Positions 1 through 64,000 of a DNA stretch of 64,000 bases are shown here, piece after piece. The position numbers and the translations under genes are program-made. Origin of the DNA: Archangium primigenium (GTDB taxonomy: Bacteria > Myxococcota > Myxococcia > Myxococcales > Myxococcaceae); the NCBI RefSeq assembly GCF_016904885.1, contig NZ_JADWYI010000001.1, positions 8,737,224 through 8,801,223 on the forward strand. Reading direction: 5' to 3'. Each line of letters starts with the position of its first letter. Position 1 is the first letter of the stretch. The notes beneath the pieces were generated by a model, which saw only the letters and a program-made list of their open reading frames with translations, searched no databases and was not told the origin of the DNA.

Positions 1-2428
1 GGCCGCCGCTCTGCTTGACGAAGCCGTACACCATGCTCAGGCCCAGGCCCGTGCCCCGGCCCTCGGGCTTGGTGGTGAAGAAGGGCTCGAAGGCGCGCTC
101 CATCACCTCCGGGGACATGCCACTGCCCGTGTCCGTCACGGACAGCATCACGTAGGCGCCCGGGGCCACCTCCGGGTGCAGCCGCACGTACTCCTCCCCC
201 AGCACGACGTTGTCCGCCATCAGCGTGAGCGTGCCGCTGCCCGCCATCGCGTCGCGCGCGTTGATGGCCAGGTTGAGCAGGACGTTCTCCATCTGGTTGG
301 GGTCGATGAACGTGTTCCACAGCCCCCCGGCGATGATGGCCTCCACCCGCACGTCCTCGCCGAGCGAGCGGCGCAGCAGATCATCCATGCCGCGCACCAG
401 GCCACCCAGGTCCAGCACCAGGGGCCGCAGGGGCTGGCGCCGGGCGAAGGCGAGCAACTGGGAGGCGAGCTTGGCGCCCCGGTTCACCGAGCCGATGGCG
501 TTGTTCACGCGGCGCTGGGCGCGCTCGTTGCTCGCCACGTCGCGCTGGAGCAGCTGGAGGTTGCCGGAGATGACCTGGAGCAGGTTGTTGAAGTCGTGCG
601 CCACGCCGCCGGTCAGCTTGCCCACCGCCTCCATCTTCTGGGACTGGCGCAGCTCCTCCTCCACGCGGCGCTGCTCCGTCACGTCCCGGCCCACGCCGTA
701 GACCAGGCCCTCCTCGGGCACCAGCACCGCCGTCCAGGACAGGTGCCGCACCGAGCCGTTCTTGTGCTTGAGCGGCGTCTCGAAGCGCCGCGTGGCGTCC
801 GCCGCGGTGAGCCGGGCCAGCTCCGCCCGCATGGCCGCGTGGCCCTCGGCCTCCAGCCAGTCCAGGGTCCCCCTCACCAGCTCGTCCTCGCGCCAGCCCA
901 GCACCGCGCTCCACGCGGGGTTCACGCTGAGCAGCCGCCCGCCGGTGTCCATCACCCCCAGGAGTTCCTGGGAGATCTTCCACACGCGGTCCCGCTCGCG
1001 CGTGCGCTGGGCCACCCGCAGCTCCAGGTCCTCGTTGGCCCGGCGCAGCTCCGCCAGCACCCGGAAGCGCTCGCTCGTCGCCCAGACCCGATCGGCGATG
1101 TTGCGCAGGAAGTCGATCTCGTCCTCGCTCCAGTCGCGCACGCGCGTGTCGTGCAGCAGCAGCACCGCCACGAGCCGCCCGTGCTCCATCAGGGGCACGT
1201 TGAGCAGCGAGCGGACCCCGAGCGCCACGAAGTTGGCCGCGTGGGGCGCCGTGCGCGGATCCTTCTCCACGTCGGGGATGACCACCGTCTCCCCGCGCTT
1301 GAGGTCCTCCAGGTGCACGCCGTAGTCATCGAAGGAGTGCCGGCCCGCCACGCTGAGCACGTCGGGACGCGCCACCCAGTCGCGCTGGACCTCGATGACC
1401 CGGCGCGGGCTGTCGATGGTCCCGTAGGCCGCCCGGATGCAGCCCATCAGCGGGCCCACCACGTCCATGGCCGTGCTGGCGATGGCGAAGGTCGTCTCCA
1501 GGTCGCGCAGCCGGTCGCCCACCTCCACGAGCGCCGCCAGCCGCAGCTCGCCTTCCTTGCGATCGTGGATGTCGATCAACACGCCGGGAAAGCGCCGCGG
1601 CTGCCCCTCGGCGGACAGCTCGCAGTGGCCACTGGCCTCGATCCACCGGTAGCCCCACTGGGCGTGCAGCACGCGGTACTCGGCGCGGTAGGGGCTGCCC
1701 AGCCGCACCGTCTTGGCGATCATCGCCTCGACCCGGGGGCGGTCGTCCGGGTGGATGGCGCGCACGAACGCCTCGAGCGGCAGGCCCCGCGCCGCCTCCT
1801 GGACGTCGAGCCCCAGCGCCTGGGCGAAGCGCGCGTCCGCGATGAGCTGGTCCTCCGGGATGTTCCACACCCAGGTGCCCATCACCACGTCCGAGTTGAG
1901 CGCGAGCTGCATGCGCTCGTTGGCATCCCGCAGCGCGTCCTCGATGCGCCGGCGCTCGGTGATGTCCTGCACGACGCCGATGAGCCGCACCGGCCGCCCC
2001 TGCTCGTCCCGGACATACTCGGCCCGGCGGGAGATCCAGCGCGGGGCCCCGGTGCGCGCATGGCGGATGCGGAACTCGGTGCTCAAGCCGCGCTGCGGCC
2101 GCGACCGGCGCTCCAGCGGGGACTCGGAGGGGTCGTCCGCGAGCAGGAGGGCCTCGATCCGCTCGGCGGGAAGGACCTCCACCGGGTCGAGTCCGAACAG
2201 CTCGCAGTACGCCGGCGTGACGGTCATCAACCCGGTCGCCAGCTCCAGCGAGAACACCCCGATGCCCCCCGCCCCCTGGGCCAGACGCAGCAAGCGGGCC
2301 GGCTCGAGTGGCGAGGGCGCGGAGGCCAGGGCCTGGCCCTCGGCGTCGAGCCCCGCCTGCTGCAACAGCCCCCGCAGACGGGAGATCTCGGCCTCCAGGG
2401 CCACTTGAATGTCGGACGGGGCGGTCAT
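1..2428 (-). CDS. Multi-PAS/GAF sensor histidine kinase, C-terminus cut by window edge
   Basis: The gene starts at ATG 2428 and runs off the left edge; 809 residues are visible. Domains in order: PAS about 45-160, PAS with a PAC tail ending HPDDR...DIHDRK about 175-290, GAF about 300-450, PAS about 485-590, then a dimerisation domain with the phospho-acceptor in GGVAHDFNN (His611) and an ATPase domain with an N-box (NLAINARDAM) and a G-box GTGLGLSMVYGFVKQSG at the edge. There is no signal peptide or membrane segment, so it is probably a cytoplasmic kinase sensing ligands through PAS/GAF. Kinases with the HDFNN-type box often end in a receiver domain, but that part lies outside the window. It is divergent from the gene at 2614 with 185 bases between them. 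No partner regulator is adjacent on the visible side. Confidence 0.93.
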   Translation of the reverse strand, partial: MTAPSDIQVALEAEISRLRGLLQQAGLDAEGQALASAPSPLEPARLLRLAQGAGGIGVFSLELATGLMTVTPAYCELFGLDPVEVLPAERIEALLLADDPSESPLERRSRPQRGLSTEFRIRHARTGAPRWISRRAEYVRDEQGRPVRLIGVVQDITERRRIEDALRDANERMQLALNSDVVMGTWVWNIPEDQLIADARFAQALGLDVQEAARGLPLEAFVRAIHPDDRPRVEAMIAKTVRLGSPYRAEYRVLHAQWGYRWIEASGHCELSAEGQPRRFPGVLIDIHDRKEGELRLAALVEVGDRLRDLETTFAIASTAMDVVGPLMGCIRAAYGTIDSPRRVIEVQRDWVARPDVLSVAGRHSFDDYGVHLEDLKRGETVVIPDVEKDPRTAPHAANFVALGVRSLLNVPLMEHGRLVAVLLLHDTRVRDWSEDEIDFLRNIADRVWATSERFRVLAELRRANEDLELRVAQRTRERDRVWKISQELLGVMDTGGRLLSVNPAWSAVLGWREDELVRGTLDWLEAEGHAAMRAELARLTAADATRRFETPLKHKNGSVRHLSWTAVLVPEEGLVYGVGRDVTEQRRVEEELRQSQKMEAVGKLTGGVAHDFNNLLQVISGNLQLLQRDVASNERAQRRVNNAIGSVNRGAKLASQLLAFARRQPLRPLVLDLGGLVRGMDDLLRRSLGEDVRVEAIIAGGLWNTFIDPNQMENVLLNLAINARDAMAGSGTLTLMADNVVLGEEYVRLHPEVAPGAYVMLSVTDTGSGMSPEVMERAFEPFFTTKPEGRGTGLGLSMVYGFVKQSGG

Positions 2429-2613
2429 GGAAAGGAGCCGCCCGGACTGTCGCCGCGCGCCGCCCGCCGGGCAATGGGAAAGGAGGCCCGACGACGGGTT
2501 GTGTCCGGACCCGGGCGGAAGTGCCCGAAGGGGGGCCGGGCGGACGGCGGCGAAGGATTCATTGCGCGGATTCATTGTGCCCGCCTGCCACGGCCTTAAG
2601 ATGCCTCGCCCCC

Positions 2614-5271
2614 ATGCCTGCCCATCTCGCCCAGACCCTGATCACGCAGGGCCTCCTTCCCCAGGACAAGGCCGAGGAAGCCTTGCGCCATCAGGCGGCT
2701 CAAGGGGGTGCCCTCGACACGGCCCTGCTCGAGCGGCGCATGCTCACCGAGCCCCAGGTGCTGCACGCACTCGGGGAGGCATCGGGACTGCGGCCGGTGA
2801 ACCTGGCCGACTTCGAGCCCAACGCGGACGTCGCCTCCTTCATCCCCCCGAAGATCGCCGACCGGCTGTGCGTGGTGCCCCTGTCGCTCGATGGCACCAC
2901 CCTGCACGTGGCCTGCGGCTACCCGGTGCCTCGCAAGGAGCTGGAGGAAGTGGGCTTCCTGCTCGGCAAGCCCCTGGAGCTGTGGGTGGCCACCGAGGTG
3001 CGGGTGCGCGAGTGGATCTCCGTCATCTACCGGCTGCCGCTCTCGCCGCGCCAGAGCGCGGTGCTCGCCCTGCTCGATCCCGAGCGCATGGGCGCCGGGG
3101 CCCCGCCGCCCCCTTCCGCGCCAGCACCTGTCGCGCCCGCACCGTCCGCCCCCGCACCTTCCGCGCCGCCTCCCGCGCCCCGGCCGCCGCCGCCGCCGCA
3201 ACCCGAGGAGTCCACCCTCACCGTGGAGATGGTGGAGCGGCTCGCGCGCAACGTGGCCGCCGAGCCCGTGTCGCTCGAGCGCACGGCCAAGCCCGCGGCC
3301 CCCCCGGCCCCCGCGGCCCCGCCCCCCCCGCGTCCGGCGCCCGCCGCGCGCCCGCCCGCCCCCACCGCCGCGCGCCCGCCCGCCCCCGCGGCCCCGCCCG
3401 CCGCGCCGCCTCCCGCGTCCGCGCCCGCCCGTGAGCCCCTGCGGCTGAACATGGCCGAGCCCGCGCCGCGGCCCCCGCCCCCGGCCCAGCCTCCGCCGCC
3501 CGCTCAGCCTCCGCCCCCGGCCCAGCCGCCGCAGGCCCGGCCCGCGCCCCAGGCGCCCGCGCCCGTGGCCCCCCGGCCCCCTCCGCCCGCGCCCGCGCCG
3601 CCTCCGGCCCCGGTGGCCGCCGCGCCCGTGGCGCCCCCACCCGCGCCCCCGCGCCCCGCGCCCGCGCCGGTCGAGGCCCGCGCGCCGGAGGCCGAGGCCC
3701 CCCGGGCCGCGAGCGATGACGTGCCCGACTGGACGCTCGTGCAGGCCCGGGCCGCCCTCAAGGACGCCACGCGCGAGCGGGATCGGCTCATCGACACGGC
3801 CCTGCGCTTTGGCCGCCGCACCTTCGACTACGTGGCCGCCTTCGCGGTGATGCGCGGCGCGGCGGTGGGCTGGGACGCGCGAGGCGAGGGGCTCCCGGCG
3901 GAGTCGCTCGCGCAGGTGTCCATCCCGCTCGACGCCAGCAGTGTCTTTCGCACCGTGGCCGTCACCCGGGGCAGCTACGCGGGCCCCGTGCCCCCCGACA
4001 GCCTCACCCGGCACTACCTGGAGCTGTTCGGCCGTCAGCCGCCGCGCACCCTCTTCCTCTACCCGGTGGAGGTGCGCGGCCGGCTCGTGGCGGTGCTCTA
4101 CGGCGACTGCGGCCAGAAGCCCATCAGCCAGCGGCGACTGTCCGACTACCTCCTCTTCTGCCAGGAGCTGCCCGCCGCCTTCCAGGAGCTGCTGCTCTTT
4201 CGCAAACAGCGCCAGGCGCCGCAGCGCGGCAGCGGCATGAGCTTCGACGTGGACGTGGACGTGGAGCTGGACGAGCCCGCCGCTCCCGCCCCGCAGCCGT
4301 CGCTCGCCGCGGGCCTGGGCTGGAGCCCCTTCGCCACCCGCTCCTCGGGCGCGATGGGCCGCGCCGCCTCGCTCGCGCCCCTGGTCATGTCCCAGGAGGA
4401 GCGCCCGCCCCCGGACTTCGGCCCCCTCATCAAGCGCCTCACCGGCCCGGACGCCAACCAGCGCGCGAGCGCCATGGCGGAGCTGGCACGCTCGCCCGAG
4501 GCCAGCGCCCGGGTGCTCGTCACGCACTTTCCCGGCCCTTCCGCCTGGAGCCGGCTGCCCGTGCTGGAGCTGCCCGAGGCGGACGAGCTCGGCCCCATCG
4601 CCGGCGCCCTGTCGCGGCTCGGTCGGCCCGCGGCCCAGGCCCTGGCGCCGCTGTTGGACTCGCCCGACTCGGACACGCGCTACTTCGCCCTGCTCACCGC
4701 GGGCAACCTGCCCTACGTGGAGCTGGTGGACGGCATCCTGCGCGGCCTCTTCGACGCCGAGCCGGACCTGTCCAGCGCCGCGCGCGCCGCCGCCGCCGCG
4801 CTCAAGCACCTGCCTCGCCTGGACGCGGCACGTCGGGAGCTGCGCCAGGAGCTCCAGCACCGCGATCCGCTGCGCCGCTCGCTCGCCGCGCGCGCCCTGG
4901 GCACGCTGCACGATCGCGAGTCCATCGAGAGCCTCATCCCGCTCACGGGCACGAGCGATCCCCTGTGCGCCCAGGCCGCCGCGGATGCGCTGCGCGAGCT
5001 GACGCGGGTGTCGCTGGGGCTGGACGCCCGGGCCTGGATGACCTGGTGGGCGGACAACCGCGCGCGCCGCCGCGCGGACTGGCTCGTGACGGCGCTGCGG
5101 CACCCGGAGCTCGACGTGCGCCTGACCTCCATCGAGGAGCTGAGCCGGGCCCTCAACGACACACTCGGCTACTACGCCGACGCACCCGAGCCCGAGCGCG
5201 AGGCGGCCGTGCGCCGCTGGGAAGCCGTGGCGGCGGACCCCGGGCGCTCGCGCCGACTGACCCTGCTCTAG
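2614..5271 (+). CDS. MshEN-domain protein with Pro/Ala-rich linker, GAF-like region and HEAT-like repeats
   Basis: 885 residues from ATG 2614. The reading frame stays open upstream, but the first ~150 residues from this ATG look like an intact MshEN/GspE N-terminal domain (LITQGLLPQDKAEEAL..., then a helix-rich half ending near the RVREWISVIY region). Residues about 160-367 are almost pure Pro/Ala linker. About 375-535 look like a GAF-type sensor (an LFLYPVEVRGRLVAVLYGD strand pattern). About 600-885 are helical repeats of HEAT type. MshEN domains bind cyclic di-GMP in MshE-type ATPases; no ATPase motor is present here, so the protein may be a c-di-GMP-responsive scaffold (inference). It is followed 22 bases later by a kinase gene on the same strand. 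A smaller MshEN protein is at 61522-62376. Confidence 0.85.
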   Translation: MPAHLAQTLITQGLLPQDKAEEALRHQAAQGGALDTALLERRMLTEPQVLHALGEASGLRPVNLADFEPNADVASFIPPKIADRLCVVPLSLDGTTLHVACGYPVPRKELEEVGFLLGKPLELWVATEVRVREWISVIYRLPLSPRQSAVLALLDPERMGAGAPPPPSAPAPVAPAPSAPAPSAPPPAPRPPPPPQPEESTLTVEMVERLARNVAAEPVSLERTAKPAAPPAPAAPPPPRPAPAARPPAPTAARPPAPAAPPAAPPPASAPAREPLRLNMAEPAPRPPPPAQPPPPAQPPPPAQPPQARPAPQAPAPVAPRPPPPAPAPPPAPVAAAPVAPPPAPPRPAPAPVEARAPEAEAPRAASDDVPDWTLVQARAALKDATRERDRLIDTALRFGRRTFDYVAAFAVMRGAAVGWDARGEGLPAESLAQVSIPLDASSVFRTVAVTRGSYAGPVPPDSLTRHYLELFGRQPPRTLFLYPVEVRGRLVAVLYGDCGQKPISQRRLSDYLLFCQELPAAFQELLLFRKQRQAPQRGSGMSFDVDVDVELDEPAAPAPQPSLAAGLGWSPFATRSSGAMGRAASLAPLVMSQEERPPPDFGPLIKRLTGPDANQRASAMAELARSPEASARVLVTHFPGPSAWSRLPVLELPEADELGPIAGALSRLGRPAAQALAPLLDSPDSDTRYFALLTAGNLPYVELVDGILRGLFDAEPDLSSAARAAAAALKHLPRLDAARRELRQELQHRDPLRRSLAARALGTLHDRESIESLIPLTGTSDPLCAQAAADALRELTRVSLGLDARAWMTWWADNRARRRADWLVTALRHPELDVRLTSIEELSRALNDTLGYYADAPEPEREAAVRRWEAVAADPGRSRRLTLL

Positions 5272-5293
5272 GCCGCGAGGGAGACGCTCCGTC

Positions 5294-6802
5294 ATGACGA
5301 CCCAGGCGTGGCTGAGCCTCGGGGCCTGTGCGGGCCTGCTGGCGCTGGCCGTGCTGGCCCTGGTGCGCGTGGGCCGCAGCCCCCTGGCGCTCCCGCTCGC
5401 GGTGCTCTGCATCACCCTGTCCACGTGGAACTTCGCCGACTTCGCCCTGGTGCGCTCGGGCGGCGCGGGCTGGCGGCTCATCGCCACGATGTCGACGATG
5501 ATGAGCGCCCCGCCCCTGCTGCACTTCCTGCTGTCGTTCGTGGGCGAGCGGCGCCGACTGTCCGGGGTGATGTACGCCACGTATGGGCTGTTCGGCGCCC
5601 TGTCGCTCGTGGCGCTCGGGGGGCTGGGCGCCGAGCGCGTGGCGGCGAGCGTCACCTCGCGGGGCTTCACCTGGGTGCTGGTGGGCCTGTTCCTGCCCGT
5701 GCTGGGCACGGCGTTCTGGCTGCTCGGGCGGCACCTGCGCCGCGAGCCGCGCGCCATCGAGCGCATGCGCACGCGGCTCTTGCTCACGGGCCTGGCGCTG
5801 CTGGTGGTGCTCTTCGGCACGGACGTGGCGGCGGAGCTGGGTGGCAACGTGCCGCGCCTGGGGGGCCTGGGCACGCTGCTCGGCCTGCCCGCCATCGCGG
5901 TGGTGGCGCTGCGCTTGCGGCTCTTCGGCCAGGAGCTGACCAACGTCCACGCCGCGTACGCGCTGCTCCTGTCGCTCATCGGGGTCCTGTCCTACCTGGG
6001 CGTGTTCCGCGCCTTCGCCGAGCGGCGGGGCGCGCTCGTGGTGGGCACGGTCGCCATCACGCTCGCGCTGCTGGGCATCACCCGCCGGGGCGTGTCCGCC
6101 TTCGTGGCCCAGCGCGAGCGGCTCACGCAGATGGCCACCCTGGGGCGCTTCTCCGCGCAGATGGCGCATGACCTGAAGAACCCCATCGCCGCGCTCAAGG
6201 GCGCCACCCAGTACCTCCAGGAGGAGCACGCCCGGGGCCAGCCGTGGGACGACAAGGGCGAGTTCCTCGACCTGCTGCTCGAGCAGGTGGAGCGGTTGGA
6301 TCGGGTGGTGGACACCTACCAGCGGCTCGGGCGGGTGGAGCCCCTGATGCAGCCGGTGGACCTGAACCAACTGGCCACGAGCGTGCTGTCGCTGCAAGGC
6401 CTCACGGGAAGGCCCGGGGTGGAGCTGCGCCAGGAGCTGGCGCCGGGGGCGCTGCCCTGCGCGGGAGACTGGGATCTGCTGGTCAACGCGGTGGAGAACC
6501 TGGTGCGCAACGCCCTGGAGGCCATGCCGAATGGAGGCACGCTCACCGTGCGCACGCGGCGGGAGGTGCGCAGCGTGGTGCTCGGCGTGGAGGACACGGG
6601 CGAGGGCATGAACGCGCGCACCCGCGAGCGGGCATTCGACGACTTCTACACCACCAAGGCCACGGGCAGCGGGCTGGGACTGGCCTTCGTGCGGCGGGTA
6701 GTGGAGTCCCATGGCGGCCGGGTGAAACTCACGAGCCACGAGGGACGCGGCACCACGGTGACCTTGCGGCTGCCCGTCTCCGGTCCCGGCCCGGAGCGGT
6801 AG
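5294..6802 (+). CDS. Membrane-bound sensor histidine kinase
   Basis: 502 residues. The first ~265 residues hold about seven hydrophobic segments separated by short charged loops, as in kinases with a 7TM-type sensory module. The cytoplasmic part has the acceptor His292 in AQMAHDLKNPIAALKG, an N-box (NLVRNALEAMPNGG), a DTGEGM G1 box and a GSGLGLAFVRRVVESHGG G2 box, so the transmitter is complete. It lies 110 bases upstream of an NtrC-type regulator on the same strand, so the two probably form a sensor/regulator pair. The ligand is unknown. The start ATG 5294 follows GAGGGAGACG, which contains a plausible ribosome-binding site. Confidence 0.93.
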   Translation: MTTQAWLSLGACAGLLALAVLALVRVGRSPLALPLAVLCITLSTWNFADFALVRSGGAGWRLIATMSTMMSAPPLLHFLLSFVGERRRLSGVMYATYGLFGALSLVALGGLGAERVAASVTSRGFTWVLVGLFLPVLGTAFWLLGRHLRREPRAIERMRTRLLLTGLALLVVLFGTDVAAELGGNVPRLGGLGTLLGLPAIAVVALRLRLFGQELTNVHAAYALLLSLIGVLSYLGVFRAFAERRGALVVGTVAITLALLGITRRGVSAFVAQRERLTQMATLGRFSAQMAHDLKNPIAALKGATQYLQEEHARGQPWDDKGEFLDLLLEQVERLDRVVDTYQRLGRVEPLMQPVDLNQLATSVLSLQGLTGRPGVELRQELAPGALPCAGDWDLLVNAVENLVRNALEAMPNGGTLTVRTRREVRSVVLGVEDTGEGMNARTRERAFDDFYTTKATGSGLGLAFVRRVVESHGGRVKLTSHEGRGTTVTLRLPVSGPGPER

Positions 6803-6912
6803 TCCCCCGTCCCCATGAGGCCCGCTCGGCCGTCCCCCGAGCGGCCCTGGCGCTGACGCCCCGGGTCCGGCCGGAGTAGGATGGGCGACCCGTTCCAGGA
6901 GACGAGAGCACC

Positions 6913-8319
<1,407 letters not shown>

Positions 8320-8358
8320 GGCCCTCCCCGTCGCATGGAGATTCAATGAGCCCTCGGC

Positions 8359-9411
8359 ATGGATGAGCGGGTGTTGGAGAAGTGGGGCTGGGGCGCGCCG
8401 TTTCGCGAGGCGTGGCGCGTCCAGGCGGGTCCGGGCGAGCAGCCCGCGCGCATCACCGCGGACTATGGCGTCGAGTACCTGCTCGGCACGACGGACGGAG
8501 AGCTGCGCGCCACCATCCCCGGCAAGCTGCGCATGGCCATCCGCAAGGGCGACTCGGCCCGGCCCGTGGTGGGCGACTGGGTGTCCTTCGAGCCGCGCGC
8601 CCAGGAAGGCACCACCGTCATCCAGTCCGTGCTCCCCCGGCGCACCCAGCTCACGCGCAAGGCCGCGGGCCGCACCGCCGAGGAGCAGGTGGTCGCCGCC
8701 AACCTGGACGGCGTCTTCCTCGTGTCCGCGCTCACCAAGGATCTCAACCCGCGGCGGCTCGAGCGCTACCTCACGGTGGCGTGGGACAGCGGCGCCCGGC
8801 CCGTGGTGCTGCTCACCAAGTCGGACTTGAGCGAGGACGCGCCGCGCGAGCGCGAGCGCATCGCCGCGCTCGCCCAGGACGTGCCCGTGCACACCGTGAG
8901 CGCCGTGACGGGCGAGGGCCTGGACGCGCTCGCGCCCTACCTCGGCCCGGGCCAGACGGTGGCGCTCATCGGCTCGTCCGGCGTGGGCAAGTCCACGCTC
9001 ATCAACCGGCTGCTCGGCAGTGCCCGCCAGGAAGTGCGCGAGGTGAGCGAGGACGACAAGGGCCGGCACACCACCACGCACCGCGAGCTGTTCATCCTGC
9101 CCGGCGGCGGCCTCGTCATCGACACGCCCGGCATGCGCGAGCTGGGCGTGATGGAGAACGAGGAGGGCCTGCGCGCGACGTTCACGGACATCGAGGCCCT
9201 GGCCACGGGCTGCCGCTTCAGTGACTGCCGGCACGAGCGCGAGCCGGGCTGCGCCGTGCGCGAGGCGGTGCGCATGGGCACCCTGCCCGCCGAGCGGCTG
9301 GAGGCCTTCCACAAGCTGAACCAGGAAGTGGCGCGCCCCGAGCACGACGCGCCCCTGCGCACCCGCGGGCGCCAGGAGAAGGCCCCTCCCCCGCGCAAGC
9401 GCGGCCGGTAG
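8359..9411 (+). CDS. rsgA: Ribosome small-subunit-dependent GTPase A (RsgA/YjeQ)
   Basis: 350 residues. It has the circularly permuted GTPase order typical of RsgA: G4 (LTKSDL) precedes the P-loop GSSGVGKST and the G3 motif DTPGM. An N-terminal OB-fold region comes first. The C-terminal zinc-binding region is visible as CRFSDCRHEREPGC. RsgA helps late 30S subunit maturation by releasing assembly factors. The ATG at 8346 hits a stop after six codons, so ATG 8359 is the likely start. It ends 15 bases before the converging acyltransferase gene. Confidence 0.95.
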   Translation: MDERVLEKWGWGAPFREAWRVQAGPGEQPARITADYGVEYLLGTTDGELRATIPGKLRMAIRKGDSARPVVGDWVSFEPRAQEGTTVIQSVLPRRTQLTRKAAGRTAEEQVVAANLDGVFLVSALTKDLNPRRLERYLTVAWDSGARPVVLLTKSDLSEDAPRERERIAALAQDVPVHTVSAVTGEGLDALAPYLGPGQTVALIGSSGVGKSTLINRLLGSARQEVREVSEDDKGRHTTTHRELFILPGGGLVIDTPGMRELGVMENEEGLRATFTDIEALATGCRFSDCRHEREPGCAVREAVRMGTLPAERLEAFHKLNQEVARPEHDAPLRTRGRQEKAPPPRKRGR

Positions 9412-9426
9412 CCCGCGCCCGGCGGC

Positions 9427-10821
9427 TCAGGAGTCGGCGGGGGCGTGCGCGTCACGCACCGCCTGGGCCAGCGCCTCGAGCTCCGCCTCGAAGTCCGCGA
9501 TGAACGCCTCCGGCTCGGGCACGAGCCCCGCGTCCGCCGCCACGCCCAGCGTCATGTGGCCCGCGTAGCTGAAGAGGCTCAGGCCCAGGCCCAGCCGCCC
9601 CGCCATGGGCACCCAGAAGGCCATGCCCGACAACCGCGCGCCCGCGAGGTACACGGGCCGCTTGGGGCCAGGCACGTGGGTGAGCACGAGCGAGGACTTG
9701 CGTCGCATGACGTCCACCGCCGCGCGCTCCACCGCCGCGGGCGCCAGGCCCGCCGCGCTCAGCAGGCCGAACACCAGGGCCGCCTCCGGCGAGCGCTTGA
9801 GCGCGTCCATGCGCCGCTTGAGCTCCCACAGCCGCGCCACGGCGTCCTCCTCGCCCACCGGCAAGGGCAGGAACACCATGCCGAAGCGGTTGCCGAGCGT
9901 GCGCGGCAGGGGCTCGTGGAGCGAGCGCAGGTTCACCGGCACCACGGCCCTCAAATCCTGGGTGGGCACGCCGCGCGCGCGCATGTAGCGGCGCAGGGCG
10001 CCCGCCACCACCGCCATCAGCACGTCGTTGGCCGTGCTGCCCGTGCCATGGCCAATCTCGCGCACCTGCTCCAGGGGCACCGGCCGGGACCATGCCACGC
10101 GCTTGGCTCGGCCGAGCCGCCCCGTGAAGGGCGAGGGGGGATCCCTCGGCAGCGTCAGCAGCCGGCTGACGGCCGACGCCCCGCGCGCGCCCTCCACCGC
10201 CAGGTCCATGAGCTGGATGGGCTCGGCCCACAGCTCCCCGCCCCGCTTCCAGGCGGCCTGGGTGGAGTCGGCCACCTTGAGCGCGCCGCGCCACAGCCGG
10301 CCCCACGTCCCCGGCCCGGGCGTGGGCTCCTCGAAGTCCGGAGGCCGCCGGGCCCCGTCCGCGCTCGCGTCCGTCAGGGACATGAGCACCCGCCCGAGCG
10401 CGATGCCGTCCGCGATGGCGTGGTGCACCCGCACGAGCAGCGCGCTGCCCGAGGCATACCCGTCGAACAGGTGCAGCTCCCACAGCGGGCGCGCGGGGTC
10501 GAGCGGCGTGCTCATGGACTCGCCCACCCGGGGCGCCAGGGCCTCCGGGCCGCCCGGGGCCTCCAGCCGCGTGCGCCGCAGATGGGCCTCGAGCGCGAAG
10601 TCCGGCACGTCCTCCCAGCGCGGCGCGCTCCACACGCCCCCGGGCACCACCCGCTGGCGGAAGCGCGGATGAGGCTCCACGAGCCGCTCGCGCACCCGTT
10701 GCACCAGACGCGCCCACTCCAGGGGCGTGTCGAACCAGAGCACCGCGGTGATGACCATGAGACTCGTGGGCTCCTCCATCTGGAGCCACGCCGCGTCCAC
10801 GGGGTTCATCCGCTCGGACAT
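9427..10821 (-). CDS. WS/DGAT-family wax ester synthase / diacylglycerol acyltransferase
   Basis: 464 residues, the usual length of this bacterial family. The acyltransferase active-site motif HHAIADG is at 133-139, and the N-terminus (MNPVDAAWLQME) and C-terminal VPGP motif (LTHVPGPKRPVYLAG) fit the family. These enzymes esterify fatty acyl-CoA to long-chain alcohols or diacylglycerol, making storage lipids; myxobacteria are known to form lipid bodies during development. Whether this copy acts on alcohols or diacylglycerol cannot be told. It lies downstream of, and in the same direction as, the secreted protein gene at 10828, six bases away, but no functional link is apparent. Confidence 0.92.
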   Translation of the reverse strand: MSERMNPVDAAWLQMEEPTSLMVITAVLWFDTPLEWARLVQRVRERLVEPHPRFRQRVVPGGVWSAPRWEDVPDFALEAHLRRTRLEAPGGPEALAPRVGESMSTPLDPARPLWELHLFDGYASGSALLVRVHHAIADGIALGRVLMSLTDASADGARRPPDFEEPTPGPGTWGRLWRGALKVADSTQAAWKRGGELWAEPIQLMDLAVEGARGASAVSRLLTLPRDPPSPFTGRLGRAKRVAWSRPVPLEQVREIGHGTGSTANDVLMAVVAGALRRYMRARGVPTQDLRAVVPVNLRSLHEPLPRTLGNRFGMVFLPLPVGEEDAVARLWELKRRMDALKRSPEAALVFGLLSAAGLAPAAVERAAVDVMRRKSSLVLTHVPGPKRPVYLAGARLSGMAFWVPMAGRLGLGLSLFSYAGHMTLGVAADAGLVPEPEAFIADFEAELEALAQAVRDAHAPADS

Positions 10822-10827
10822 ACGGGG

Positions 10828-11679
10828 CTACTCGTCTTTCTTCAGCGGCTGACGGCGGAACTGGAAGGTCTGCTTGGACTTCGTCTGGGCCGTGAGCCCG
10901 AGCGTGTCGCCGTCCAGCTCGTAGGTGTAGGCGGGGCGCTGGGACGAGCCCTTGGACAGGGCGATGACGCGCGGCTTGCCGCAGATGGTGCCCACCGCTT
11001 GTCCGGACGTCGTGCGCAGTTCCACCGTGTCCTTCTTCTCGTTCACCTGGAGCGTGCCCCAGGAGCGGACCTCCAGGCTGTTGCCCTTGCCCAGCGTGGC
11101 GCTCTCCAGCCGGGTGCGCAACAGGAAGCAGCCATTGGGCGACACCACCAGCGCGCGGTCGAAGTCGGCGCGCGGCTTGACGTCCCGCTGGTCCTCGTTG
11201 ACGACGACCTTGGACTTCTCCTCGGGCCGCACGCTCGCGGCCTCCAGGGACCAGTCCCCCACCATCTTCTTGGGGACCTTGCTCGAGGCCACCGAGCCGT
11301 CCTCGCACGGGTCGGGCGTCTCCTTCACGGGGCTGGGCGGCGCGGGCTCGAAGGAGCGGCCGCACTGGGTGTCACACGCCCGGGCCACGCACGCGGAGTC
11401 GTCCGCGCCGCAGCCGCTCGCGTCGGCGCAGCCCGCCAGCTTGTCCAGCGCCTCCTGGCACCCCTTGGCGAGGCATGCGTCCACGCACGCCACGTCGATG
11501 CAGCGCGCCACGCAGGCCCAGTTGGCCGAGCCACAGCGGCCCGCCATCTCGCGGGGGGTGCCGGCCCCCTGGGTCACCGCGGGCGCCTGGGCCCCGGCGG
11601 ACGTGGACACGAGCAGCAGGAAGGCGACGAATCGGGGAGCGGTCAGGGGACGTACCTCGCGAGGGAGTTCCCCCGCCAT
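10828..11679 (-). CDS. Secreted Cys-rich protein of unknown function
   Basis: 283 residues; family not recognised. A hydrophobic segment, RFVAFLLLVSTSAGAQA, ending in an AxA-type cleavage site at about residue 32 indicates export. The ATG lies some 16 residues before it, so the true start may be slightly further in. A cysteine-rich stretch (about residues 49-112, more than a dozen Cys in short CxxxC and CVxxC spacings) is followed by a roughly 150-residue domain with alternating beta pattern (MVGDWSLE..., GCFLLRTRLE..., YTYELDGDTLGLTAQ), resembling a lipocalin-like or copper-resistance-like small barrel. This is probably periplasmic or cell-surface. It has no strong ribosome-binding site. Confidence 0.75.
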   Translation of the reverse strand: MAGELPREVRPLTAPRFVAFLLLVSTSAGAQAPAVTQGAGTPREMAGRCGSANWACVARCIDVACVDACLAKGCQEALDKLAGCADASGCGADDSACVARACDTQCGRSFEPAPPSPVKETPDPCEDGSVASSKVPKKMVGDWSLEAASVRPEEKSKVVVNEDQRDVKPRADFDRALVVSPNGCFLLRTRLESATLGKGNSLEVRSWGTLQVNEKKDTVELRTTSGQAVGTICGKPRVIALSKGSSQRPAYTYELDGDTLGLTAQTKSKQTFQFRRQPLKKDE

Positions 11680-11754
11680 GTGGTGACGTCCCGCCGCGCT
11701 GGCAACACGTCCCCCCCGAGGAGCGTCACGTAGCGGGCACTCGCGCCCACGGAC

Positions 11755-12747
11755 TCAGGCGACGTTCCATCGCCAGGTGGTGATGTCCGCCAGGTCCGGC
11801 AGGGACAGCTCCACGCGCAGCGTGTCCCGGCGCGTGAACTCCCGACAATCCGTGCGCAGCAACATCACCGGCGCGCACGCGCGGGGCCGCTCGGGGACGG
11901 TGTCATAGGAGAGCGTGGCGTCGAAGTGGGCCCGGTAGAAGAGGCACAGGCCGTCCATGCGGCCCGCGCGCTCGACGGAGCGCTCCAGCGACAGGCGCTT
12001 GGGCAGCGCGCCGGCCTTGAGCGTCTCCAGGTCCAGCGTGAAGGCGGGCTGGGCCTCGCACAACGAGCGCTCCACGTCCTGCGGCCGGATGAGGCGGGTG
12101 AAGTACGCCGGATCCAACGTGTCCCGCAGGATCTGCAGGCAGCTGAAGTCCACGTCCGGCAGGCGCTGGTCCCAGATGAAGGGCACCCGCGCCTCCTCGC
12201 GCAGTTGCACCGGCTCGAAGAAGATGTCGAAGCGGTTGGGCAGGATGCGGCCCCCCGGCGCGAGCAGCCGATCCCGCGCGTCCAGCAGCTTCGGAATCAG
12301 CCCCGTGTCGAAGATGCCATCACCCACCTGCTCGTGTAGCAACACGTCCACCCGCTCGGAGGGCTGAAAGCGGGAGATGTCCGCGCGGACGAATTCAATG
12401 TCCGTGAAGCCGTTGCGGCATGCCACCCATTGCGCCGTGTCCAGGTTGCGCGACGCATCCACCGCGTACAGCTTACCCGGCTGGCACCGCGCCGCGAGCA
12501 TGGCGCGCAAGCCATTGCCCGTGCCCACGTCCACCACCGTCTGCTCCGGGCCCACGTAGCGCTCGATGGCGCGCCGGAACGCCGTCACCCGCTCGGTGTC
12601 CACCACGGGTGCGTCTCGCGGAGTGGGGCTCGCCAGCTCGGGGACGTCCGCCAGGAGGCCGCGCAACGGGTTCCTCGGCAGATGCCTCAACCGCGCTTGC
12701 ACGTCACCCCAGGTCTGCCTGCGCAGACTCATCAGATTCATCAGCAT
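11755..12747 (-). CDS. Class I SAM-dependent methyltransferase, PRMT-like
   Basis: 330 residues from ATG 12747, chosen over the longer open frame because a GGGGGGAAG ribosome-binding site sits just upstream. The SAM-binding motif I VVDVGTGNG is at 71-79, with an acidic motif II (LYAVDAS) and a motif (VDVLLHEQVGDGIFDTGLIP) in the position where protein arginine methyltransferases carry their double-E loop. A C-terminal beta-barrel-like half also fits the PRMT layout. The substrate is unknown; small molecule or protein are both possible. It lies 125 bases downstream of another minus-strand gene. Confidence 0.8.
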   Translation of the reverse strand: MLMNLMSLRRQTWGDVQARLRHLPRNPLRGLLADVPELASPTPRDAPVVDTERVTAFRRAIERYVGPEQTVVDVGTGNGLRAMLAARCQPGKLYAVDASRNLDTAQWVACRNGFTDIEFVRADISRFQPSERVDVLLHEQVGDGIFDTGLIPKLLDARDRLLAPGGRILPNRFDIFFEPVQLREEARVPFIWDQRLPDVDFSCLQILRDTLDPAYFTRLIRPQDVERSLCEAQPAFTLDLETLKAGALPKRLSLERSVERAGRMDGLCLFYRAHFDATLSYDTVPERPRACAPVMLLRTDCREFTRRDTLRVELSLPDLADITTWRWNVA

Positions 12748-12872
12748 GTGTCTTCCCCCCAACCGGCGCGACGCACCGGTGCTCCGAGTCCTTGAACCCA
12801 GAAGAGCCCAAAGTACCTGGATTGCGAGGAAATAGGAAGTGCCAGGAATTGACTCCGCGTCCGGGGCCCGGC

Positions 12873-13370
12873 TCAGACGTGGTTGTGCAAGCGCAGGTGG
12901 GGAGGCCGTCCGCCCGGCGCACCGCCCTCGTCTCCGGCATAGCCGCGCATGCGCAGGTGCAGCTCCAACTCCGGGCGCGTGCGGAAGATGCTCCAGGGGG
13001 CCTGGGCCATGGTCGCCACCGTGTAGGCCATCATCCGGGGGATGGGCGCGGGAATGGCACACACCACCTCCATGCGGCCGCCCAGCTCCCGGTCCAGCTC
13101 CTTGAAGGCGTTGGCGAAACCGATGCGCGCGTTCACCATCTCCGCGCCCTCGAGCACGAAGCAGAAGGTGCCCGAGTGGTGCGCGCGCACGAACTGACGG
13201 ATGCGCTCGCAGAGCGCCTTGCCGTTGAGTTCATCCCCATGCGTGGGCAGGGAAATCCACACCACGCACGTCGCCAGGGGCGACGAGGGGAGATGATTGG
13301 ACGCCGGACGCACGGGGGGAATCCGATCCTGCGCGCGGACTTCTGACGGGCTCAGCGGGGGCATGCTCAC
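12873..13370 (-). CDS. Small protein with STAS/SpoIIAA-like fold
   Basis: 165 residues from GTG 13370; ATG 13364 two codons later is equally possible. After a variable 30-residue lead, the sequence runs CVVWISLPT...HHSGTFCFVLEGAEMVNARIGFAN...MEVVCAIPAPIPRMMAYTVA...APWSIFRTRPE, i.e. alternating beta strand and helix of the kind seen in SpoIIAA-like/STAS proteins. There is no catalytic motif. It is one of three small proteins of this general build between 12.9 and 17.4 kb. The function is not recognised; anti-anti-sigma-like partner binding is a guess from the fold only. Confidence 0.62.
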   Translation of the reverse strand: MSMPPLSPSEVRAQDRIPPVRPASNHLPSSPLATCVVWISLPTHGDELNGKALCERIRQFVRAHHSGTFCFVLEGAEMVNARIGFANAFKELDRELGGRMEVVCAIPAPIPRMMAYTVATMAQAPWSIFRTRPELELHLRMRGYAGDEGGAPGGRPPHLRLHNHV

Positions 13371-13544
13371 CGCACTCTAATGCATGCCGCGCACGTCCCT
13401 TCGCATCCTCCGACTTCAGGAGCGTCGGCGGTGAACATGACGCATCACCGGCGGAAAGATGCGCCCGCGATGGCGGGGGATTTTCCGTTTCTCCTCGGAG
13501 AGAGCGACCTGGCGGCCGAGCGCGCGTCCGCGTGTCCGTGGAGC

Positions 13545-14099
13545 TCAAGCCAGCTGGATGCCCAGGCGCTCATCGCGTCGGCGCAGCCAGGCGATGAACG
13601 GCAGGGACAGGCCCACCATCCACGCCTTGCCCACCACCTGCCCCGCGAGGAAGTCCAACCCCCCAAAGGCCAGTTGCAGGAACAGCACGCTGTCCACCAC
13701 GAGGCCCACCAGGCTGCTGGCGAGCACCGCCAGCACCAGGCCGCGCTTCTGCAGCGGGGTGTAGACGGCGAAGTCGGCCAGCTCCGACACGGCGAAGGCG
13801 CCGCCCGAGGCGAGCACCAGCGCCGGCGGGGCGAGCAGCGCCGACAGGAGCGCGCCCGCGAGGATGGCCAGCAAGGTCCAGCCCTTGCCCAGGCGGCGCT
13901 GCACGAGGTCGCGCAGCACGAAGGCCAGCCCCACGATGAGCACGCCGCTGGGCGCCATCAGGCCGGGCCCCACGGGCAGCAGGCAGGGCCCCATGTCCGA
14001 GCACGCGAGGCCCACGTGGCCCAGCATCCAGTTGGAGAGAGGAATCGAGGCGCCAAAGCCCGCCAGGTAGACAAATCCCTCGGTTCTGCGTGAATCCAT
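13545..14099 (-). CDS. VUT-family integral membrane transporter
   Basis: 184 residues from ATG 14099, which follows GGAG eight bases upstream; the open frame extends 18 codons further but lacks a ribosome-binding site. Five to six hydrophobic segments are visible. The motif RDLVQRRLGKGWT and the following ALLSALLAPPALVLASG... and ELADFAVYTPLQKR are characteristic of the VUT (vitamin uptake) family, related to the queuosine-precursor transporter YhhQ. The substrate is not certain; a queuosine precursor is plausible. No riboswitch was recognised upstream. Confidence 0.8.
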   Translation of the reverse strand: MDSRRTEGFVYLAGFGASIPLSNWMLGHVGLACSDMGPCLLPVGPGLMAPSGVLIVGLAFVLRDLVQRRLGKGWTLLAILAGALLSALLAPPALVLASGGAFAVSELADFAVYTPLQKRGLVLAVLASSLVGLVVDSVLFLQLAFGGLDFLAGQVVGKAWMVGLSLPFIAWLRRRDERLGIQLA

Positions 14100-14162
14100 C
14101 GCGACGGCTCCAACCCACCGGCGCGCGTCGCGCCGCCGGGGGCGCGGGGGCATAGCACGTTT

Positions 14163-14190
14163 CCCCGGGGCTGTCAGAATGGCCCCGGGG
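14163..14190. promoter_or_regulatory. Perfect 9-bp inverted repeat between divergent genes
   Basis: CCCCGGGGC (14163-14171) and GCCCCGGGG (14182-14190) are exact reverse complements separated by ten bases. Each arm is itself largely self-complementary, so the site can also be read as a direct repeat. It sits in the 128-base divergent region between the transporter (start 14099) and the STAS-like gene (start 14228), which would suit an operator for either promoter. High background GC makes such repeats less surprising than their length suggests. Confidence 0.35.
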
Positions 14191-14227
14191 CGAATCTCCC
14201 CGTGCCTCCTCGTCGTATACCCACGCC

Positions 14228-14650
14228 ATGCAGCCGCCCTCCCCGGACCTCTTCGATGACTCGCGCTGGCCTCTGCTCCAGCTGCGGCTGCCCGGCACGC
14301 TGGCCTCGCGCGCGTACGAGGACTGCCTCGCCGCCTTCGGCCGCCAGTTGGATCGGGGCGAGCGCTTCGTGCTCATCGTGGACCTGAGCCGGGTGAGCAT
14401 GGTGCCGCTGGATCAACGCTGGCGGCAGGTGGAGTGGTTCGAGGAGCGCGAGCAGCAGGTGCGCGAGCTCATCATCGGCTCGGCCAACATCATCACCTCG
14501 CCCCTGGTGAGACTGTCGGTGAGCGCCATCATGTACTTCAAGCGCGTGCCCCTGCCGGTGGTCATCGTCCCGGACTGGAACAGCGCCGAGGCCTGGGCCC
14601 TCGAGCGCCTGGAGGAAGAGCGGCGCGTGCGAGGGCCCAAGCCCGGCTGA
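14228..14650 (+). CDS. Small SpoIIAA/STAS-like protein
   Basis: 140 residues from ATG 14228. The pattern LLQLRLPGTLASRAYEDC...RFVLIVDLSRVSMVPLDQ...RELIIGSANIITSPLVRLSVSAIMYFKRVPLPVVIV matches the beta-alpha layout of SpoIIAA-like proteins, including a helix-rich middle and a final strand before a charged helix. No enzymatic motif is seen. It ends nine bases before the converging M3 peptidase gene. The function is unknown; myxobacteria carry many such single-domain proteins, often near kinases, but no kinase is adjacent here. Confidence 0.68.
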   Translation: MQPPSPDLFDDSRWPLLQLRLPGTLASRAYEDCLAAFGRQLDRGERFVLIVDLSRVSMVPLDQRWRQVEWFEEREQQVRELIIGSANIITSPLVRLSVSAIMYFKRVPLPVVIVPDWNSAEAWALERLEEERRVRGPKPG

Positions 14651-14659
14651 GCCACGGGC

Positions 14660-16759
14660 TCAGGCCCGGGGCCGCTGCTCCACCAGGCCCGTCTGCTGGA
14701 GCAGGGGCTGGGTGCTGGGCTCACGGCCGCGGAACTGCTTGAACACCACCAGCGGATGGCGGCTGCCGCCCAGCGCGAGCACCGTGTCCCGGAAGCGCCG
14801 CCCCGTCGACTCCACGGCCCGCTCGTCGCCGAGGCCCGCCTCCTCGAAGGCGGAGAAGGCATCCGCGGAGAGCACCTCGGCCCACTTGTAGCTGTAGTAG
14901 CCGGCGGCGTAGCCCCCCGCGAAGATGTGGGTGAAGGCGCAGAGGAAGCGGTCCTCGGGCAGCGGGGCCACCACCGTGTTGTCCCGGGCCACGCGCCGCT
15001 GGGTCTCCGCCACGTCGCCGCCCGTGTGGCGGTGGTGCAGCTCCAGGTCCAGCGTGGCGAAGTACACCTGCCGCAGCGTCATGGAGGCGGCGCGGTAGAT
15101 GCGCCCGGCGCGGATCTTCTCCTGGAGCGCGCGCGGCAGGGGCTCGCCCGTGTCCACGTGCCGCGCCAGGCGCGAGAGCGTCTCCTCGTGGAAGCACCAG
15201 TTCTCCATGAACTGGCTGGGCAGCTCCACCGCGTCCCACTCCACGTTGTTGATGCCGGCGGCCTCGGGGTAGTCCACGCGCGTGAGCATGTGCTGCAGGC
15301 CGTGGCCGAACTCGTGGAAGAGCGTCTCCACTTCACGGAAGGTGAGCAGCGCGGGCTTGTCCCCCACCGGCGGCGTGTCGTTGCACACGAGGTAGGCCAC
15401 CGGCAGCCGCAGGCTCCCGTCCGGCAGGCGCTTGCGGTCGAGCGCGCCGTTCATCCACGCCCCGCCCCGCTTGGTGGCCGGTCGGCTGTAGGGGTCCAGG
15501 TAGAACGCGGCGATGTCCTTGCCGGACTCGTCCGCCATGCGGAAGAAGCGCACGCTCGGGTCCCACACCGGCGCCTCGCCGTCCGCGGCGCGCACCGTGA
15601 CGCCAAAGAGGCGCCGGGCCGTGTCGAACAGGCCCTCCAGCACGCGCGGCAGGGCGAAGTAGGGGCGCAGCTCCTCGTCCGTATAGGCGTAGCGCTCCTC
15701 GCGCAGGCGCTCGGCCCAGAAGGCCATGTCCCACAGCTCGAGCTTCAGCCCGGCGTCCCCCGACTGCTTGCGCGCGAACGCCGTCAGCTCGTCCAGCTCG
15801 CCCTGGGCCCGCGCCCGCGCGGCGCCGCGCAGCTCGCCCAGCAGTTGCTCCACGGCCTGCACGCCGGGCGCCATCTTGGCCGCGAGGCTCACCTCGGCGA
15901 AGGAGCCATGGCCGAGCAGCTTCGCCTTCTCGTCCCGCAGGGCGAGGATGCGCTCGATGAGCGGCGTGTTGTCCGCCGGGCCCGAGGAGGCGCGGGTGAC
16001 GTAGGCGCGGTAGACCTTCTCGCGCAGCTCCGGGCGGCGCGAGTGCTCCAGGAAGGGGCCGAAGCTGGGCGCGTCCAGGGTGATGCGCCAGGGGCCCGCC
16101 TCGGGGGTGGGCGCGGGCGCGCCCTCGGGCAGACCCTGCTGGGCCGCCTGGGCCGCCATGGCGAGCGCGCTGGGCGGCAGGCCCGCCACCTCCTCCGGCT
16201 GGGTGAGAGTCATGGACCACGCCTTGGTGGAGTCGATGACGTTGTTGGCGAAGCGCGTGGACAGCTCGGCCAGCTCGCGCTCGATGGCCTGGAAGCGCGT
16301 GAGCGCGGCGCCCTCCAGACCCACGCCGGACAGGTCCATGTCCCGGAGGGTGGCCTCCACCACGCGCTGCTGGGCCTCCTCCAGCCGGGCCCACTCGCCG
16401 CCCTCGCGCAGCGTCTTGTAGGCCCGGTAGAGCGGCACGCTCTGGCCCACGCGCATGAAGGTCTCCACCACGTCGCCCTCGACGGCGGCGTGCGCCTCGC
16501 GCAGCTCGGCGCTGTTCTGCACGCCCATGAGGTGGTTGATGACGCCCCAGGCGAGGCCCAGGGGCTCGGTGAGGGTGGACAGGCGCTCCACGGTGCCCGC
16601 CCAGGTGGGCTGCACGTCGCGCTCCAGCGCGTCCAGGTCCGCGTTGAGGCGCGCCAGGAGCGCGCGCACGGCCGGCTCGACGTGCTCGGGGCGGATGCGA
16701 TCGAACCGCGGAAGTCCTTCGGTCTGCAGCAACGGATTGTCGGAAGCAGGGACGGTCAT
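14660..16759 (-). CDS. prlC: M3-family oligopeptidase (oligopeptidase A type)
   Basis: 699 residues, close to E. coli oligopeptidase A (about 680). The zinc motif HEFGH is at residues 482-486 within TLFHEFGHGLQHML. The further zinc-ligand Glu lies downstream in the INNVEWDAVELPSQFMENW stretch. The N-terminus DNPLLQTEGLPRFDRIRPEH is typical of the family. The enzyme degrades short peptides in the cytoplasm, including cleaved signal peptides. ATG 16759 is chosen because the family N-terminus begins there; the open frame continues upstream. The gene is divergent from 16931. Confidence 0.95.
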   Translation of the reverse strand: MTVPASDNPLLQTEGLPRFDRIRPEHVEPAVRALLARLNADLDALERDVQPTWAGTVERLSTLTEPLGLAWGVINHLMGVQNSAELREAHAAVEGDVVETFMRVGQSVPLYRAYKTLREGGEWARLEEAQQRVVEATLRDMDLSGVGLEGAALTRFQAIERELAELSTRFANNVIDSTKAWSMTLTQPEEVAGLPPSALAMAAQAAQQGLPEGAPAPTPEAGPWRITLDAPSFGPFLEHSRRPELREKVYRAYVTRASSGPADNTPLIERILALRDEKAKLLGHGSFAEVSLAAKMAPGVQAVEQLLGELRGAARARAQGELDELTAFARKQSGDAGLKLELWDMAFWAERLREERYAYTDEELRPYFALPRVLEGLFDTARRLFGVTVRAADGEAPVWDPSVRFFRMADESGKDIAAFYLDPYSRPATKRGGAWMNGALDRKRLPDGSLRLPVAYLVCNDTPPVGDKPALLTFREVETLFHEFGHGLQHMLTRVDYPEAAGINNVEWDAVELPSQFMENWCFHEETLSRLARHVDTGEPLPRALQEKIRAGRIYRAASMTLRQVYFATLDLELHHRHTGGDVAETQRRVARDNTVVAPLPEDRFLCAFTHIFAGGYAAGYYSYKWAEVLSADAFSAFEEAGLGDERAVESTGRRFRDTVLALGGSRHPLVVFKQFRGREPSTQPLLQQTGLVEQRPRA

Positions 16760-16930
16760 GGGGCGGAAAGGTAAGGCACAGCTCGGGGATTGGCAGCATT
16801 CCCGGAGAGGGAAGGCGCTCCGGGCGTCCGGGAGTGCACGTCCCCGCCAAAGCCCGTGCGCGGCGCTTCCCTCGCCGCTCCCCGCCATGAGAGGGTGGCT
16901 CGAACGCCGTCCCCCCCGAGACCGGATTCC

Positions 16931-17383
16931 ATGGCCTCTCTCCCGCCGCGCGCGCCTCCTCCCCTGATGAGCGCGCTCTCCACCGCCCGGCAGGTCTTCC
17001 GCAACGACTACTTCACCCTGCGCGTGGAGGAGCGTCAGCGCATCGCCATCACCGTGCGCAGCGAGGTGCCCTTCGCGAACCTCGCCGTGCTCGACGACAT
17101 CTTCGACGAGCTGGGCGATGCCTTGGACGAGCTGGGCCGCTCGCGCTACGCGCTGCTCGCGGACATGAGGGCCGTGGCCGGCCGCAACGATCCCGAGTTC
17201 GACGTGGCCATCCGGCGGCAGCTGCACCGCTGGCTGGGGGGCTTTCGCCGGGTGGGAGTGTTCGTGCGCAGCAGCGCCGGGATCCTTCAAATCCAGCGCC
17301 ACGCCAAGCACGACGGCATCGAGCGGCTGGCCTCCACGGACGAGGCGGAGCTGCTGCGCCACCTCACCCCTCACGAGGGCTGA
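16931..17383 (+). CDS. Small STAS/SpoIIAA-like protein
   Basis: 150 residues from ATG 16931; ATG 16967 is an alternative that would remove a Pro-rich lead. The core YFTLRVEERQRIAITVRSEV...YALLADMRAVAGRNDPEFDVAIRRQLHRWLGGFRRVGVFVRSSAGILQIQRHA has the strand-helix alternation of SpoIIAA-like proteins. It ends nine bases before the converging immunity gene of the toxin pair. The function is not recognised. Confidence 0.65.
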   Translation: MASLPPRAPPPLMSALSTARQVFRNDYFTLRVEERQRIAITVRSEVPFANLAVLDDIFDELGDALDELGRSRYALLADMRAVAGRNDPEFDVAIRRQLHRWLGGFRRVGVFVRSSAGILQIQRHAKHDGIERLASTDEAELLRHLTPHEG

Positions 17384-17392
17384 GGCGGCGGC

Positions 17393-18019
17393 TCAATAGA
17401 GGATGCAGTCGAACCGCTCGATGACCGCCCGGAGCGCCTCCGGGGTGGTGTCGAACCGCTTGGCTTCCGCGGGGGCGAACAGCGTCAGGGCCCGGGTGGG
17501 CGCGGGCTGTTCGTGCAGCGTGTCCACGACGATGTCGCCAAAGCTCCCCGGCCATTCGGCGCGGCGCAAGTCGGCGGCCACACGCAGGGGCTCCAGGATC
17601 GTGAAGCAGGGCCACCCGGGGTACTTCAACGACGTGGGCTCGCAGCCCATGAACCGGCAGCCGTCCAGGCGAGCCTCGGAGAAGTCACAGTCCTCGATGG
17701 CGCCGTGCTCCCAGCCGTCCGCGTAGCCGGGCCACCGGCCGAAGTCACACCCCGACAGGCGTCCCGTGAACCGGCAGCCCTTGAGCGACGCGAAGACCCA
17801 GGCCTGATGGTTCTTGAGTTCCTGCTTCACCTCGAAGGCGCAGTCGATGAAGGACGCCTGATTGATGAGGATGTTCCTCGCTGACGCCTTCAAGACGACC
17901 GTGCACTCACGCAACACGAGGCCCGTGCTGAGGAAGTAGAGCATCCCCTTGTCCGTCAGCTCCAGGCGCTCGCCTCGAAGGTTCTTGTCCTTCCACACGA
18001 CGTTGGTGAGCCCATCCAC
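17393..18019 (-). CDS. Pentapeptide-like immunity protein paired with SitA-like toxin
   Basis: 208 residues from GTG 18019, eight bases after a GAGGTGAA ribosome-binding site that begins in the toxin stop region. The middle of the protein (about 45-130) contains repeated turns such as FIDCAF, GCRFTG, GCDFGR, DCDFSEARLDGCRFMGC, resembling an irregular right-handed pentapeptide beta-helix. It starts 11 bases after the toxin gene ends, the normal toxin-then-immunity order. A clear homologue is at 40999-41622, also beside a (broken) toxin gene. The immunity role is inferred from position and from this conserved linkage; direct evidence is absent. It has no signal peptide, so it would protect from the cytoplasm. 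Confidence 0.75.
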   Translation of the reverse strand: MDGLTNVVWKDKNLRGERLELTDKGMLYFLSTGLVLRECTVVLKASARNILINQASFIDCAFEVKQELKNHQAWVFASLKGCRFTGRLSGCDFGRWPGYADGWEHGAIEDCDFSEARLDGCRFMGCEPTSLKYPGWPCFTILEPLRVAADLRRAEWPGSFGDIVVDTLHEQPAPTRALTLFAPAEAKRFDTTPEALRAVIERFDCILY

Positions 18020-18030
18020 AGCCGTTCACC

Positions 18031-19506
18031 TCAAAAAGTCAGCATCCTGAAGAAGTCTCCCGCCATGCGTCTGCCGTGCCGCGCCAGATTCGACTCCGAA
18101 CCGGACAGGAGCTCGTATTGGAAACCCGTCGCGGGGTCGAGCACATCCACTCCTTTCGGATTGAACTTGAAGCGTCCCTCGAACCGCTTCTTGACCGCAT
18201 CGTGAACGAAGCGGCCTCGCGCTTCACGCTCCAACAGCCGCGCCAGCCAGTACTCGCCCGCCTTGAGGGCCTTCTTTATCGCGGCATCCTCGTTGCGCGA
18301 CAGCTTGTCGGGTCCCCACTGTCGCGCCGCCTGGGTGACGGCCTCCTGGAGCTGGTCTCCTGCCCGATCCTCCCCCGGAATGTCCTGGGATGACTTGCCC
18401 CGAGGCAGGTGCCAGCGCTGCCCATTGCCCAGCACCACCTGTCGGTTGCCTCCCTGGTGGCGGATGACCGTCACCGGTCCGCCGCTCCCGGACGCCGCAC
18501 CTCCGCCCGATGCGGCCTTCAGCGACACCACGACCAGCGCGCCTCGCGCCGCGACGCCGACCGACTCCACCGCCTGGGCCACCTCCGCGAGGCCCGCCAC
18601 CGCCACGCCCTCCTGGGCCGCCGCCCACCCCACCCGCGCCAGGGGAAAGCCCGGCAAGGCCCGCACCCTCGCCGCCACGCCCTCCGCCGCGCGGCCCGTC
18701 AGCGCCGCCACCGCCAGCACCACCATCCGCGCCGTGTCCTGCCCCATCACCCGCGCGTAGGCCTCGCCCGCCTCCCGCAGTTCCTCGAACGTGCTCGCCG
18801 CCCGTGCCCGCGCGCACAGCCGCGTCCAGCCCTCCATCAATCCCCAGACCGTGTCCACCCCCAACCAGCCCACCAACACCACCGTCACGCTCGCCGCGAC
18901 CCCCTTCGTGCTCGGCTCGGGCAGCAGCCACAGCGTCAGGTACAGCCCCACCGTCCACACCACCGTCGCCACCAGTGCTCGCGCACTCACCTCCCGCTCC
19001 AGTGCCCGCCGCGTCTCCTCCAGCACCTCGCCAAACGCCAGCGCCAACGCCAGCGTCCGGCGGTCCTCCTCTCGCAACACCGGCCCGTCATCCAACAGGC
19101 CCAGGCAATCCCCGCCGCCCCGCCGCGCGCACCACGCCAGGTAGTGGCCGCGCAAGCGGTTCGCGGCTTCCGGAGTGAGCGCCGCCGCCTCCTCCACGGG
19201 CGACAGACTCAGCACACGTCCCGCCTCCACTTCCGCCAGCCACTCCTCTTCCCACCCGAGGCCCAGCGCCCGTCGTGCCTCCTCCTGGGGCGTGCCGCCG
19301 ACCCGCCGATCCCGCGCGAGCGCACGCCACGTCTCCGCGAACTCCGCCTCGGCCACCGCCACGGGAGGGGCCTTTCGTGGCCCGGACTCGAGGAGGGCGA
19401 CCTCGTACTCGGCGTCCACCACCCGGCCCCGCACGGGGACAGGGGTCGCGCACGCGGCCTGCAACACGAGCCCCACGAGCCACAGCACGTGCATCCGCTT
19501 CGTCAT
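18031..19506 (-). CDS. SitA-like polymorphic toxin lipoprotein
   Basis: 491 residues from ATG 19506. Residues 1-19 are a lipoprotein leader (MTKRMHVLWLVGLVLQAAC) with the lipid-bearing Cys19; the -3 position is Gln, not the usual Leu. A conserved delivery-type region follows, with the LSPVEEAAALTPEAANRLRG segment (100-120) and two hydrophobic helices at about 177-195 and 203-222. After a Gly/Ser linker (332-344) comes a C-terminal domain (345-491) ending NPKGVDVLDPATGFQYELLS...RRMAGDFFRMLTF, the likely toxic part. The layout fits SitA lipoproteins, which myxobacteria pass between cells by TraA/TraB outer-membrane exchange, possibly the SitA5 subfamily from memory. No SitB-like helper gene is upstream. 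The toxic activity is unknown; Asp/Glu residues in the final domain could suit a nuclease. Confidence 0.78.
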   Translation of the reverse strand: MTKRMHVLWLVGLVLQAACATPVPVRGRVVDAEYEVALLESGPRKAPPVAVAEAEFAETWRALARDRRVGGTPQEEARRALGLGWEEEWLAEVEAGRVLSLSPVEEAAALTPEAANRLRGHYLAWCARRGGGDCLGLLDDGPVLREEDRRTLALALAFGEVLEETRRALEREVSARALVATVVWTVGLYLTLWLLPEPSTKGVAASVTVVLVGWLGVDTVWGLMEGWTRLCARARAASTFEELREAGEAYARVMGQDTARMVVLAVAALTGRAAEGVAARVRALPGFPLARVGWAAAQEGVAVAGLAEVAQAVESVGVAARGALVVVSLKAASGGGAASGSGGPVTVIRHQGGNRQVVLGNGQRWHLPRGKSSQDIPGEDRAGDQLQEAVTQAARQWGPDKLSRNEDAAIKKALKAGEYWLARLLEREARGRFVHDAVKKRFEGRFKFNPKGVDVLDPATGFQYELLSGSESNLARHGRRMAGDFFRMLTF

Positions 19507-19612
19507 GGGCGCGCTCCCAGTGCACTCAGTACCGGACACGAGCCTATGCCAGGGCCGAGCGACCCTCCGCGCCCGCCTTGACAGTCCACGGGTCCACTGG
19601 TCTCCCTCGGTC

Positions 19613-21031
19613 ATGCTCCCCCTCGTCCTCGCGGCCTCGCTCGCCGCCGCCCCGTCTCCCCGTGCCGCCACTGGCGCGGACACCGTCGTCCACATTCCCC
19701 GCCTGGACGCGCTCCAGGGCCTCACCGCCTTCCTCACCGAGGCCGGGCAGAACGCCGCCCTGCTGCGCCCCGACGCCTGGCTCGCCGAGCTCCACCCCTA
19801 CCTGACCCTCTCCCCCGGCCAGCCCGAGGCGCTCCAGGCCCTGGGCATCGATCCCGCCGGCGCGGTGACGCTCTCCCTGCGCCCCACGGGCCGCATCTCC
19901 TGCACCCGCCTGAGCGACCCCCAGCGCTTCCAGCAGAAGGCCACCGAGCGGCTCGTGGCGGGCAGTGGCAAGGCGCTGCAGCTCAAGCCCACCACCACCG
20001 CGGGCGTCACCACGGTGCTCGCCCCGCGTGAGGCCGGGGGCCAGGCGGGCTACGCGCTCAAGGGCCAGGAGGCGTGTGCCTTCGCGAGCGGCGGCGGGGG
20101 CTTCGTCGACGACGGGCAGGGCAAGGTGCTCCTCAAGGAGGCCTCGCGGCTGGTGACCCAGACGCCCAAGCCGGACGCGCGGCTCGCGCCCCTCGCCGGC
20201 GCCGCCTTCGTGTCCATTCCCAAGCGGGGCCTCGTGGTGGGGCTGGACGGAGGGGCCTCGGAGTTGCGGGTGGAGGGCATCGGCACGCAGCTGCCCCTGC
20301 CCCCCTTCCCCGCCGCCGCGGGCCCGAGCCCCTACGGCACCCTCAAGCCCGAGGGCCTGCTCTTCTCGCGCGCCCGGATGGCGCCGGCGGGAATCGCCGC
20401 GGCCATGGGCAACGTGCGCGCCCTGGTCCAGCAGGTGTGCACCACGTGTCCCCCGGCCGAGGTGGCCTCGGTGGCGCGCGCGGTGACCGAGCGCCTCACC
20501 GGGCAGGTGCTCGTGGCGGTGGACGGCGTGCGCTCGCGCCCCGACATGCGCTCGCCCGAGGGCCGCTTCTTCGCCTCGAGAACGGCGCTCGCCGCCGAGG
20601 TGACGGACGTGGCGGCGATGACCCAGGCCCTCGCGCCGCTGGCGAGATTCCCCGGGGCGCGGGCGCTCGCGGACGGACACGCCCTGGGCGTGAAGGGGGG
20701 CACCCTCTTCCTGCGCCTCAAGGGACGGCAGCTCGTGCTGGGCAACGACGAGGCCCTGACGGACGCGGTCCTCTCCCGCATCCCCGAGACGGGCGGCCCC
20801 GTGCCCCACGCGGTGGACTTCACCGTGGACCCGCGGCGCGTGGCGCACGGCCTCAAGCAGGTGTCGCTGATGGACGTGGTGGGCGACCAGCGGCTCGCGG
20901 CGCTCTTCACCGCGGGCATCGAGCTGGGCCCGCTGCTCAACCGCGGAGAGGCCATCACCGGCTGGATCGACGGCCTGGCGGGCGGAGGCCACCGCTTCTC
21001 CTCGCGGTGGACGCTCGCGCCCGCGCGCTGA
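19613..21031 (+). CDS. Exported protein of unknown function
   Basis: 472 residues from ATG 19613. A short leader, MLPLVLAASLAAAPSPRAA, ends in a signal-peptidase-like site. The mature part is an alpha/beta protein with a repeated plan (LDALQGLTAFLTEAG... TGRISCTRLSDPQRFQQKATERL... and VTDVAAMTQALAPLARFPGARALADGHALGV...), reminiscent of DUF3352-like proteins, though I cannot confirm a family. One CTTC motif lies near residue 280. A TTGACA hexamer at 19578-19583 could be a -35 element, but no matching -10 is seen. It is divergent from the toxin gene. Confidence 0.72.
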   Translation: MLPLVLAASLAAAPSPRAATGADTVVHIPRLDALQGLTAFLTEAGQNAALLRPDAWLAELHPYLTLSPGQPEALQALGIDPAGAVTLSLRPTGRISCTRLSDPQRFQQKATERLVAGSGKALQLKPTTTAGVTTVLAPREAGGQAGYALKGQEACAFASGGGGFVDDGQGKVLLKEASRLVTQTPKPDARLAPLAGAAFVSIPKRGLVVGLDGGASELRVEGIGTQLPLPPFPAAAGPSPYGTLKPEGLLFSRARMAPAGIAAAMGNVRALVQQVCTTCPPAEVASVARAVTERLTGQVLVAVDGVRSRPDMRSPEGRFFASRTALAAEVTDVAAMTQALAPLARFPGARALADGHALGVKGGTLFLRLKGRQLVLGNDEALTDAVLSRIPETGGPVPHAVDFTVDPRRVAHGLKQVSLMDVVGDQRLAALFTAGIELGPLLNRGEAITGWIDGLAGGGHRFSSRWTLAPAR

Positions 21032-21034
21032 CGC

Positions 21035-21778
21035 CTAGAAGGCCCAGGCCAGGAACGCCCCGAGCTGGCGCTGGTCGAGCGGGCCGCTGGGGTCCGCGAG
21101 CAGTCGGGTGGTGGTGAGCTGCACGCCCACCACCAGGGGCTTGATGACGAGCGCCACCTCGGCGCGGTGCTCGGCGCCCACGTCGTCCTTGGACTGCGTG
21201 GGCACGTAGCGGTAGGCCACGTCCAGCACCAGCACCGAGCCCAGGGCCGACTGCAGGTGCAGGCCGATGAGCGGATAGGCGCGCCAGCCGCTCTCGCTGC
21301 CGTTGAGCAACTGCCAGGGGTGCGAGTTGTAGTCCGCCCCACCGCCCGCGGTCAGGATGAGCCGCTGGCGCAGCGCGTGGATCTTCCAGCGCAGCAGGTC
21401 GTACGTGAACTCGAAGTCGATCCGCGCGGCGACCTTCACGCCGTCGATGGCCTCCTCCGCGCCCGAAAAGCCCTCGGGCCGGTCCACCACGCGGATGCCG
21501 AGCGCGACATCGAAGTCCACGCCCAGCAGCGTGCCGAAGACCGTGGGGTCCGAGAACGCCATCGCGTTGAACTCGGCCATGAGTGTCTTCTGCACGTACG
21601 TGGCGCCGCCCGAGCGCGGCAGCTCGCCCGACACCAGGTCTCCGGTGAGGCCCAGGCGCAGGCTGTGGTTGCCGTAGCCGTCGAAGGGATCGTACCCCTC
21701 GGCCCGGGAGGCGCCGGGCAGCAGCCCCAGCGCGAGCACGAGCAGCGACGGGCCCAGGTGGTGGAGACGCGCGCTCAC
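21035..21778 (-). CDS. Predicted outer-membrane or periplasmic beta-rich protein
   Basis: 247 residues. A signal peptide, SLLVLALGLLPGASRAEG, is followed by a beta-rich sequence with alternating hydrophobic residues (LRLGLTGDLVSGEL, VAARIDFEFTYDLLRWKIHA, GSVLVLDVAYRYVPTQ) and a terminal aromatic Phe (GAFLAWAF), which is typical of outer-membrane barrels. Its start overlaps the stop of the upstream gene by four bases (ATGA), so the two are co-translated and probably act together. The family is not recognised. Confidence 0.75.
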   Translation of the reverse strand: MSARLHHLGPSLLVLALGLLPGASRAEGYDPFDGYGNHSLRLGLTGDLVSGELPRSGGATYVQKTLMAEFNAMAFSDPTVFGTLLGVDFDVALGIRVVDRPEGFSGAEEAIDGVKVAARIDFEFTYDLLRWKIHALRQRLILTAGGGADYNSHPWQLLNGSESGWRAYPLIGLHLQSALGSVLVLDVAYRYVPTQSKDDVGAEHRAEVALVIKPLVVGVQLTTTRLLADPSGPLDQRQLGAFLAWAF

Positions 21779-22923
21779 AGCCGCACCCCCAGCTCCGCCG
21801 TCCCGCCCAGGCCATGCCAGCCCAGGCCGTTGAGCACGCCCGTCACGCCGCCGTAGAAGCGGTCCGACACGTTGATGACCGCGCCCAGCCGGAACGGGCT
21901 CGTGTAGTAGCGGCCCTCCTGGACGCGCGCGTCCTTCTCACCGCCGTACTTGAACAGCTGCAAGGCGTTGATGTCCCACTGGGCCCGCACCTCGGCGAAG
22001 GCCGTCACCGGCAAGGTCAGGCGCACCATGGCGCCCGCGTTGGCGTAGTGGAAGTCCTCGCGGTGCACCCGGCCCTCGTTGCCCGCCAGCAGGGCGTTGG
22101 GGCCCTCCCCGGCCGCGAAGTCCACCCCCTTCACGCCGATGTAGGACGCCGCGAAGCCGTACTGGAAGATGACGGGCAGCGCGCCCTCGGACACCATCGG
22201 CCCGCCGATGTACAGCTCGAAGCCCGAGGCGGCCGGCCGGCCACTCAACGCGCTCACGGTGGGCATGCGCGGGGCGTACACGGACAGCTCCACGGCGTAG
22301 TCCTCGTCGAAGGCCTCTCCCGCCAGGGCGTTGCGCCGGGCCTGCTCGTCCGGCGTGAGCGTGCGGTAGTAGTCCGTGCGCACGGTGTAGCCGCCGTACT
22401 GCTCCGTCTTGGAGCCCACGTGCACCTCGTTGCCCGCGGCGGCCACGGCGAGCGCCACGAGCATGCCCAGGGTGAACTTGGTGACGTAGCCGCGGTTCTC
22501 GAAGATGTGCACCCCGGCCAGGGACACCCCGGACTGCGCGCCCCGGACGGCCAACGGGCCGCCCACGCCGCCCAGGACGCCCACCTCGTAGAAGCGCCCC
22601 TGGAAGCGCTCGGTGCCCAGGCTCGAGAGGTTGAAGCCCAGGCCGGAGTCGGCCCACTCGTCCGGCCCCCCGTATTCACGCGGGGTCTCCACGGGCGCGG
22701 GCTCCAGCTGGACCTGGGGGGCGGTGGTGGGCAGATCCGACGGCACCGCGGGGGGCACGGGCGCGGCGTCGGGGACGGGCGCGGCCTGAGGCTCGGGCGC
22801 GGCCTGCGACTCGGGCGCGGGCGCGACCACGGGCGCCTCCTGGGCCAGGGCCCCCGCACCGAGGGGCGCGAGCACCAGACCGAGCAGGAGCGCGGCACGG
22901 AAACAGCTCTTCCGGGAAGACAT
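21775..22923 (-). CDS. Exported beta-rich envelope protein with Ala/Pro-rich N-terminus
   Basis: 382 residues. A signal peptide ends at GALAQEA, then about 60 residues of Ala/Pro/Glu-rich linker, then a barrel-like domain with repeated Gly/aromatic strands (RFYEVGVLGGVGGPLAVRGA, GGVTGVLNGLGWHGLGGTAE) and a short hydrophobic helix (KFTLGMLVALAVAAAGNEV). It ends in GVRL. It forms a two-gene unit with 21035 through a four-base overlap. This may be an outer-membrane channel or a surface protein; no specific role can be assigned. Confidence 0.75.
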   Translation of the reverse strand: MSSRKSCFRAALLLGLVLAPLGAGALAQEAPVVAPAPESQAAPEPQAAPVPDAAPVPPAVPSDLPTTAPQVQLEPAPVETPREYGGPDEWADSGLGFNLSSLGTERFQGRFYEVGVLGGVGGPLAVRGAQSGVSLAGVHIFENRGYVTKFTLGMLVALAVAAAGNEVHVGSKTEQYGGYTVRTDYYRTLTPDEQARRNALAGEAFDEDYAVELSVYAPRMPTVSALSGRPAASGFELYIGGPMVSEGALPVIFQYGFAASYIGVKGVDFAAGEGPNALLAGNEGRVHREDFHYANAGAMVRLTLPVTAFAEVRAQWDINALQLFKYGGEKDARVQEGRYYTSPFRLGAVINVSDRFYGGVTGVLNGLGWHGLGGTAELGVRL

Positions 22924-23011
22924 AGCGGGGAATCCTTCAACGGCCGGACGCTCCCTGAGGGGAGACAGGCCCGGGCCGATGCGAATCAGTTCAGCGTCCG
23001 CGCCCGATAAT

Positions 23012-23017
23012 TGTCAA
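23012..23017 (-). promoter_or_regulatory. Possible -35 element for the envelope gene pair
   Basis: TTGACA reads on the minus strand inside an unusually AT-rich patch (GATAATTGTCAATCATC) of the 206-base divergent region between 22923 and the carboxyltransferase gene at 23130. The same patch holds a small ATTG/CAAT dyad. No convincing -10 hexamer follows at 16-18 bases, so this is a weak call. Confidence 0.25.
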
Positions 23018-23129
23018 TCATCCGACGCAGGAGAGGATTTCGTATGAAGCGCAGTTGCTTTTGGGGCAACGGCGCGCCCCCGTGTGCTCGGGGTGCCGCC
23101 CGCGTCCGCTTCGTGCTAGATGCGCGCGC

Positions 23130-24692
<1,563 letters not shown>

Positions 24693-24743
24693 GCCAGCGC
24701 ATCCGCTTGCACGGGTCTGTCGGGATGATTAGGGAGGGGGGCC

Positions 24744-25346
24744 ATGTCCGACCCCCGCCTCCCCCTCGACACCGCGACGCTCAACACCCTCTTCGCCGAC
24801 GCGCGCACCCACAATGTGTGGCTGGACCGTCCCGTGGAGGATGCCCTGCTCCAGCGGCTCTACGAGTTGGCGCGCATGGGCCCCACGTCGATGAACACCC
24901 AGCCCCTGCGCCTGGTGTTCGTCAAGAGCCCCGAGGCCAAGCAGCGCCTCAAGCCGGCGCTCTCCGCGGGCAACGTGGACAAGACGATGAGCGCGCCGGT
25001 GACGGCCATTGTCGCCTATGACTCGCGCTTCCACGAGCAGATGCACAAGCTCTTCCCGGCCCGGGACGTCAAGCCCATGTTCCAGGCCATGCCGGAGGAG
25101 AACGTGCGCAAGATGGCCCACATGAACAGCTCGCTGCAGGGCGGCTATCTCATCGTCGCGGCCCGGGGGCTCGGGCTGGACTGCGGCCCCATGGCGGGCT
25201 TCGACAACGCCAAGGTGGACGAGACGTTCTTCCCGGACGGTCAGTGGAAGAGCAACTTCCTGCTCAACCTGGGCTACGGGGACTCGACCAAGCTGCACCC
25301 GCGCGGCCCCCGGCTGGACTTCGCCGAGGCCTGCCGGATTGAATGA
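24744..25346 (+). CDS. RutE/HadB-like malonic semialdehyde reductase (nitroreductase family)
   Basis: 200 residues, with a strong GGGAGGGGGG ribosome-binding site just before ATG 24744. The N-terminal [19 protein letters not shown] and the stretch [28 protein letters not shown] are typical of the RutE-like branch of the FMN nitroreductase family. RutE reduces malonic semialdehyde to 3-hydroxypropionate in pyrimidine breakdown. It sits 51 bases after the carboxyltransferase gene, so it may help dispose of semialdehydes from propionate or beta-alanine metabolism. Other nitroreductase substrates cannot be excluded. Confidence 0.8.
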
Positions 25347-25475
25347 CGGACGGGCCCCCGCCCAAGGCAGGCAGGCAGGCGGAGACCGTTGACTGGAAAC
25401 CCTGCAGCGGCGTCCCGGGGAAATTTTGGGGGGGCCGTTCGCGCTTCAAGGAGCGCACACCAAAAGGAGCCCCGT

Positions 25476-26108
25476 TTGTCTCAGCCCCGCCTCGTCCTCT
25501 TCCTCGCCGACATCGAAGGCAACCTCACCGCCCTGCGTCAGACCCTGTCCCGTGCGTGTGAGCTCGCCCATGTCCCTCCGCCCGAGGTCCGCTGGGTGGA
25601 GACCGCCGCGGCCATGGCCGACGCGGGCTGGCGCGTGGCGGAGGTGAAGCTCATGCCCGCCAGTGGCAAGGCCGTTCCCGAGGATCACCTCGACTCCATC
25701 GTCCGGGCCGTGGCGCGCGACTTCCGCGACCAGGCCGTGGGGCTCTACACCGACAAGGCCGGCAGCTACGGCCGCGCCTCCCTGAGCGAGCCCGGCCGTC
25801 CCTCGCGCTCGCTGGAGGGCGAGTACATCGACGTGGTGCGTCAGACGGCCCGGTGGCTTGGCGTGGAGGCCCCGGTGCTTGGCCGCCTGCTGGACGGCGG
25901 AGCCACGGCGCGCAACCTCCTGGCCGCCGCGGTGGACTTCGGGGGCGAGGCCCCCAAGCAGGGCGCCGCGCCCGCCGGGGGCAAGACGGGCCGCCGCGCC
26001 GAGGGGCCGCCCGCGCCGCCGGAGCCGGACGAGGATGACCGCTTCGTCGAGGCCAAGCTGGTGGAGGCCAAGCGCCTCATGGAGCAGTACCTGAGCACCC
26101 GGAAGTAG
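25476..26108 (+). CDS. Conserved-looking protein of unknown function
   Basis: 210 residues from TTG 25476, chosen because AAAAGGAG lies seven bases upstream. The N-terminal domain (about 1-150) has a beta-alpha plan: PRLVLFLADIEGNLTALRQTL, WRVAEVKLMPASGK, FRDQAVGLYTDKAGSYG. The C-terminus is low-complexity Pro/Glu, then a short charged helix (FVEAKLVEAKRLMEQYLSTRK). It has no signal peptide and no known motif. It lies between the RutE-like gene and the biotin carboxylase gene on the same strand, so a regulatory or accessory role in that cluster is possible but unproven. Confidence 0.7.
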   Translation: MSQPRLVLFLADIEGNLTALRQTLSRACELAHVPPPEVRWVETAAAMADAGWRVAEVKLMPASGKAVPEDHLDSIVRAVARDFRDQAVGLYTDKAGSYGRASLSEPGRPSRSLEGEYIDVVRQTARWLGVEAPVLGRLLDGGATARNLLAAAVDFGGEAPKQGAAPAGGKTGRRAEGPPAPPEPDEDDRFVEAKLVEAKRLMEQYLSTRK

Positions 26109-26187
26109 TCAGTCCGCGGAGGCCCGAGCGCCCCCGGCCGCCATCGTGCTGGCCGGGCCCGCGTCCCCGTGTGCTAAAGGGGCGCCC

Positions 26188-27702
26188 ATGGGCAAGATCC
26201 GCAAAATCCTCATCGCCAATCGCGGGGAGATCGCCGTCCGGGTGATCCGCACCTGCCGGGAGCTCGGCATCGCCACGGTGGCCGTCTACTCCGAGGCGGA
26301 CCGCTCCGCGCCCCACGTGCGCATGGCCGACCAGGCCTTCTGCGTGGGCCCGCCGCCCTCGCGTGAGAGCTACCTCGTGCAGGAGCGCATCCTCGAGGTC
26401 GCCCGACGCTCGGGCGCGGATGCCATCCACCCCGGCTACGGCTTCCTGTCCGAGAACGCGTCCTTCGTGCGCGCGTGCGAGCAGGCCGGCATCACGTTCA
26501 TCGGGCCGCCCGCCTCCGCCATGGATTCCATGGGCGAGAAGACGCGCGCGCGGCAGAACATGATCAAGGCGGGCGTGCCCGTGGTGCCCGGCAGCACCGA
26601 GCCCTTCGCGACCAGCGAGGAAGCGCGCGACTACGCGGTGAAGATCGGCTTTCCCATCATGCTCAAGGCCGCGGGCGGCGGTGGCGGCAAGGGCATGCGC
26701 CGCGTGGAGCGCCTGGAGGACTTCGACTCCGCCTGGCGCGGCGCCAAGAGCGAGGCGCTCAACGCCTTCGGCAACGACGCCGTCTACATCGAGAAGTACC
26801 TGGAGAAGCCCCACCACGTGGAGATCCAGGTCTTCGCCGACACGCACGGCACCACCATCCACCTGAACGAGCGCGAGTGCTCGGCGCAGCGCCGGCACCA
26901 GAAGGTGGTGGAGGAGACGCCCAGCCCCATCCTGACGCCGGAGTTGCGCGCGAAGATGGGCGAGGTGGCGGTGCAGGCGGCCCGGGCGGTGAACTACGTG
27001 GGCGCGGGCACGGTGGAGTTCCTCGTCGACGTGCACCGCAACTTCTACTTCCTGGAGATGAACACGCGCCTCCAGGTGGAGCACCCCGTGACGGAGTGGG
27101 TGACGGGGCTGGACCTGGTGGCCTGGCAGATCAAGGTCGCCGAGGGCGAGAAGCTGCCGCTCACCCAGGCGCCCGTGCCCAACGGCCACGCCATCGAGGT
27201 GCGCGTGTACGCGGAGGACCCGGCGCGCAACTTCATGCCGAGCCCCGGCCGCATCACCACGCTGCGCGTGCCCGGCGGCCCCAACCTGCGCGACGACTCG
27301 GGCGTGTTCACCGGCTACACGGTGCCCAACTTCTACGATCCCATGATCTCCAAGCTGTCCGTGTGGGGCCCCACGCGCGAGGAGGCCATCGCGCGGGCCA
27401 AGCGGGCGCTGGACGAGTACGTGGTCAAGGGCATCACCACCAACGTGCGCTACCTGCACGCCATCCTCTCGCACGCGGAGTTCGTGGGCGGCGACTACGA
27501 CACGAGCTTCCTCACGCGGGGGCACGAGGCGCTCGTGGCCCAGGCGGAGGACCCCCAGGTCAGCGAGGCGGCGCTGCTGGCCAGCGTGGTGTACGCCTAC
27601 CAGCGCGACCAGAAGCGCCTGCGCGGCCAGCCCGCGGCCACGACCGCGGCGGGCGAAGCGGGCATCTCCACCTGGCGGCGGGCCCTGCGCCACGGCAACT
27701 AG
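26188..27702 (+). CDS. accC: Acyl-CoA carboxylase, biotin carboxylase subunit
   Basis: 504 residues from ATG 26188; the start IRKILIANRGEIAVRVIRTCRE is the family's N-terminus. The ATP-grasp glycine loop AAGGGGGKGMR is present, as are the active-site segment EKYLEKPHHVEIQV, the RRHQKVVEETPSP segment and the EMNTRLQVEHPVTE metal site. It carboxylates biotin using ATP and bicarbonate. It is about 50 residues longer than E. coli AccC, with a Gln/Arg-rich tail, closer to propionyl-CoA carboxylase alpha lacking its biotin domain. The biotin carrier is the separate gene 28 bases downstream. Confidence 0.94.
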   Translation: MGKIRKILIANRGEIAVRVIRTCRELGIATVAVYSEADRSAPHVRMADQAFCVGPPPSRESYLVQERILEVARRSGADAIHPGYGFLSENASFVRACEQAGITFIGPPASAMDSMGEKTRARQNMIKAGVPVVPGSTEPFATSEEARDYAVKIGFPIMLKAAGGGGGKGMRRVERLEDFDSAWRGAKSEALNAFGNDAVYIEKYLEKPHHVEIQVFADTHGTTIHLNERECSAQRRHQKVVEETPSPILTPELRAKMGEVAVQAARAVNYVGAGTVEFLVDVHRNFYFLEMNTRLQVEHPVTEWVTGLDLVAWQIKVAEGEKLPLTQAPVPNGHAIEVRVYAEDPARNFMPSPGRITTLRVPGGPNLRDDSGVFTGYTVPNFYDPMISKLSVWGPTREEAIARAKRALDEYVVKGITTNVRYLHAILSHAEFVGGDYDTSFLTRGHEALVAQAEDPQVSEAALLASVVYAYQRDQKRLRGQPAATTAAGEAGISTWRRALRHGN

Positions 27703-27730
27703 GCCGTCACTCTCCCGGGATTCCAAACGC

Positions 27731-28222
27731 ATGCGTTATTTCACGAAGCGGCAGGGACAGAAGGACGCGGTGCCGGTGGACATCGAGCCCGCCGGTGACA
27801 ACCGCTACACGCTCACGTACGCGGGCCGCACCGTGGTGGTGGACGCGCTGGCCATCGACGCCAGCTCGCTGTCGCTGCTGGTGGACGGGGTGTCGCACCA
27901 CGTCGAGTTCGACGAGGTGGGCGACGAGGTGCTCGTGCAGGTGGGCGGGCAGACGGCGCGCATGGACGTGGCCGACGAGCGGCGGCTGCGCCTGCGCGCG
28001 GGCAAGGCGGGCTTCTCCGTGGAGGGCAAGCAGCTCATCGCCGCCCCCATGCCCGGCAAGGTGCTCAAGGTGCTGGTGAAGCTCGGCGACGAGGTGAAGG
28101 AAGGCCAGGGCCTGGTGGTCGTCGAGGCCATGAAGATGGAGAACGAGCTCAAGAGCCCCAAGGCCGGCAAGGTGGTGGAGCTGCCCGCGCGCGAGGGCAC
28201 CGCCGTGGAGATCAACGCCTAG
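27731..28222 (+). CDS. Biotin carboxyl carrier protein of acyl-CoA carboxylase
   Basis: 163 residues. The biotinylation motif EAMKMEN gives the modified Lys135, in the last third of the protein, with the preceding APMPGKVLKVLVKLGDEVKEG hairpin of the biotinyl fold. The N-terminal ~90 residues form a beta-rich domain (RYTLTYAGRTVVVDALAI...) like the linker of propionyl-CoA carboxylase alpha subunits. Together with 26188 it looks like a split propionyl-CoA carboxylase alpha chain. It is most likely co-transcribed with it. Confidence 0.93.
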   Translation: MRYFTKRQGQKDAVPVDIEPAGDNRYTLTYAGRTVVVDALAIDASSLSLLVDGVSHHVEFDEVGDEVLVQVGGQTARMDVADERRLRLRAGKAGFSVEGKQLIAAPMPGKVLKVLVKLGDEVKEGQGLVVVEAMKMENELKSPKAGKVVELPAREGTAVEINA

Positions 28223-28263
28223 CTCGTGGTCGTCGAGTAGCGCGAGGGCCCTGCGGAGCGACC

Positions 28264-30162
28264 ATGCGGCTGGATCCGAACCTCCCGCTTCTGCGCGAAT
28301 GGACCGAGGTGCTCACCCAGGTGGACGCGCCCCTCCGGGCGGCGGGCCTCGTGGGACGTGAGCCCCCGCCGCGCTTCGCCGAGGTCGCTGCGCTGCTCAC
28401 CCCGCCCCAGCAGGTGCTGTGGCTGACGGACGACTTCGAGGAGGCCACCACCCAGCAGGGGCCGCTGTCCTCCTGGCGGGGCGTCTTCTCCCCGGGGGAC
28501 GGGCTCGCCCGGGAGCGGCTCGACGCCCTGCTCGCCCTGGGCGAGGCCTTCGCGCCCGAGGTCGTCGCCCTGGCGCGCTGGACCCTGCGCGTGTCGCCGG
28601 AGAGCCCCCTGGCCCGCGTCGTGCCCGCGCTCTGGCTGACCCGGGCCGAGGCGCTCCGGGGCCTGCTGGAGACGCTCGTGCGGCGCTGGCCGGAGAAGCT
28701 CGCCCTGGAGGGCCTGCCTCTCGCGCCCGAGCCGCGCCGGGAAGTCCGCGCCGCCGCCGAGGTGGGTGTCCTCTTCCCGCTCGCGCGCTGGGCCCCGGAC
28801 GACGGCCCGGAGCCCTTCTCGCGGGGCGAGGTGCTGTCCCAGGCCCTGCTCGCGCTGTGGCGCGTGGGCGCCGAGGACGCGGCGCTGGTGCGCTTCCACG
28901 AGGACTTCCTGCGCGCCTGGGGCCAGGAGCTCGACACCCTCTCGCGGTGGATGCCCCTGGAGGATCCAGGCGACGCGCGCTTCGACCCCCTGCGCACCCG
29001 GGTGAACGCGCCCCGCCCCTTCCGCCTGGAGCCCCGGCCGGTGCGCAGCTACGAGTCCGTGCGCGAGCGCATCGACGCGCGGCTGGGCGAGGGCCACTGC
29101 GGCGTGGACGAGGCGGCGCGTCGGCTGGCCCCGGTGGAGCGCGTGACGTGGGCGCTCGACGAGCTGTACGCGGCCATGTGTCAGCACACCTTCCACCTGT
29201 GGGATCAGAACTGGGTGGAGCGCGACTTCGAGGGCCCGGGGTTCGTCTCGCGCATCGCGTGGGCGGCCCGGGAAGTGGAGCCGCTCGCCTCGGACCTGTT
29301 CCGGTGGACGGCCCGGTGGGCGAGCGAGCGCGGCATTCCGCTCGTCTCCCTGGTGCCCGAGGTGTGGCCGGATGGCCTGGACGCGGGGGAGACGTTCATC
29401 CGCGCCATCGCCGAGCGGTGGCCGGAGGACCTGGAGCCCCACCTGCTGCCCGACGCGCCGCGCTGGGACCCCCCGCCGCGGGTGCCCGCCCCCGGCCCGG
29501 TGCTCCACCCGGACATCGCCATCGGCTTCACGTCCCGGGGCGAGGCCTGTGCCGTGCGGGTCCCCGAGAAGTGCACCTCGCCCCGGCTCGCCTCGCGGGT
29601 GCTGTTCGCGCTCTGGCGCGCGGGCGTGGGGGACGACGAGCTGGCGGCCTTCGCCCGCGAATACCACGAGGCCCCCCGCCGCGAGCCCGAGGTCCTCTCG
29701 CGCTGGGTGCTCTTCGACGGGGACGGAGGAGACGCCGAGCGGCGCGAGGCCCTGCGCGAGCGGCTGCACCCCCAGGATCCCATCGCCCGGTGGATGGGGG
29801 TGCCCACGTTCGAAGCGCCCCTGTTCCTGCTCGTCGACGAGCCGGACCTGGACGAGTTGCAACCCCACCTGACGCGCCCGGAGCTCGAGCGGCTCGTGGC
29901 CTCGCCGGAGTACGGCCTGACCCCGCGCATGCGGGCCGTGCTGCGCCAGGACCCCGACTGGCTGATGGTGGCCGCGCGCGAGCTCGACGCGGACGGCGCG
30001 CGCCTGCTGCTGGAGGCCTCGTTCACGGGACATGGCGTCATCGTGGGGGGAAGCGACGAGGAGCTCGCCCCGCTGCGCGACGCCTTCACCGAGTACTCGG
30101 TTCCCTGGGAGCGCATCCTGGACTACAGGCGGGGACGGGGCCGACGCCCCCCCTCGGCATGA
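28264..30162 (+). CDS. Large protein of unknown function with internal duplication
   Basis: 632 residues; no family recognised. Two halves repeat the same plan. In the first (about 75-250), LARWTLRVSPESPLARVVPALWLT is followed by RRWPEKL, then a stretch SRGEVLSQALLALWRVGAEDAALVRFHEDFLRAW and LSRWMPLEDPGD. In the second (about 335-500), LFRWTARWASERGIPLVSLVPEVW is followed by ERWPEDL, LASRVLFALWRAGVGDDELAAFAREYHE and LSRWVLFDGDGGD. The protein is rich in Trp and Arg, has no signal peptide, and ends in a basic tail. The DUF1877-type gene starts 37 bases downstream, and they may be one transcription unit. Confidence 0.7.
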   Translation: MRLDPNLPLLREWTEVLTQVDAPLRAAGLVGREPPPRFAEVAALLTPPQQVLWLTDDFEEATTQQGPLSSWRGVFSPGDGLARERLDALLALGEAFAPEVVALARWTLRVSPESPLARVVPALWLTRAEALRGLLETLVRRWPEKLALEGLPLAPEPRREVRAAAEVGVLFPLARWAPDDGPEPFSRGEVLSQALLALWRVGAEDAALVRFHEDFLRAWGQELDTLSRWMPLEDPGDARFDPLRTRVNAPRPFRLEPRPVRSYESVRERIDARLGEGHCGVDEAARRLAPVERVTWALDELYAAMCQHTFHLWDQNWVERDFEGPGFVSRIAWAAREVEPLASDLFRWTARWASERGIPLVSLVPEVWPDGLDAGETFIRAIAERWPEDLEPHLLPDAPRWDPPPRVPAPGPVLHPDIAIGFTSRGEACAVRVPEKCTSPRLASRVLFALWRAGVGDDELAAFAREYHEAPRREPEVLSRWVLFDGDGGDAERREALRERLHPQDPIARWMGVPTFEAPLFLLVDEPDLDELQPHLTRPELERLVASPEYGLTPRMRAVLRQDPDWLMVAARELDADGARLLLEASFTGHGVIVGGSDEELAPLRDAFTEYSVPWERILDYRRGRGRRPPSA

Positions 30163-30199
30163 ACCCGTTGGACATGAACCCCGGAGAGGTCTGATCCGC

Positions 30200-30715
30200 A
30201 TGGAAATGCTCTGCTCACTGCGCAGCCTGACGGAGACCCAGCGTCGGGCGCTGCTCGCGGCGCCCGGCCAGCTCGAGGCCTTCATCGACGACGAGGAGGA
30301 CTTCGGGGACGCCGACGGCGTGCGCTTCCTGGAGCTGGACATCGGCGAGACGTGGCACGGCCTGCAGTACCTGCTCACGGGCACGGCGTGGGACGGACAG
30401 GCCCCGTTGGACTTCCTCGTGCGCGGCGGCGAGGACGTGGGCGACATCCCCTCCGACGAGGGCACCGCGCGGCTGTTCTCCGCCGCCCAGGTGAAGGCGC
30501 TCGCCCAGGCGCTCCAGGCGCTGCCCGAGAAGACGCTGAGCCAGCGCTACGCGCCCGCGCGCATGCAGGAGGAGGACATCTACCCGGGCTTCTGGGAGGA
30601 GCCTCCGGAGGATCTGGATCCCCGCGAGGAGCTGCTGTCCTACTTCGCGGAGCTCCAGGAGTTCACCGGCCAGGTGGCGCGGCGGGGACTCGGCCTGCTG
30701 GTGTTCATCGGCTAG
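30200..30715 (+). CDS. DUF1877 (YfbM-like) family protein
   Basis: 171 residues from ATG 30200, ten bases after GGAGAGG. The sequence MEMLCSLRSLTETQ..., FLELDIGETWHGLQYLLTGT and the GGEDVGDIPSDEGTARLFSAAQVKALAQAL stretch are the marks of DUF1877 (E. coli YfbM). The function of the family is unknown. Its stop lies two bases from that of the converging TauE/SafE gene. The upstream partner is the 632-residue duplicated protein. Confidence 0.85.
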   Translation: MEMLCSLRSLTETQRRALLAAPGQLEAFIDDEEDFGDADGVRFLELDIGETWHGLQYLLTGTAWDGQAPLDFLVRGGEDVGDIPSDEGTARLFSAAQVKALAQALQALPEKTLSQRYAPARMQEEDIYPGFWEEPPEDLDPREELLSYFAELQEFTGQVARRGLGLLVFIG

Positions 30716-30717
30716 CG

Positions 30718-31485
30718 TCAGCCGACGAGCACGTCCCGTCCCAGCTTGAGCACGAGCGCCACCACCACGCCCAGCACCACCTTGCGCACGAGCGTGTCGC
30801 CGCCGCGCACGGCCAGGTGCACGCCCAGCCAGGCCCCGGTGAACTGGGCCGCGGCCATGGGCAGCGCCACGTGCCAGAGCACGAGGCCCCGGGAGGAGAA
30901 GAGCGCCACCGCCGACAGGTTGGTCGCGAAGTTGACCACCTTCGCGTCCGCCGAGGCGTGCGTGAGCGAGTGCCCGAGCAGCCCCGAGAACGCGATGATG
31001 AGGAAGGTGCCCGTGCCGGGGCCGAAGAAGCCGTCATAGGCCCCGACGAGCAGGGCGATGATGGCGCCCAGGGCCCGCGCGCGCGCGAGCGGCGGCTGGG
31101 GCCGGGTGCCGGGAGGAGGCCCCCGACGGAAGGCGAGGAAGGCGGCCACCACCACCAGCAGCACGAGCACCACAGGCTTGAGGACCTCGGGCCGCATGAG
31201 CAGCACCAGGCCCGTGCCCAGCAGCGCGCCCAGGAGGCCCAGGGGGAACGTGACGGTGGACAGGTCGCGCCGCACGAGCCCCGCCCGCCAGAAGCGCAGC
31301 AGCGCGGCGAAGGCGCCGAACACGGACTGCCCCTTGTTCGTCCCCAGGGCCACGTGCGGCGGCAGGCCGACCGCCAGGATGGCGGGCAGGGTCACGAGCC
31401 CTCCACCCCCCGCGATGGCATCCACCACACCCGCGATGAGGGCCGCGGCGCACAACAGGGCGAGCTGCGAGAAGGACAAGTCCAC
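30718..31485 (-). CDS. TauE/SafE-family membrane exporter
   Basis: 255 residues from GTG 31485, preceded by an AGGTGG ribosome-binding site; an 18-codon upstream extension has no such site. About eight hydrophobic segments are present. The GGGGLVTLPAILAVGLPPHVALGTNKGQ motif near the N-terminus and the GPGTGTFLIIAFSGLLG motif in the second half are the two halves of the TauE/SafE fold. The family exports small organosulfur or sulfite anions; the substrate cannot be told here. It stands alone between two plus-strand regions. Confidence 0.9.
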   Translation of the reverse strand: MDLSFSQLALLCAAALIAGVVDAIAGGGGLVTLPAILAVGLPPHVALGTNKGQSVFGAFAALLRFWRAGLVRRDLSTVTFPLGLLGALLGTGLVLLMRPEVLKPVVLVLLVVVAAFLAFRRGPPPGTRPQPPLARARALGAIIALLVGAYDGFFGPGTGTFLIIAFSGLLGHSLTHASADAKVVNFATNLSAVALFSSRGLVLWHVALPMAAAQFTGAWLGVHLAVRGGDTLVRKVVLGVVVALVLKLGRDVLVG

Positions 31486-31570
31486 GACCGGCCACCTAGC
31501 ATGTCCAAAGCTTGCGTGCGCGACGGCTCTGGGCGTCAATCGGGGGCCCCCTCACCCCAAGGACCTCCCC

Positions 31571-32377
31571 GTGCTCACGACCCTGGTCTCCGTGATGACG
31601 CTCGCGCTGCTGACGGCCGCGCCCGTGGACGCCGGCGGGCCCACCTGCCGCGCCATCGACGGGCACGTGGCGTGCGGCTACCAGTGCAAGTCCGACGGAC
31701 AGCGGGTGCGCTGCGCCCAGACGCCCCAGGGCACCTGCCAGGTCATCGACGGGCAGGCGGTGTGCTTCGATCCCCCCGCCTTCATCGTCCGCCTCTATGG
31801 CGACGCGCTGCCGCCCCCCGAGTGCAAGACCATCGACGGCCAGGTGGGCTGCGGCTACCAGTGCGCCGTCCAGGCCGGCAAGGTGAAGTGCGCGCGCACC
31901 CCGGCGGGCACCTGTGGCACCCGCGCCGGGGAGATCGTCTGCTTCGATCCGCCTCCCCACGTGTACGCCGTGTACGGCAAGGCCACGCCGCGCGCCGAGT
32001 GCAAGGGGTACGACCAGGACGTGGCCTGCGGCTACAAGTGCACCCAGGGCGCCGGCCAGGTCGCCTGCAACGCCACGCCCCTGGGCGTGTGCAAGAGCGA
32101 TGGCCTCCAGCTCAAGTGCTTCGATCCCCCCGCCCAGACGCTCTGTGCCTGGGGCAAGTCCCTGCCCCCCTTGCAGTGCATGATGAGCGACGGACACCCG
32201 GTGTGTGGCTACGGCTGCACCAAGTCCTACGCCAAGGCCGCCTGCGCCGCGACGCCCAAGGGCCTGTGCAAGGTGTTCGATACCGAGGTGCACTGCTTCG
32301 ATCCGCCCGCCGCCCAGGACGCGGATGCCGCCTGCCTGAACATCCTGGGAATGGCCACGCTGGACTCCGTCCGGTGA
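31571..32377 (+). CDS. Secreted protein of four exact six-cysteine repeats
   Basis: 268 residues from GTG 31571, eight bases after AAGGA; ATG 31595 is an alternative. A leader, LVSVMTLALLTAAPVDAGG, points to export. The rest is four repeats starting at residues 26, 85, 144 and 203, a perfect 59-residue period with no gaps: a 44-residue core C-x8-C-x3-C-x8-C-x7-C-x8-CFDPP plus a 15-residue linker containing YG or WG. The core reads like CxxIDGxVxCGYQC...G.V.CAxTPxGxC...CFDPP. The even cysteine count suggests disulfide-rich extracellular modules, perhaps surface or matrix-bound. No known family is recognised. Confidence 0.82.
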   Translation: MLTTLVSVMTLALLTAAPVDAGGPTCRAIDGHVACGYQCKSDGQRVRCAQTPQGTCQVIDGQAVCFDPPAFIVRLYGDALPPPECKTIDGQVGCGYQCAVQAGKVKCARTPAGTCGTRAGEIVCFDPPPHVYAVYGKATPRAECKGYDQDVACGYKCTQGAGQVACNATPLGVCKSDGLQLKCFDPPAQTLCAWGKSLPPLQCMMSDGHPVCGYGCTKSYAKAACAATPKGLCKVFDTEVHCFDPPAAQDADAACLNILGMATLDSVR

Positions 32378-32457
32378 AGGGTGGCGTGGCCGTTTGCTTT
32401 CCCAGATCCGTCAGCAAGGTTAGGGTGTCCAGGGCCTAGCAAGGAGCACATCCCAAG

Positions 32458-34788
32458 ATGGCGGAGGGAGACATCCGGCAGTACTTCGTGCGCAACGACA
32501 AGGGCGCCATCTGGGGACCCCTCGAGCGGGCCACCATCGAGCTGCTCATCGAGAACGGCGCCATCCAGGGTCGGCTCCAGGTGTCCGAGGACGGCATCAA
32601 CTTCGTCCTGCCCGGGCGCATGCCCCAGGTGCGTGACAGCTTCCCCCGGGAGATGTGGGGAGACGTCGTGCCGCCCGGAGCCGTTCGCGCTCCGCCGGCC
32701 GCCGCGCCCCAGGCGCCCGTGACGGCTCCGGCGCCCCACGGACCCGCGCCCGCGGGCGGCGTGCCCCTCGCCGGTCCCGGCATTCCCAAGCCCGGCACCC
32801 CCATCACCCGGCCTCCGCCGCCCGCCCGGCCTCCGGGTCCGCCTCCCGGAGCCCCGAAACCGGCCGCCGCCGGCGCTCCCGCCCCGGGCGCCCCGCCCCC
32901 AGGCGCGCCGAAGCCGGCCGCTCCCGCCGCGCCCCCTCCGGCCCGGCCGGCGACCCCGACCTCGCCCATCACCATGAGCGTCCCCACGGTCGCGCCGGAG
33001 ACCGTCGAGCCGCCTCCCGCCCAGGGCTCGCTCGCGGCGCACTCGCCCGTGCGCCTCTACGGCCTCATCGCCGCGGGCAACCAGACCGGCCTGCTCTCGC
33101 TCGTCCTGGCCGACGGCACCGTCGGCATCCACTTCCGCAAGGGCAACCCCGAGCTCATCGAGTCGTCCCATCCCGATGACGCCCTGGAGACCTGGCTCCA
33201 GCGCTCCAAGCTCGTCTCCCCCGAGCAGTACCAGCAGGCCGAGGCCGCCAAGGGCCGCTTCGGCGGCGAGGTGCTCGCGGCCCTGTTCGGCCTGGGCCTG
33301 CTCCAGCCCGCCTCGGCCTTCGCCCAGCTCGCGCAGCGCGCCCAGGGCATCCTGCTCAAGGGCCTGCGCGCCGAAGCGGGCAGCTTCACCTTCGAGCCCA
33401 AGGAATTGCCCGCCGCCAAGGCCATGCCCCTGGGCAACAAGTGGGCCGTGCTCAGCGACCTGGTGCGCCGCATTCCCAGCGCGGACCTGCGCCGTCTGCT
33501 CCAGCCCGTCATCGCCCTGCCGGTGATGAAGTCCAACGGGCACGTGGCCACCGGCGACCTGCGCCTCACCCCGCATGAGGTGCGCGTGCTCGCCCTCATC
33601 GACGGCGTGCGCTCCACGGCCCAGTTCCTCAACGACATTCCCCAGGACGCCGAGCACCTGCTGCGGCTCGTGTTCCTCCTCAAGGAGCTTGGGAGCGTGT
33701 CCTTCGCCGCCTCGCGTGCCCCCGCGCCCGAGGCCCCTCCGCCCGCCGCCAAACCCGCCGCACCGGCTCCGGCCGCCGCCCAGGCCCCCGCCGCCAAGCC
33801 CGCCGCGCCGGTCGCCAAGCCCGCCGCGCCCGCTCCCGCCGCCCAGGCCCCTGCCGCCAAACCCGCGGCTCCCGCCCCCGCCGCGCCGGTCGCCAAGCCC
33901 GCCGCTCCCGCTCCGGTCGCCAAGCCCGCCGCCCCCGCTCCGGTCGCCAAGCCCGCCGCCCCCGCTCCGGTCGCCAAGCCCGCCGCTCCGGTCGCCAAGC
34001 CCGCCGCTCCCGCGCCCGCTCCGATCGCCAAGCCCGCGGCCCCCGCCCCGGCCGCTCCCGCCCCGGCCGCTCCCGCCTCGGCCGCTCCAGCCGCCGCGAC
34101 GGGCGCGGGCGAACTGCCCGCCCTGCGCGAGCTCGCCCAGAAGATGAAGGAGCAGAACCACTTCGAGCGCCTGGGCGTGGGCGCGGACACCAATGGCCCG
34201 GCGGTGAAGATCGCCTACTTCAAGCTGGCCAAGCAGTACCACCCGGACACGCTGCCGCCCGGCGCGCCGCCCGAGTTGGAGAAGCTCAAGGCGGACATCT
34301 TCGCCTACATCGGCGAGGCCCAGCGCGTGCTCTCCGACGAGAAGAGCCGCGTGGCCTACATCGACGAGCTCAAGCACGGCGGCAACAAGGAGGCCGAGGT
34401 GGACGTGGAGGGCATCCTCAAGAGCGAGGACCTCTTCCGCCGCGCGGGCGTCTACCTCAAGAACCGCAAGTTCGCCGACGCGGCGAAGCTGCTCGACGAG
34501 GCCATCCAGCTCAACCCCGAGGAGGCCGAGTTCTACGCCTGGCGCGGCTACGCCCGCTTCTTCACCTTCGAGGACAAGAAGCAGGGCTTCAACGAGGCCT
34601 TCCGCGACATCCAGGTGTGCCTCAAGAAGAACGACAGGGTGGCCGCCGGGCACTACTTCCTGGGAGTCATCGCCAAGCTGTGTGGGGACACGAGCGGCTC
34701 GCTCAAGCACTTCCAGAAGACCGTGGAACTGCAGCCCAACCACATCGACGCGCAGCGGGAGATCCGCATGGCGGCCCAAAAGAAGTAG
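32458..34788 (+). CDS. GYF_2-like / DUF4388 (PATAN) / J-like / TPR multidomain protein
   Basis: 776 residues from ATG 32458. Order: an N-terminal GYF_2-like domain ([19 protein letters not shown]..., residues 8-55); a Pro/Ala linker (75-180); a PATAN/DUF4388-like domain ([29 protein letters not shown] onward, about 200-310) and a further helical domain to about 420; a second Ala/Pro/Lys linker with tandem 27-bp repeats; a J-domain-like helical module with HPD at 595-597 ([13 protein letters not shown]); and TPR-like helices ([33 protein letters not shown]). Such proteins are common in myxobacteria and link protein-interaction modules; the partner is unknown. Because of the HPD triad it could stimulate an Hsp70, but the first J helix looks atypical. 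It is probably cytoplasmic. Confidence 0.82.
33889..34023 (+). repeat. Tandem coding repeat, 27-bp unit
   Basis: Three 27-base units begin at 33889, 33916 and 33943, each encoding Val-Ala-Lys-Pro-Ala-Ala-Pro-Ala-Pro with one silent change. They are followed by a 21-base shortened unit at 33970 and a 33-base lengthened unit at 33991. Unit lengths are multiples of three, so slippage keeps the frame. The repeat makes a flexible, Lys-containing Ala/Pro linker in the middle of the DUF4388/J-like protein. Confidence 0.85.
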
Positions 34789-34841
34789 GGTGCGACACCC
34801 GGGGGCGCCACCGCGCTCCCCTCATTCGAGGAGAAGCAATC

Positions 34842-35132
34842 TTGCCGTTGACCGGAAAGCAGCGCCGCGAGCTTCGCGCACTGGGACATCACCTGGAGCC
34901 CGTGGTCATCGTGGGCCAGTCGGGCGTGAGCGAGGGCATCATCGGCGCCGTCAACCAGGCGCTCCAGGACCACGAGCTCATCAAGGTGAAGCTCAACGAG
35001 GGCCCCGAGGAGCGCCACGACGCCGCCGAGAAGCTGGCCGAGGGCGCGGGCGCCCATCTGGTGCAGTTGTTGGGCCGCACCGTGCTCCTCTTCAAGAAGC
35101 GCGAAGAGGACTCGAAGTTCCCGAAGTTCTAG
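34842..35132 (+). CDS. yhbY: YhbY-type CRM-domain RNA-binding protein
   Basis: 96 residues from TTG 34842, eight bases after GAGGAG; there is no ATG in reach. The sequence LTGKQRRELRALGHHLEPVVIVGQSGVSEGIIGAV and the DHELIKVKL segment are the CRM (YhbY) domain, with the GxxG-type loop as GQSG. Such proteins bind the large ribosomal subunit precursor. It follows the multidomain protein by 53 bases. Its stop shares bases with the stop of the converging ceramidase-like gene (CTAG). Confidence 0.93.
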   Translation: MPLTGKQRRELRALGHHLEPVVIVGQSGVSEGIIGAVNQALQDHELIKVKLNEGPEERHDAAEKLAEGAGAHLVQLLGRTVLLFKKREEDSKFPKF

Positions 35133-36436
35133 GGCGAGAAGCCCGCCGCGTGGGCGGCCTGTTCGGCGCCCACGCCCAGCCGCTCCAGGAGCCCCGGGCC
35201 GAAGTACTGCCGATGCGCCTCGCCCTCACGCGCCTCCACGCGCTCGGGCGTCTCCACGTAGCCGAGGTAGCCGTCCACGAGCCCCAGCACCGCGCTGGCC
35301 CCCGTGCGACGCGCCAGGGCCGCGCCCGCCTGCACGGTGGGCTCGCCGGGCACGAGCACCCAGCGCAAGGGCCCGAGCCGCAGCGCCCCCACCTCCCCGG
35401 TGCGCGCGGAGGAGGCACACAGGAAGTTGTCCCCCGCCGCCCGCGCGTAGCCGGGCACCAGCCGGGAGGCATCCGGCCGGGGCAGCGCCACGGACACCCG
35501 CGCGTAGCCCAGCACCGGCGCCTCGGTCACCACCGGCGCGGCCTTGTCCGCGAGCGCGTCCACCGCCTTCGCGTAGGCGACCGCCCGCTCCAGGCCCTCG
35601 GCCCCGTCCGACACCGCCGACGCGTTGCCCGAGGCCTCCTGCAACACCAGCGTCACGCCCCCCTCGGCCTCGCGGGCCTCGCTCAGGCGGCCGGGCCAGT
35701 CCGGGTCGAGCACGTCACGCCGCCGGGGGACGAGCGTGGGGTGCGCCGCGAAGAGCAGCAGTTCCGCCACGGGCCCCTCGGCGCTCCGCAGCGCCACGCG
35801 GGTGAGCGTGCCCGAGGGCGGCTCGCCTCCGGAGCGCGAACGGACGAGCCCCGGCTCCCGGGCCTCGCCCACCTCCAGGGTGACGTCGGTGAGCCGGGCG
35901 GCCGCCCGCGCCAGGGCCTCGCCCGCGCCCGTGGCCGCCGCCCGCAGGGCGTCCTCGCGAAAGCGCCCCGTGCCGGACAGCTGTGAGGCGGGACGGTGGT
36001 CATACCCGCCGAACGAGGAATGCGTATGGGTGGCCACCACCAGCACGGCGTTGAGCCCCAGGGGCGCGGCGCGCTCGCGCACCGCGGCCACCAGCGCGTC
36101 CGGCACGAGCATCAGCTCCAGGGACACCAGCCCCACCTTGAGGCCCCCCGACTCCAGCACCACCGCGCGCGCCTGGGGCGGCAGGCCGGCGCTCCGGGCC
36201 TCGGGCGGGGCGAACCCATAGCCCGCCACCACCACCGGATAGGGCGGCACCAGGGCCACCCGCGCCGCGCCGGCCTTCCACGGCCCCTCGGCCCGCGCCT
36301 GACCCAGCACCACGGGGGCGTCGTCCTTCCAGCGGCCACACCAGTTCCACGAGGCGAGCGCGTAGGCCGAGCCCACCGTCAGCACGAGCAGGGGAAGCAA
36401 CGAGCGCCACCGGTGGCGACGGGAGATGGACGACAT
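35129..36436 (-). CDS. Neutral ceramidase-like / alkaline-ceramidase N-domain protein
   Basis: 435 residues from ATG 36436. A basic N-terminus and a hydrophobic helix ([19 protein letters not shown]) indicate a membrane anchor or signal peptide. The following region contains the metal-site motif [13 protein letters not shown], plus [18 protein letters not shown] and the later [23 protein letters not shown], the layout of the neutral/alkaline non-lysosomal ceramidase N-terminal domain. It lacks the long C-terminal domain of true neutral ceramidase, so the substrate may differ. It is divergent from purF. Confidence 0.78.
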
Positions 36437-36529
36437 GACAAGCCCCAAGTCTCGGCGGGAACCCGGAAATTCCCGGTCCGGAAGGGGCCCGCCCGCCCGC
36501 CTCCGACTCCTCCCCACAGGAATACCCCG

Positions 36530-36559
36530 GAACGGAACAACCGTTCTGGAGTTCCGTTC
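36530..36559 (+). promoter_or_regulatory. Overlapping inverted repeats just upstream of purF
   Basis: GAACGGAAC (36530-36538) is exactly complementary to GTTCCGTTC (36551-36559), with 12 bases between. The same left arm can instead pair as GAACGG with CCGTTC (36541-36546). The two hairpins share the left arm, so they are mutually exclusive. The site is 28 bases before the purF start. It may be a repressor operator (purine repressors bind dyads in such positions) or an mRNA switch; neither is shown. The nearby sequence repeats CGGAA several times. Confidence 0.45.
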
Positions 36560-36587
36560 AACACCCGAAGGGGATAAGGCACCGGCC

Positions 36588-37985
<1,398 letters not shown>

Positions 37986-38001
37986 GGCCCCGCGCCCCGA
38001 G

Positions 38002-39627
38002 ATGACGAGCCCCCCGCACTCCGGACTGCACGCGGCCGAGCGGCGCTTCACCCGCTCGGTGCTCCTGGGCCTGTTCCTCATGGGCCTCGTCGCCCTGGGC
38101 GGGCCGCTCGTGTCCTACCGGAGTGACGTCGACGAGATGCGCCACCAGTTCCGCTCCCGCGTGGCGCGCGAGGGCCGGGTGTACGCCCAGTCCCTGGGCC
38201 TGCACCTGCAACTGCTCAAGTCGGAGCTGACGCGCGTGGCGCTGGGCGTGGGCCCGGAGCTGCGGCGCGAGCACTCGCTCGAGGACGTGCAGGATCTCAC
38301 CGGCCCCAACACCGGCCTGTTCCGCCAGGGCATCGTGCTGATGGACGCCACGGGCAAGGCGCGCTGGAGTGAGCCCCCGGATCTGCTCACACAAGGCAGC
38401 CAGCTCAACCGCGCCTGGTTCCAACACCTGCTCGTCAAGCAGTCGCCCACCGTCGACGCCATCAGCCCTGGCGCCTCCACCTTCGTCGTCGCCGTGCCCA
38501 TCGTGCGCGAGCGCCAGACGCTGGGCGTGCTGGCCGGACTGCTCGACGCCAGCGCGGACCTGCCCGGCGCCCGGCCCACGCGCGAGCACCTGACGCTGCT
38601 GGTGCTCAACCGCGCGGGCGACCTCTTCGTCCCCAACTCGCCTCCGGACTGGGCGCTGACCAAGGGCTTCGCCGCCAAGGTGGAGACGCTCCTGTCCGAG
38701 CGGGGCCAGGAGATGGAGACGGGCCGGGGCGAGGTGTTCGCCTGGGCCACGCCCGTGCCCGGCACCGAGCTGCGCCTGGTGCTCGCCGCGGACGAGACGG
38801 CCAGCATGGAGAGCATCCGGGACCGGCTGCTCACCCAACTGCTGGTGATCGTCATCCTGCAGGTGGGCACGCTGTTGCTCGTCGGCCTGTACGGGCGGCG
38901 CGTCTACCGGCTCTTCCTGGAGGTGGAGCGGCGCGCGGCGGAGAAGGAGACCCTGGCGGCGCTCGGCTCGGCCGCGAGCCTCATCGCCCACGAGGTGAAG
39001 AACTCCCTCAACGGGCTCAAGGTGGCCACCGGCATGCTCTCGCCCCTCGAGGAGCAGGCGCTCGCGGTGCGCACCCTGCGCGGGCAGATCGACCGGCTCG
39101 CGCACCTGGCCACGTCGCTCCTGCACTTCGGCAAGCCGCCGCGCGTGCAGCGCATCCCCATGGACCTGCCCGCGCTCGTGCGCGAGGTGATCGAGGGCCT
39201 GAGCGTGCTGCCCGAGGCCGAGGAGGTCCAGCTCGACGCGCGGCTGCCCGAGGCGCTGTCGCTCGATGGGGACCCCCTGCTGCTGGCCACGGCGCTGGAC
39301 AACCTGGTGCGCAACGCCATGGAGGCCGCCGTGGCCGCCAAGGACCTGGGCCAGGTGCAGAACCCCGAGGTGCGCGTGAGCGTGCGGCGGGAAGACGCCC
39401 ATGCCGTGGTGGACGTGGAGGACAACGCCGGGGGCCCCCCGGCGGGCTTCGAGCAGCGGCTCTTCGAGCCCTTCGTCACCACCAAGCCCAAGGGCGTGGG
39501 CCTGGGCCTGTCCATGACCCGCCGCGCGGTGGAGCAGCAGCACGGCCAGCTCACCTTCACCCGCATCCCCGGGGGCAGCCGCTTCAGCGTGCGCCTGCCC
39601 CTGGACGTCCCGGAGACCTCCGCATGA
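38002..39627 (+). CDS. Membrane sensor histidine kinase with periplasmic sensor
   Basis: 541 residues. A transmembrane helix at about 19-39 and another at about 275-298 bracket a periplasmic region of about 230 residues that looks like a Cache-type domain (WFQHLLVKQSPTVDAISPGAS..., VVAVPIVRERQTLGVLAGLLD). The acceptor is His330 in SLIAHEVKNSLNGLK. The N-box is NLVRNAMEAA and the ATP lid has EDNAGG and GVGLGLSMTRRAVEQQHG. It overlaps the next gene by four bases (ATGA), so the pair forms a coupled sensor/regulator unit. Confidence 0.93.
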   Translation: MTSPPHSGLHAAERRFTRSVLLGLFLMGLVALGGPLVSYRSDVDEMRHQFRSRVAREGRVYAQSLGLHLQLLKSELTRVALGVGPELRREHSLEDVQDLTGPNTGLFRQGIVLMDATGKARWSEPPDLLTQGSQLNRAWFQHLLVKQSPTVDAISPGASTFVVAVPIVRERQTLGVLAGLLDASADLPGARPTREHLTLLVLNRAGDLFVPNSPPDWALTKGFAAKVETLLSERGQEMETGRGEVFAWATPVPGTELRLVLAADETASMESIRDRLLTQLLVIVILQVGTLLLVGLYGRRVYRLFLEVERRAAEKETLAALGSAASLIAHEVKNSLNGLKVATGMLSPLEEQALAVRTLRGQIDRLAHLATSLLHFGKPPRVQRIPMDLPALVREVIEGLSVLPEAEEVQLDARLPEALSLDGDPLLLATALDNLVRNAMEAAVAAKDLGQVQNPEVRVSVRREDAHAVVDVEDNAGGPPAGFEQRLFEPFVTTKPKGVGLGLSMTRRAVEQQHGQLTFTRIPGGSRFSVRLPLDVPETSA

Positions 39628-40994
39628 GCCCGCCCCTCTTGTTCGTGGACGATGACCGGGCGTTCTCGTCCTTGGCGGCGGCGGCCCTGCAGCGCGAGGG
39701 CTACGCCGTCACCCTGGCGCGCTCGCTGCACGAGGCCCGCGCGGCGCTCGCGCGGCTGACCCCCGCCCTGGTGGTGCTGGATCGGCGGCTGCCGGACGGA
39801 GACGGGCTCACCTTCCTGCCCGAGCTCAAGGCGCAGGCGCCCGGCGCGGCGGTGGTGATGGTGACGGCGTACGGCGACATCGCGAGCGCCGTGGACGCGG
39901 TGCGCGCGGGCGCCGCGGACTACGTGGCCAAGCCGGTGGAGCTCGCCGACCTGGTGCTGCGCGTGCGCCGCGCCCTGGACACGGGCCGCCTCAAGGAGCG
40001 ACTGGCCGCGGCCGAGGCCGAGCTGTCCGGCAAGCGCCGCCTCATTCCGCCCGCGTCGGCGGCCATGCAGCGGGTGCTCGCGGCGCTCGAGCGCATCGCC
40101 GCCTCGCCGCGCAGCGCGGTGCTGCTCTTGGGTGAGACGGGCGCGGGCAAGGAGATGCTCGCGCGCCACCTGCACGCCCTGTCCTTTCCCACCGAGGGCG
40201 CGCCCTTCGTGCACGTCAACTGCGCGGCCCTGCCGGACCAGACGGTGGAGAGCGAGCTGTTCGGCCACGAGAAGGGCGCCTTCACCGACGCGCGCACCAC
40301 GCGCCGGGGCCTGGTGGAGGTAGCGCACGGGGGCACGCTCTTCCTCGACGAGGTGGGCGAGCTGCCCCTGGGCCTGCAGGCCAAACTGCTCACCTTCCTC
40401 GACTCGGGACGCTTCCGGCGGCTGGGCGGCACGCAGGAGCACTCCAGCGGCGCGCGCATCGTGGCGGCCACCAACCGCGACCTGCCCGCCCTCATGGCGC
40501 GCGGCGAGTTCCGCGAGGACCTGTGGTTCCGCCTGAGCGTCTTCCGCATCGACATCCCGCCCCTGCGCGAGCGGCACGAGGACATCCTCCCGCTGGCCGA
40601 GGGCATGCTCATGGACCTGCGTCGGGAGCTGGGCCGCAAGGAAGCGACGCTCGGACCGCGCGCCCGCGCCCGGCTCGCCGCGTATGCCTTCCCGGGCAAC
40701 GTGCGCGAGCTGCACAACATCATCGAGCGGGCGCTGGTGATGGAGGCGGGCCCCGAGCTGGAGCTGGAGCTGCTGCACAGTGGCGGCGCGGCCTCCGCCG
40801 TGTCCGCTCCGGCCCAGGCCCCCGCGGATCCCGACGCCTTCCTGCTGTCGGGTCCGCCGCGCGCGCTCGAGGACGTGGAGCGGCTCTACACCCGCTGGGC
40901 GCTGGAGCGGCTGGGCGGCCGGCGCATGGAGGCGGCCAAGGTGCTCGGGCTGTCCTACCCCACCTTCCTCAAGCGCCTGGGCGAGGGCGGCTGA
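39624..40994 (+). CDS. NtrC-family response regulator with GAFTDA variant loop
   Basis: 456 residues. The receiver has its phospho-acceptor at Asp53 (VVLDRRLPDGDG). The AAA+ domain has Walker A GETGAGKE and Walker B LFLDEVGE. The loop that contacts sigma-54 reads GAFTDA instead of GAFTGA (Gly to Asp at position five). That change abolishes activation in some members but is natural in others. A Fis-type helix-turn-helix ends the protein (RRMEAAKVLGLSYPTFLKRL). It is translationally coupled to the kinase. It may act at sigma-54 promoters, or have shifted to another mode. Confidence 0.93.
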   Translation: MSPPLLFVDDDRAFSSLAAAALQREGYAVTLARSLHEARAALARLTPALVVLDRRLPDGDGLTFLPELKAQAPGAAVVMVTAYGDIASAVDAVRAGAADYVAKPVELADLVLRVRRALDTGRLKERLAAAEAELSGKRRLIPPASAAMQRVLAALERIAASPRSAVLLLGETGAGKEMLARHLHALSFPTEGAPFVHVNCAALPDQTVESELFGHEKGAFTDARTTRRGLVEVAHGGTLFLDEVGELPLGLQAKLLTFLDSGRFRRLGGTQEHSSGARIVAATNRDLPALMARGEFREDLWFRLSVFRIDIPPLRERHEDILPLAEGMLMDLRRELGRKEATLGPRARARLAAYAFPGNVRELHNIIERALVMEAGPELELELLHSGGAASAVSAPAQAPADPDAFLLSGPPRALEDVERLYTRWALERLGGRRMEAAKVLGLSYPTFLKRLGEGG

Positions 40995-40998
40995 CGCC

Positions 40999-41622
40999 TC
41001 AGGCGCGGATGAAGTCGAAGCGCGCGATGTGCGCGCGGAGGTCCTCCTCGGTGGACTCGTCCGCCTTCGCGACGAGCGGGGCGAACATCGTCAGCGCGGC
41101 GGTCTCCGGAGGCTGCTGGTTGATCACGCTCACCGTGACGTTCCCCGAACGGCCCGGCCAGGGAACACGGAGCAACTCCGGCGCCCGGCGGGCGACATCC
41201 ACCACGGTGAAGTGCGGCCAGCCAGGAAGGCGCAGGGTGTCCGGATCGCAGCCCATGAAGCGGCAGTCGTCCAGACGCGCCTCGGTGAAGTCACAGTCCT
41301 CGATGGCGCCGTGCTCGTAGCCCTTCGCATAGCCGGGCCAGTGTCCGAAGGAATTCCCACACAAACGGCCCTTGAAGCGGCACCCCTTGAGGGAGGCCCC
41401 GATCCACTCCTGGAAGTTCTTCAGCTCCTGCTTCACCTCGAAGGTGCAGTCGATGAATCGAACCGCATCGATGAAGAGGTTTCGAGCGGGCACTTTCAAG
41501 ATGAGCGTGCAGTTGATCAACGTCAGGTTGGCGCCAAGGAAGTAGAGCGCGCCTTTGTCGGTCAGCTCCAACCGCTCATTCTCGATGGTCTTGTCTTCGT
41601 AGAAGACCTTGGTGAAGAGCAT
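40999..41622 (-). CDS. Second pentapeptide-like immunity protein, paired with a broken toxin gene
   Basis: 207 residues from ATG 41622, after a GAGGGCGGGG stretch. It is clearly homologous along its length to the immunity protein at 17393-18019: shared ERLELTDKG, FIDC[AT]FEVKQELKN, ASLKGCRF, GYEHGAIEDCDF/WEHGAIEDCDF, EARLD[GD]CRFMGC. It has the same irregular pentapeptide-like cysteine turns. The open frame is intact, so it may still protect against the SitA toxin of kin or of the 18 kb locus, making it an orphan immunity gene. There are only eight bases between it and the stop of the toxin remnant upstream. Confidence 0.75.
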   Translation of the reverse strand: MLFTKVFYEDKTIENERLELTDKGALYFLGANLTLINCTLILKVPARNLFIDAVRFIDCTFEVKQELKNFQEWIGASLKGCRFKGRLCGNSFGHWPGYAKGYEHGAIEDCDFTEARLDDCRFMGCDPDTLRLPGWPHFTVVDVARRAPELLRVPWPGRSGNVTVSVINQQPPETAALTMFAPLVAKADESTEEDLRAHIARFDFIRA

Positions 41623-41630
41623 CCCCGCCC

Positions 41631-41909
41631 TCAAAAGGTGAGCATCCGGAAGAACTCGCCCGCCATGCGCCTGCCATGCCGCGCCAGATTCGACTACCGA
41701 ACCACCCGCCGCACGGCTCGCTGGAACTCGGAGCCCCCCACGACGCCTGGCCCCTCGCCCCCCTCCAGGACCTCCAGGTCGTACGCCACCGCGGGCACGG
41801 CCTCCGGTCGAGGCCTCGCCCGCGTGTGGGGCACGCCCGTGGCACACGCCGCGTGCAGCACCAGCACCAGCAACGCCCACGCACCTACACGGTGGTTGCT
41901 CAAACCCAC
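41631..41909 (-). pseudogene. Collapsed SitA-like toxin gene: leader plus last 20 codons
   Basis: The frame begins at GTG 41909 behind GGAGGAG. The first ~70 codons encode a lipoprotein leader (GAWALLVLVLHAACATGVP, Cys22 the acylated residue; compare VLWLVGLVLQAACATPVP in the intact gene) and a stretch similar to residues 30-65 of the intact toxin. A stop follows at 41694-41696. Directly after it, in the same frame, come SNLARHGRRMAGEFFRMLTF and TGA, matching the last 20 residues of the intact toxin almost exactly (one Asp to Glu). The ~400 residues between are gone. The junction lies at GGTTCGG, shared with the intact gene; one extra T there shapes the stop. The order toxin-immunity is kept. 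Confidence 0.8.
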
Positions 41910-41927
41910 ATCTCCTCCCGAGGGAAC

Positions 41928-41987
41928 TTCAAGATTCTTGAATGAAAGGATCTTGAAGTCCGACGCGCCGCTTCAAGTTCCTTGAAG
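41928..41987 (+). promoter_or_regulatory. Two perfect TTCAAG-N3-CTTGAA dyads upstream of the RND operon
   Basis: TTCAAGATTCTTGAA (41928-41942) and TTCAAGTTCCTTGAA (41972-41986) are perfect 6-3-6 palindromes; the second extends to 7-3-7 (41971-41987). A half-site CTTGAAG (41952-41958) lies between. The dyad centres are 44 bases apart, about four helical turns, so a regulator could sit on one face. This stretch is markedly less GC-rich than its surroundings. It lies between the toxin remnant (minus) and the efflux operon (plus), so it could serve either. A MerR- or TetR-type metal regulator is plausible, but none is encoded nearby. Confidence 0.6.
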
Positions 41988-42078
41988 TGGGGTGGACGCC
42001 AACCCCCCGGAATCTCTTGGAGCGCGCCGGGCATGGATGTTGCCATGGCAGGACACAACCCCACCGGGAGCCTTGTCC

Positions 42079-43428
42079 TTGCGCCGCGTTCCAACCCTCA
42101 TCCTTTCCTGCCTGCTCCTCGGGACCCCCGCCGCCTCGGCCGCATCGAAGGGCGAGGCCGCGCCGTCCACCGCTCCCGCCCGCGACTCCGTCACCCTGGA
42201 CTCCCTGCCCGACGAGGACGGGGTCGCCGCGCTGCTCTGGGAGCGCTCGACCCAGTTCACCCAGGCGCGCATCCGCGTGGACGAGGCGCAGGCGGAGCTC
42301 ACGCGCACCCAGCTGCTGCCCAACCCCGAGCTGGATCTGTCGTGGAACACGCTGCCGCTCGGCCCCACCAACCCGCCCGGACTCGACCGGCTGCGCGACG
42401 TGCCCAACTACCAGGCCGGCGTGTCGCAGCTCGTGGAGCTGGGCAAGCGCGGCCCCCGTCAGCGCTCGGCCCGCGCCGCGCTGTCCGCCACCGCGCTCGA
42501 CGTGCAGGCGGAGCTGCGCGAGCTCACGTACGACTTCCTGCAACGCGTGGCGGCCGTGGCCACCGCGCAGGTGCGCCTGGCCGAGCTGGAGGGCCTGGCC
42601 GCCGACGCCGCCCGGCTCACCGAGCTGGAGCGCATCCGCCAGCAGCGCGGCGACACGGCGGGGCTGGACGTGGACCGGGCGGTGCTCGAGGAGGCGCAGT
42701 TGCAGGGCCAGCTTGCCGAGGAGCATTCCAACCTGTCCGAGGCCCTGCTGGAGTGCTCGCGCGCCGCGGGCCTCGCGTGCGTGCCCTTCTCCGCGCGCGA
42801 GCTGGCGGCCTCCTTCCTCGAGCGGCGCCTGTCGCGCACGCAGGCGCCGAACACCGAGGACCTCCCGCAGCGGCCCGACCTGCGCGCGCTCCAGGCCCAG
42901 CGCCAGAGCTCCCAGGAGAGCCTCACGCTGGCGCGGCGGGGCTGGGTGCCGGACCCCACCTTCCGCGTGGGCTACGTGCATGACCGCTTCGTCGAGTCGG
43001 GCAACCAGCTCAACTCGGTCTTCGTGGGCATGTCCTTCCCGCTGCCCGTGTTCGACCACGGCCAGGCGTCCGCGCGGCTCGCGAGCGCCCAGGCCGAGGC
43101 GGCCGAGCGCACGCGCCAGCAGCTCACCTCCCAGGCGCGGCGGGACGTCACGGCGCTGATCGCCCAGCGCGACGCGCTCGAGGCCCGGCGCGCGCAAGTG
43201 CGCCAGAAGAACCTGCCCCTGGCGTCCTCGCTCGTCGGGCGCCTGGAGGCCGCGGTGAAGGCGGGCGGCGCCTCGCTGCAGGACCTCATCTTCGCGCGCC
43301 GCACCTACGGCCAGCTGTTGCTGGACGCCGCGCAGCTCGACCTCAACGCCTACCACCTCTCGGTGGAGCTCGAGCGCGCGAGCGCCGCCGGGCCCCGGGC
43401 CCCCGGCGAGCTGGGCAGCCACTTCTAG
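42079..43428 (+). CDS. TolC/CzcC-family outer-membrane efflux protein
   Basis: 449 residues from TTG 42079, chosen because GGGAG lies eight bases before and a clean signal peptide follows (RRVPTLILSCLLLGTPAASA). ATG 42037 and GTG 41992 are earlier in-frame alternatives. The mature protein has the two long helical repeats of the outer-membrane factor family (LLPNPELDLSWNTLPLGP, then GWVPDPTFRVGYVHDRF). It would form the outer channel of the tripartite heavy-metal pump encoded with the next two genes, spaced by 37 and 45 bases. Confidence 0.9.
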   Translation: MRRVPTLILSCLLLGTPAASAASKGEAAPSTAPARDSVTLDSLPDEDGVAALLWERSTQFTQARIRVDEAQAELTRTQLLPNPELDLSWNTLPLGPTNPPGLDRLRDVPNYQAGVSQLVELGKRGPRQRSARAALSATALDVQAELRELTYDFLQRVAAVATAQVRLAELEGLAADAARLTELERIRQQRGDTAGLDVDRAVLEEAQLQGQLAEEHSNLSEALLECSRAAGLACVPFSARELAASFLERRLSRTQAPNTEDLPQRPDLRALQAQRQSSQESLTLARRGWVPDPTFRVGYVHDRFVESGNQLNSVFVGMSFPLPVFDHGQASARLASAQAEAAERTRQQLTSQARRDVTALIAQRDALEARRAQVRQKNLPLASSLVGRLEAAVKAGGASLQDLIFARRTYGQLLLDAAQLDLNAYHLSVELERASAAGPRAPGELGSHF

Positions 43429-43465
43429 AACCCCTTTTCCTCTTTCCCTCTCAGGAATCCCTCCC

Positions 43466-44626
43466 ATGACCGCTCCCGCCTCCCGTCTCGTCCGTGGCCT
43501 CACCTCCGCCAGCCTGCTCCTGGGCGCCGCCGTCACCCTGGGCTCGATGCTGGGCTGCTCCACGGCCGCCGTGGCCGAGTCGCCCTCGTCCATCGCGCCC
43601 ATCGTGAAGGGCGAGAGCGTGCAGCTGTCTCCGGACGGGCCGCAGTGGCAGTACATCGACCTGGCGGTGGCGGCCGTGGCTCCGGCGCTCGTGCCGCTGC
43701 CGGCGCCGGGCCGCGTGGACCTGGACCTGCGCCGCACGGCGAGCGTGGGCACGCCGCTCACCGGCCGCGTGGACGAGCTGCGCGTGCGCATCGGGGATCG
43801 CGTGAAGGCCGGCGACAAGCTCTTCTCCGTGCGCTCGGCGGCGTTCGCGGACCTGGACCGCGAGCTCAAGAGCGCCGAGACCGAGGTGATGGACAAGCAG
43901 CGCGTGGCCGAGCGCGTGCGCTCGCTCGTGCAGTTGCAGGCGGCGCCGGAGAAGGATCTCCAGTCGGCCGAGGCCGAGCTGCGCCAGGCCCGGCTCTCGC
44001 TGCAGGCGGCCCAGGCCAAGCGCTCGAGCCTGTCGGTGGCGGCGCAGGGGGACAACCTCTTCTGGGTGAAGGCGCCGCGCGCGGGCACGGTGGTGGACCT
44101 GGACGTGGTGGACAGCCAGGAGGTGACGCCCGAGCGCGATCGGCCGCTCGTGCGCATCTCCGACCTGGACGAGGTGCTGGTGGTGGCGGACGTGCAGGAG
44201 GCGGACGCCCCGGCGCTGCGCGAGGGCCAGGAGGTGAGCATCACCACCCAGGGCGGCTCGGTGGTGCGCAAGGGGACGGTGGAGCGGGTGTCGGAGGTGG
44301 TGGATCCGCAGCGCCGCACGGTGTCGGTGCGCGCGCGGGTGCTCAACGCGGACCGGGCGCTGCGGCCCAACGCCTTCGTGGAGATGGCGGCCGTGACGAG
44401 CAGTGACGCCACGCGGGTGCGGGTGCCGGCCAGCGCGGTGGTGACCAACGGCGAGCGCGCGGTGGTGTTCGTGGCCCGGGAGGCGGGCCACCTCGAGCGC
44501 GTGCCGGTGACGGTGGGTCGGCGTCGCGGCGCCGAGGTGGACCTCATCGCCGGGCTGGAGGCCGGCAGCCGCTACGTCTCGCGGGGCGCCTTGCTCCTCG
44601 AGAACACCATCGAACTGGCCGACTAG
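43466..44626 (+). CDS. RND efflux periplasmic adaptor (CzcB/CusB-like)
   Basis: 386 residues. A lipobox LGSMLGC near residue 30 suggests a lipid-anchored adaptor. The barrel-sandwich part (TPLTGRVDELRVRIGDRVKAGDKLF) flanks a coiled-coil hairpin (SAETEVMDKQRVAERVRSL... AEAELRQARLSLQAAQAK), then the beta-barrel (EVLVVADVQEADAPALREGQEV) and membrane-proximal domains. It bridges the pump and the outer-membrane channel. There is no metal-binding N-terminal extension such as the Met-rich site of CusB. Confidence 0.93.
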   Translation: MTAPASRLVRGLTSASLLLGAAVTLGSMLGCSTAAVAESPSSIAPIVKGESVQLSPDGPQWQYIDLAVAAVAPALVPLPAPGRVDLDLRRTASVGTPLTGRVDELRVRIGDRVKAGDKLFSVRSAAFADLDRELKSAETEVMDKQRVAERVRSLVQLQAAPEKDLQSAEAELRQARLSLQAAQAKRSSLSVAAQGDNLFWVKAPRAGTVVDLDVVDSQEVTPERDRPLVRISDLDEVLVVADVQEADAPALREGQEVSITTQGGSVVRKGTVERVSEVVDPQRRTVSVRARVLNADRALRPNAFVEMAAVTSSDATRVRVPASAVVTNGERAVVFVAREAGHLERVPVTVGRRRGAEVDLIAGLEAGSRYVSRGALLLENTIELAD

Positions 44627-44671
44627 CCGCCGTCCCCTCCCCCCTTCGCGCCCTCCCCCGGAGACACACGC

Positions 44672-47600
44672 ATGTTCGACAAGTTGGTGGATTTCTCCCT
44701 GAAGAACCGGGCCGCGGTCCTGTTCTTCACGGTGCTGGTGGCCATCTGGGGCTGGGTGAGCTTCAAGGGGCTCACCATCGAGGCCTTCCCGGACCCCACG
44801 GACACCCAGGTGCAGGTCATCACCCTGTTTCCGGGCCAGCCCGCCGAGGAGGTGGAGCGGCAGATCGGCCTGCCCCTGGAGCGCGCGCTCAACGGCACGC
44901 CGGGGATGAACCGGCTGCGCAACCTGTCGCTCTTCGGCCTGTCCTTCGTGACGCTCACCTTCAATGACGGGGTGGACGGGCTCGCGGCGCGCGCCCAGGT
45001 GCTCGAGCGGCTGCGCGACGCGGAACTGCCCGAGGGCATCAACCCGGAGCTGGGCCCGTATGCCACGCCCATCGGCGAGGTGTACCGCTACACGCTCACC
45101 GGGGCCAAGGGCGACCCGATGAAGCTGCGCACGCTGCAGGAGTGGGTGGTGCGCCCGCAGATGCTGCGCGTCAACGGGATCGCGGACGTGGTGTCCATCG
45201 GTGGCCTCTTGCGCGAGGTGCACGTGCAGCCGGACCCGGCGCGCCTGGCGGCCTTCGACCTGCAGCTCGAGGACCTGGAGCGGGCGCTGCGCGACGGTAG
45301 CCGCAACGCCTCGGGCGGCATCCTCGAGCGCGGCTCGGAGCAGCTCGTCATCCGCAGCAAGGGCCTGTTCACCACCCTGGACGACATCCGCCTGGTGCGC
45401 GTGGCCACGCACGAGGGCACGCCCGTGTTCGTCAAGGACGTGGCCGAGGTGACGGACGGCTGGGCACCGCGCCAGGGCGTGGTGAGCCGGGGCGACGACT
45501 ACGACACGGTGGAGGGCATCGTGCTGATGCGCCGGGGCGAGAACCCCTCCGAGGTGCTCCACCGGCTGCGCGACGCGGTGGGGGAGATCAACCACCGGCT
45601 CGCGCCCGAGGGCGCCAAGGTCACCCCCTTCTATGACCGCACGGACCTGGTGAACACCACGCTCAAGACGGTGGGCCACAACCTGCTGGAAGGCGGCATC
45701 GTGGTGACGCTGGTGCTCTTCATCTTCCTGTTGGACCTGCGCGCGGCGCTGGTGGTGGGCACGCTCATCCCCCTGTCGCTGCTCACGTCCTTCATCTACC
45801 TGAAGATGCGCGGCATGTCGGCCAACCTCCTGTCCCTGGGAGCGGTGGACTTCGGCATCATCGTGGACGGCGGCGTGGTCATCATCGAAAGCATCCTGCT
45901 CAAGCTGGCGATGGACCACGGGCATGGCGCGGCGAACAAACCCGGCCAGGAAGAGGTCTCGGTGGACGCGCGCATCCGCCAGGCGACGAGCCAGGTGGTG
46001 CGGCCCACGGTCTTCGCCATGCTCATCATCATCGCGGCCTACCTGCCCATCTTCATGCTGGAGCGGGTGGAGGGGCGCATGTTCAGCCCCATGGCCAACA
46101 CGGTGGTGGCGGCGCTCGTGGGCGCGCTCATCTTCTCGGTGACGCTGGTGCCGGTGCTCGCCTCGTTCGCCTACCGCAAGGGCGTCAAGCACCGCGAGAG
46201 CCCCGTGCTCAAGCTGGCCGAGCGCGCCTATGCCCCGGTGCTCAAGTTCTCCCTCAAGCGGCCCGCGGTGGTGCTGGCGCTGGCGACCGTGGGCCTCGTG
46301 GCCGCGGGCATCACCCTGCCCCGGCTGGGCAGCGAGTTCCTGCCCGCGCTCAACGAGGGCAGCATCTACATGACGTTCAGCCTGCCCTCGAACATCTCCC
46401 TCAACGAGGGGCGCAAGCTCGTGCCGCGCATCACGAAGATCCTCGAGGAGGCGCCCCAGGTGGAGCAGGTGCTCTCGGCGCTCGGCCGGCCCGAGGACGG
46501 CACGGACGCCAAGCTCACCAACAACCTGGAGTTCTTCGTCAAGCTGCGCCCGCCCCACGAGTGGCCCAAGGACACGCCCACGCTGGATGACGTGATGGAC
46601 CGGCTCAAGCGGCCCATCGACGGCATCCCCGGCCTGGAGGTGAACTTCAGCCAGCCCATCGGCGACAACGTCAACGAGAGCATCTCCGGCCAGCAGGGGC
46701 AGATCGCCGTGAAGCTCTTCGGCGACGACCTGGCGGCGCTGCAGACGCTGGCGGAGAAGGTGAAGGGCACCATCTCGCGCGTGGAGGGCGTGGCGGACCT
46801 GGGCCTGGTCAAGAGCGCGCCGGTGATGCAGGTGCAGGTGTCGCCGGACCGCATGGCGCTCGCGCGCCACGGCCTGGACATGGAGGACTTCCAGCACGTG
46901 CTCCAGACAGCGCTCGGCGGCCAGCCGGTGAGCGAGTTCTGGGAGGGCGAGCGCAAGTTCGACGTGGTCATCCGCCTGCCTTCCTCCAGCCGGGACGACG
47001 TGGAGAAGATCCGCAAGCTGCGCGTGCCGGTGGACGGCGGCGTGATGGTGCCCCTGGAGGCGCTGGCCCAGGTGGGCAGTGGCGAGGGCCGGGCGTCCAT
47101 CAACCGCGAGAATGGCCGGCGCTACATCGGCATCCGCATGAACGTGCGCGGCCGGGACATGGGCTCGTTCGTGGAGGAGGCCCGGGCCAAGGTGGCCAGC
47201 GAGGTGCCGCTGCCGCAGGGCGTGGGCATCGAGTGGGGCGGCGAGTTCGAGAGCAAGGAGCGCGCGATGAACCGGCTGCTCACGGTGGTGCCGGTGGCGC
47301 TCGTCATCACCCTGCTGCTGCTCTTCAAGGCCTTCGACTCGTTCAGCCGCGCCGTCATCACCCTGCTCAACGTGCCCTTCGCGCTCATGGGCGGCGTGTT
47401 CGGCCTGGCCCTGGCGGGCATGCCGCTGTCGGTGGCGGCCGCGGTGGGCTTCATCGCCCTCATCGGCCAGGCGTCGCTCAACGGGGTGCTCGTGATGAGC
47501 GCCATCGCCGAGCGGCGCGCGGCGGGCGAGGCCATGGACTCGGCCATCCTCCACGGCGCGCTGGAGCGGCTGCGGCCGGTGCTCATGACCGCGTCGCTCG

Positions 47601-47833
47601 CGGCCCTGGGCCTGGTGCCCGCGTGCATGAGCCGGGGCATCGGCTCGGAGACGCAGAAGCCCCTGGCCGTGGTCATCGTGGCGGGAACCCTCTCCGCCTG
47701 TGTGCTCACCCTGGTGTTGCTGCCCGTGATGTACCAGCTCTTCACCCGCTACACGGATTCGTTGCGCGGCAAGCTCCCCCCTCGCCTGCTGCGCCCGACG
47801 CCCACGGATGAGGAGCTGCGCCGGGCGAGCTGA
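44672..47833 (+). CDS. Heavy-metal RND efflux pump (CzcA/CusA family)
   Basis: 1053 residues with 12 expected membrane helices. The N-terminus (LKNRAAVLFFTVLVAIWGW...) and the motif AVDFGIIVDGGVVIIES in helix 4, carrying the Asp/Asp/Glu residues that mark the heavy-metal (HME) branch, place it with CzcA/CusA instead of drug pumps. The two periplasmic porter domains and a duplicated membrane half with LIGQASLNGVLVMS are visible. It uses the proton gradient to expel divalent metals or Cu+/Ag+; the Met residues that would decide for CusA were not checked. It is the third gene of the operon. Confidence 0.95.
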   Translation: MFDKLVDFSLKNRAAVLFFTVLVAIWGWVSFKGLTIEAFPDPTDTQVQVITLFPGQPAEEVERQIGLPLERALNGTPGMNRLRNLSLFGLSFVTLTFNDGVDGLAARAQVLERLRDAELPEGINPELGPYATPIGEVYRYTLTGAKGDPMKLRTLQEWVVRPQMLRVNGIADVVSIGGLLREVHVQPDPARLAAFDLQLEDLERALRDGSRNASGGILERGSEQLVIRSKGLFTTLDDIRLVRVATHEGTPVFVKDVAEVTDGWAPRQGVVSRGDDYDTVEGIVLMRRGENPSEVLHRLRDAVGEINHRLAPEGAKVTPFYDRTDLVNTTLKTVGHNLLEGGIVVTLVLFIFLLDLRAALVVGTLIPLSLLTSFIYLKMRGMSANLLSLGAVDFGIIVDGGVVIIESILLKLAMDHGHGAANKPGQEEVSVDARIRQATSQVVRPTVFAMLIIIAAYLPIFMLERVEGRMFSPMANTVVAALVGALIFSVTLVPVLASFAYRKGVKHRESPVLKLAERAYAPVLKFSLKRPAVVLALATVGLVAAGITLPRLGSEFLPALNEGSIYMTFSLPSNISLNEGRKLVPRITKILEEAPQVEQVLSALGRPEDGTDAKLTNNLEFFVKLRPPHEWPKDTPTLDDVMDRLKRPIDGIPGLEVNFSQPIGDNVNESISGQQGQIAVKLFGDDLAALQTLAEKVKGTISRVEGVADLGLVKSAPVMQVQVSPDRMALARHGLDMEDFQHVLQTALGGQPVSEFWEGERKFDVVIRLPSSSRDDVEKIRKLRVPVDGGVMVPLEALAQVGSGEGRASINRENGRRYIGIRMNVRGRDMGSFVEEARAKVASEVPLPQGVGIEWGGEFESKERAMNRLLTVVPVALVITLLLLFKAFDSFSRAVITLLNVPFALMGGVFGLALAGMPLSVAAAVGFIALIGQASLNGVLVMSAIAERRAAGEAMDSAILHGALERLRPVLMTASLAALGLVPACMSRGIGSETQKPLAVVIVAGTLSACVLTLVLLPVMYQLFTRYTDSLRGKLPPRLLRPTPTDEELRRAS

Positions 47834-47900
47834 AGCGGGCTCGCCAGGCGGTGAGGGGTTGCGGGGGGCGCCCCTCCTCCCGGAGCCCCTTCACGTCTTC

Positions 47901-48275
47901 TCAGTCGGGGCTCGCCGGCTCCACCCGGAAGCCGATGGGGCGCGAGGGGGCGTCGTCCTCCCGCGCCTCGTCCTCGTCCACGACGGTGCCCATGCGGGCC
48001 GCGGACAGGGCCGCGGGCGAGGGCGTGAGCCGCCCGGTCACCTCGAGCACGTCGCCCAGGTGGGCATGGGACAGTTGCGCGCGGTCGAGCCTCAGGTAGA
48101 TGTGCTCCCGGTCGATGGTCTCCACGGCCCGGAACGGCACCCGGTAGTCGTGGGCGAAGAACACGCCCCGCTCCACCACGAAGGCATCGTCCGCCAGTCC
48201 GATGACCTTGCCCAGAGCGCGCCCATCCCGGCTCTTCACGTCCATTCCGATCAGGATGTCCAATCGCTGTCCCAT
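47901..48275 (-). CDS. PRC-barrel-like domain protein
   Basis: 124 residues from ATG 48275, with GGAGG five bases upstream. The first ~80 residues (LDILIGMDVKSRDGRALGKVIGLADDAFVVERGVFFAHDYRVPFRAVETIDREHIYLRLDRAQLS) have the two-strand-rich PRC-barrel pattern. The rest is acidic and probably disordered. PRC-barrel proteins bind partners or RNA; no role can be assigned. It is the last gene before the converging pump operon and lies 75 bases downstream of the kinase gene. Confidence 0.75.
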   Translation of the reverse strand: MGQRLDILIGMDVKSRDGRALGKVIGLADDAFVVERGVFFAHDYRVPFRAVETIDREHIYLRLDRAQLSHAHLGDVLEVTGRLTPSPAALSAARMGTVVDEDEAREDDAPSRPIGFRVEPASPD

Positions 48276-48350
48276 GAGTCCTCCTCTCCGCAAGAGAAAG
48301 GTGGAGCCGCATGTGACGCGTGTGCAGGAGGCGGTCGGCGCCCCGGAGGC

Positions 48351-50861
48351 TCAGCCGCCAGGCCGACGGGGAAGCTCCACGGTGAAGGTGGAGCCCTGAC
48401 CCGGCGTGCTGTCCACGCGCACGCGGCCCCCGTGGGACTCCACGATCTCCCGGCTGATGTAGAGCCCCAGGCCCAGGCCGCCGTAGTGGCGCACGCTCAC
48501 GGCGCGCTCGAAGCGGTCGAAGATGCGGGGCAGGTCCTCGGCGGCGATGCCGATGCCCTCGTCACGCACGACGAGGCGGGCGGTGTCCGGGCCGTCGCGC
48601 ACGGAGACGGTGACGGGCCGGCCCTGGCCGTACTTGGCCGCGTTGGACAAGAGGTTGACGATGACCTGCTCGAGCCGCAGCGCGTCCCACTGGCCCCGCA
48701 CCGGCGCGGGGGCGTCCAGCGTCACCTCGCTCCCGGACTGGGCGAACATGTCACGCAGGCGCTCCAGGGCCTCGCGCACCAGGCGCACCAGGTCCACCTC
48801 CGAGCGCTCCAGGGACACCCGGCCGGTGACGATGCGGCCCACGTCGAGCAGGAGGGTGATGAGCTGCGAGAGGCGCCGGGCCTGACGGTGGGCCATGTCC
48901 AGCTTGCCCCCGAGGCACGCGCGGGCCCCCTCGGGCATGTGCCGCTCGAGGAACGACAGCTGGAGCCGCAGCGAGGTGAGGGGCGTCTTGAGCTCGTGGC
49001 TGGCGATGGACAGGAACTCGTCGCGCAGCCGGATGGCCTCCTGGGCCTCGCGGTAGAGCCGGGCGTTGTCCACGCTGAACGCCGCCCGGCGCGCCAGGTC
49101 CTCCGCCAGGCGCAGGTCCTCCCGCGAGAAGTGCCGGCCGCTGTCGTCGTGGACCAGCAGCAAGGCCCCCAGCACCCGTCCACGGGCCAGCAGTGGCACG
49201 CACAGCGAGGAGGACATGTGCAGGGAGGCCAACATCCGAGCGGCCTCCGGGGAGTGGGCCAGACTCCGGATCTGTTCGGGAGAGCAGGTTTCGATGAGCT
49301 CCGTCTCCCCCGTGCGCAGCACCCGGCCGAGCCCGGACGCGTCCGACAGGTGCACCGGCTGCAGGCGCAGCACCTCGTCCACCACCGCCGCGTGCGTCTC
49401 GTCCCGGTGCAACCGGGTGAGCAGCTCCACCTCGCCGTTGTCGGCGAGCATGTGCACCGAGCACCAGTCGGCGAGCCGGGGCACCATCAGCCGCGCGAGC
49501 CGCTCCAGGGAGAGGGAGTAGTCGAGCGAGTCGCCCAGGAGCGTGCTGGCCTCGGACAGCAGCCGTTGCCGCTCGACCGCCAGCTCCAGGTCGCGCCGCG
49601 CGCGCACCTGATCCGTCACGTCGAAGCCGAAGAAGGCCACGCCGTCCACCCGTCCCGAGGCATCCCTCAGGGGCTGGTAGCGCACGTGGTGGAAGTGCTC
49701 CTCCGCCAGGGCCCCGGTCGTCAGATCCATGCGCACGGACATCTCGCGCGCCAGGAAGGGCTCGCCGTAGGCATAGGCCCGATCGAGCTCCTCCAGCAGG
49801 CCCAGGGAGGCCAGACCGGGCAGGGCCTCGTGGGCGGGTTGCCCCACCACGTCCCGACCGCCGAGCAGCGCGCGGTGGGGCGGATTGTCCAGCTCGATGA
49901 CATGCGAGGGGCCCCGCATGACACTCACCGCCATGGGGGCCTGCATCACCAGCGCGTGCAACCGGGCGCGCTGGCGCTCGGCGTCGGCGCACGCCTCCTG
50001 CTCCTTGTCGTAGAGCCGGGCCCGCTCCAGCGCGAGTCCGGCCTGGTGGGCGAGCGACAGCAGGAAGGAGCGGTCCGCGTCGTCGAAGGTGCGCGGGGGC
50101 GTGAACGCGATGCACATCACCGCGAGCGAGCGGCCCTTGGTGCGGATGGGCAGGGCGGCCACCGAGCCCTGCCACTCGGGCACGTCCGAGCGGAAGACCC
50201 GGGTGAGGGCCACGTCGGACTCCAGCCGCACGCGCTCCAGCCGGTAGCCCGGACCGCCGGCCAGGTGGTCCCGGTGCAGCACGCGCAACGTGCGCCGGTC
50301 CGACTCGGGCAGGCCAATGGACAGGCTCCGGGCCTCCAGGGCGGCCAGGGCGTTGCGCGCGAGCACGTCCACGACGTCCGCCGCGGAGGCCGCCGCGCAC
50401 AGCTTCACCGTCACCTCCTGCAAGAGCGCGAGCCGGCTGGCGCTGCGCTCCCGGGCGAGCTCCGCCAGGTGCCGCGCCGTCACGTCCCGGAAGAGCACCA
50501 CCAGCCCCCGGCCCCAGGGCACCGCGCGCGCCTCGTACCAACTGGCGTTGTGGGAGGTGAGGCTCTCCACCGTGAGGGGCAGGCCCTCGCTGCGCGCGCG
50601 CAGGTACGCCGTGCCGAACGGGGTGTCCAAGAGCAGCGGGAACTCCGTCCACAGCATCCGGCCCAACAGCGCCTCGCGCGGGCGCCCGAACAGCCGCTCG
50701 GCCACGCTGTTCACGAAGGTGATGCGCCAGTCCGCGTCCACGGCGAACAGCCCATCGGGCAACAAATCCAGCAGGATGTCGGACGGGTCCTCGGCCTCCA
50801 GGCTCAAGCGATGACCCAGGAGCCCGGAGCCCTCGTCGCACGAGGATGGCACTTCACTCAT
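48351..50861 (-). CDS. PAS/GAF sensor histidine kinase
   Basis: 836 residues. Order: PAS about 25-135, GAF about 145-285, PAS about 310-430, GAF about 435-600, histidine-acceptor domain with His622 in SIASHELKTPLTSLRLQL, N-box NLLSNAAKYGQG, DEGIGI G1 box and the GGLGLGLYISREIVESHGG lid. There are no membrane helices, so it is a cytoplasmic multi-input sensor. The acceptor type is the common HisKA (HELKTP), different from the HDFNN type of the kinase at 1-2428. No response regulator is adjacent, so it is an orphan. Confidence 0.94.
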   Translation of the reverse strand: MSEVPSSCDEGSGLLGHRLSLEAEDPSDILLDLLPDGLFAVDADWRITFVNSVAERLFGRPREALLGRMLWTEFPLLLDTPFGTAYLRARSEGLPLTVESLTSHNASWYEARAVPWGRGLVVLFRDVTARHLAELARERSASRLALLQEVTVKLCAAASAADVVDVLARNALAALEARSLSIGLPESDRRTLRVLHRDHLAGGPGYRLERVRLESDVALTRVFRSDVPEWQGSVAALPIRTKGRSLAVMCIAFTPPRTFDDADRSFLLSLAHQAGLALERARLYDKEQEACADAERQRARLHALVMQAPMAVSVMRGPSHVIELDNPPHRALLGGRDVVGQPAHEALPGLASLGLLEELDRAYAYGEPFLAREMSVRMDLTTGALAEEHFHHVRYQPLRDASGRVDGVAFFGFDVTDQVRARRDLELAVERQRLLSEASTLLGDSLDYSLSLERLARLMVPRLADWCSVHMLADNGEVELLTRLHRDETHAAVVDEVLRLQPVHLSDASGLGRVLRTGETELIETCSPEQIRSLAHSPEAARMLASLHMSSSLCVPLLARGRVLGALLLVHDDSGRHFSREDLRLAEDLARRAAFSVDNARLYREAQEAIRLRDEFLSIASHELKTPLTSLRLQLSFLERHMPEGARACLGGKLDMAHRQARRLSQLITLLLDVGRIVTGRVSLERSEVDLVRLVREALERLRDMFAQSGSEVTLDAPAPVRGQWDALRLEQVIVNLLSNAAKYGQGRPVTVSVRDGPDTARLVVRDEGIGIAAEDLPRIFDRFERAVSVRHYGGLGLGLYISREIVESHGGRVRVDSTPGQGSTFTVELPRRPGG

Positions 50862-50870
50862 GCGAGAAGT

Positions 50871-51947
50871 TTATGCACCCTCCGTCTCGCTGCCGTCGGA
50901 CTGCCCCGGAGGCCGACCCGCGATGAAGTCCCGGAGATCCTCGGGCAATGGGGACTCGAAGCAAACCGGTTGACCCGTGTCCGGGTGGGGAAAGGCGATG
51001 CGCGCGGCGTGCAGCGCGTGGCGGGGCAGGCGCAGGCGCGTCCAGGCTTCCGGCTCCAGGCAGCGCTTGCTGAAGCGGTCGAAGTAGCCCGGATCCGGGC
51101 CATACATCTTGTCCCCGACCAGGGGGTGGCCCGCCTCGCGCAGGTGGATGCGGATCTGATGCTGGCGGCCCGTCTCGGGAAAGCAGCGCACCAGGGCGAA
51201 GGGCTCCCCCGCGCGCCGGAAGCGCTCGAGCACCTCGAAGCGGGTGTGGCTGGGCCGGCCCGCGACGGGATCGATCCGCACGGCGATGCGGATGAGCTCG
51301 GTGCCCTCGGCGATGGGCGCGTCCACGCGGAAGTGGTCCGCCGCGGGGTGGCCCTCGCAGACAGCCAGGTACTCCTTGTGGACCTCGCGGGACATGAAGA
51401 GTCGGCCCAGCACCCGGCAGGCCTCGGTGGTGCGTCCACAGACGACCAGTCCGCTCGTCTCGCGGTCCAGGCGGTGGGCGGGCTCCGCGGAGGGCCGGTC
51501 CAGGCGCTCGCGCAGCAGGGACACGAGCGTGCCCTTGTCGTAGCGCGCGGTGGGGTGCAGCGGCAGGCCGGCGGGCTTGTCCACCACCACGAGCCAGTCG
51601 TCCTCGAAGAGGATGGGCAGGTGGGTGGGCGTCTCGGGTTCGACCCGGGCGGGCCGACGCAGGCGGAAGACGAGCCCGGGGTAGACGGGCGTGGAGGGCT
51701 TGAGCCGACGGCCCTCGCCCACGACGCCGCGCTGGATGATGCCCTGGAGCCGCTCGCGCGACAGCCGCCGGAGCTTCTGCGCGAGGTAGCGGTCGAGCCG
51801 CCACCCGGCGTAGTTCGGCTCGACGACGAAGGTCGTCTCGGAGAAGCCCTCCGGCACGCCGGTGGACTCACGGACAGGCGCGTCAGAGGGCGCGGGAGAG
51901 GCCTCGTCGTCGGTGGGATGCATGCGGCGTGGCGCCGCACTTACCAT
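50871..51947 (-). CDS. RluA-family pseudouridine synthase
   Basis: 358 residues from ATG 51947; ATG 51923 is eight codons later. The first is preferred because it lies two bases after the stop of the upstream WecB gene, suggesting translational coupling, though neither has a clear ribosome-binding site. An S4-like RNA-binding domain (RLDRYLAQKLRRLSRERLQGIIQRGVV) is followed by the catalytic domain with HRLDRETSGLVV, whose Asp is the catalytic residue, and RQHQIRIHLREAGHPLVGDKMYG. It makes pseudouridine in rRNA or tRNA; the exact target cannot be told. It ends ten bases before the kinase start. Confidence 0.92.
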   Translation of the reverse strand: MVSAAPRRMHPTDDEASPAPSDAPVRESTGVPEGFSETTFVVEPNYAGWRLDRYLAQKLRRLSRERLQGIIQRGVVGEGRRLKPSTPVYPGLVFRLRRPARVEPETPTHLPILFEDDWLVVVDKPAGLPLHPTARYDKGTLVSLLRERLDRPSAEPAHRLDRETSGLVVCGRTTEACRVLGRLFMSREVHKEYLAVCEGHPAADHFRVDAPIAEGTELIRIAVRIDPVAGRPSHTRFEVLERFRRAGEPFALVRCFPETGRQHQIRIHLREAGHPLVGDKMYGPDPGYFDRFSKRCLEPEAWTRLRLPRHALHAARIAFPHPDTGQPVCFESPLPEDLRDFIAGRPPGQSDGSETEGA

Positions 51948-51949
51948 GC

Positions 51950-53074
51950 CTAGACGGCGGCGAGACGGGGCGTTTCGCCCACGCCGAGCACCTGCTCGTA
52001 CAGCCGGGCGATGCGCTCGCCGGAGCGGCCATCCCACATGTCGGGCACGCGGCCCTTCTTCTCGTGGCCATCGAGGATGCGGTCGGCCGCCTGCTGGATG
52101 CGGGCGGGGTCGGTGCCCACGACGAGGTTGGTGCCCACGTCCACGGTGACGGGCCGCTCGGTGTTCTCGCGCACGGTGAGGCAGGGGATGCCGAGCACGG
52201 TCGTCTCCTCCTGCAGGCCGCCCGAGTCGGTGAAGACGAGCCGGGCCTGGGAGGTGAGGGCGAGGAACTCGAGGTAGCCCAGCGGATCCACCAGGTGCAG
52301 GCCCGGGGTGCGCTCCAGGCTCGCGCCCAGCCCCATGTCCGCGATGCGCTTGCGGGTGCGCGGGTGGACGGGGAAGACGACGGGCAGGCGGCTGGCCACG
52401 TGGGCGAGCGCCGACAAGAGGCCGCGCAGCGTCTGGGCGTCGTCCACGTTGGAGGCGCGGTGCAGGGTGCACACGGCGTAGCCCCGCGGGCTGAAGCCCA
52501 GGTCCTTGAGGGTGGGCAGGCGCAGCGCCTGCTCGCGCGCTCCCAGCAGGGAGTCGATCATCACGTTGCCCACCAGATGGATGCGCGAGCGCTCCAGGCC
52601 CTCGCGCAGCAGGTTGGCGTCCGCGTCGGCCGAGGGCGTGAGGAGCAGGTCCGACACGCGATCGGTGAGCAGGCGGTTGATCTCCTCGGGCATGGTGGGG
52701 TCGCCGCTGCGCAGGCCCGCCTCCACGTGCGCGAGCTGGATGCCCATCTTCGCCGCCACGAGCGCCCCGGCCAGGGTGCTGTTGACGTCGCCCACGACGG
52801 AGACGATGTCGGGCTTCTCGGCGGTGAAGACCTTCTCCAGCTCGAGCATCACCCGGGCCGTCTGCTCGGTGTGACTGCCCGAGCCGATGCCCAGGTGGAT
52901 GTCCGGCGCGGGCATGCCCAGGTCGGTGAAGAAGACGTCACTCATCTTCACGTCGTAGTGCTGGCCGGTGTGCACCAGGACTTGAGAGAGCACGCCGCGC
53001 TCACGGATGGCCCGATGGATGGGCGCGACCTTCATGAAATTGGGGCGAGCCCCGACGATGTGGAGAACCTTCAT
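51950..53074 (-). CDS. wecB: UDP-N-acetylglucosamine 2-epimerase, non-hydrolysing (WecB)
   Basis: 374 residues, the family's usual length. The N-terminus KVLHIVGARPNFMKVAPIHRA, the VHTGQHYDVKMSDVFF motif and VVGDVNSTLAGALVAAK, plus the C-terminal LVFTDSGGLQEETTVLGIPCLTVRENTERPVT, are all diagnostic. It interconverts UDP-GlcNAc and UDP-ManNAc for surface polysaccharide synthesis. It is divergent from kdsB, with 94 bases between, and is followed directly by the pseudouridine synthase. Confidence 0.96.
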   Translation of the reverse strand: MKVLHIVGARPNFMKVAPIHRAIRERGVLSQVLVHTGQHYDVKMSDVFFTDLGMPAPDIHLGIGSGSHTEQTARVMLELEKVFTAEKPDIVSVVGDVNSTLAGALVAAKMGIQLAHVEAGLRSGDPTMPEEINRLLTDRVSDLLLTPSADADANLLREGLERSRIHLVGNVMIDSLLGAREQALRLPTLKDLGFSPRGYAVCTLHRASNVDDAQTLRGLLSALAHVASRLPVVFPVHPRTRKRIADMGLGASLERTPGLHLVDPLGYLEFLALTSQARLVFTDSGGLQEETTVLGIPCLTVRENTERPVTVDVGTNLVVGTDPARIQQAADRILDGHEKKGRVPDMWDGRSGERIARLYEQVLGVGETPRLAAV

Positions 53075-53168
53075 GATGGCCGAAGCTATGCATGGTCACC
53101 TGTTAGGCCAGTGCTCCACGGACCGGGGGGGCCATGCAGCGTCCTGAATCTGATAGACAGCCCGTCTC

Positions 53169-53909
53169 ATGCCCGCGCCCTACCCCGTCGCCGTCATCCC
53201 CGCCCGCTACGCCAGCACGCGTTTTCCCGGCAAGCCCCTGGCGCTCATCGCCGGCCGGACGATGATCGAGCACGTGTGGCGGCGCTGTCAGGAGGCGCGC
53301 GTGTTCGCGGACGTGCTGGTGGCCACGGATGACCGGCGCATCCAGGACGAGGTGGCGCGCTTTGGCGGCACGGCGGTGATGACGTCGCCGGACTGCGCCA
53401 CGGGCACGGACCGGGTGGCCGAGGTGGCCCGGGCCCGCGCGGACGTGGAGGTGTGGGTGAATGTGCAGGGAGATGAGCCGCTGGTGGACCCGGAGTCCCT
53501 GCGGGTGCTGGCGGGCCTCTTCGCCGACCCGGAGGTGCAGATGGGCACGCTGGTGCGGCCGTTGGACGCCGAGGAGGTGCACAACCCCCATGTGGTGAAG
53601 GCGGTGCTGGCGGTCAACGGGGACGCGCTCTACTTCAGCCGCGCCGCCCTGCCCTTCGTGCGCGAGCCCGCCGAGGGGCCTCCCGTGCCGCGCTGGGCCC
53701 ACCTGGGGCTGTACGGCTACCGGCGTCCGGCGCTGATGCGGCTCGCGCGGCTGAGCCCCACCCCGCTGGAGGGCGCGGAAAAGTTGGAGCAACTCCGAGC
53801 GCTGGAGCACGGCGTGCGCATCCGCTGTGGGCAGGTGACGGGCCGCTCGGTGGCGGTGGACGTGCCCGGGGACGTGGCCCGGGTGGAAGCGCTGCTGCGC
53901 GGCGGCTGA
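53169..53909 (+). CDS. kdsB: 3-deoxy-manno-octulosonate cytidylyltransferase (KdsB)
   Basis: 246 residues. The N-terminus VAVIPARYASTRFPGKPLALIAGRTMIEHV is the nucleotide-binding signature, and VNVQGDEPLVDP is the metal site. It activates KDO with CTP to CMP-KDO for the LPS core. The genes for CTP synthase (56459), KDO-8-P synthase (58084) and its phosphatase (58951) lie within 6 kb downstream, so the pathway from CTP and arabinose-5-P to CMP-KDO is largely here. Confidence 0.96.
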   Translation: MPAPYPVAVIPARYASTRFPGKPLALIAGRTMIEHVWRRCQEARVFADVLVATDDRRIQDEVARFGGTAVMTSPDCATGTDRVAEVARARADVEVWVNVQGDEPLVDPESLRVLAGLFADPEVQMGTLVRPLDAEEVHNPHVVKAVLAVNGDALYFSRAALPFVREPAEGPPVPRWAHLGLYGYRRPALMRLARLSPTPLEGAEKLEQLRALEHGVRIRCGQVTGRSVAVDVPGDVARVEALLRGG

Positions 53910-53988
53910 GCCGGGCGGCCAGGCGGGCGGCGCACCGGCTGGAGGCGGGGAAACTCCCACCGGGCCCGCGCCGCGTTAGGCTGCGCGC

Positions 53989-55770
53989 GTGTCCGACCCC
54001 GCTCCGACCCCCGCTCCCGCCAACAAGAAACCCCGCTTCTCCCGCGTCACGTTCCGCCGCATCATGGGACTGGCCCGGCCCCAGGCGCGCCGCATCCTGC
54101 TGGGCACGCTCTTCCTGCTCGTGGCCAGCGCGCTCGGGCTCGTGTACCCGAAGGTCATCGGCGACATCATCGACCAGGCGCTGCACGCGGGGGACCGCGC
54201 CCGCATCGACCGCATCGCCCTGGCCATGGTGGGCGTCTTCCTCGTGCAGGGCGTGGCCATGGCGCTGCGCTACTACCTGTTCACCACCGCGGGCGAGCGC
54301 GTGGTGACGCGGCTGCGCCAGGATCTCTTCCAGAGCCTCTTGTCCCAGGAGGTGGGCTTCTTCGACGAGCGCAAGACGGGTGAGCTCACCAACCGGCTGT
54401 CCTCGGACACCACGGTGCTGCAGAACACGGTGAGCGTGAACATCTCCATGGCGCTGCGCAACGCGGCCCAGGCGCTCGGCGGCATCGCGCTCCTGCTCTA
54501 CACCTCGCCGGTGCTCACCGCGCTGATGCTCGCCATCGTGCCCGCGGTGGCGGTGGGCGCGGTGTCCTACGGGCGCAAGGTGCGTGGGCTGTCCAAGGAG
54601 GCCCAGGACGCGCTGGCCGCCGCCAACGAGGTGGCCGAGGAGAGCCTGTCGGGGGTGCGCACCGTGCGGTCCTTCGCCGCCGAGCGCCACGAGGTGGAGC
54701 GCTACCGCTCCGCCACCGAGCGCGCGTACGACGTGGCGCGCCGGCGCATCATGCAGTCCTCGTACTTCCTCGCGGGCGCCTCCTCCGCGGGCTACCTCGC
54801 CTCGGCGGTGGTGCTCTGGTACGGCGGGCGGCTGGTGTTGGACGGTGCCATGACGGTGGGCAACCTCACCTCCTTCCTCATCTACTCGCTCATGGTGGCC
54901 GTGGCCCTGGGGTCGCTGGCGGACCTGTGGGCGGACTTCATGCGCGCCTCGGGCGCGGCCGAGCGGGTGTTCGAGCTGACGGACCGCGTGCCGGCCATCC
55001 CCGCCTCCGGGGGCGAGCGGCTGGCGAGCGTGCGCGGCCACGTGGAGTTCCAGGACGTGCGCTTCGCCTACCCCACGCGCCGGGACGTGCCGGTGCTCAA
55101 GGGCGTGCACCTGGACGTGGCCCCGGGCGAGGTGGTGGCCATCGTGGGCCCCTCGGGCGCGGGCAAGTCCACCATCGCCGCGCTGCTCGCGCGCATGTAC
55201 GACCCGCAGGAGGGCCGGGTGCGGCTGGACGGGCGGGAGCTCACCGGACTCGACCCGGAGTGGCTGCGCCAGCAGGTGGGCACGGTGGCCCAGGAGCCCA
55301 TGCTCTTCGCCTCGTCCATCGCGGACAACATCCGCTACGGCCGGCCGGCCGCCTCGGACGCCGAGGTGGAGGCCGCCGCGCGCGCCGCCAACGCCCACGA
55401 CTTCGTCTCCCGCTTCCCCGAGGGCTACCGCACCCTGGTGGGCGAGCGCGGCGTGCAGCTGTCCGGCGGCCAGAAGCAGCGAATCGCCATCGCCCGCGCG
55501 GTGCTCAAGGATCCGCGCCTGCTCGTGCTCGACGAGGCGACGAGCGCCCTGGACGCCGAGAGCGAACACCTGGTGCAGGAGGCCCTGGAGCGGCTGATGC
55601 AGGGGCGCACCACGCTCATCATCGCCCACCGGCTGTCCACGGTGGTGGGCGCGGACCGGGTGGTGGTGATGGAGGGCGGCCAGGTGGTGCAGAGCGGCGA
55701 CCACGCCACGCTCATGGGCCAGGAGGGCCTGTACCGGCGGCTCGTGGAACGTCAGTTCGTGGCCGCGTGA
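53989..55770 (+). CDS. MsbA-like ABC exporter (half transporter)
   Basis: 593 residues from GTG 53989. The membrane domain has six helices (about 40-325). The ATPase has Walker A GPSGAGKST, the signature LSGGQKQRIAIARA and Walker B LLVLDEATSAL, followed by an H-loop (IIAHRLST). It acts as a homodimer or heterodimer; the TAP/MsbA type of fold suggests lipid or peptide export. Among kds genes, lipid A-core flipping is likely, but not proven. It follows kdsB by 79 bases on the same strand. Confidence 0.92.
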   Translation: MSDPAPTPAPANKKPRFSRVTFRRIMGLARPQARRILLGTLFLLVASALGLVYPKVIGDIIDQALHAGDRARIDRIALAMVGVFLVQGVAMALRYYLFTTAGERVVTRLRQDLFQSLLSQEVGFFDERKTGELTNRLSSDTTVLQNTVSVNISMALRNAAQALGGIALLLYTSPVLTALMLAIVPAVAVGAVSYGRKVRGLSKEAQDALAAANEVAEESLSGVRTVRSFAAERHEVERYRSATERAYDVARRRIMQSSYFLAGASSAGYLASAVVLWYGGRLVLDGAMTVGNLTSFLIYSLMVAVALGSLADLWADFMRASGAAERVFELTDRVPAIPASGGERLASVRGHVEFQDVRFAYPTRRDVPVLKGVHLDVAPGEVVAIVGPSGAGKSTIAALLARMYDPQEGRVRLDGRELTGLDPEWLRQQVGTVAQEPMLFASSIADNIRYGRPAASDAEVEAAARAANAHDFVSRFPEGYRTLVGERGVQLSGGQKQRIAIARAVLKDPRLLVLDEATSALDAESEHLVQEALERLMQGRTTLIIAHRLSTVVGADRVVVMEGGQVVQSGDHATLMGQEGLYRRLVERQFVAA

Positions 55771-55797
55771 GCCCCGCCCGCTCGCCTGGCTGCTCGA

Positions 55798-55822
55798 CGG
55801 GCGGCCTCGAAAACGCCGCCCG
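55798..55822 (+). terminator. GC-rich hairpin behind the ABC exporter gene
   Basis: CGGGCGGC (55798-55805) and GCCGCCCG (55815-55822) form a perfect 8-bp stem around a nine-base A-rich loop (CTCGAAAAC). It starts 28 bases after the exporter stop. There is no T-run, so it may be a weak terminator, a pause site or an mRNA end-protecting hairpin. Confidence 0.4.
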
Positions 55823-55885
55823 ACGGGTGGCGCGGCGCGAAGCGGGTGATTAGTAAATCCTCCGCAGACGAAAGGAGGTGATGCC

Positions 55886-55936
55886 TTGACTGAAAGCAAG
55901 AGTCAGGCGTCCACCTCCGTCGGCACGGCCCGCTGA
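55886..55936 (+). CDS. Candidate 16-residue leader peptide ORF
   Basis: TTG 55886 opens a 16-codon ORF (Met-TESKSQASTSVGTAR) ending TGA at 55934. Its ribosome-binding site AAAGGAGGTGAT (55871-55882) is a 12-base perfect complement to the canonical 16S rRNA 3' tail, three bases from the start, which is shorter than the usual spacing. Just upstream, CCTCC (55859-55863) could pair with GGAGG and hide the site. A terminator lies 41 bases after the stop. The arrangement looks like a translated leader or an attenuator, but which gene it controls is unclear, because the terminator separates it from the next gene. No alternative longer reading in that frame was found. Confidence 0.45.
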   Translation: MTESKSQASTSVGTAR

Positions 55937-55977
55937 TCAAGCGTCCGTCCGGCGGAAGTTGACGCCGAAGGTAGTCC

Positions 55978-56039
55978 GGCCCGCCCGGGCCCACGCACCC
56001 CACCATTCGACGGGGCCGTGGACCGGGCGGGCCTTTTTT
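55978..56039 (+). terminator. Strong intrinsic terminator
   Basis: GGCCCGCCCGG (55978-55988) pairs perfectly with CCGGGCGGGCC (56023-56033), an 11-bp stem with a 34-base loop, followed at once by six T residues (56034-56039). In such a GC-rich genome the T-run is striking, and this is the best-formed terminator of the window. It ends transcripts from the kdsB/exporter side, or the leader ORF above, before the small gene at 56129. Confidence 0.85.
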
Positions 56040-56128
56040 CGTCGTCCGCCTCGGGAATGGCGGCGCGACGCTCCTGTTGCACGCCCTACGAGGGGGGACG
56101 GTTTCGTTTCATTCGCTGGAGACCCGAC

Positions 56129-56362
56129 TTGTCCATCACGCCCTGTCCGAGCCCGCTGCCTTCCGCCTTGCGCGACGAATCGGTGGTGGAGGTCCAACGC
56201 AATCTGTTCTGTTACAACTATGACGCCTGCCTGCACCTGGCGGTGAAGCGCGCCTGGGATGGCTGGACGTGCCGTCACTGCCCGCTGAAGAACCAACGGG
56301 GCGCCGTGCCCCAGGCCCGCGACTACGCCGAGAGCCGGCCCCGGAGCCAGGGCCAGGACTGA
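56129..56362 (+). CDS. Small Cys-containing protein of unknown function
   Basis: 77 residues from TTG 56129, with GGAG eight bases upstream. The sequence runs SITPCPSPLPSALRDESVV..., then RNLFCYNYDACLHLAV and DGWTCRHCPLKNQ, i.e. a CxxxxxC and a CxxC pair that could bind a metal. The rest of the region on this strand is weakly conserved-looking. It lies between the terminator at 55978-56039 and pyrG, 96 bases before it. The family is not recognised. The cysteine pattern and codon use support a real gene. Confidence 0.6.
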   Translation: MSITPCPSPLPSALRDESVVEVQRNLFCYNYDACLHLAVKRAWDGWTCRHCPLKNQRGAVPQARDYAESRPRSQGQD

Positions 56363-56428
56363 CGCGGCCCCGCACTGGCCGTCCTGGCGGACGGGTGCGC
56401 CCGGGGCCCGGGACGGACAAAACATTGA

Positions 56429-58911
<2,483 letters not shown>

Positions 58912-58950
58912 CGAATCGAAGTCGGCCAAGGGGAATCCAAGGGTCACGAC

Positions 58951-59526
58951 ATGACGGAGCTGCCCAAACCCAGCCGGGACGAGTTGACGGAGCGCGCGCG
59001 CCGCGTTCGGGTACTCGTGTTCGACGTGGACGGCGTCCTCACGGACGGCGGGCTGTACTACGGCGATGGGGGCGAGCTCATGAAGCGCTTCGACGTGAAG
59101 GACGGGCACGGGCTGGTGATGGCGAGGCACGCGGGTCTGCGCACCGCCATCCTCACCGCGCGCTCCTCCTCCATCGTGGAAACGCGGGGCCGTGAGCTGG
59201 GCGTCTCCGTCATCTTCCAGGGTCGCAAGGACAAGACCGCGGGCTTTCGCGAGCTGCTCACCCAGCTCGCGGTCGCGCCCGAGGAGTGCGCCTACATGGG
59301 AGATGACATCAACGACCTGGGACCCTTGGGCCTGGCGGGGCTGTCGGCCTGCCCGGCGGACGCGGCCTCCGAGGTGCGGCAGGAAGTGCATTACATCGCG
59401 CGCAACCGGGGTGGTCAGGGCGCCGCGCGTGAGCTGGTCGAGTTGTGCTTGAGGGCGACGGGGCAGTGGGAAGCCACCGTTCAACACATGAAGGCCCCCG
59501 AGGCCCTACAAGCTGTCAAGTTGTGA
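58951..59526 (+). CDS. kdsC: 3-deoxy-manno-octulosonate-8-phosphatase (KdsC)
   Basis: 191 residues. HAD motif I DVDGVLTDG with the nucleophile Asp, then GRKDKTAGFRELL and the later MGDDINDLGPLGLAGLSACPADA (motif IV) mark the KdsC type. It removes the phosphate from KDO-8-P. It closes the pyrG-kdsA-kdsC unit; the next gene starts 81 bases later with its own upstream AT-rich patch. A TATCCT hexamer at 59561-59566 could be a -10 for that gene. Confidence 0.95.
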   Translation: MTELPKPSRDELTERARRVRVLVFDVDGVLTDGGLYYGDGGELMKRFDVKDGHGLVMARHAGLRTAILTARSSSIVETRGRELGVSVIFQGRKDKTAGFRELLTQLAVAPEECAYMGDDINDLGPLGLAGLSACPADAASEVRQEVHYIARNRGGQGAARELVELCLRATGQWEATVQHMKAPEALQAVKL

Positions 59527-59607
59527 AAGCAAAGAATTTTCGCTTCCCCGGTAGGTGTCCTATCCTATGAAGGCCGGAATGAAGCAGGGCAGAGTGAGGG
59601 GAGTTCG

Positions 59608-60207
59608 ATGACGGATCAGCTCTACACGACCCACGACATCAGTCGGTTGCTCCAGGTGGACCCGTCCACGGTGAGCAAGTGGATCGATCGCGGAATCCTC
59701 ATGGCGTTCCGGACACCGGGTGGTCACCGGCGGGTGCGCTCGGCGGATCTGCGCACGTTCCTCATCACCCATCAGATGCCGGTGCCCGAGGAGTTGGGCA
59801 GCAGCACCGTGCGCCTGTTGGTGGTGGATGACGAGCGCCAGGTCCTGGATGCCATCAAGCGTGCGTTCAAGCCGTACGCCAACCAGGTGGAACTGCAGAC
59901 GACCACCAGCGGCGTCGAGGCGCTCCTGCTGGTGTCCGAGCAGAAGCCCCACGGCATGCTCATCGACTTGAACATGCCCGACATCGACGGCATCGAGGTC
60001 TGCCGCCGCATCCGCGCGCGCAAGCAGATGGAGGGCGTGCGGCTCATCACCATGACGTCCGCCCACTCGAGCGACGTGGTGGAGCAGTCCAAGCAGGCCG
60101 GCGCCGTGGCGTGCCTGCCCAAGCCCCTGGACGTGCAGCAGGTGCTGGACTTGTTCCGCGTGCCGCTGGCGCTCGGCGGCACCGCGCAGGACGCGCTCAA
60201 GCGCTAG
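59608..60207 (+). CDS. HTH-receiver response regulator with MerR/BldC-like DNA-binding N-terminus
   Basis: 199 residues. Residues 1-60 form an excisionase/BldC-like helix-turn-helix (LYTTHDISRLLQVDPSTVSKW, then RTPGGHRRVR, the wing that contacts DNA). Residues about 67-185 are a receiver with Asp120 (GMLIDLNMPDIDG) and the conserved Lys in CLPKPLD. The DNA-binding domain lies before the receiver, opposite to the usual order. The kinase partner is unknown; the orphan kinases of this window are candidates only. It stands alone, ending before a strong hairpin. Confidence 0.85.
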   Translation: MTDQLYTTHDISRLLQVDPSTVSKWIDRGILMAFRTPGGHRRVRSADLRTFLITHQMPVPEELGSSTVRLLVVDDERQVLDAIKRAFKPYANQVELQTTTSGVEALLLVSEQKPHGMLIDLNMPDIDGIEVCRRIRARKQMEGVRLITMTSAHSSDVVEQSKQAGAVACLPKPLDVQQVLDLFRVPLALGGTAQDALKR

Positions 60208-60286
60208 GCGCGACGCGCGCCACCCCAGGGCCCCCTTCTGGCGGCCCTGGTGGGCGGCGCATGCGCGATGCGGGCTTCGTCCGACA

Positions 60287-60322
60287 GGAGGAAGCGAGCC
60301 CCCGAGGGGGCTCGCTCCTTCC
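60287..60322. terminator. Perfect hairpin between convergent genes
   Basis: GCGAGCCCCC (60294-60303) and GGGGGCTCGC (60306-60315) form a 10-bp perfect stem; outward pairing continues with one mismatch and one G-T pair to GGAGGAA/TTCC. It sits between the HTH-receiver gene (stop 60207) and the Hsp20 gene (stop 60327), so it can end transcripts from both sides. There is no T-run, as often in GC-rich genomes. Confidence 0.65.
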
Positions 60323-60326
60323 CGGC

Positions 60327-60791
60327 CTAGCCATTCACCTTCACTTCCACCACGCGCGGCTTGGTCTCCTCCCGACGCGGCAGCGTCAGGGTGAGCACGC
60401 CGTTGTCGTAGCGGGCCTCCACGCGCGACGCGTCCACCGTGCGCGGCAGCGCGAAGGAGCGCGTGTACACGCCGAAGCCGCGCTCCAGGCGGCGCGCGCC
60501 CTCGGTCTTCTGGGTCTCGGCGGAGGGGTCGCGCTTGCGCTCGGACGTGAGCGTCAGCGTGTCGTTCTCCACGCGCACCTGGATGCTCTTGGCGTCGTGG
60601 CCCGGCAGGTCCACCTGCAGGGTGATGCCCTCGGCGCTCTCGAAGATGTCGGCGGCGGGGATGAATTCGCGCGCGCCCGTCTGGCGCACGGACAGGTCAC
60701 GGAAGAGCTGGTCGAACTCCCTCATCACCAGAGGGCCCAGCGCCACGGCACCATTGCTCGTCTCGAACGGGTTCCAACGGCTGTTCTGCAT
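60327..60791 (-). CDS. Hsp20/alpha-crystallin small heat-shock protein
   Basis: 154 residues from ATG 60791, seven bases after CAGGAGA. The alpha-crystallin domain runs from about 45 to 140, with the VDLPGHDAKSIQVRVENDTLTL strand pair and the closing ARYDNGVLTLTLPRREE motif (GVLTLTLP). It prevents aggregation of unfolded proteins. It is similar in build to the Stigmatella SP21 heat-shock protein (family knowledge, not compared here). A TTGACA on the minus strand at 60911-60916 may be its -35, but no clear -10 follows. Confidence 0.94.
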   Translation of the reverse strand: MQNSRWNPFETSNGAVALGPLVMREFDQLFRDLSVRQTGAREFIPAADIFESAEGITLQVDLPGHDAKSIQVRVENDTLTLTSERKRDPSAETQKTEGARRLERGFGVYTRSFALPRTVDASRVEARYDNGVLTLTLPRREETKPRVVEVKVNG

Positions 60792-60926
60792 GGACGTCTC
60801 CTGTTCGCGCCGCACTCCTCACGGAGCCGCGGCACGCGGTTGAGATTGAACTTTCGGGTTCGTGAGCCGCCCCGCGACTCACACATCCAAGAGAACCATG
60901 CTTCGGAACGTGTCAAGCCACGCCGC

Positions 60927-61121
60927 TCAGTCGTCCTCGCGCCCGAGGGAAATGGAGACGGCGTCCTCCTCGCGCGAGACGTGCACCACCCAGGGCCGGC
61001 AGCACACCGGGCAGTCCTCCGTATACGTCTCCGAGGAGACCCCCACGGGGTCGGCCGATACGTCCACGGCCTCACCGCAATACGGGCACTGATGGGACTG
61101 CTCATCGGCGAAGGGTTGCAT
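60927..61121 (-). CDS. CPXCG-motif Cys-rich small protein
   Basis: 64 residues from ATG 61121, six bases after AAGGAG. CPYCGE and CPVCCRPW give two Cys pairs, with WVVHVSREEDAVSISLGRE after them; this matches the CPXCG Cys-rich family, probably a zinc ribbon. The function is unknown. Its start lies inside the upstream DUF309 gene, a 20-base overlap, which implies translational coupling. Confidence 0.85.
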   Translation of the reverse strand: MQPFADEQSHQCPYCGEAVDVSADPVGVSSETYTEDCPVCCRPWVVHVSREEDAVSISLGREDD

Positions 61122-61479
61122 CAGACGCTCCTTGCTCCGGGGTGACCCACCGGGCGAGCAGGGGCCTGTCGGTGTGCTCACCCGTACGCCAGTAGGAGAT
61201 GCCGTGGCGTAAACCCTCCACGTCCACGCCCTCGTACCGGGCGGGCAACGACGACAGCCTGTCGAGTGCTCGGGAGAAGAGCCGCGGGGGGCCCACCTGG
61301 TTGCCCGCCTCGCGTTTGAGCCAGCCCGCCGCCACGAGGATGAGGCCCTGCAGGAGCGCGCGCCGGGGCCCCTCGGCCACGCGCCAGCCGTCCTCCCAGA
61401 CGTCGTGGGCCGCGTGGAAGGCGCCCGTGTCGAAGAGCGTCACGCCCTCGCGGAGGCAATCGGGGAAGCGGTGGGGCAT
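61102..61479 (-). CDS. DUF309 family protein
   Basis: 125 residues. The motif FDTGAFHAAHDVWEDGWR carries the HxxWE pattern of DUF309, and LLQGLILVAAGWLKREAGN follows. The family is of unknown function and all-helical. It is divergent from the MshEN gene at 61522 and overlaps the CPXCG gene. Confidence 0.88.
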   Translation of the reverse strand: MPHRFPDCLREGVTLFDTGAFHAAHDVWEDGWRVAEGPRRALLQGLILVAAGWLKREAGNQVGPPRLFSRALDRLSSLPARYEGVDVEGLRHGISYWRTGEHTDRPLLARWVTPEQGASDATLRR

Positions 61480-61521
61480 CGAAACGCGACTCCGGCCAGC
61501 ATCCCCCTTACACTGAGGAGC

Positions 61522-62376
61522 ATGGCCTCACCTCGCAACCGTATCGGAGAGATTCTCGTCAAGGCCCGGGTCATCGACGAGATGCAGCTGCGCAGCGCGC
61601 TCGCCCAGCATGACCAGTGGGGCGGCCGCCTCACGCGCATCATCAGCGACATGGGCATCACCGCCGAGGACACCCTCACCCAGGCCGTGGCCGATGGGCT
61701 CGGCATGCAGCGCATGCAGCTAGGCACCACCAAGGACGCGGGAGCGCTCGCCAAACTGGACGTCACCTTCGCCGAGCAGAAGGGCATCTTCCCGGTGTCC
61801 CTGCGCGACAACGGCAAGACGCTCGTGCTGGCCATGGCGGACCCCACGGACCTGGCGACCATCGACAAGGTGGCCGCCCTGAGCCGCACCCGCGTCATCA
61901 CCGTGGTGGCGGGCGACCGGGAGATCGAGAACGCCATCCAGCGGCACTACCGCAACATGGAGCCGTCCCAGTCGGCGGGCAACGTGCGCGCCCCCACGGG
62001 CAAGAAGTCCGGCGGGGACGAGGACGAGTTCAAGATCGTCGACATGAGCGGCAAGACGGTGATGAAGGCCATCACCGACATCGCGCCGAACGTGGCCCGG
62101 GAGAACGCGGCCCGCCAGGCGGCGCCCAGCGCCCCCATGCCCGCGCGTCCGAGCCTGTCGACGAGCGCGTCGGACCTGCTCGATGAGATCCTCAACGCCT
62201 CGCCGCCCGCCGCCGAGGCGTTCTCCGCCGAGGAGATGCAGCGGCTGCAGGCGGTGCAGCAGAACCAGGAGAAGAGCTCGAAGATCCTCCGGGCGCTCCT
62301 GGAGCTGCTCCTGGAGAAGCAGCAGTTTCAGCAGCGCGAGCTCGCCGCGCGCATGCGCGCCTCGCAGGGCAGCTAG
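61522..62376 (+). CDS. MshEN-domain protein with coiled C-terminus
   Basis: 284 residues from ATG 61522 directly after GAGGAG; the open frame extends upstream without a better start. Residues 1-150 are an MshEN/GspE N-terminal domain (RIGEILVKARVIDEMQLRSALAQHDQWGGRL..., KGIFPVSLRDNGKTLVLAMADPTDLATID). The remaining part is disordered, then a Gln-rich helix (LQAVQQNQEKSSKILRALLELLLEKQQFQQREL). There is no ATPase. MshEN domains can bind c-di-GMP, so a role as a c-di-GMP receptor is possible. The N-terminal domain is related to that of 2614-5271. Its last four bases overlap the converging serB. Confidence 0.88.
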   Translation: MASPRNRIGEILVKARVIDEMQLRSALAQHDQWGGRLTRIISDMGITAEDTLTQAVADGLGMQRMQLGTTKDAGALAKLDVTFAEQKGIFPVSLRDNGKTLVLAMADPTDLATIDKVAALSRTRVITVVAGDREIENAIQRHYRNMEPSQSAGNVRAPTGKKSGGDEDEFKIVDMSGKTVMKAITDIAPNVARENAARQAAPSAPMPARPSLSTSASDLLDEILNASPPAAEAFSAEEMQRLQAVQQNQEKSSKILRALLELLLEKQQFQQRELAARMRASQGS

Positions 62377-63566
62377 TCGCGCACCTCCTGGACCTCCCGC
62401 GCGGTGAGGCCCAGGAGGTAGAGGATGGTGTCCAACCCGCCCGCGGAGATGGAGGCGGCGGCCGCCTGGCGCAGCTTGGGCTTGGCGCGAAAGGCGATGC
62501 CCAGCCCCGCGCGCTCGAGCATCAACAAGTCATTGGCGCCATCGCCCACGGCGATGACCTGCTCGCGCAGGAGGCCCTGCTCGTGGGCGATCTGCTCCAG
62601 CAGCTCCGCCTTGCGCCGCGCGTTGACGATGGGTCCCAGGGTGCGGCCCGTGAGCTTGCCGTCCACCACCTCCAGGACGTTGGAGTGCGCCGCGTCGATG
62701 CCGAGCCGGGCCTGGAGCGCCTCGGCCGCCACGGAGAAGCCGCCGCTGAGGATGGCGGTGCGGTAGCCCAGGCGCTTGAGCACGCGGATGAGCGTCTCGG
62801 CGCCCTCCGTCAGGGGCAGGCGGGCCGCGAGGTCGCGCAGCACCCGCTCGTCCAGACCGGCGAGCAGCGCCACGCGCTGGCGCAGGGACTCGTCGTAGTC
62901 CATCTCCCCGTGCATGGCGCGCTCGGTGATGCGCGACACCTGCTCGCCCACGCCGTGCGCGCGCGCCAGCTCGTCGATGACCTCGATGCGGATGAGCGTG
63001 GAGTCCATGTCCATCACCACCAGCCGCTTGGCGCGCCGGTAGAGGCCCTCCGGCTGCAAGGCCACGTCGAAGGCCGTCGTGGACATGGCCAGCTCCAGCA
63101 GCGAGCGCCGCAGCGGCTGGGACGCGTGGCCGGGCGGCAGCGTGACGTGCAGCTCCAGCGAGCCGGGCTCCACGTCGGACAACCGGTGGAGCCGCACGAT
63201 GTGGGCCCCATGCTGGGCCAGCCGCTCCGTCACCGCGTGCACCTCGCGGGCCCCGAGCGAGCGGCCCACCAGGGTGACGACATGGCGGCTGGCGACGAGG
63301 CCCTCCTCGGCGGGCGCGGGAGAGACATCCAGGGAGAGCCCCAGCGCCTGGACGGCGGCGGCCAGGGCCTCGCGCGCGCCCGGCGCCTCGGGCGGGCGCA
63401 CCACCAGACACAGGGTGAGCTGGCCGCGCACCGTCACCTGCTCGAGGTCCAGCAGGACCACGCCCTGGTCCGCGAGCAGGCCCGTCAGCCGGGCGGTGAT
63501 GCCCGGCTGGTCCCGGCCGGTGAGGGTGAGCAGGAGCGCTTCGGAGGACGGGGCACGGGAGGACAT
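62373..63566 (-). CDS. serB: Phosphoserine phosphatase with ACT-type N-terminus (SerB)
   Basis: 397 residues. Two ACT-like domains (LLTLTGRDQPGITARLTGLLA, then HVVTLVGRSLGAREVHAVTE) cover about 1-175. The HAD part has motif I VMDMDSTLI with the nucleophile Asp, the SGGFSVAAE motif II and GDGANDLLML motif IV. It makes serine from phosphoserine, the last step of the pathway; the ACT domains suggest feedback by serine. It starts 12 bases after the Ser/Thr kinase stop and converges on the MshEN gene. Confidence 0.96.
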   Translation of the reverse strand: MSSRAPSSEALLLTLTGRDQPGITARLTGLLADQGVVLLDLEQVTVRGQLTLCLVVRPPEAPGAREALAAAVQALGLSLDVSPAPAEEGLVASRHVVTLVGRSLGAREVHAVTERLAQHGAHIVRLHRLSDVEPGSLELHVTLPPGHASQPLRRSLLELAMSTTAFDVALQPEGLYRRAKRLVVMDMDSTLIRIEVIDELARAHGVGEQVSRITERAMHGEMDYDESLRQRVALLAGLDERVLRDLAARLPLTEGAETLIRVLKRLGYRTAILSGGFSVAAEALQARLGIDAAHSNVLEVVDGKLTGRTLGPIVNARRKAELLEQIAHEQGLLREQVIAVGDGANDLLMLERAGLGIAFRAKPKLRQAAAASISAGGLDTILYLLGLTAREVQEVRD

Positions 63567-63580
63567 GGCGGCTCGCGGCG

Positions 63581-64000
63581 CTAGCGCGGTTCCGAGGAGA
63601 GGATGAGATCGCCCTTGGTGAGGAAGGGCGCCTCGGGGAAGGCCTTGTAGAACTCCTCGAGCATGGCATCGAGGTCCGGGTAGCGCTGCTCCACCTTGTC
63701 CTGGGTCATCTTGTCGAAGATGGCGTCCAGGCCGGCGGGGGCCTCGGGGTTGACCTCGGAGGGCAAGGGCGAGCGGCGGCCGGGAATCTGCCCGGTGAGC
63801 ATCTCGTAGAGCAGGATGCCCAGGCCGTAGACGTCCGACGCGGGACCCGCCTCCTTGGCCCGGTGGGGCTGGAGCAGCTCGGGCGCCAGGTACACCATGC
63901 CGCCGGCGCCCACGAACACCTGGGGCAGGCCCTTGGACGAGTCCTGCTCCACCACGCGGCTCAGGCCGAAGTCGCCCAGCTTCGCGTTGCCGTGCAGGTC
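63581..64000 (-). CDS. Ser/Thr protein kinase, 3' part
   Basis: 139 residues are visible; the start is beyond the window. The DFG motif (GDFGLSRVV), an activation segment and a variant APE (VYLAPELLQ), the invariant Asp of helix F (SDVYGLGILLYEMLTGQIPG) and the final helices place it in the Hanks-type family. It ends soon after the kinase domain (ERYPDLDAMLEEF-like helix, SSEPR tail), without a sensor or membrane anchor in this part. Myxobacteria have many such kinases. Confidence 0.92.
   Translation of the reverse strand, partial: DLHGNAKLGDFGLSRVVEQDSSKGLPQVFVGAGGMVYLAPELLQPHRAKEAGPASDVYGLGILLYEMLTGQIPGRRSPLPSEVNPEAPAGLDAIFDKMTQDKVEQRYPDLDAMLEEFYKAFPEAPFLTKGDLILSSEPR

Follow-up and report, generated by a model that had tools for sequence, protein, structure and literature searches.

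Within the window, the whole 64,000-nucleotide stretch of Archangium primigenium DNA analysed here, positions 31571-32377 of the plus strand hold an open reading frame with no internal stops that encodes a cysteine-rich protein of four repeated units. A Shine-Dalgarno-like AGGA lies at 31560-31563, 7 nt upstream of the GTG start. That the frame is coding follows from its GC content at the first, second and third codon positions (0.64/0.54/0.94) together with the dN/dS ratios of the four-unit region, which range from 0.28 to 0.65 in 11 comparisons and equal 0.28 against each of three sequences of the same genus; the gene is conserved and under purifying selection. The features of the locus are the following.

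31511-31540, no strand assigned: promoter-like element CTTGCG-N19-TCAAT, conserved between the divergent genes
31571-32377, plus strand: coding sequence of the four-unit cysteine-rich protein, 268 amino acids, GTG start, TGA stop, N-termini of orthologues align
31571-31636, plus strand: hydrophobic, export-signal-like N-terminus, about residues 1-22, with a hydrophobic 10-mer of mean Kyte-Doolittle value 2.58
31646-31777, plus strand: unit 1, three C-x8-C hairpins (C26-C35, C39-C48, C56-C65), then FDPP
31778-31822, plus strand: linker 1, 15 residues, predicted helix 70-79 (AlphaFold2)
31823-31954, plus strand: unit 2, hairpins C85-C94, C98-C107, C115-C124
31955-31999, plus strand: linker 2, predicted helix 129-138 (AlphaFold2)
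32000-32131, plus strand: unit 3, hairpins C144-C153, C157-C166, C174-C183
32132-32176, plus strand: linker 3, predicted helix 188-197, containing the extra C192 (codon 32144-32146)
32177-32308, plus strand: unit 4, hairpins C203-C212, C216-C225, C233-C242
32309-32374, plus strand: C-terminal tail, containing the extra C255 (codon 32333-32335), the proposed partner of C192

The divergent neighbour is a gene of the TauE/SafE family (PF01925, E 1.3e-46). This gene, a DUF1877 gene and a downstream gene with DUF4388, DnaJ and TPR domains accompany the orthologue in all 18 named loci; none of these neighbours was seen at 12 deep loci, where the flanks were short (eleven four-unit relatives and L061, which lies at a contig end). 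A link to sulfur through the TauE/SafE-family gene was considered and not adopted, as the conserved order (18/18) is no evidence of function, and gene order at the 18 named loci indicates no functional partner. The downstream gene (32458-34788) encodes a single protein in which a DUF4388 domain and a DnaJ domain are combined with TPRs and a long stretch rich in Pro and Ala.

Of 39 upstream regions, 38 contain the promoter-like element, that in the window among them, and a looser form of it turned up in one of 7,800 shuffles. Its spacing is 19 in 37 of these regions, and L028 reads 17 under a stricter variant and 19 when counted alike. At four Corallococcus loci (L037, L038, L039 and L041) the element lies only about 6-7 nt upstream of the start, so that a leaderless transcript is possible there.

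Register and spread of the cysteine array

Cysteines stand at residues 26, 35, 39, 48, 56 and 65 and are repeated at exactly +59, +118 and +177, giving four 59-residue units of the pattern C-x8-C-x3-C-x8-C-x7-C-x8-C in exact register, as claimed by the initial annotation. Chance does not account for this spacing, since among 200,000 shuffles of the protein the six-cysteine pattern was absent from 199,980, occurred once in 20 and occurred twice or more in none. The 44-residue unit cores share 20-25 of 44 residues in pairwise comparison. The CFDPP motif and the 15-residue linker are present as they had been described, except that unit 4 precedes the C-terminal tail and not a linker. The two extra conserved cysteines had gone unmentioned in that reading, and the linker is now predicted to be helical.

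By the strict pattern, the 80 distinct ORFs of the family comprise 52 with four units, 22 with three and 6 with two, a count in relatives that the initial annotation had proposed as a check. The same annotation held that no insertion or deletion had occurred in any copy, and this stands for every one of the 39 distinct close four-unit sequences (that of the window is one of them), each of which has strict units with periods of 59/59/59. It does not extend to more distant relatives, which carry small indels: 11 deep four-unit relatives (L050-L060) show mostly one-residue changes in hairpins or linkers, unit periods in other architectures range from 53 to 71, and over the 80 ORFs the 8-3-8-7-8 spacing is exact in 260 of 286 units and not in the other 26. 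Because hairpin and linker lengths vary in this way outside the close set, strict spacing is, judging from these relatives, a property of one clade.

Within the 39 close sequences, mean identity is 83% for unit 1, 74% for unit 2, 61% for unit 3 and 75% for unit 4. Concerted evolution or recent duplication of units was rejected for this set, where identity between units at the same position is 0.61-0.83, versus 0.43-0.50 between different positions. Against the deep relatives identity is 0.24-0.34 whichever positions are compared, so positional orthology does not show at that distance.

Besides this gene, the genome itself has one paralogue, the three-unit L002. An order-level search with the whole protein (E 0.001) matched 81 of 145 genomes, and a phylum-level search with a unit profile at the same E-value matched 88 of 195, a few of them marginally; one of the 88, G173 (L134), showed no recognisable unit on reading. 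Three further hits, L121, L125 and L126, likewise showed none. At 1e-6, 84 of 384 relatives searched gave a match, all of them from the same phylum or nearer, where probably about 190 of the 384 lie outside the phylum. Searches in two other phyla matched 0 of 2 and 1 of 111 genomes, and the single match among the 111 (at 1e-4) contained no recognisable unit. In the phylum of a genome that bears DUF6464, 3 of 244 genomes matched, two of them marginally and with internal stops; the third, L124, has one clear unit with 9-residue hairpins. That phylum is probably the cyanobacteria, since a Synechococcus control matched. Used as a query, the L124 protein found 2 of 329 genomes, namely itself and one relative at 81% identity.

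A contig scan found 18 loci titled Archangium, Pyxidicoccus, Myxococcus, Corallococcus and Citreicoccus, which we take to be Myxococcaceae of the Myxococcota, plus one titled Comamonas. The latter, L048, from a record titled 'Comamonas sp. KCTC 72670', has the orthologue in a Myxococcus-like gene order, and the name of the record looks wrong. No tblastn match to the protein was found among 72,556 plasmid and 50,697 phage records, nor to a more consensus-like pair of units among the plasmid records, and a search of viral contigs for a relative of another consensus-like pair gave three pattern matches, none of them confirmed. A mobile origin was rejected within these plasmid, phage and viral-contig collections.

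Probable hairpin composition and disulfide pairing

The 59-residue units singled out by the initial annotation are real, yet the elementary repeat looks smaller. A C-x8/9-C beta-hairpin seems to be the true building block; each unit has three, with connectors of 3 and 7 residues. This is suggested by the turns in predicted models, by the likeness of the hairpins in register and by changes of whole hairpins in relatives. AlphaFold2 gave a full-length model with mean pLDDT 82.3 and pTM 0.74, and a single-unit model with mean pLDDT 86.9 and pTM 0.66. These values support the fixed, cysteine-braced fold that had been suggested from the spacing. The rod-like array that went with it is made plausible by the repeated strand and helix pattern and the pTM of the full-length model, and is weakened by two of the five full-length models, which reached a pLDDT of only 44-46. 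When DSSP strand ends were compared by hand with cysteine positions, the turn lay midway between both cysteines in all 12 hairpins of the full-length model (a turn of two residues in 10 hairpins and of four in 2) and in all three hairpins of the separately predicted unit. In a hairpin with a two-residue turn, cysteines so placed occupy a non-hydrogen-bonded position, which can accommodate a disulfide across the strands.

Within a unit, the three hairpins also resemble one another. In the 77 of 260 units retained after removing those at least 70% identical, the summed score for likeness in register was 7.4, which none of 2,000 column permutations reached; for the single hairpin-hairpin comparisons, the score was reached by 0, 1 and 0 of 2,000 permutations. 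Relatives change, moreover, by whole hairpins. Three of them (L129, L130 and L137) have four hairpins, spaced 8-3-8-7-8-3-8, and one (L132) has five, spaced 9-3-9-7-9-3-9-7-9. Where the first loop of a three-hairpin array has 9 residues, all three loops do so in 7 of 8 cases. Only these three four-hairpin arrays remain of 57 apparent ones; in the other 54 an extra cysteine behind a unit and the first cysteine of the next unit mimic a hairpin. In unit 3 of the paralogue L002, C1 and C2 are both missing and the other four cysteines are kept. Three other unit rows are irregular: one is cut short where its contig ends, and two differ in length and retain their cysteines.

Because relatives gain cysteines in pairs and L002 has lost both of those of one hairpin, the disulfides most likely run C1-C2, C3-C4 and C5-C6. 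The joint loss in L002 would amount to a natural double change that supports pairing within hairpins, with its occurrence in a single case, one of 297 distinct unit sequences, counted against it.

Two further cysteines lie outside the units. Equivalents of both C192 and C255 are found, as the only two additional cysteines, in 50 of the 52 four-unit ORFs (39 close and 11 deep), at +9 after the last cysteine of unit 3 and at +12 or +13 after that of unit 4, and the same pair is present in L061, the ORF cut by a contig end. The two four-unit exceptions are L062, with no extra cysteine, and L071, with one located elsewhere. Only the +9 cysteine is held by 16 of the 22 three-unit ORFs and by L002, which counts as two-unit by the strict pattern; the other six three-unit ORFs hold none. 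C192 and C255 are probably bonded to each other and may in this way staple the tail onto linker helix 3. Counted against such a staple are the two four-unit ORFs that lack the pair and the 16 three-unit ORFs (L072, L074-L082 and L084-L089) that have 19 cysteines from the first unit onward, an odd number. The odd cysteine of these three-unit paralogues could, for its part, form a disulfide-linked dimer.

Comparison with known families and folds

None of the libraries searched has a curated entry for the domain, in agreement with its having gone unrecognised in the initial annotation. Pfam and NCBIfam returned no convincing match to the whole protein, and scans of 48 units against Pfam, NCBIfam and PHROGs gave weak matches only, the best of the 48 scans in each case having an E-value of 0.0059 (Pfam, a defensin-like model), 0.05 (NCBIfam) and 0.007 (PHROGs); family cut-offs were compared for the first unit only, which passed none. 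Sequence matches in the PDB to ribosomal S16/uS9 (E 0.013) and to SAKe6AR (E 0.0052, over 12 positions) were judged to be chance. Foldseek against the PDB found nothing significant, its best E-values being 0.16 (whole model) and 3.3 (single unit), and of the 151 and 107 chains compared by VIA-align none reached a Z of 2. Such a missing match is no proof of a new fold. The best match in a BFVD fold search had E 0.037, a probability of 0.91 and a TM-score of 0.23 by query length. Among the papers listed by searches of the freely accessible literature, none was recognised as a description of the repeat.

The commonest weak Pfam match, in 5 of 48 units, is DUF6464 (PF20065), with a best E of 0.0089, and 0.2 for the whole protein. 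The likeness lies in a C-x-Y...RCAxxPxGxC stretch, which is similar to the unit between C2 and C5. Against the curated cut-off of 25 bits, the protein scored 12.9, unit 1 scored 17.2 and L120 scored 15.9, and a DUF6464 search of the genome itself found none (0/1). In L122, the one DUF6464 member read, by eye, there are 10 residues from the cysteine before RYNA to the cysteine of RCAINP, against 12 (3+C+8) in the unit, and there are neither tandem units nor three C-x8-C hairpins.

The protein might instead be a tandem array of protease-inhibitor or toxin-like domains with interlocked disulfides, of the pacifastin or knottin type. In favour are its six cysteines per roughly 40 residues, its repeated copies, its probable export and, among the weak Pfam matches, the defensin-like model (3 of 48 units) and one for bromelain inhibitors (1 of 48 units, E 0.061). 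We consider such an inhibitor or toxin array improbable. Pacifastin-like domains are likewise small, six-cysteine and often tandem, and are described, as far as the accessible part of the source goes, by an invariant C2-N-C3 motif and a four-residue C5-x-P1-P1'-x-C6 loop (PMC13388995). The 8-3-8-7-8 spacing does not fit this plan: all 48 aligned units have C2-G-x-x-C3 instead, with G11 invariant, and the C5-C6 loop has 8, 9 or 10 residues in 286 of 286 units, so that membership was rejected on both motif and loop length. The gain and loss of cysteines hairpin by hairpin favours, in addition, pairing within hairpins over an interlocked arrangement.

In its general architecture the protein resembles the secreted cysteine-rich repeat peptides (SCREPs), which have secreted, disulfide-rich domains in tandem and which the accessible part of another source presents as a collective label, coined from animal venom toxins, for many predicted fold types (PMC6262176). 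Tandem cysteine-rich domains are present here too, a likeness to a class and not a family that implies neither homology nor shared function. The protein would belong to a known kind, the secreted cysteine-rich repeat proteins, and its predicted fold is possibly new. At about even odds, we would see in it an undescribed extracellular fold family of disulfide-clasped C-x8/9-C hairpin ladders with alternating 3- and 7-residue connectors. Such ladders would lengthen one hairpin at a time (3, 4 or 5) as well as one unit at a time (1 to 4), and the family would have its centre in the myxobacteria and their phylum, with a rare outlier in another phylum, probably the cyanobacteria.

Probable export and possible role

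A hydrophobic stretch (a 10-mer of mean Kyte-Doolittle value above 1.8) lies no more than 45 residues ahead of unit 1 in 79 of 80 family ORFs, the sole exception being L061, cut by the contig end. It is followed by a loose small-x-A pattern in 67 of the 80, and no lipobox was seen by eye before unit 1. The n-region of the window's protein has no K or R, which is atypical for a signal and was counted against export. On balance, export of the four-unit protein is probable; as for a secretion signal of the SCREP kind, what it shows is a hydrophobic N-terminus. The same hydrophobic N-terminus argues against a cytoplasmic metal-binding repeat protein with the CGYxC pairs as ligands. Every unit does have paired cysteines in C2-x3-C3, but the cysteines vary as hairpin pairs and not as C-x3-C pairs, and no zinc ribbon is evident among the 11 Pfam families weakly matched by units; we regard metal binding of this kind as very improbable.

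The reading we favour, with a probability of roughly 0.6, is that of an exported, disulfide-clasped hairpin rod of four modules that acts as a structural or binding scaffold. After Sec export, the mature chain would form a row of four beta-hairpin modules, each consisting of three C-x8-C hairpins joined by connectors of 3 (GYx) and 7 (AxTPxGx) residues, with a short linker helix behind them. Within a hairpin, both cysteines would stand opposite each other and be bonded in the pairing given above, with C192-C255 as a thirteenth bond. Fixed module length and helical linkers would make the array stiff. It could act, in the periplasm or extracellularly, as a structural or binding scaffold that resists proteases, and its likeliest binding face would be unit 1, the most conserved. 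The scaffold role, the stiffness and the location are guesses, as is a function as stiff scaffold or binding array in general, drawn from the anatomy and from the unequal conservation of the units (83, 74, 61 and 75%).

An alternative with the same hairpin modules would be a multivalent ligand-binding array, in which each unit binds a target (a glycan, a peptide, or the surface of prey or kin) and the copies provide avidity, an idea put forward for SCREPs. Units 1, 2 and 4 are conserved by position (83, 74 and 75%), units are far closer to those at the same position in other species, so the positions look functionally distinct, and the number of units differs among relatives. The residues common to 48 units, on the other hand, are Cys, Gly and Pro, and nearly Thr and Asp, in which no common binding set is evident, and we hold such an array to be possible and somewhat doubtful.

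If the hairpin-rod reading is correct, an uncurated and widely conserved extracellular domain would be added to predatory, multicellular bacteria, and its growth by single disulfide-bonded hairpins would offer a simple, testable case of the evolution of disulfide-rich modules. The four-unit protein explains by itself no known myxobacterial behaviour. The hairpin module might, in addition, be of use in protein design as a compact scaffold.

Some relatives carry hairpins behind other N-terminal regions. In L129, L130 and L137 four hairpins follow a lipoprotein-like region, and in L133 only two hairpins are present, then a stop; the region in these four weakly resembles DUF2799 (E 0.0053, in L130 only and short of the cut-off). 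L145, L131 and L138 combine units of 9-residue hairpins with a preceding N-terminal region of TPR-like appearance; in L145, the only one of the three scanned, a TPR_19 match has E 0.0026, likewise short of the cut-off.
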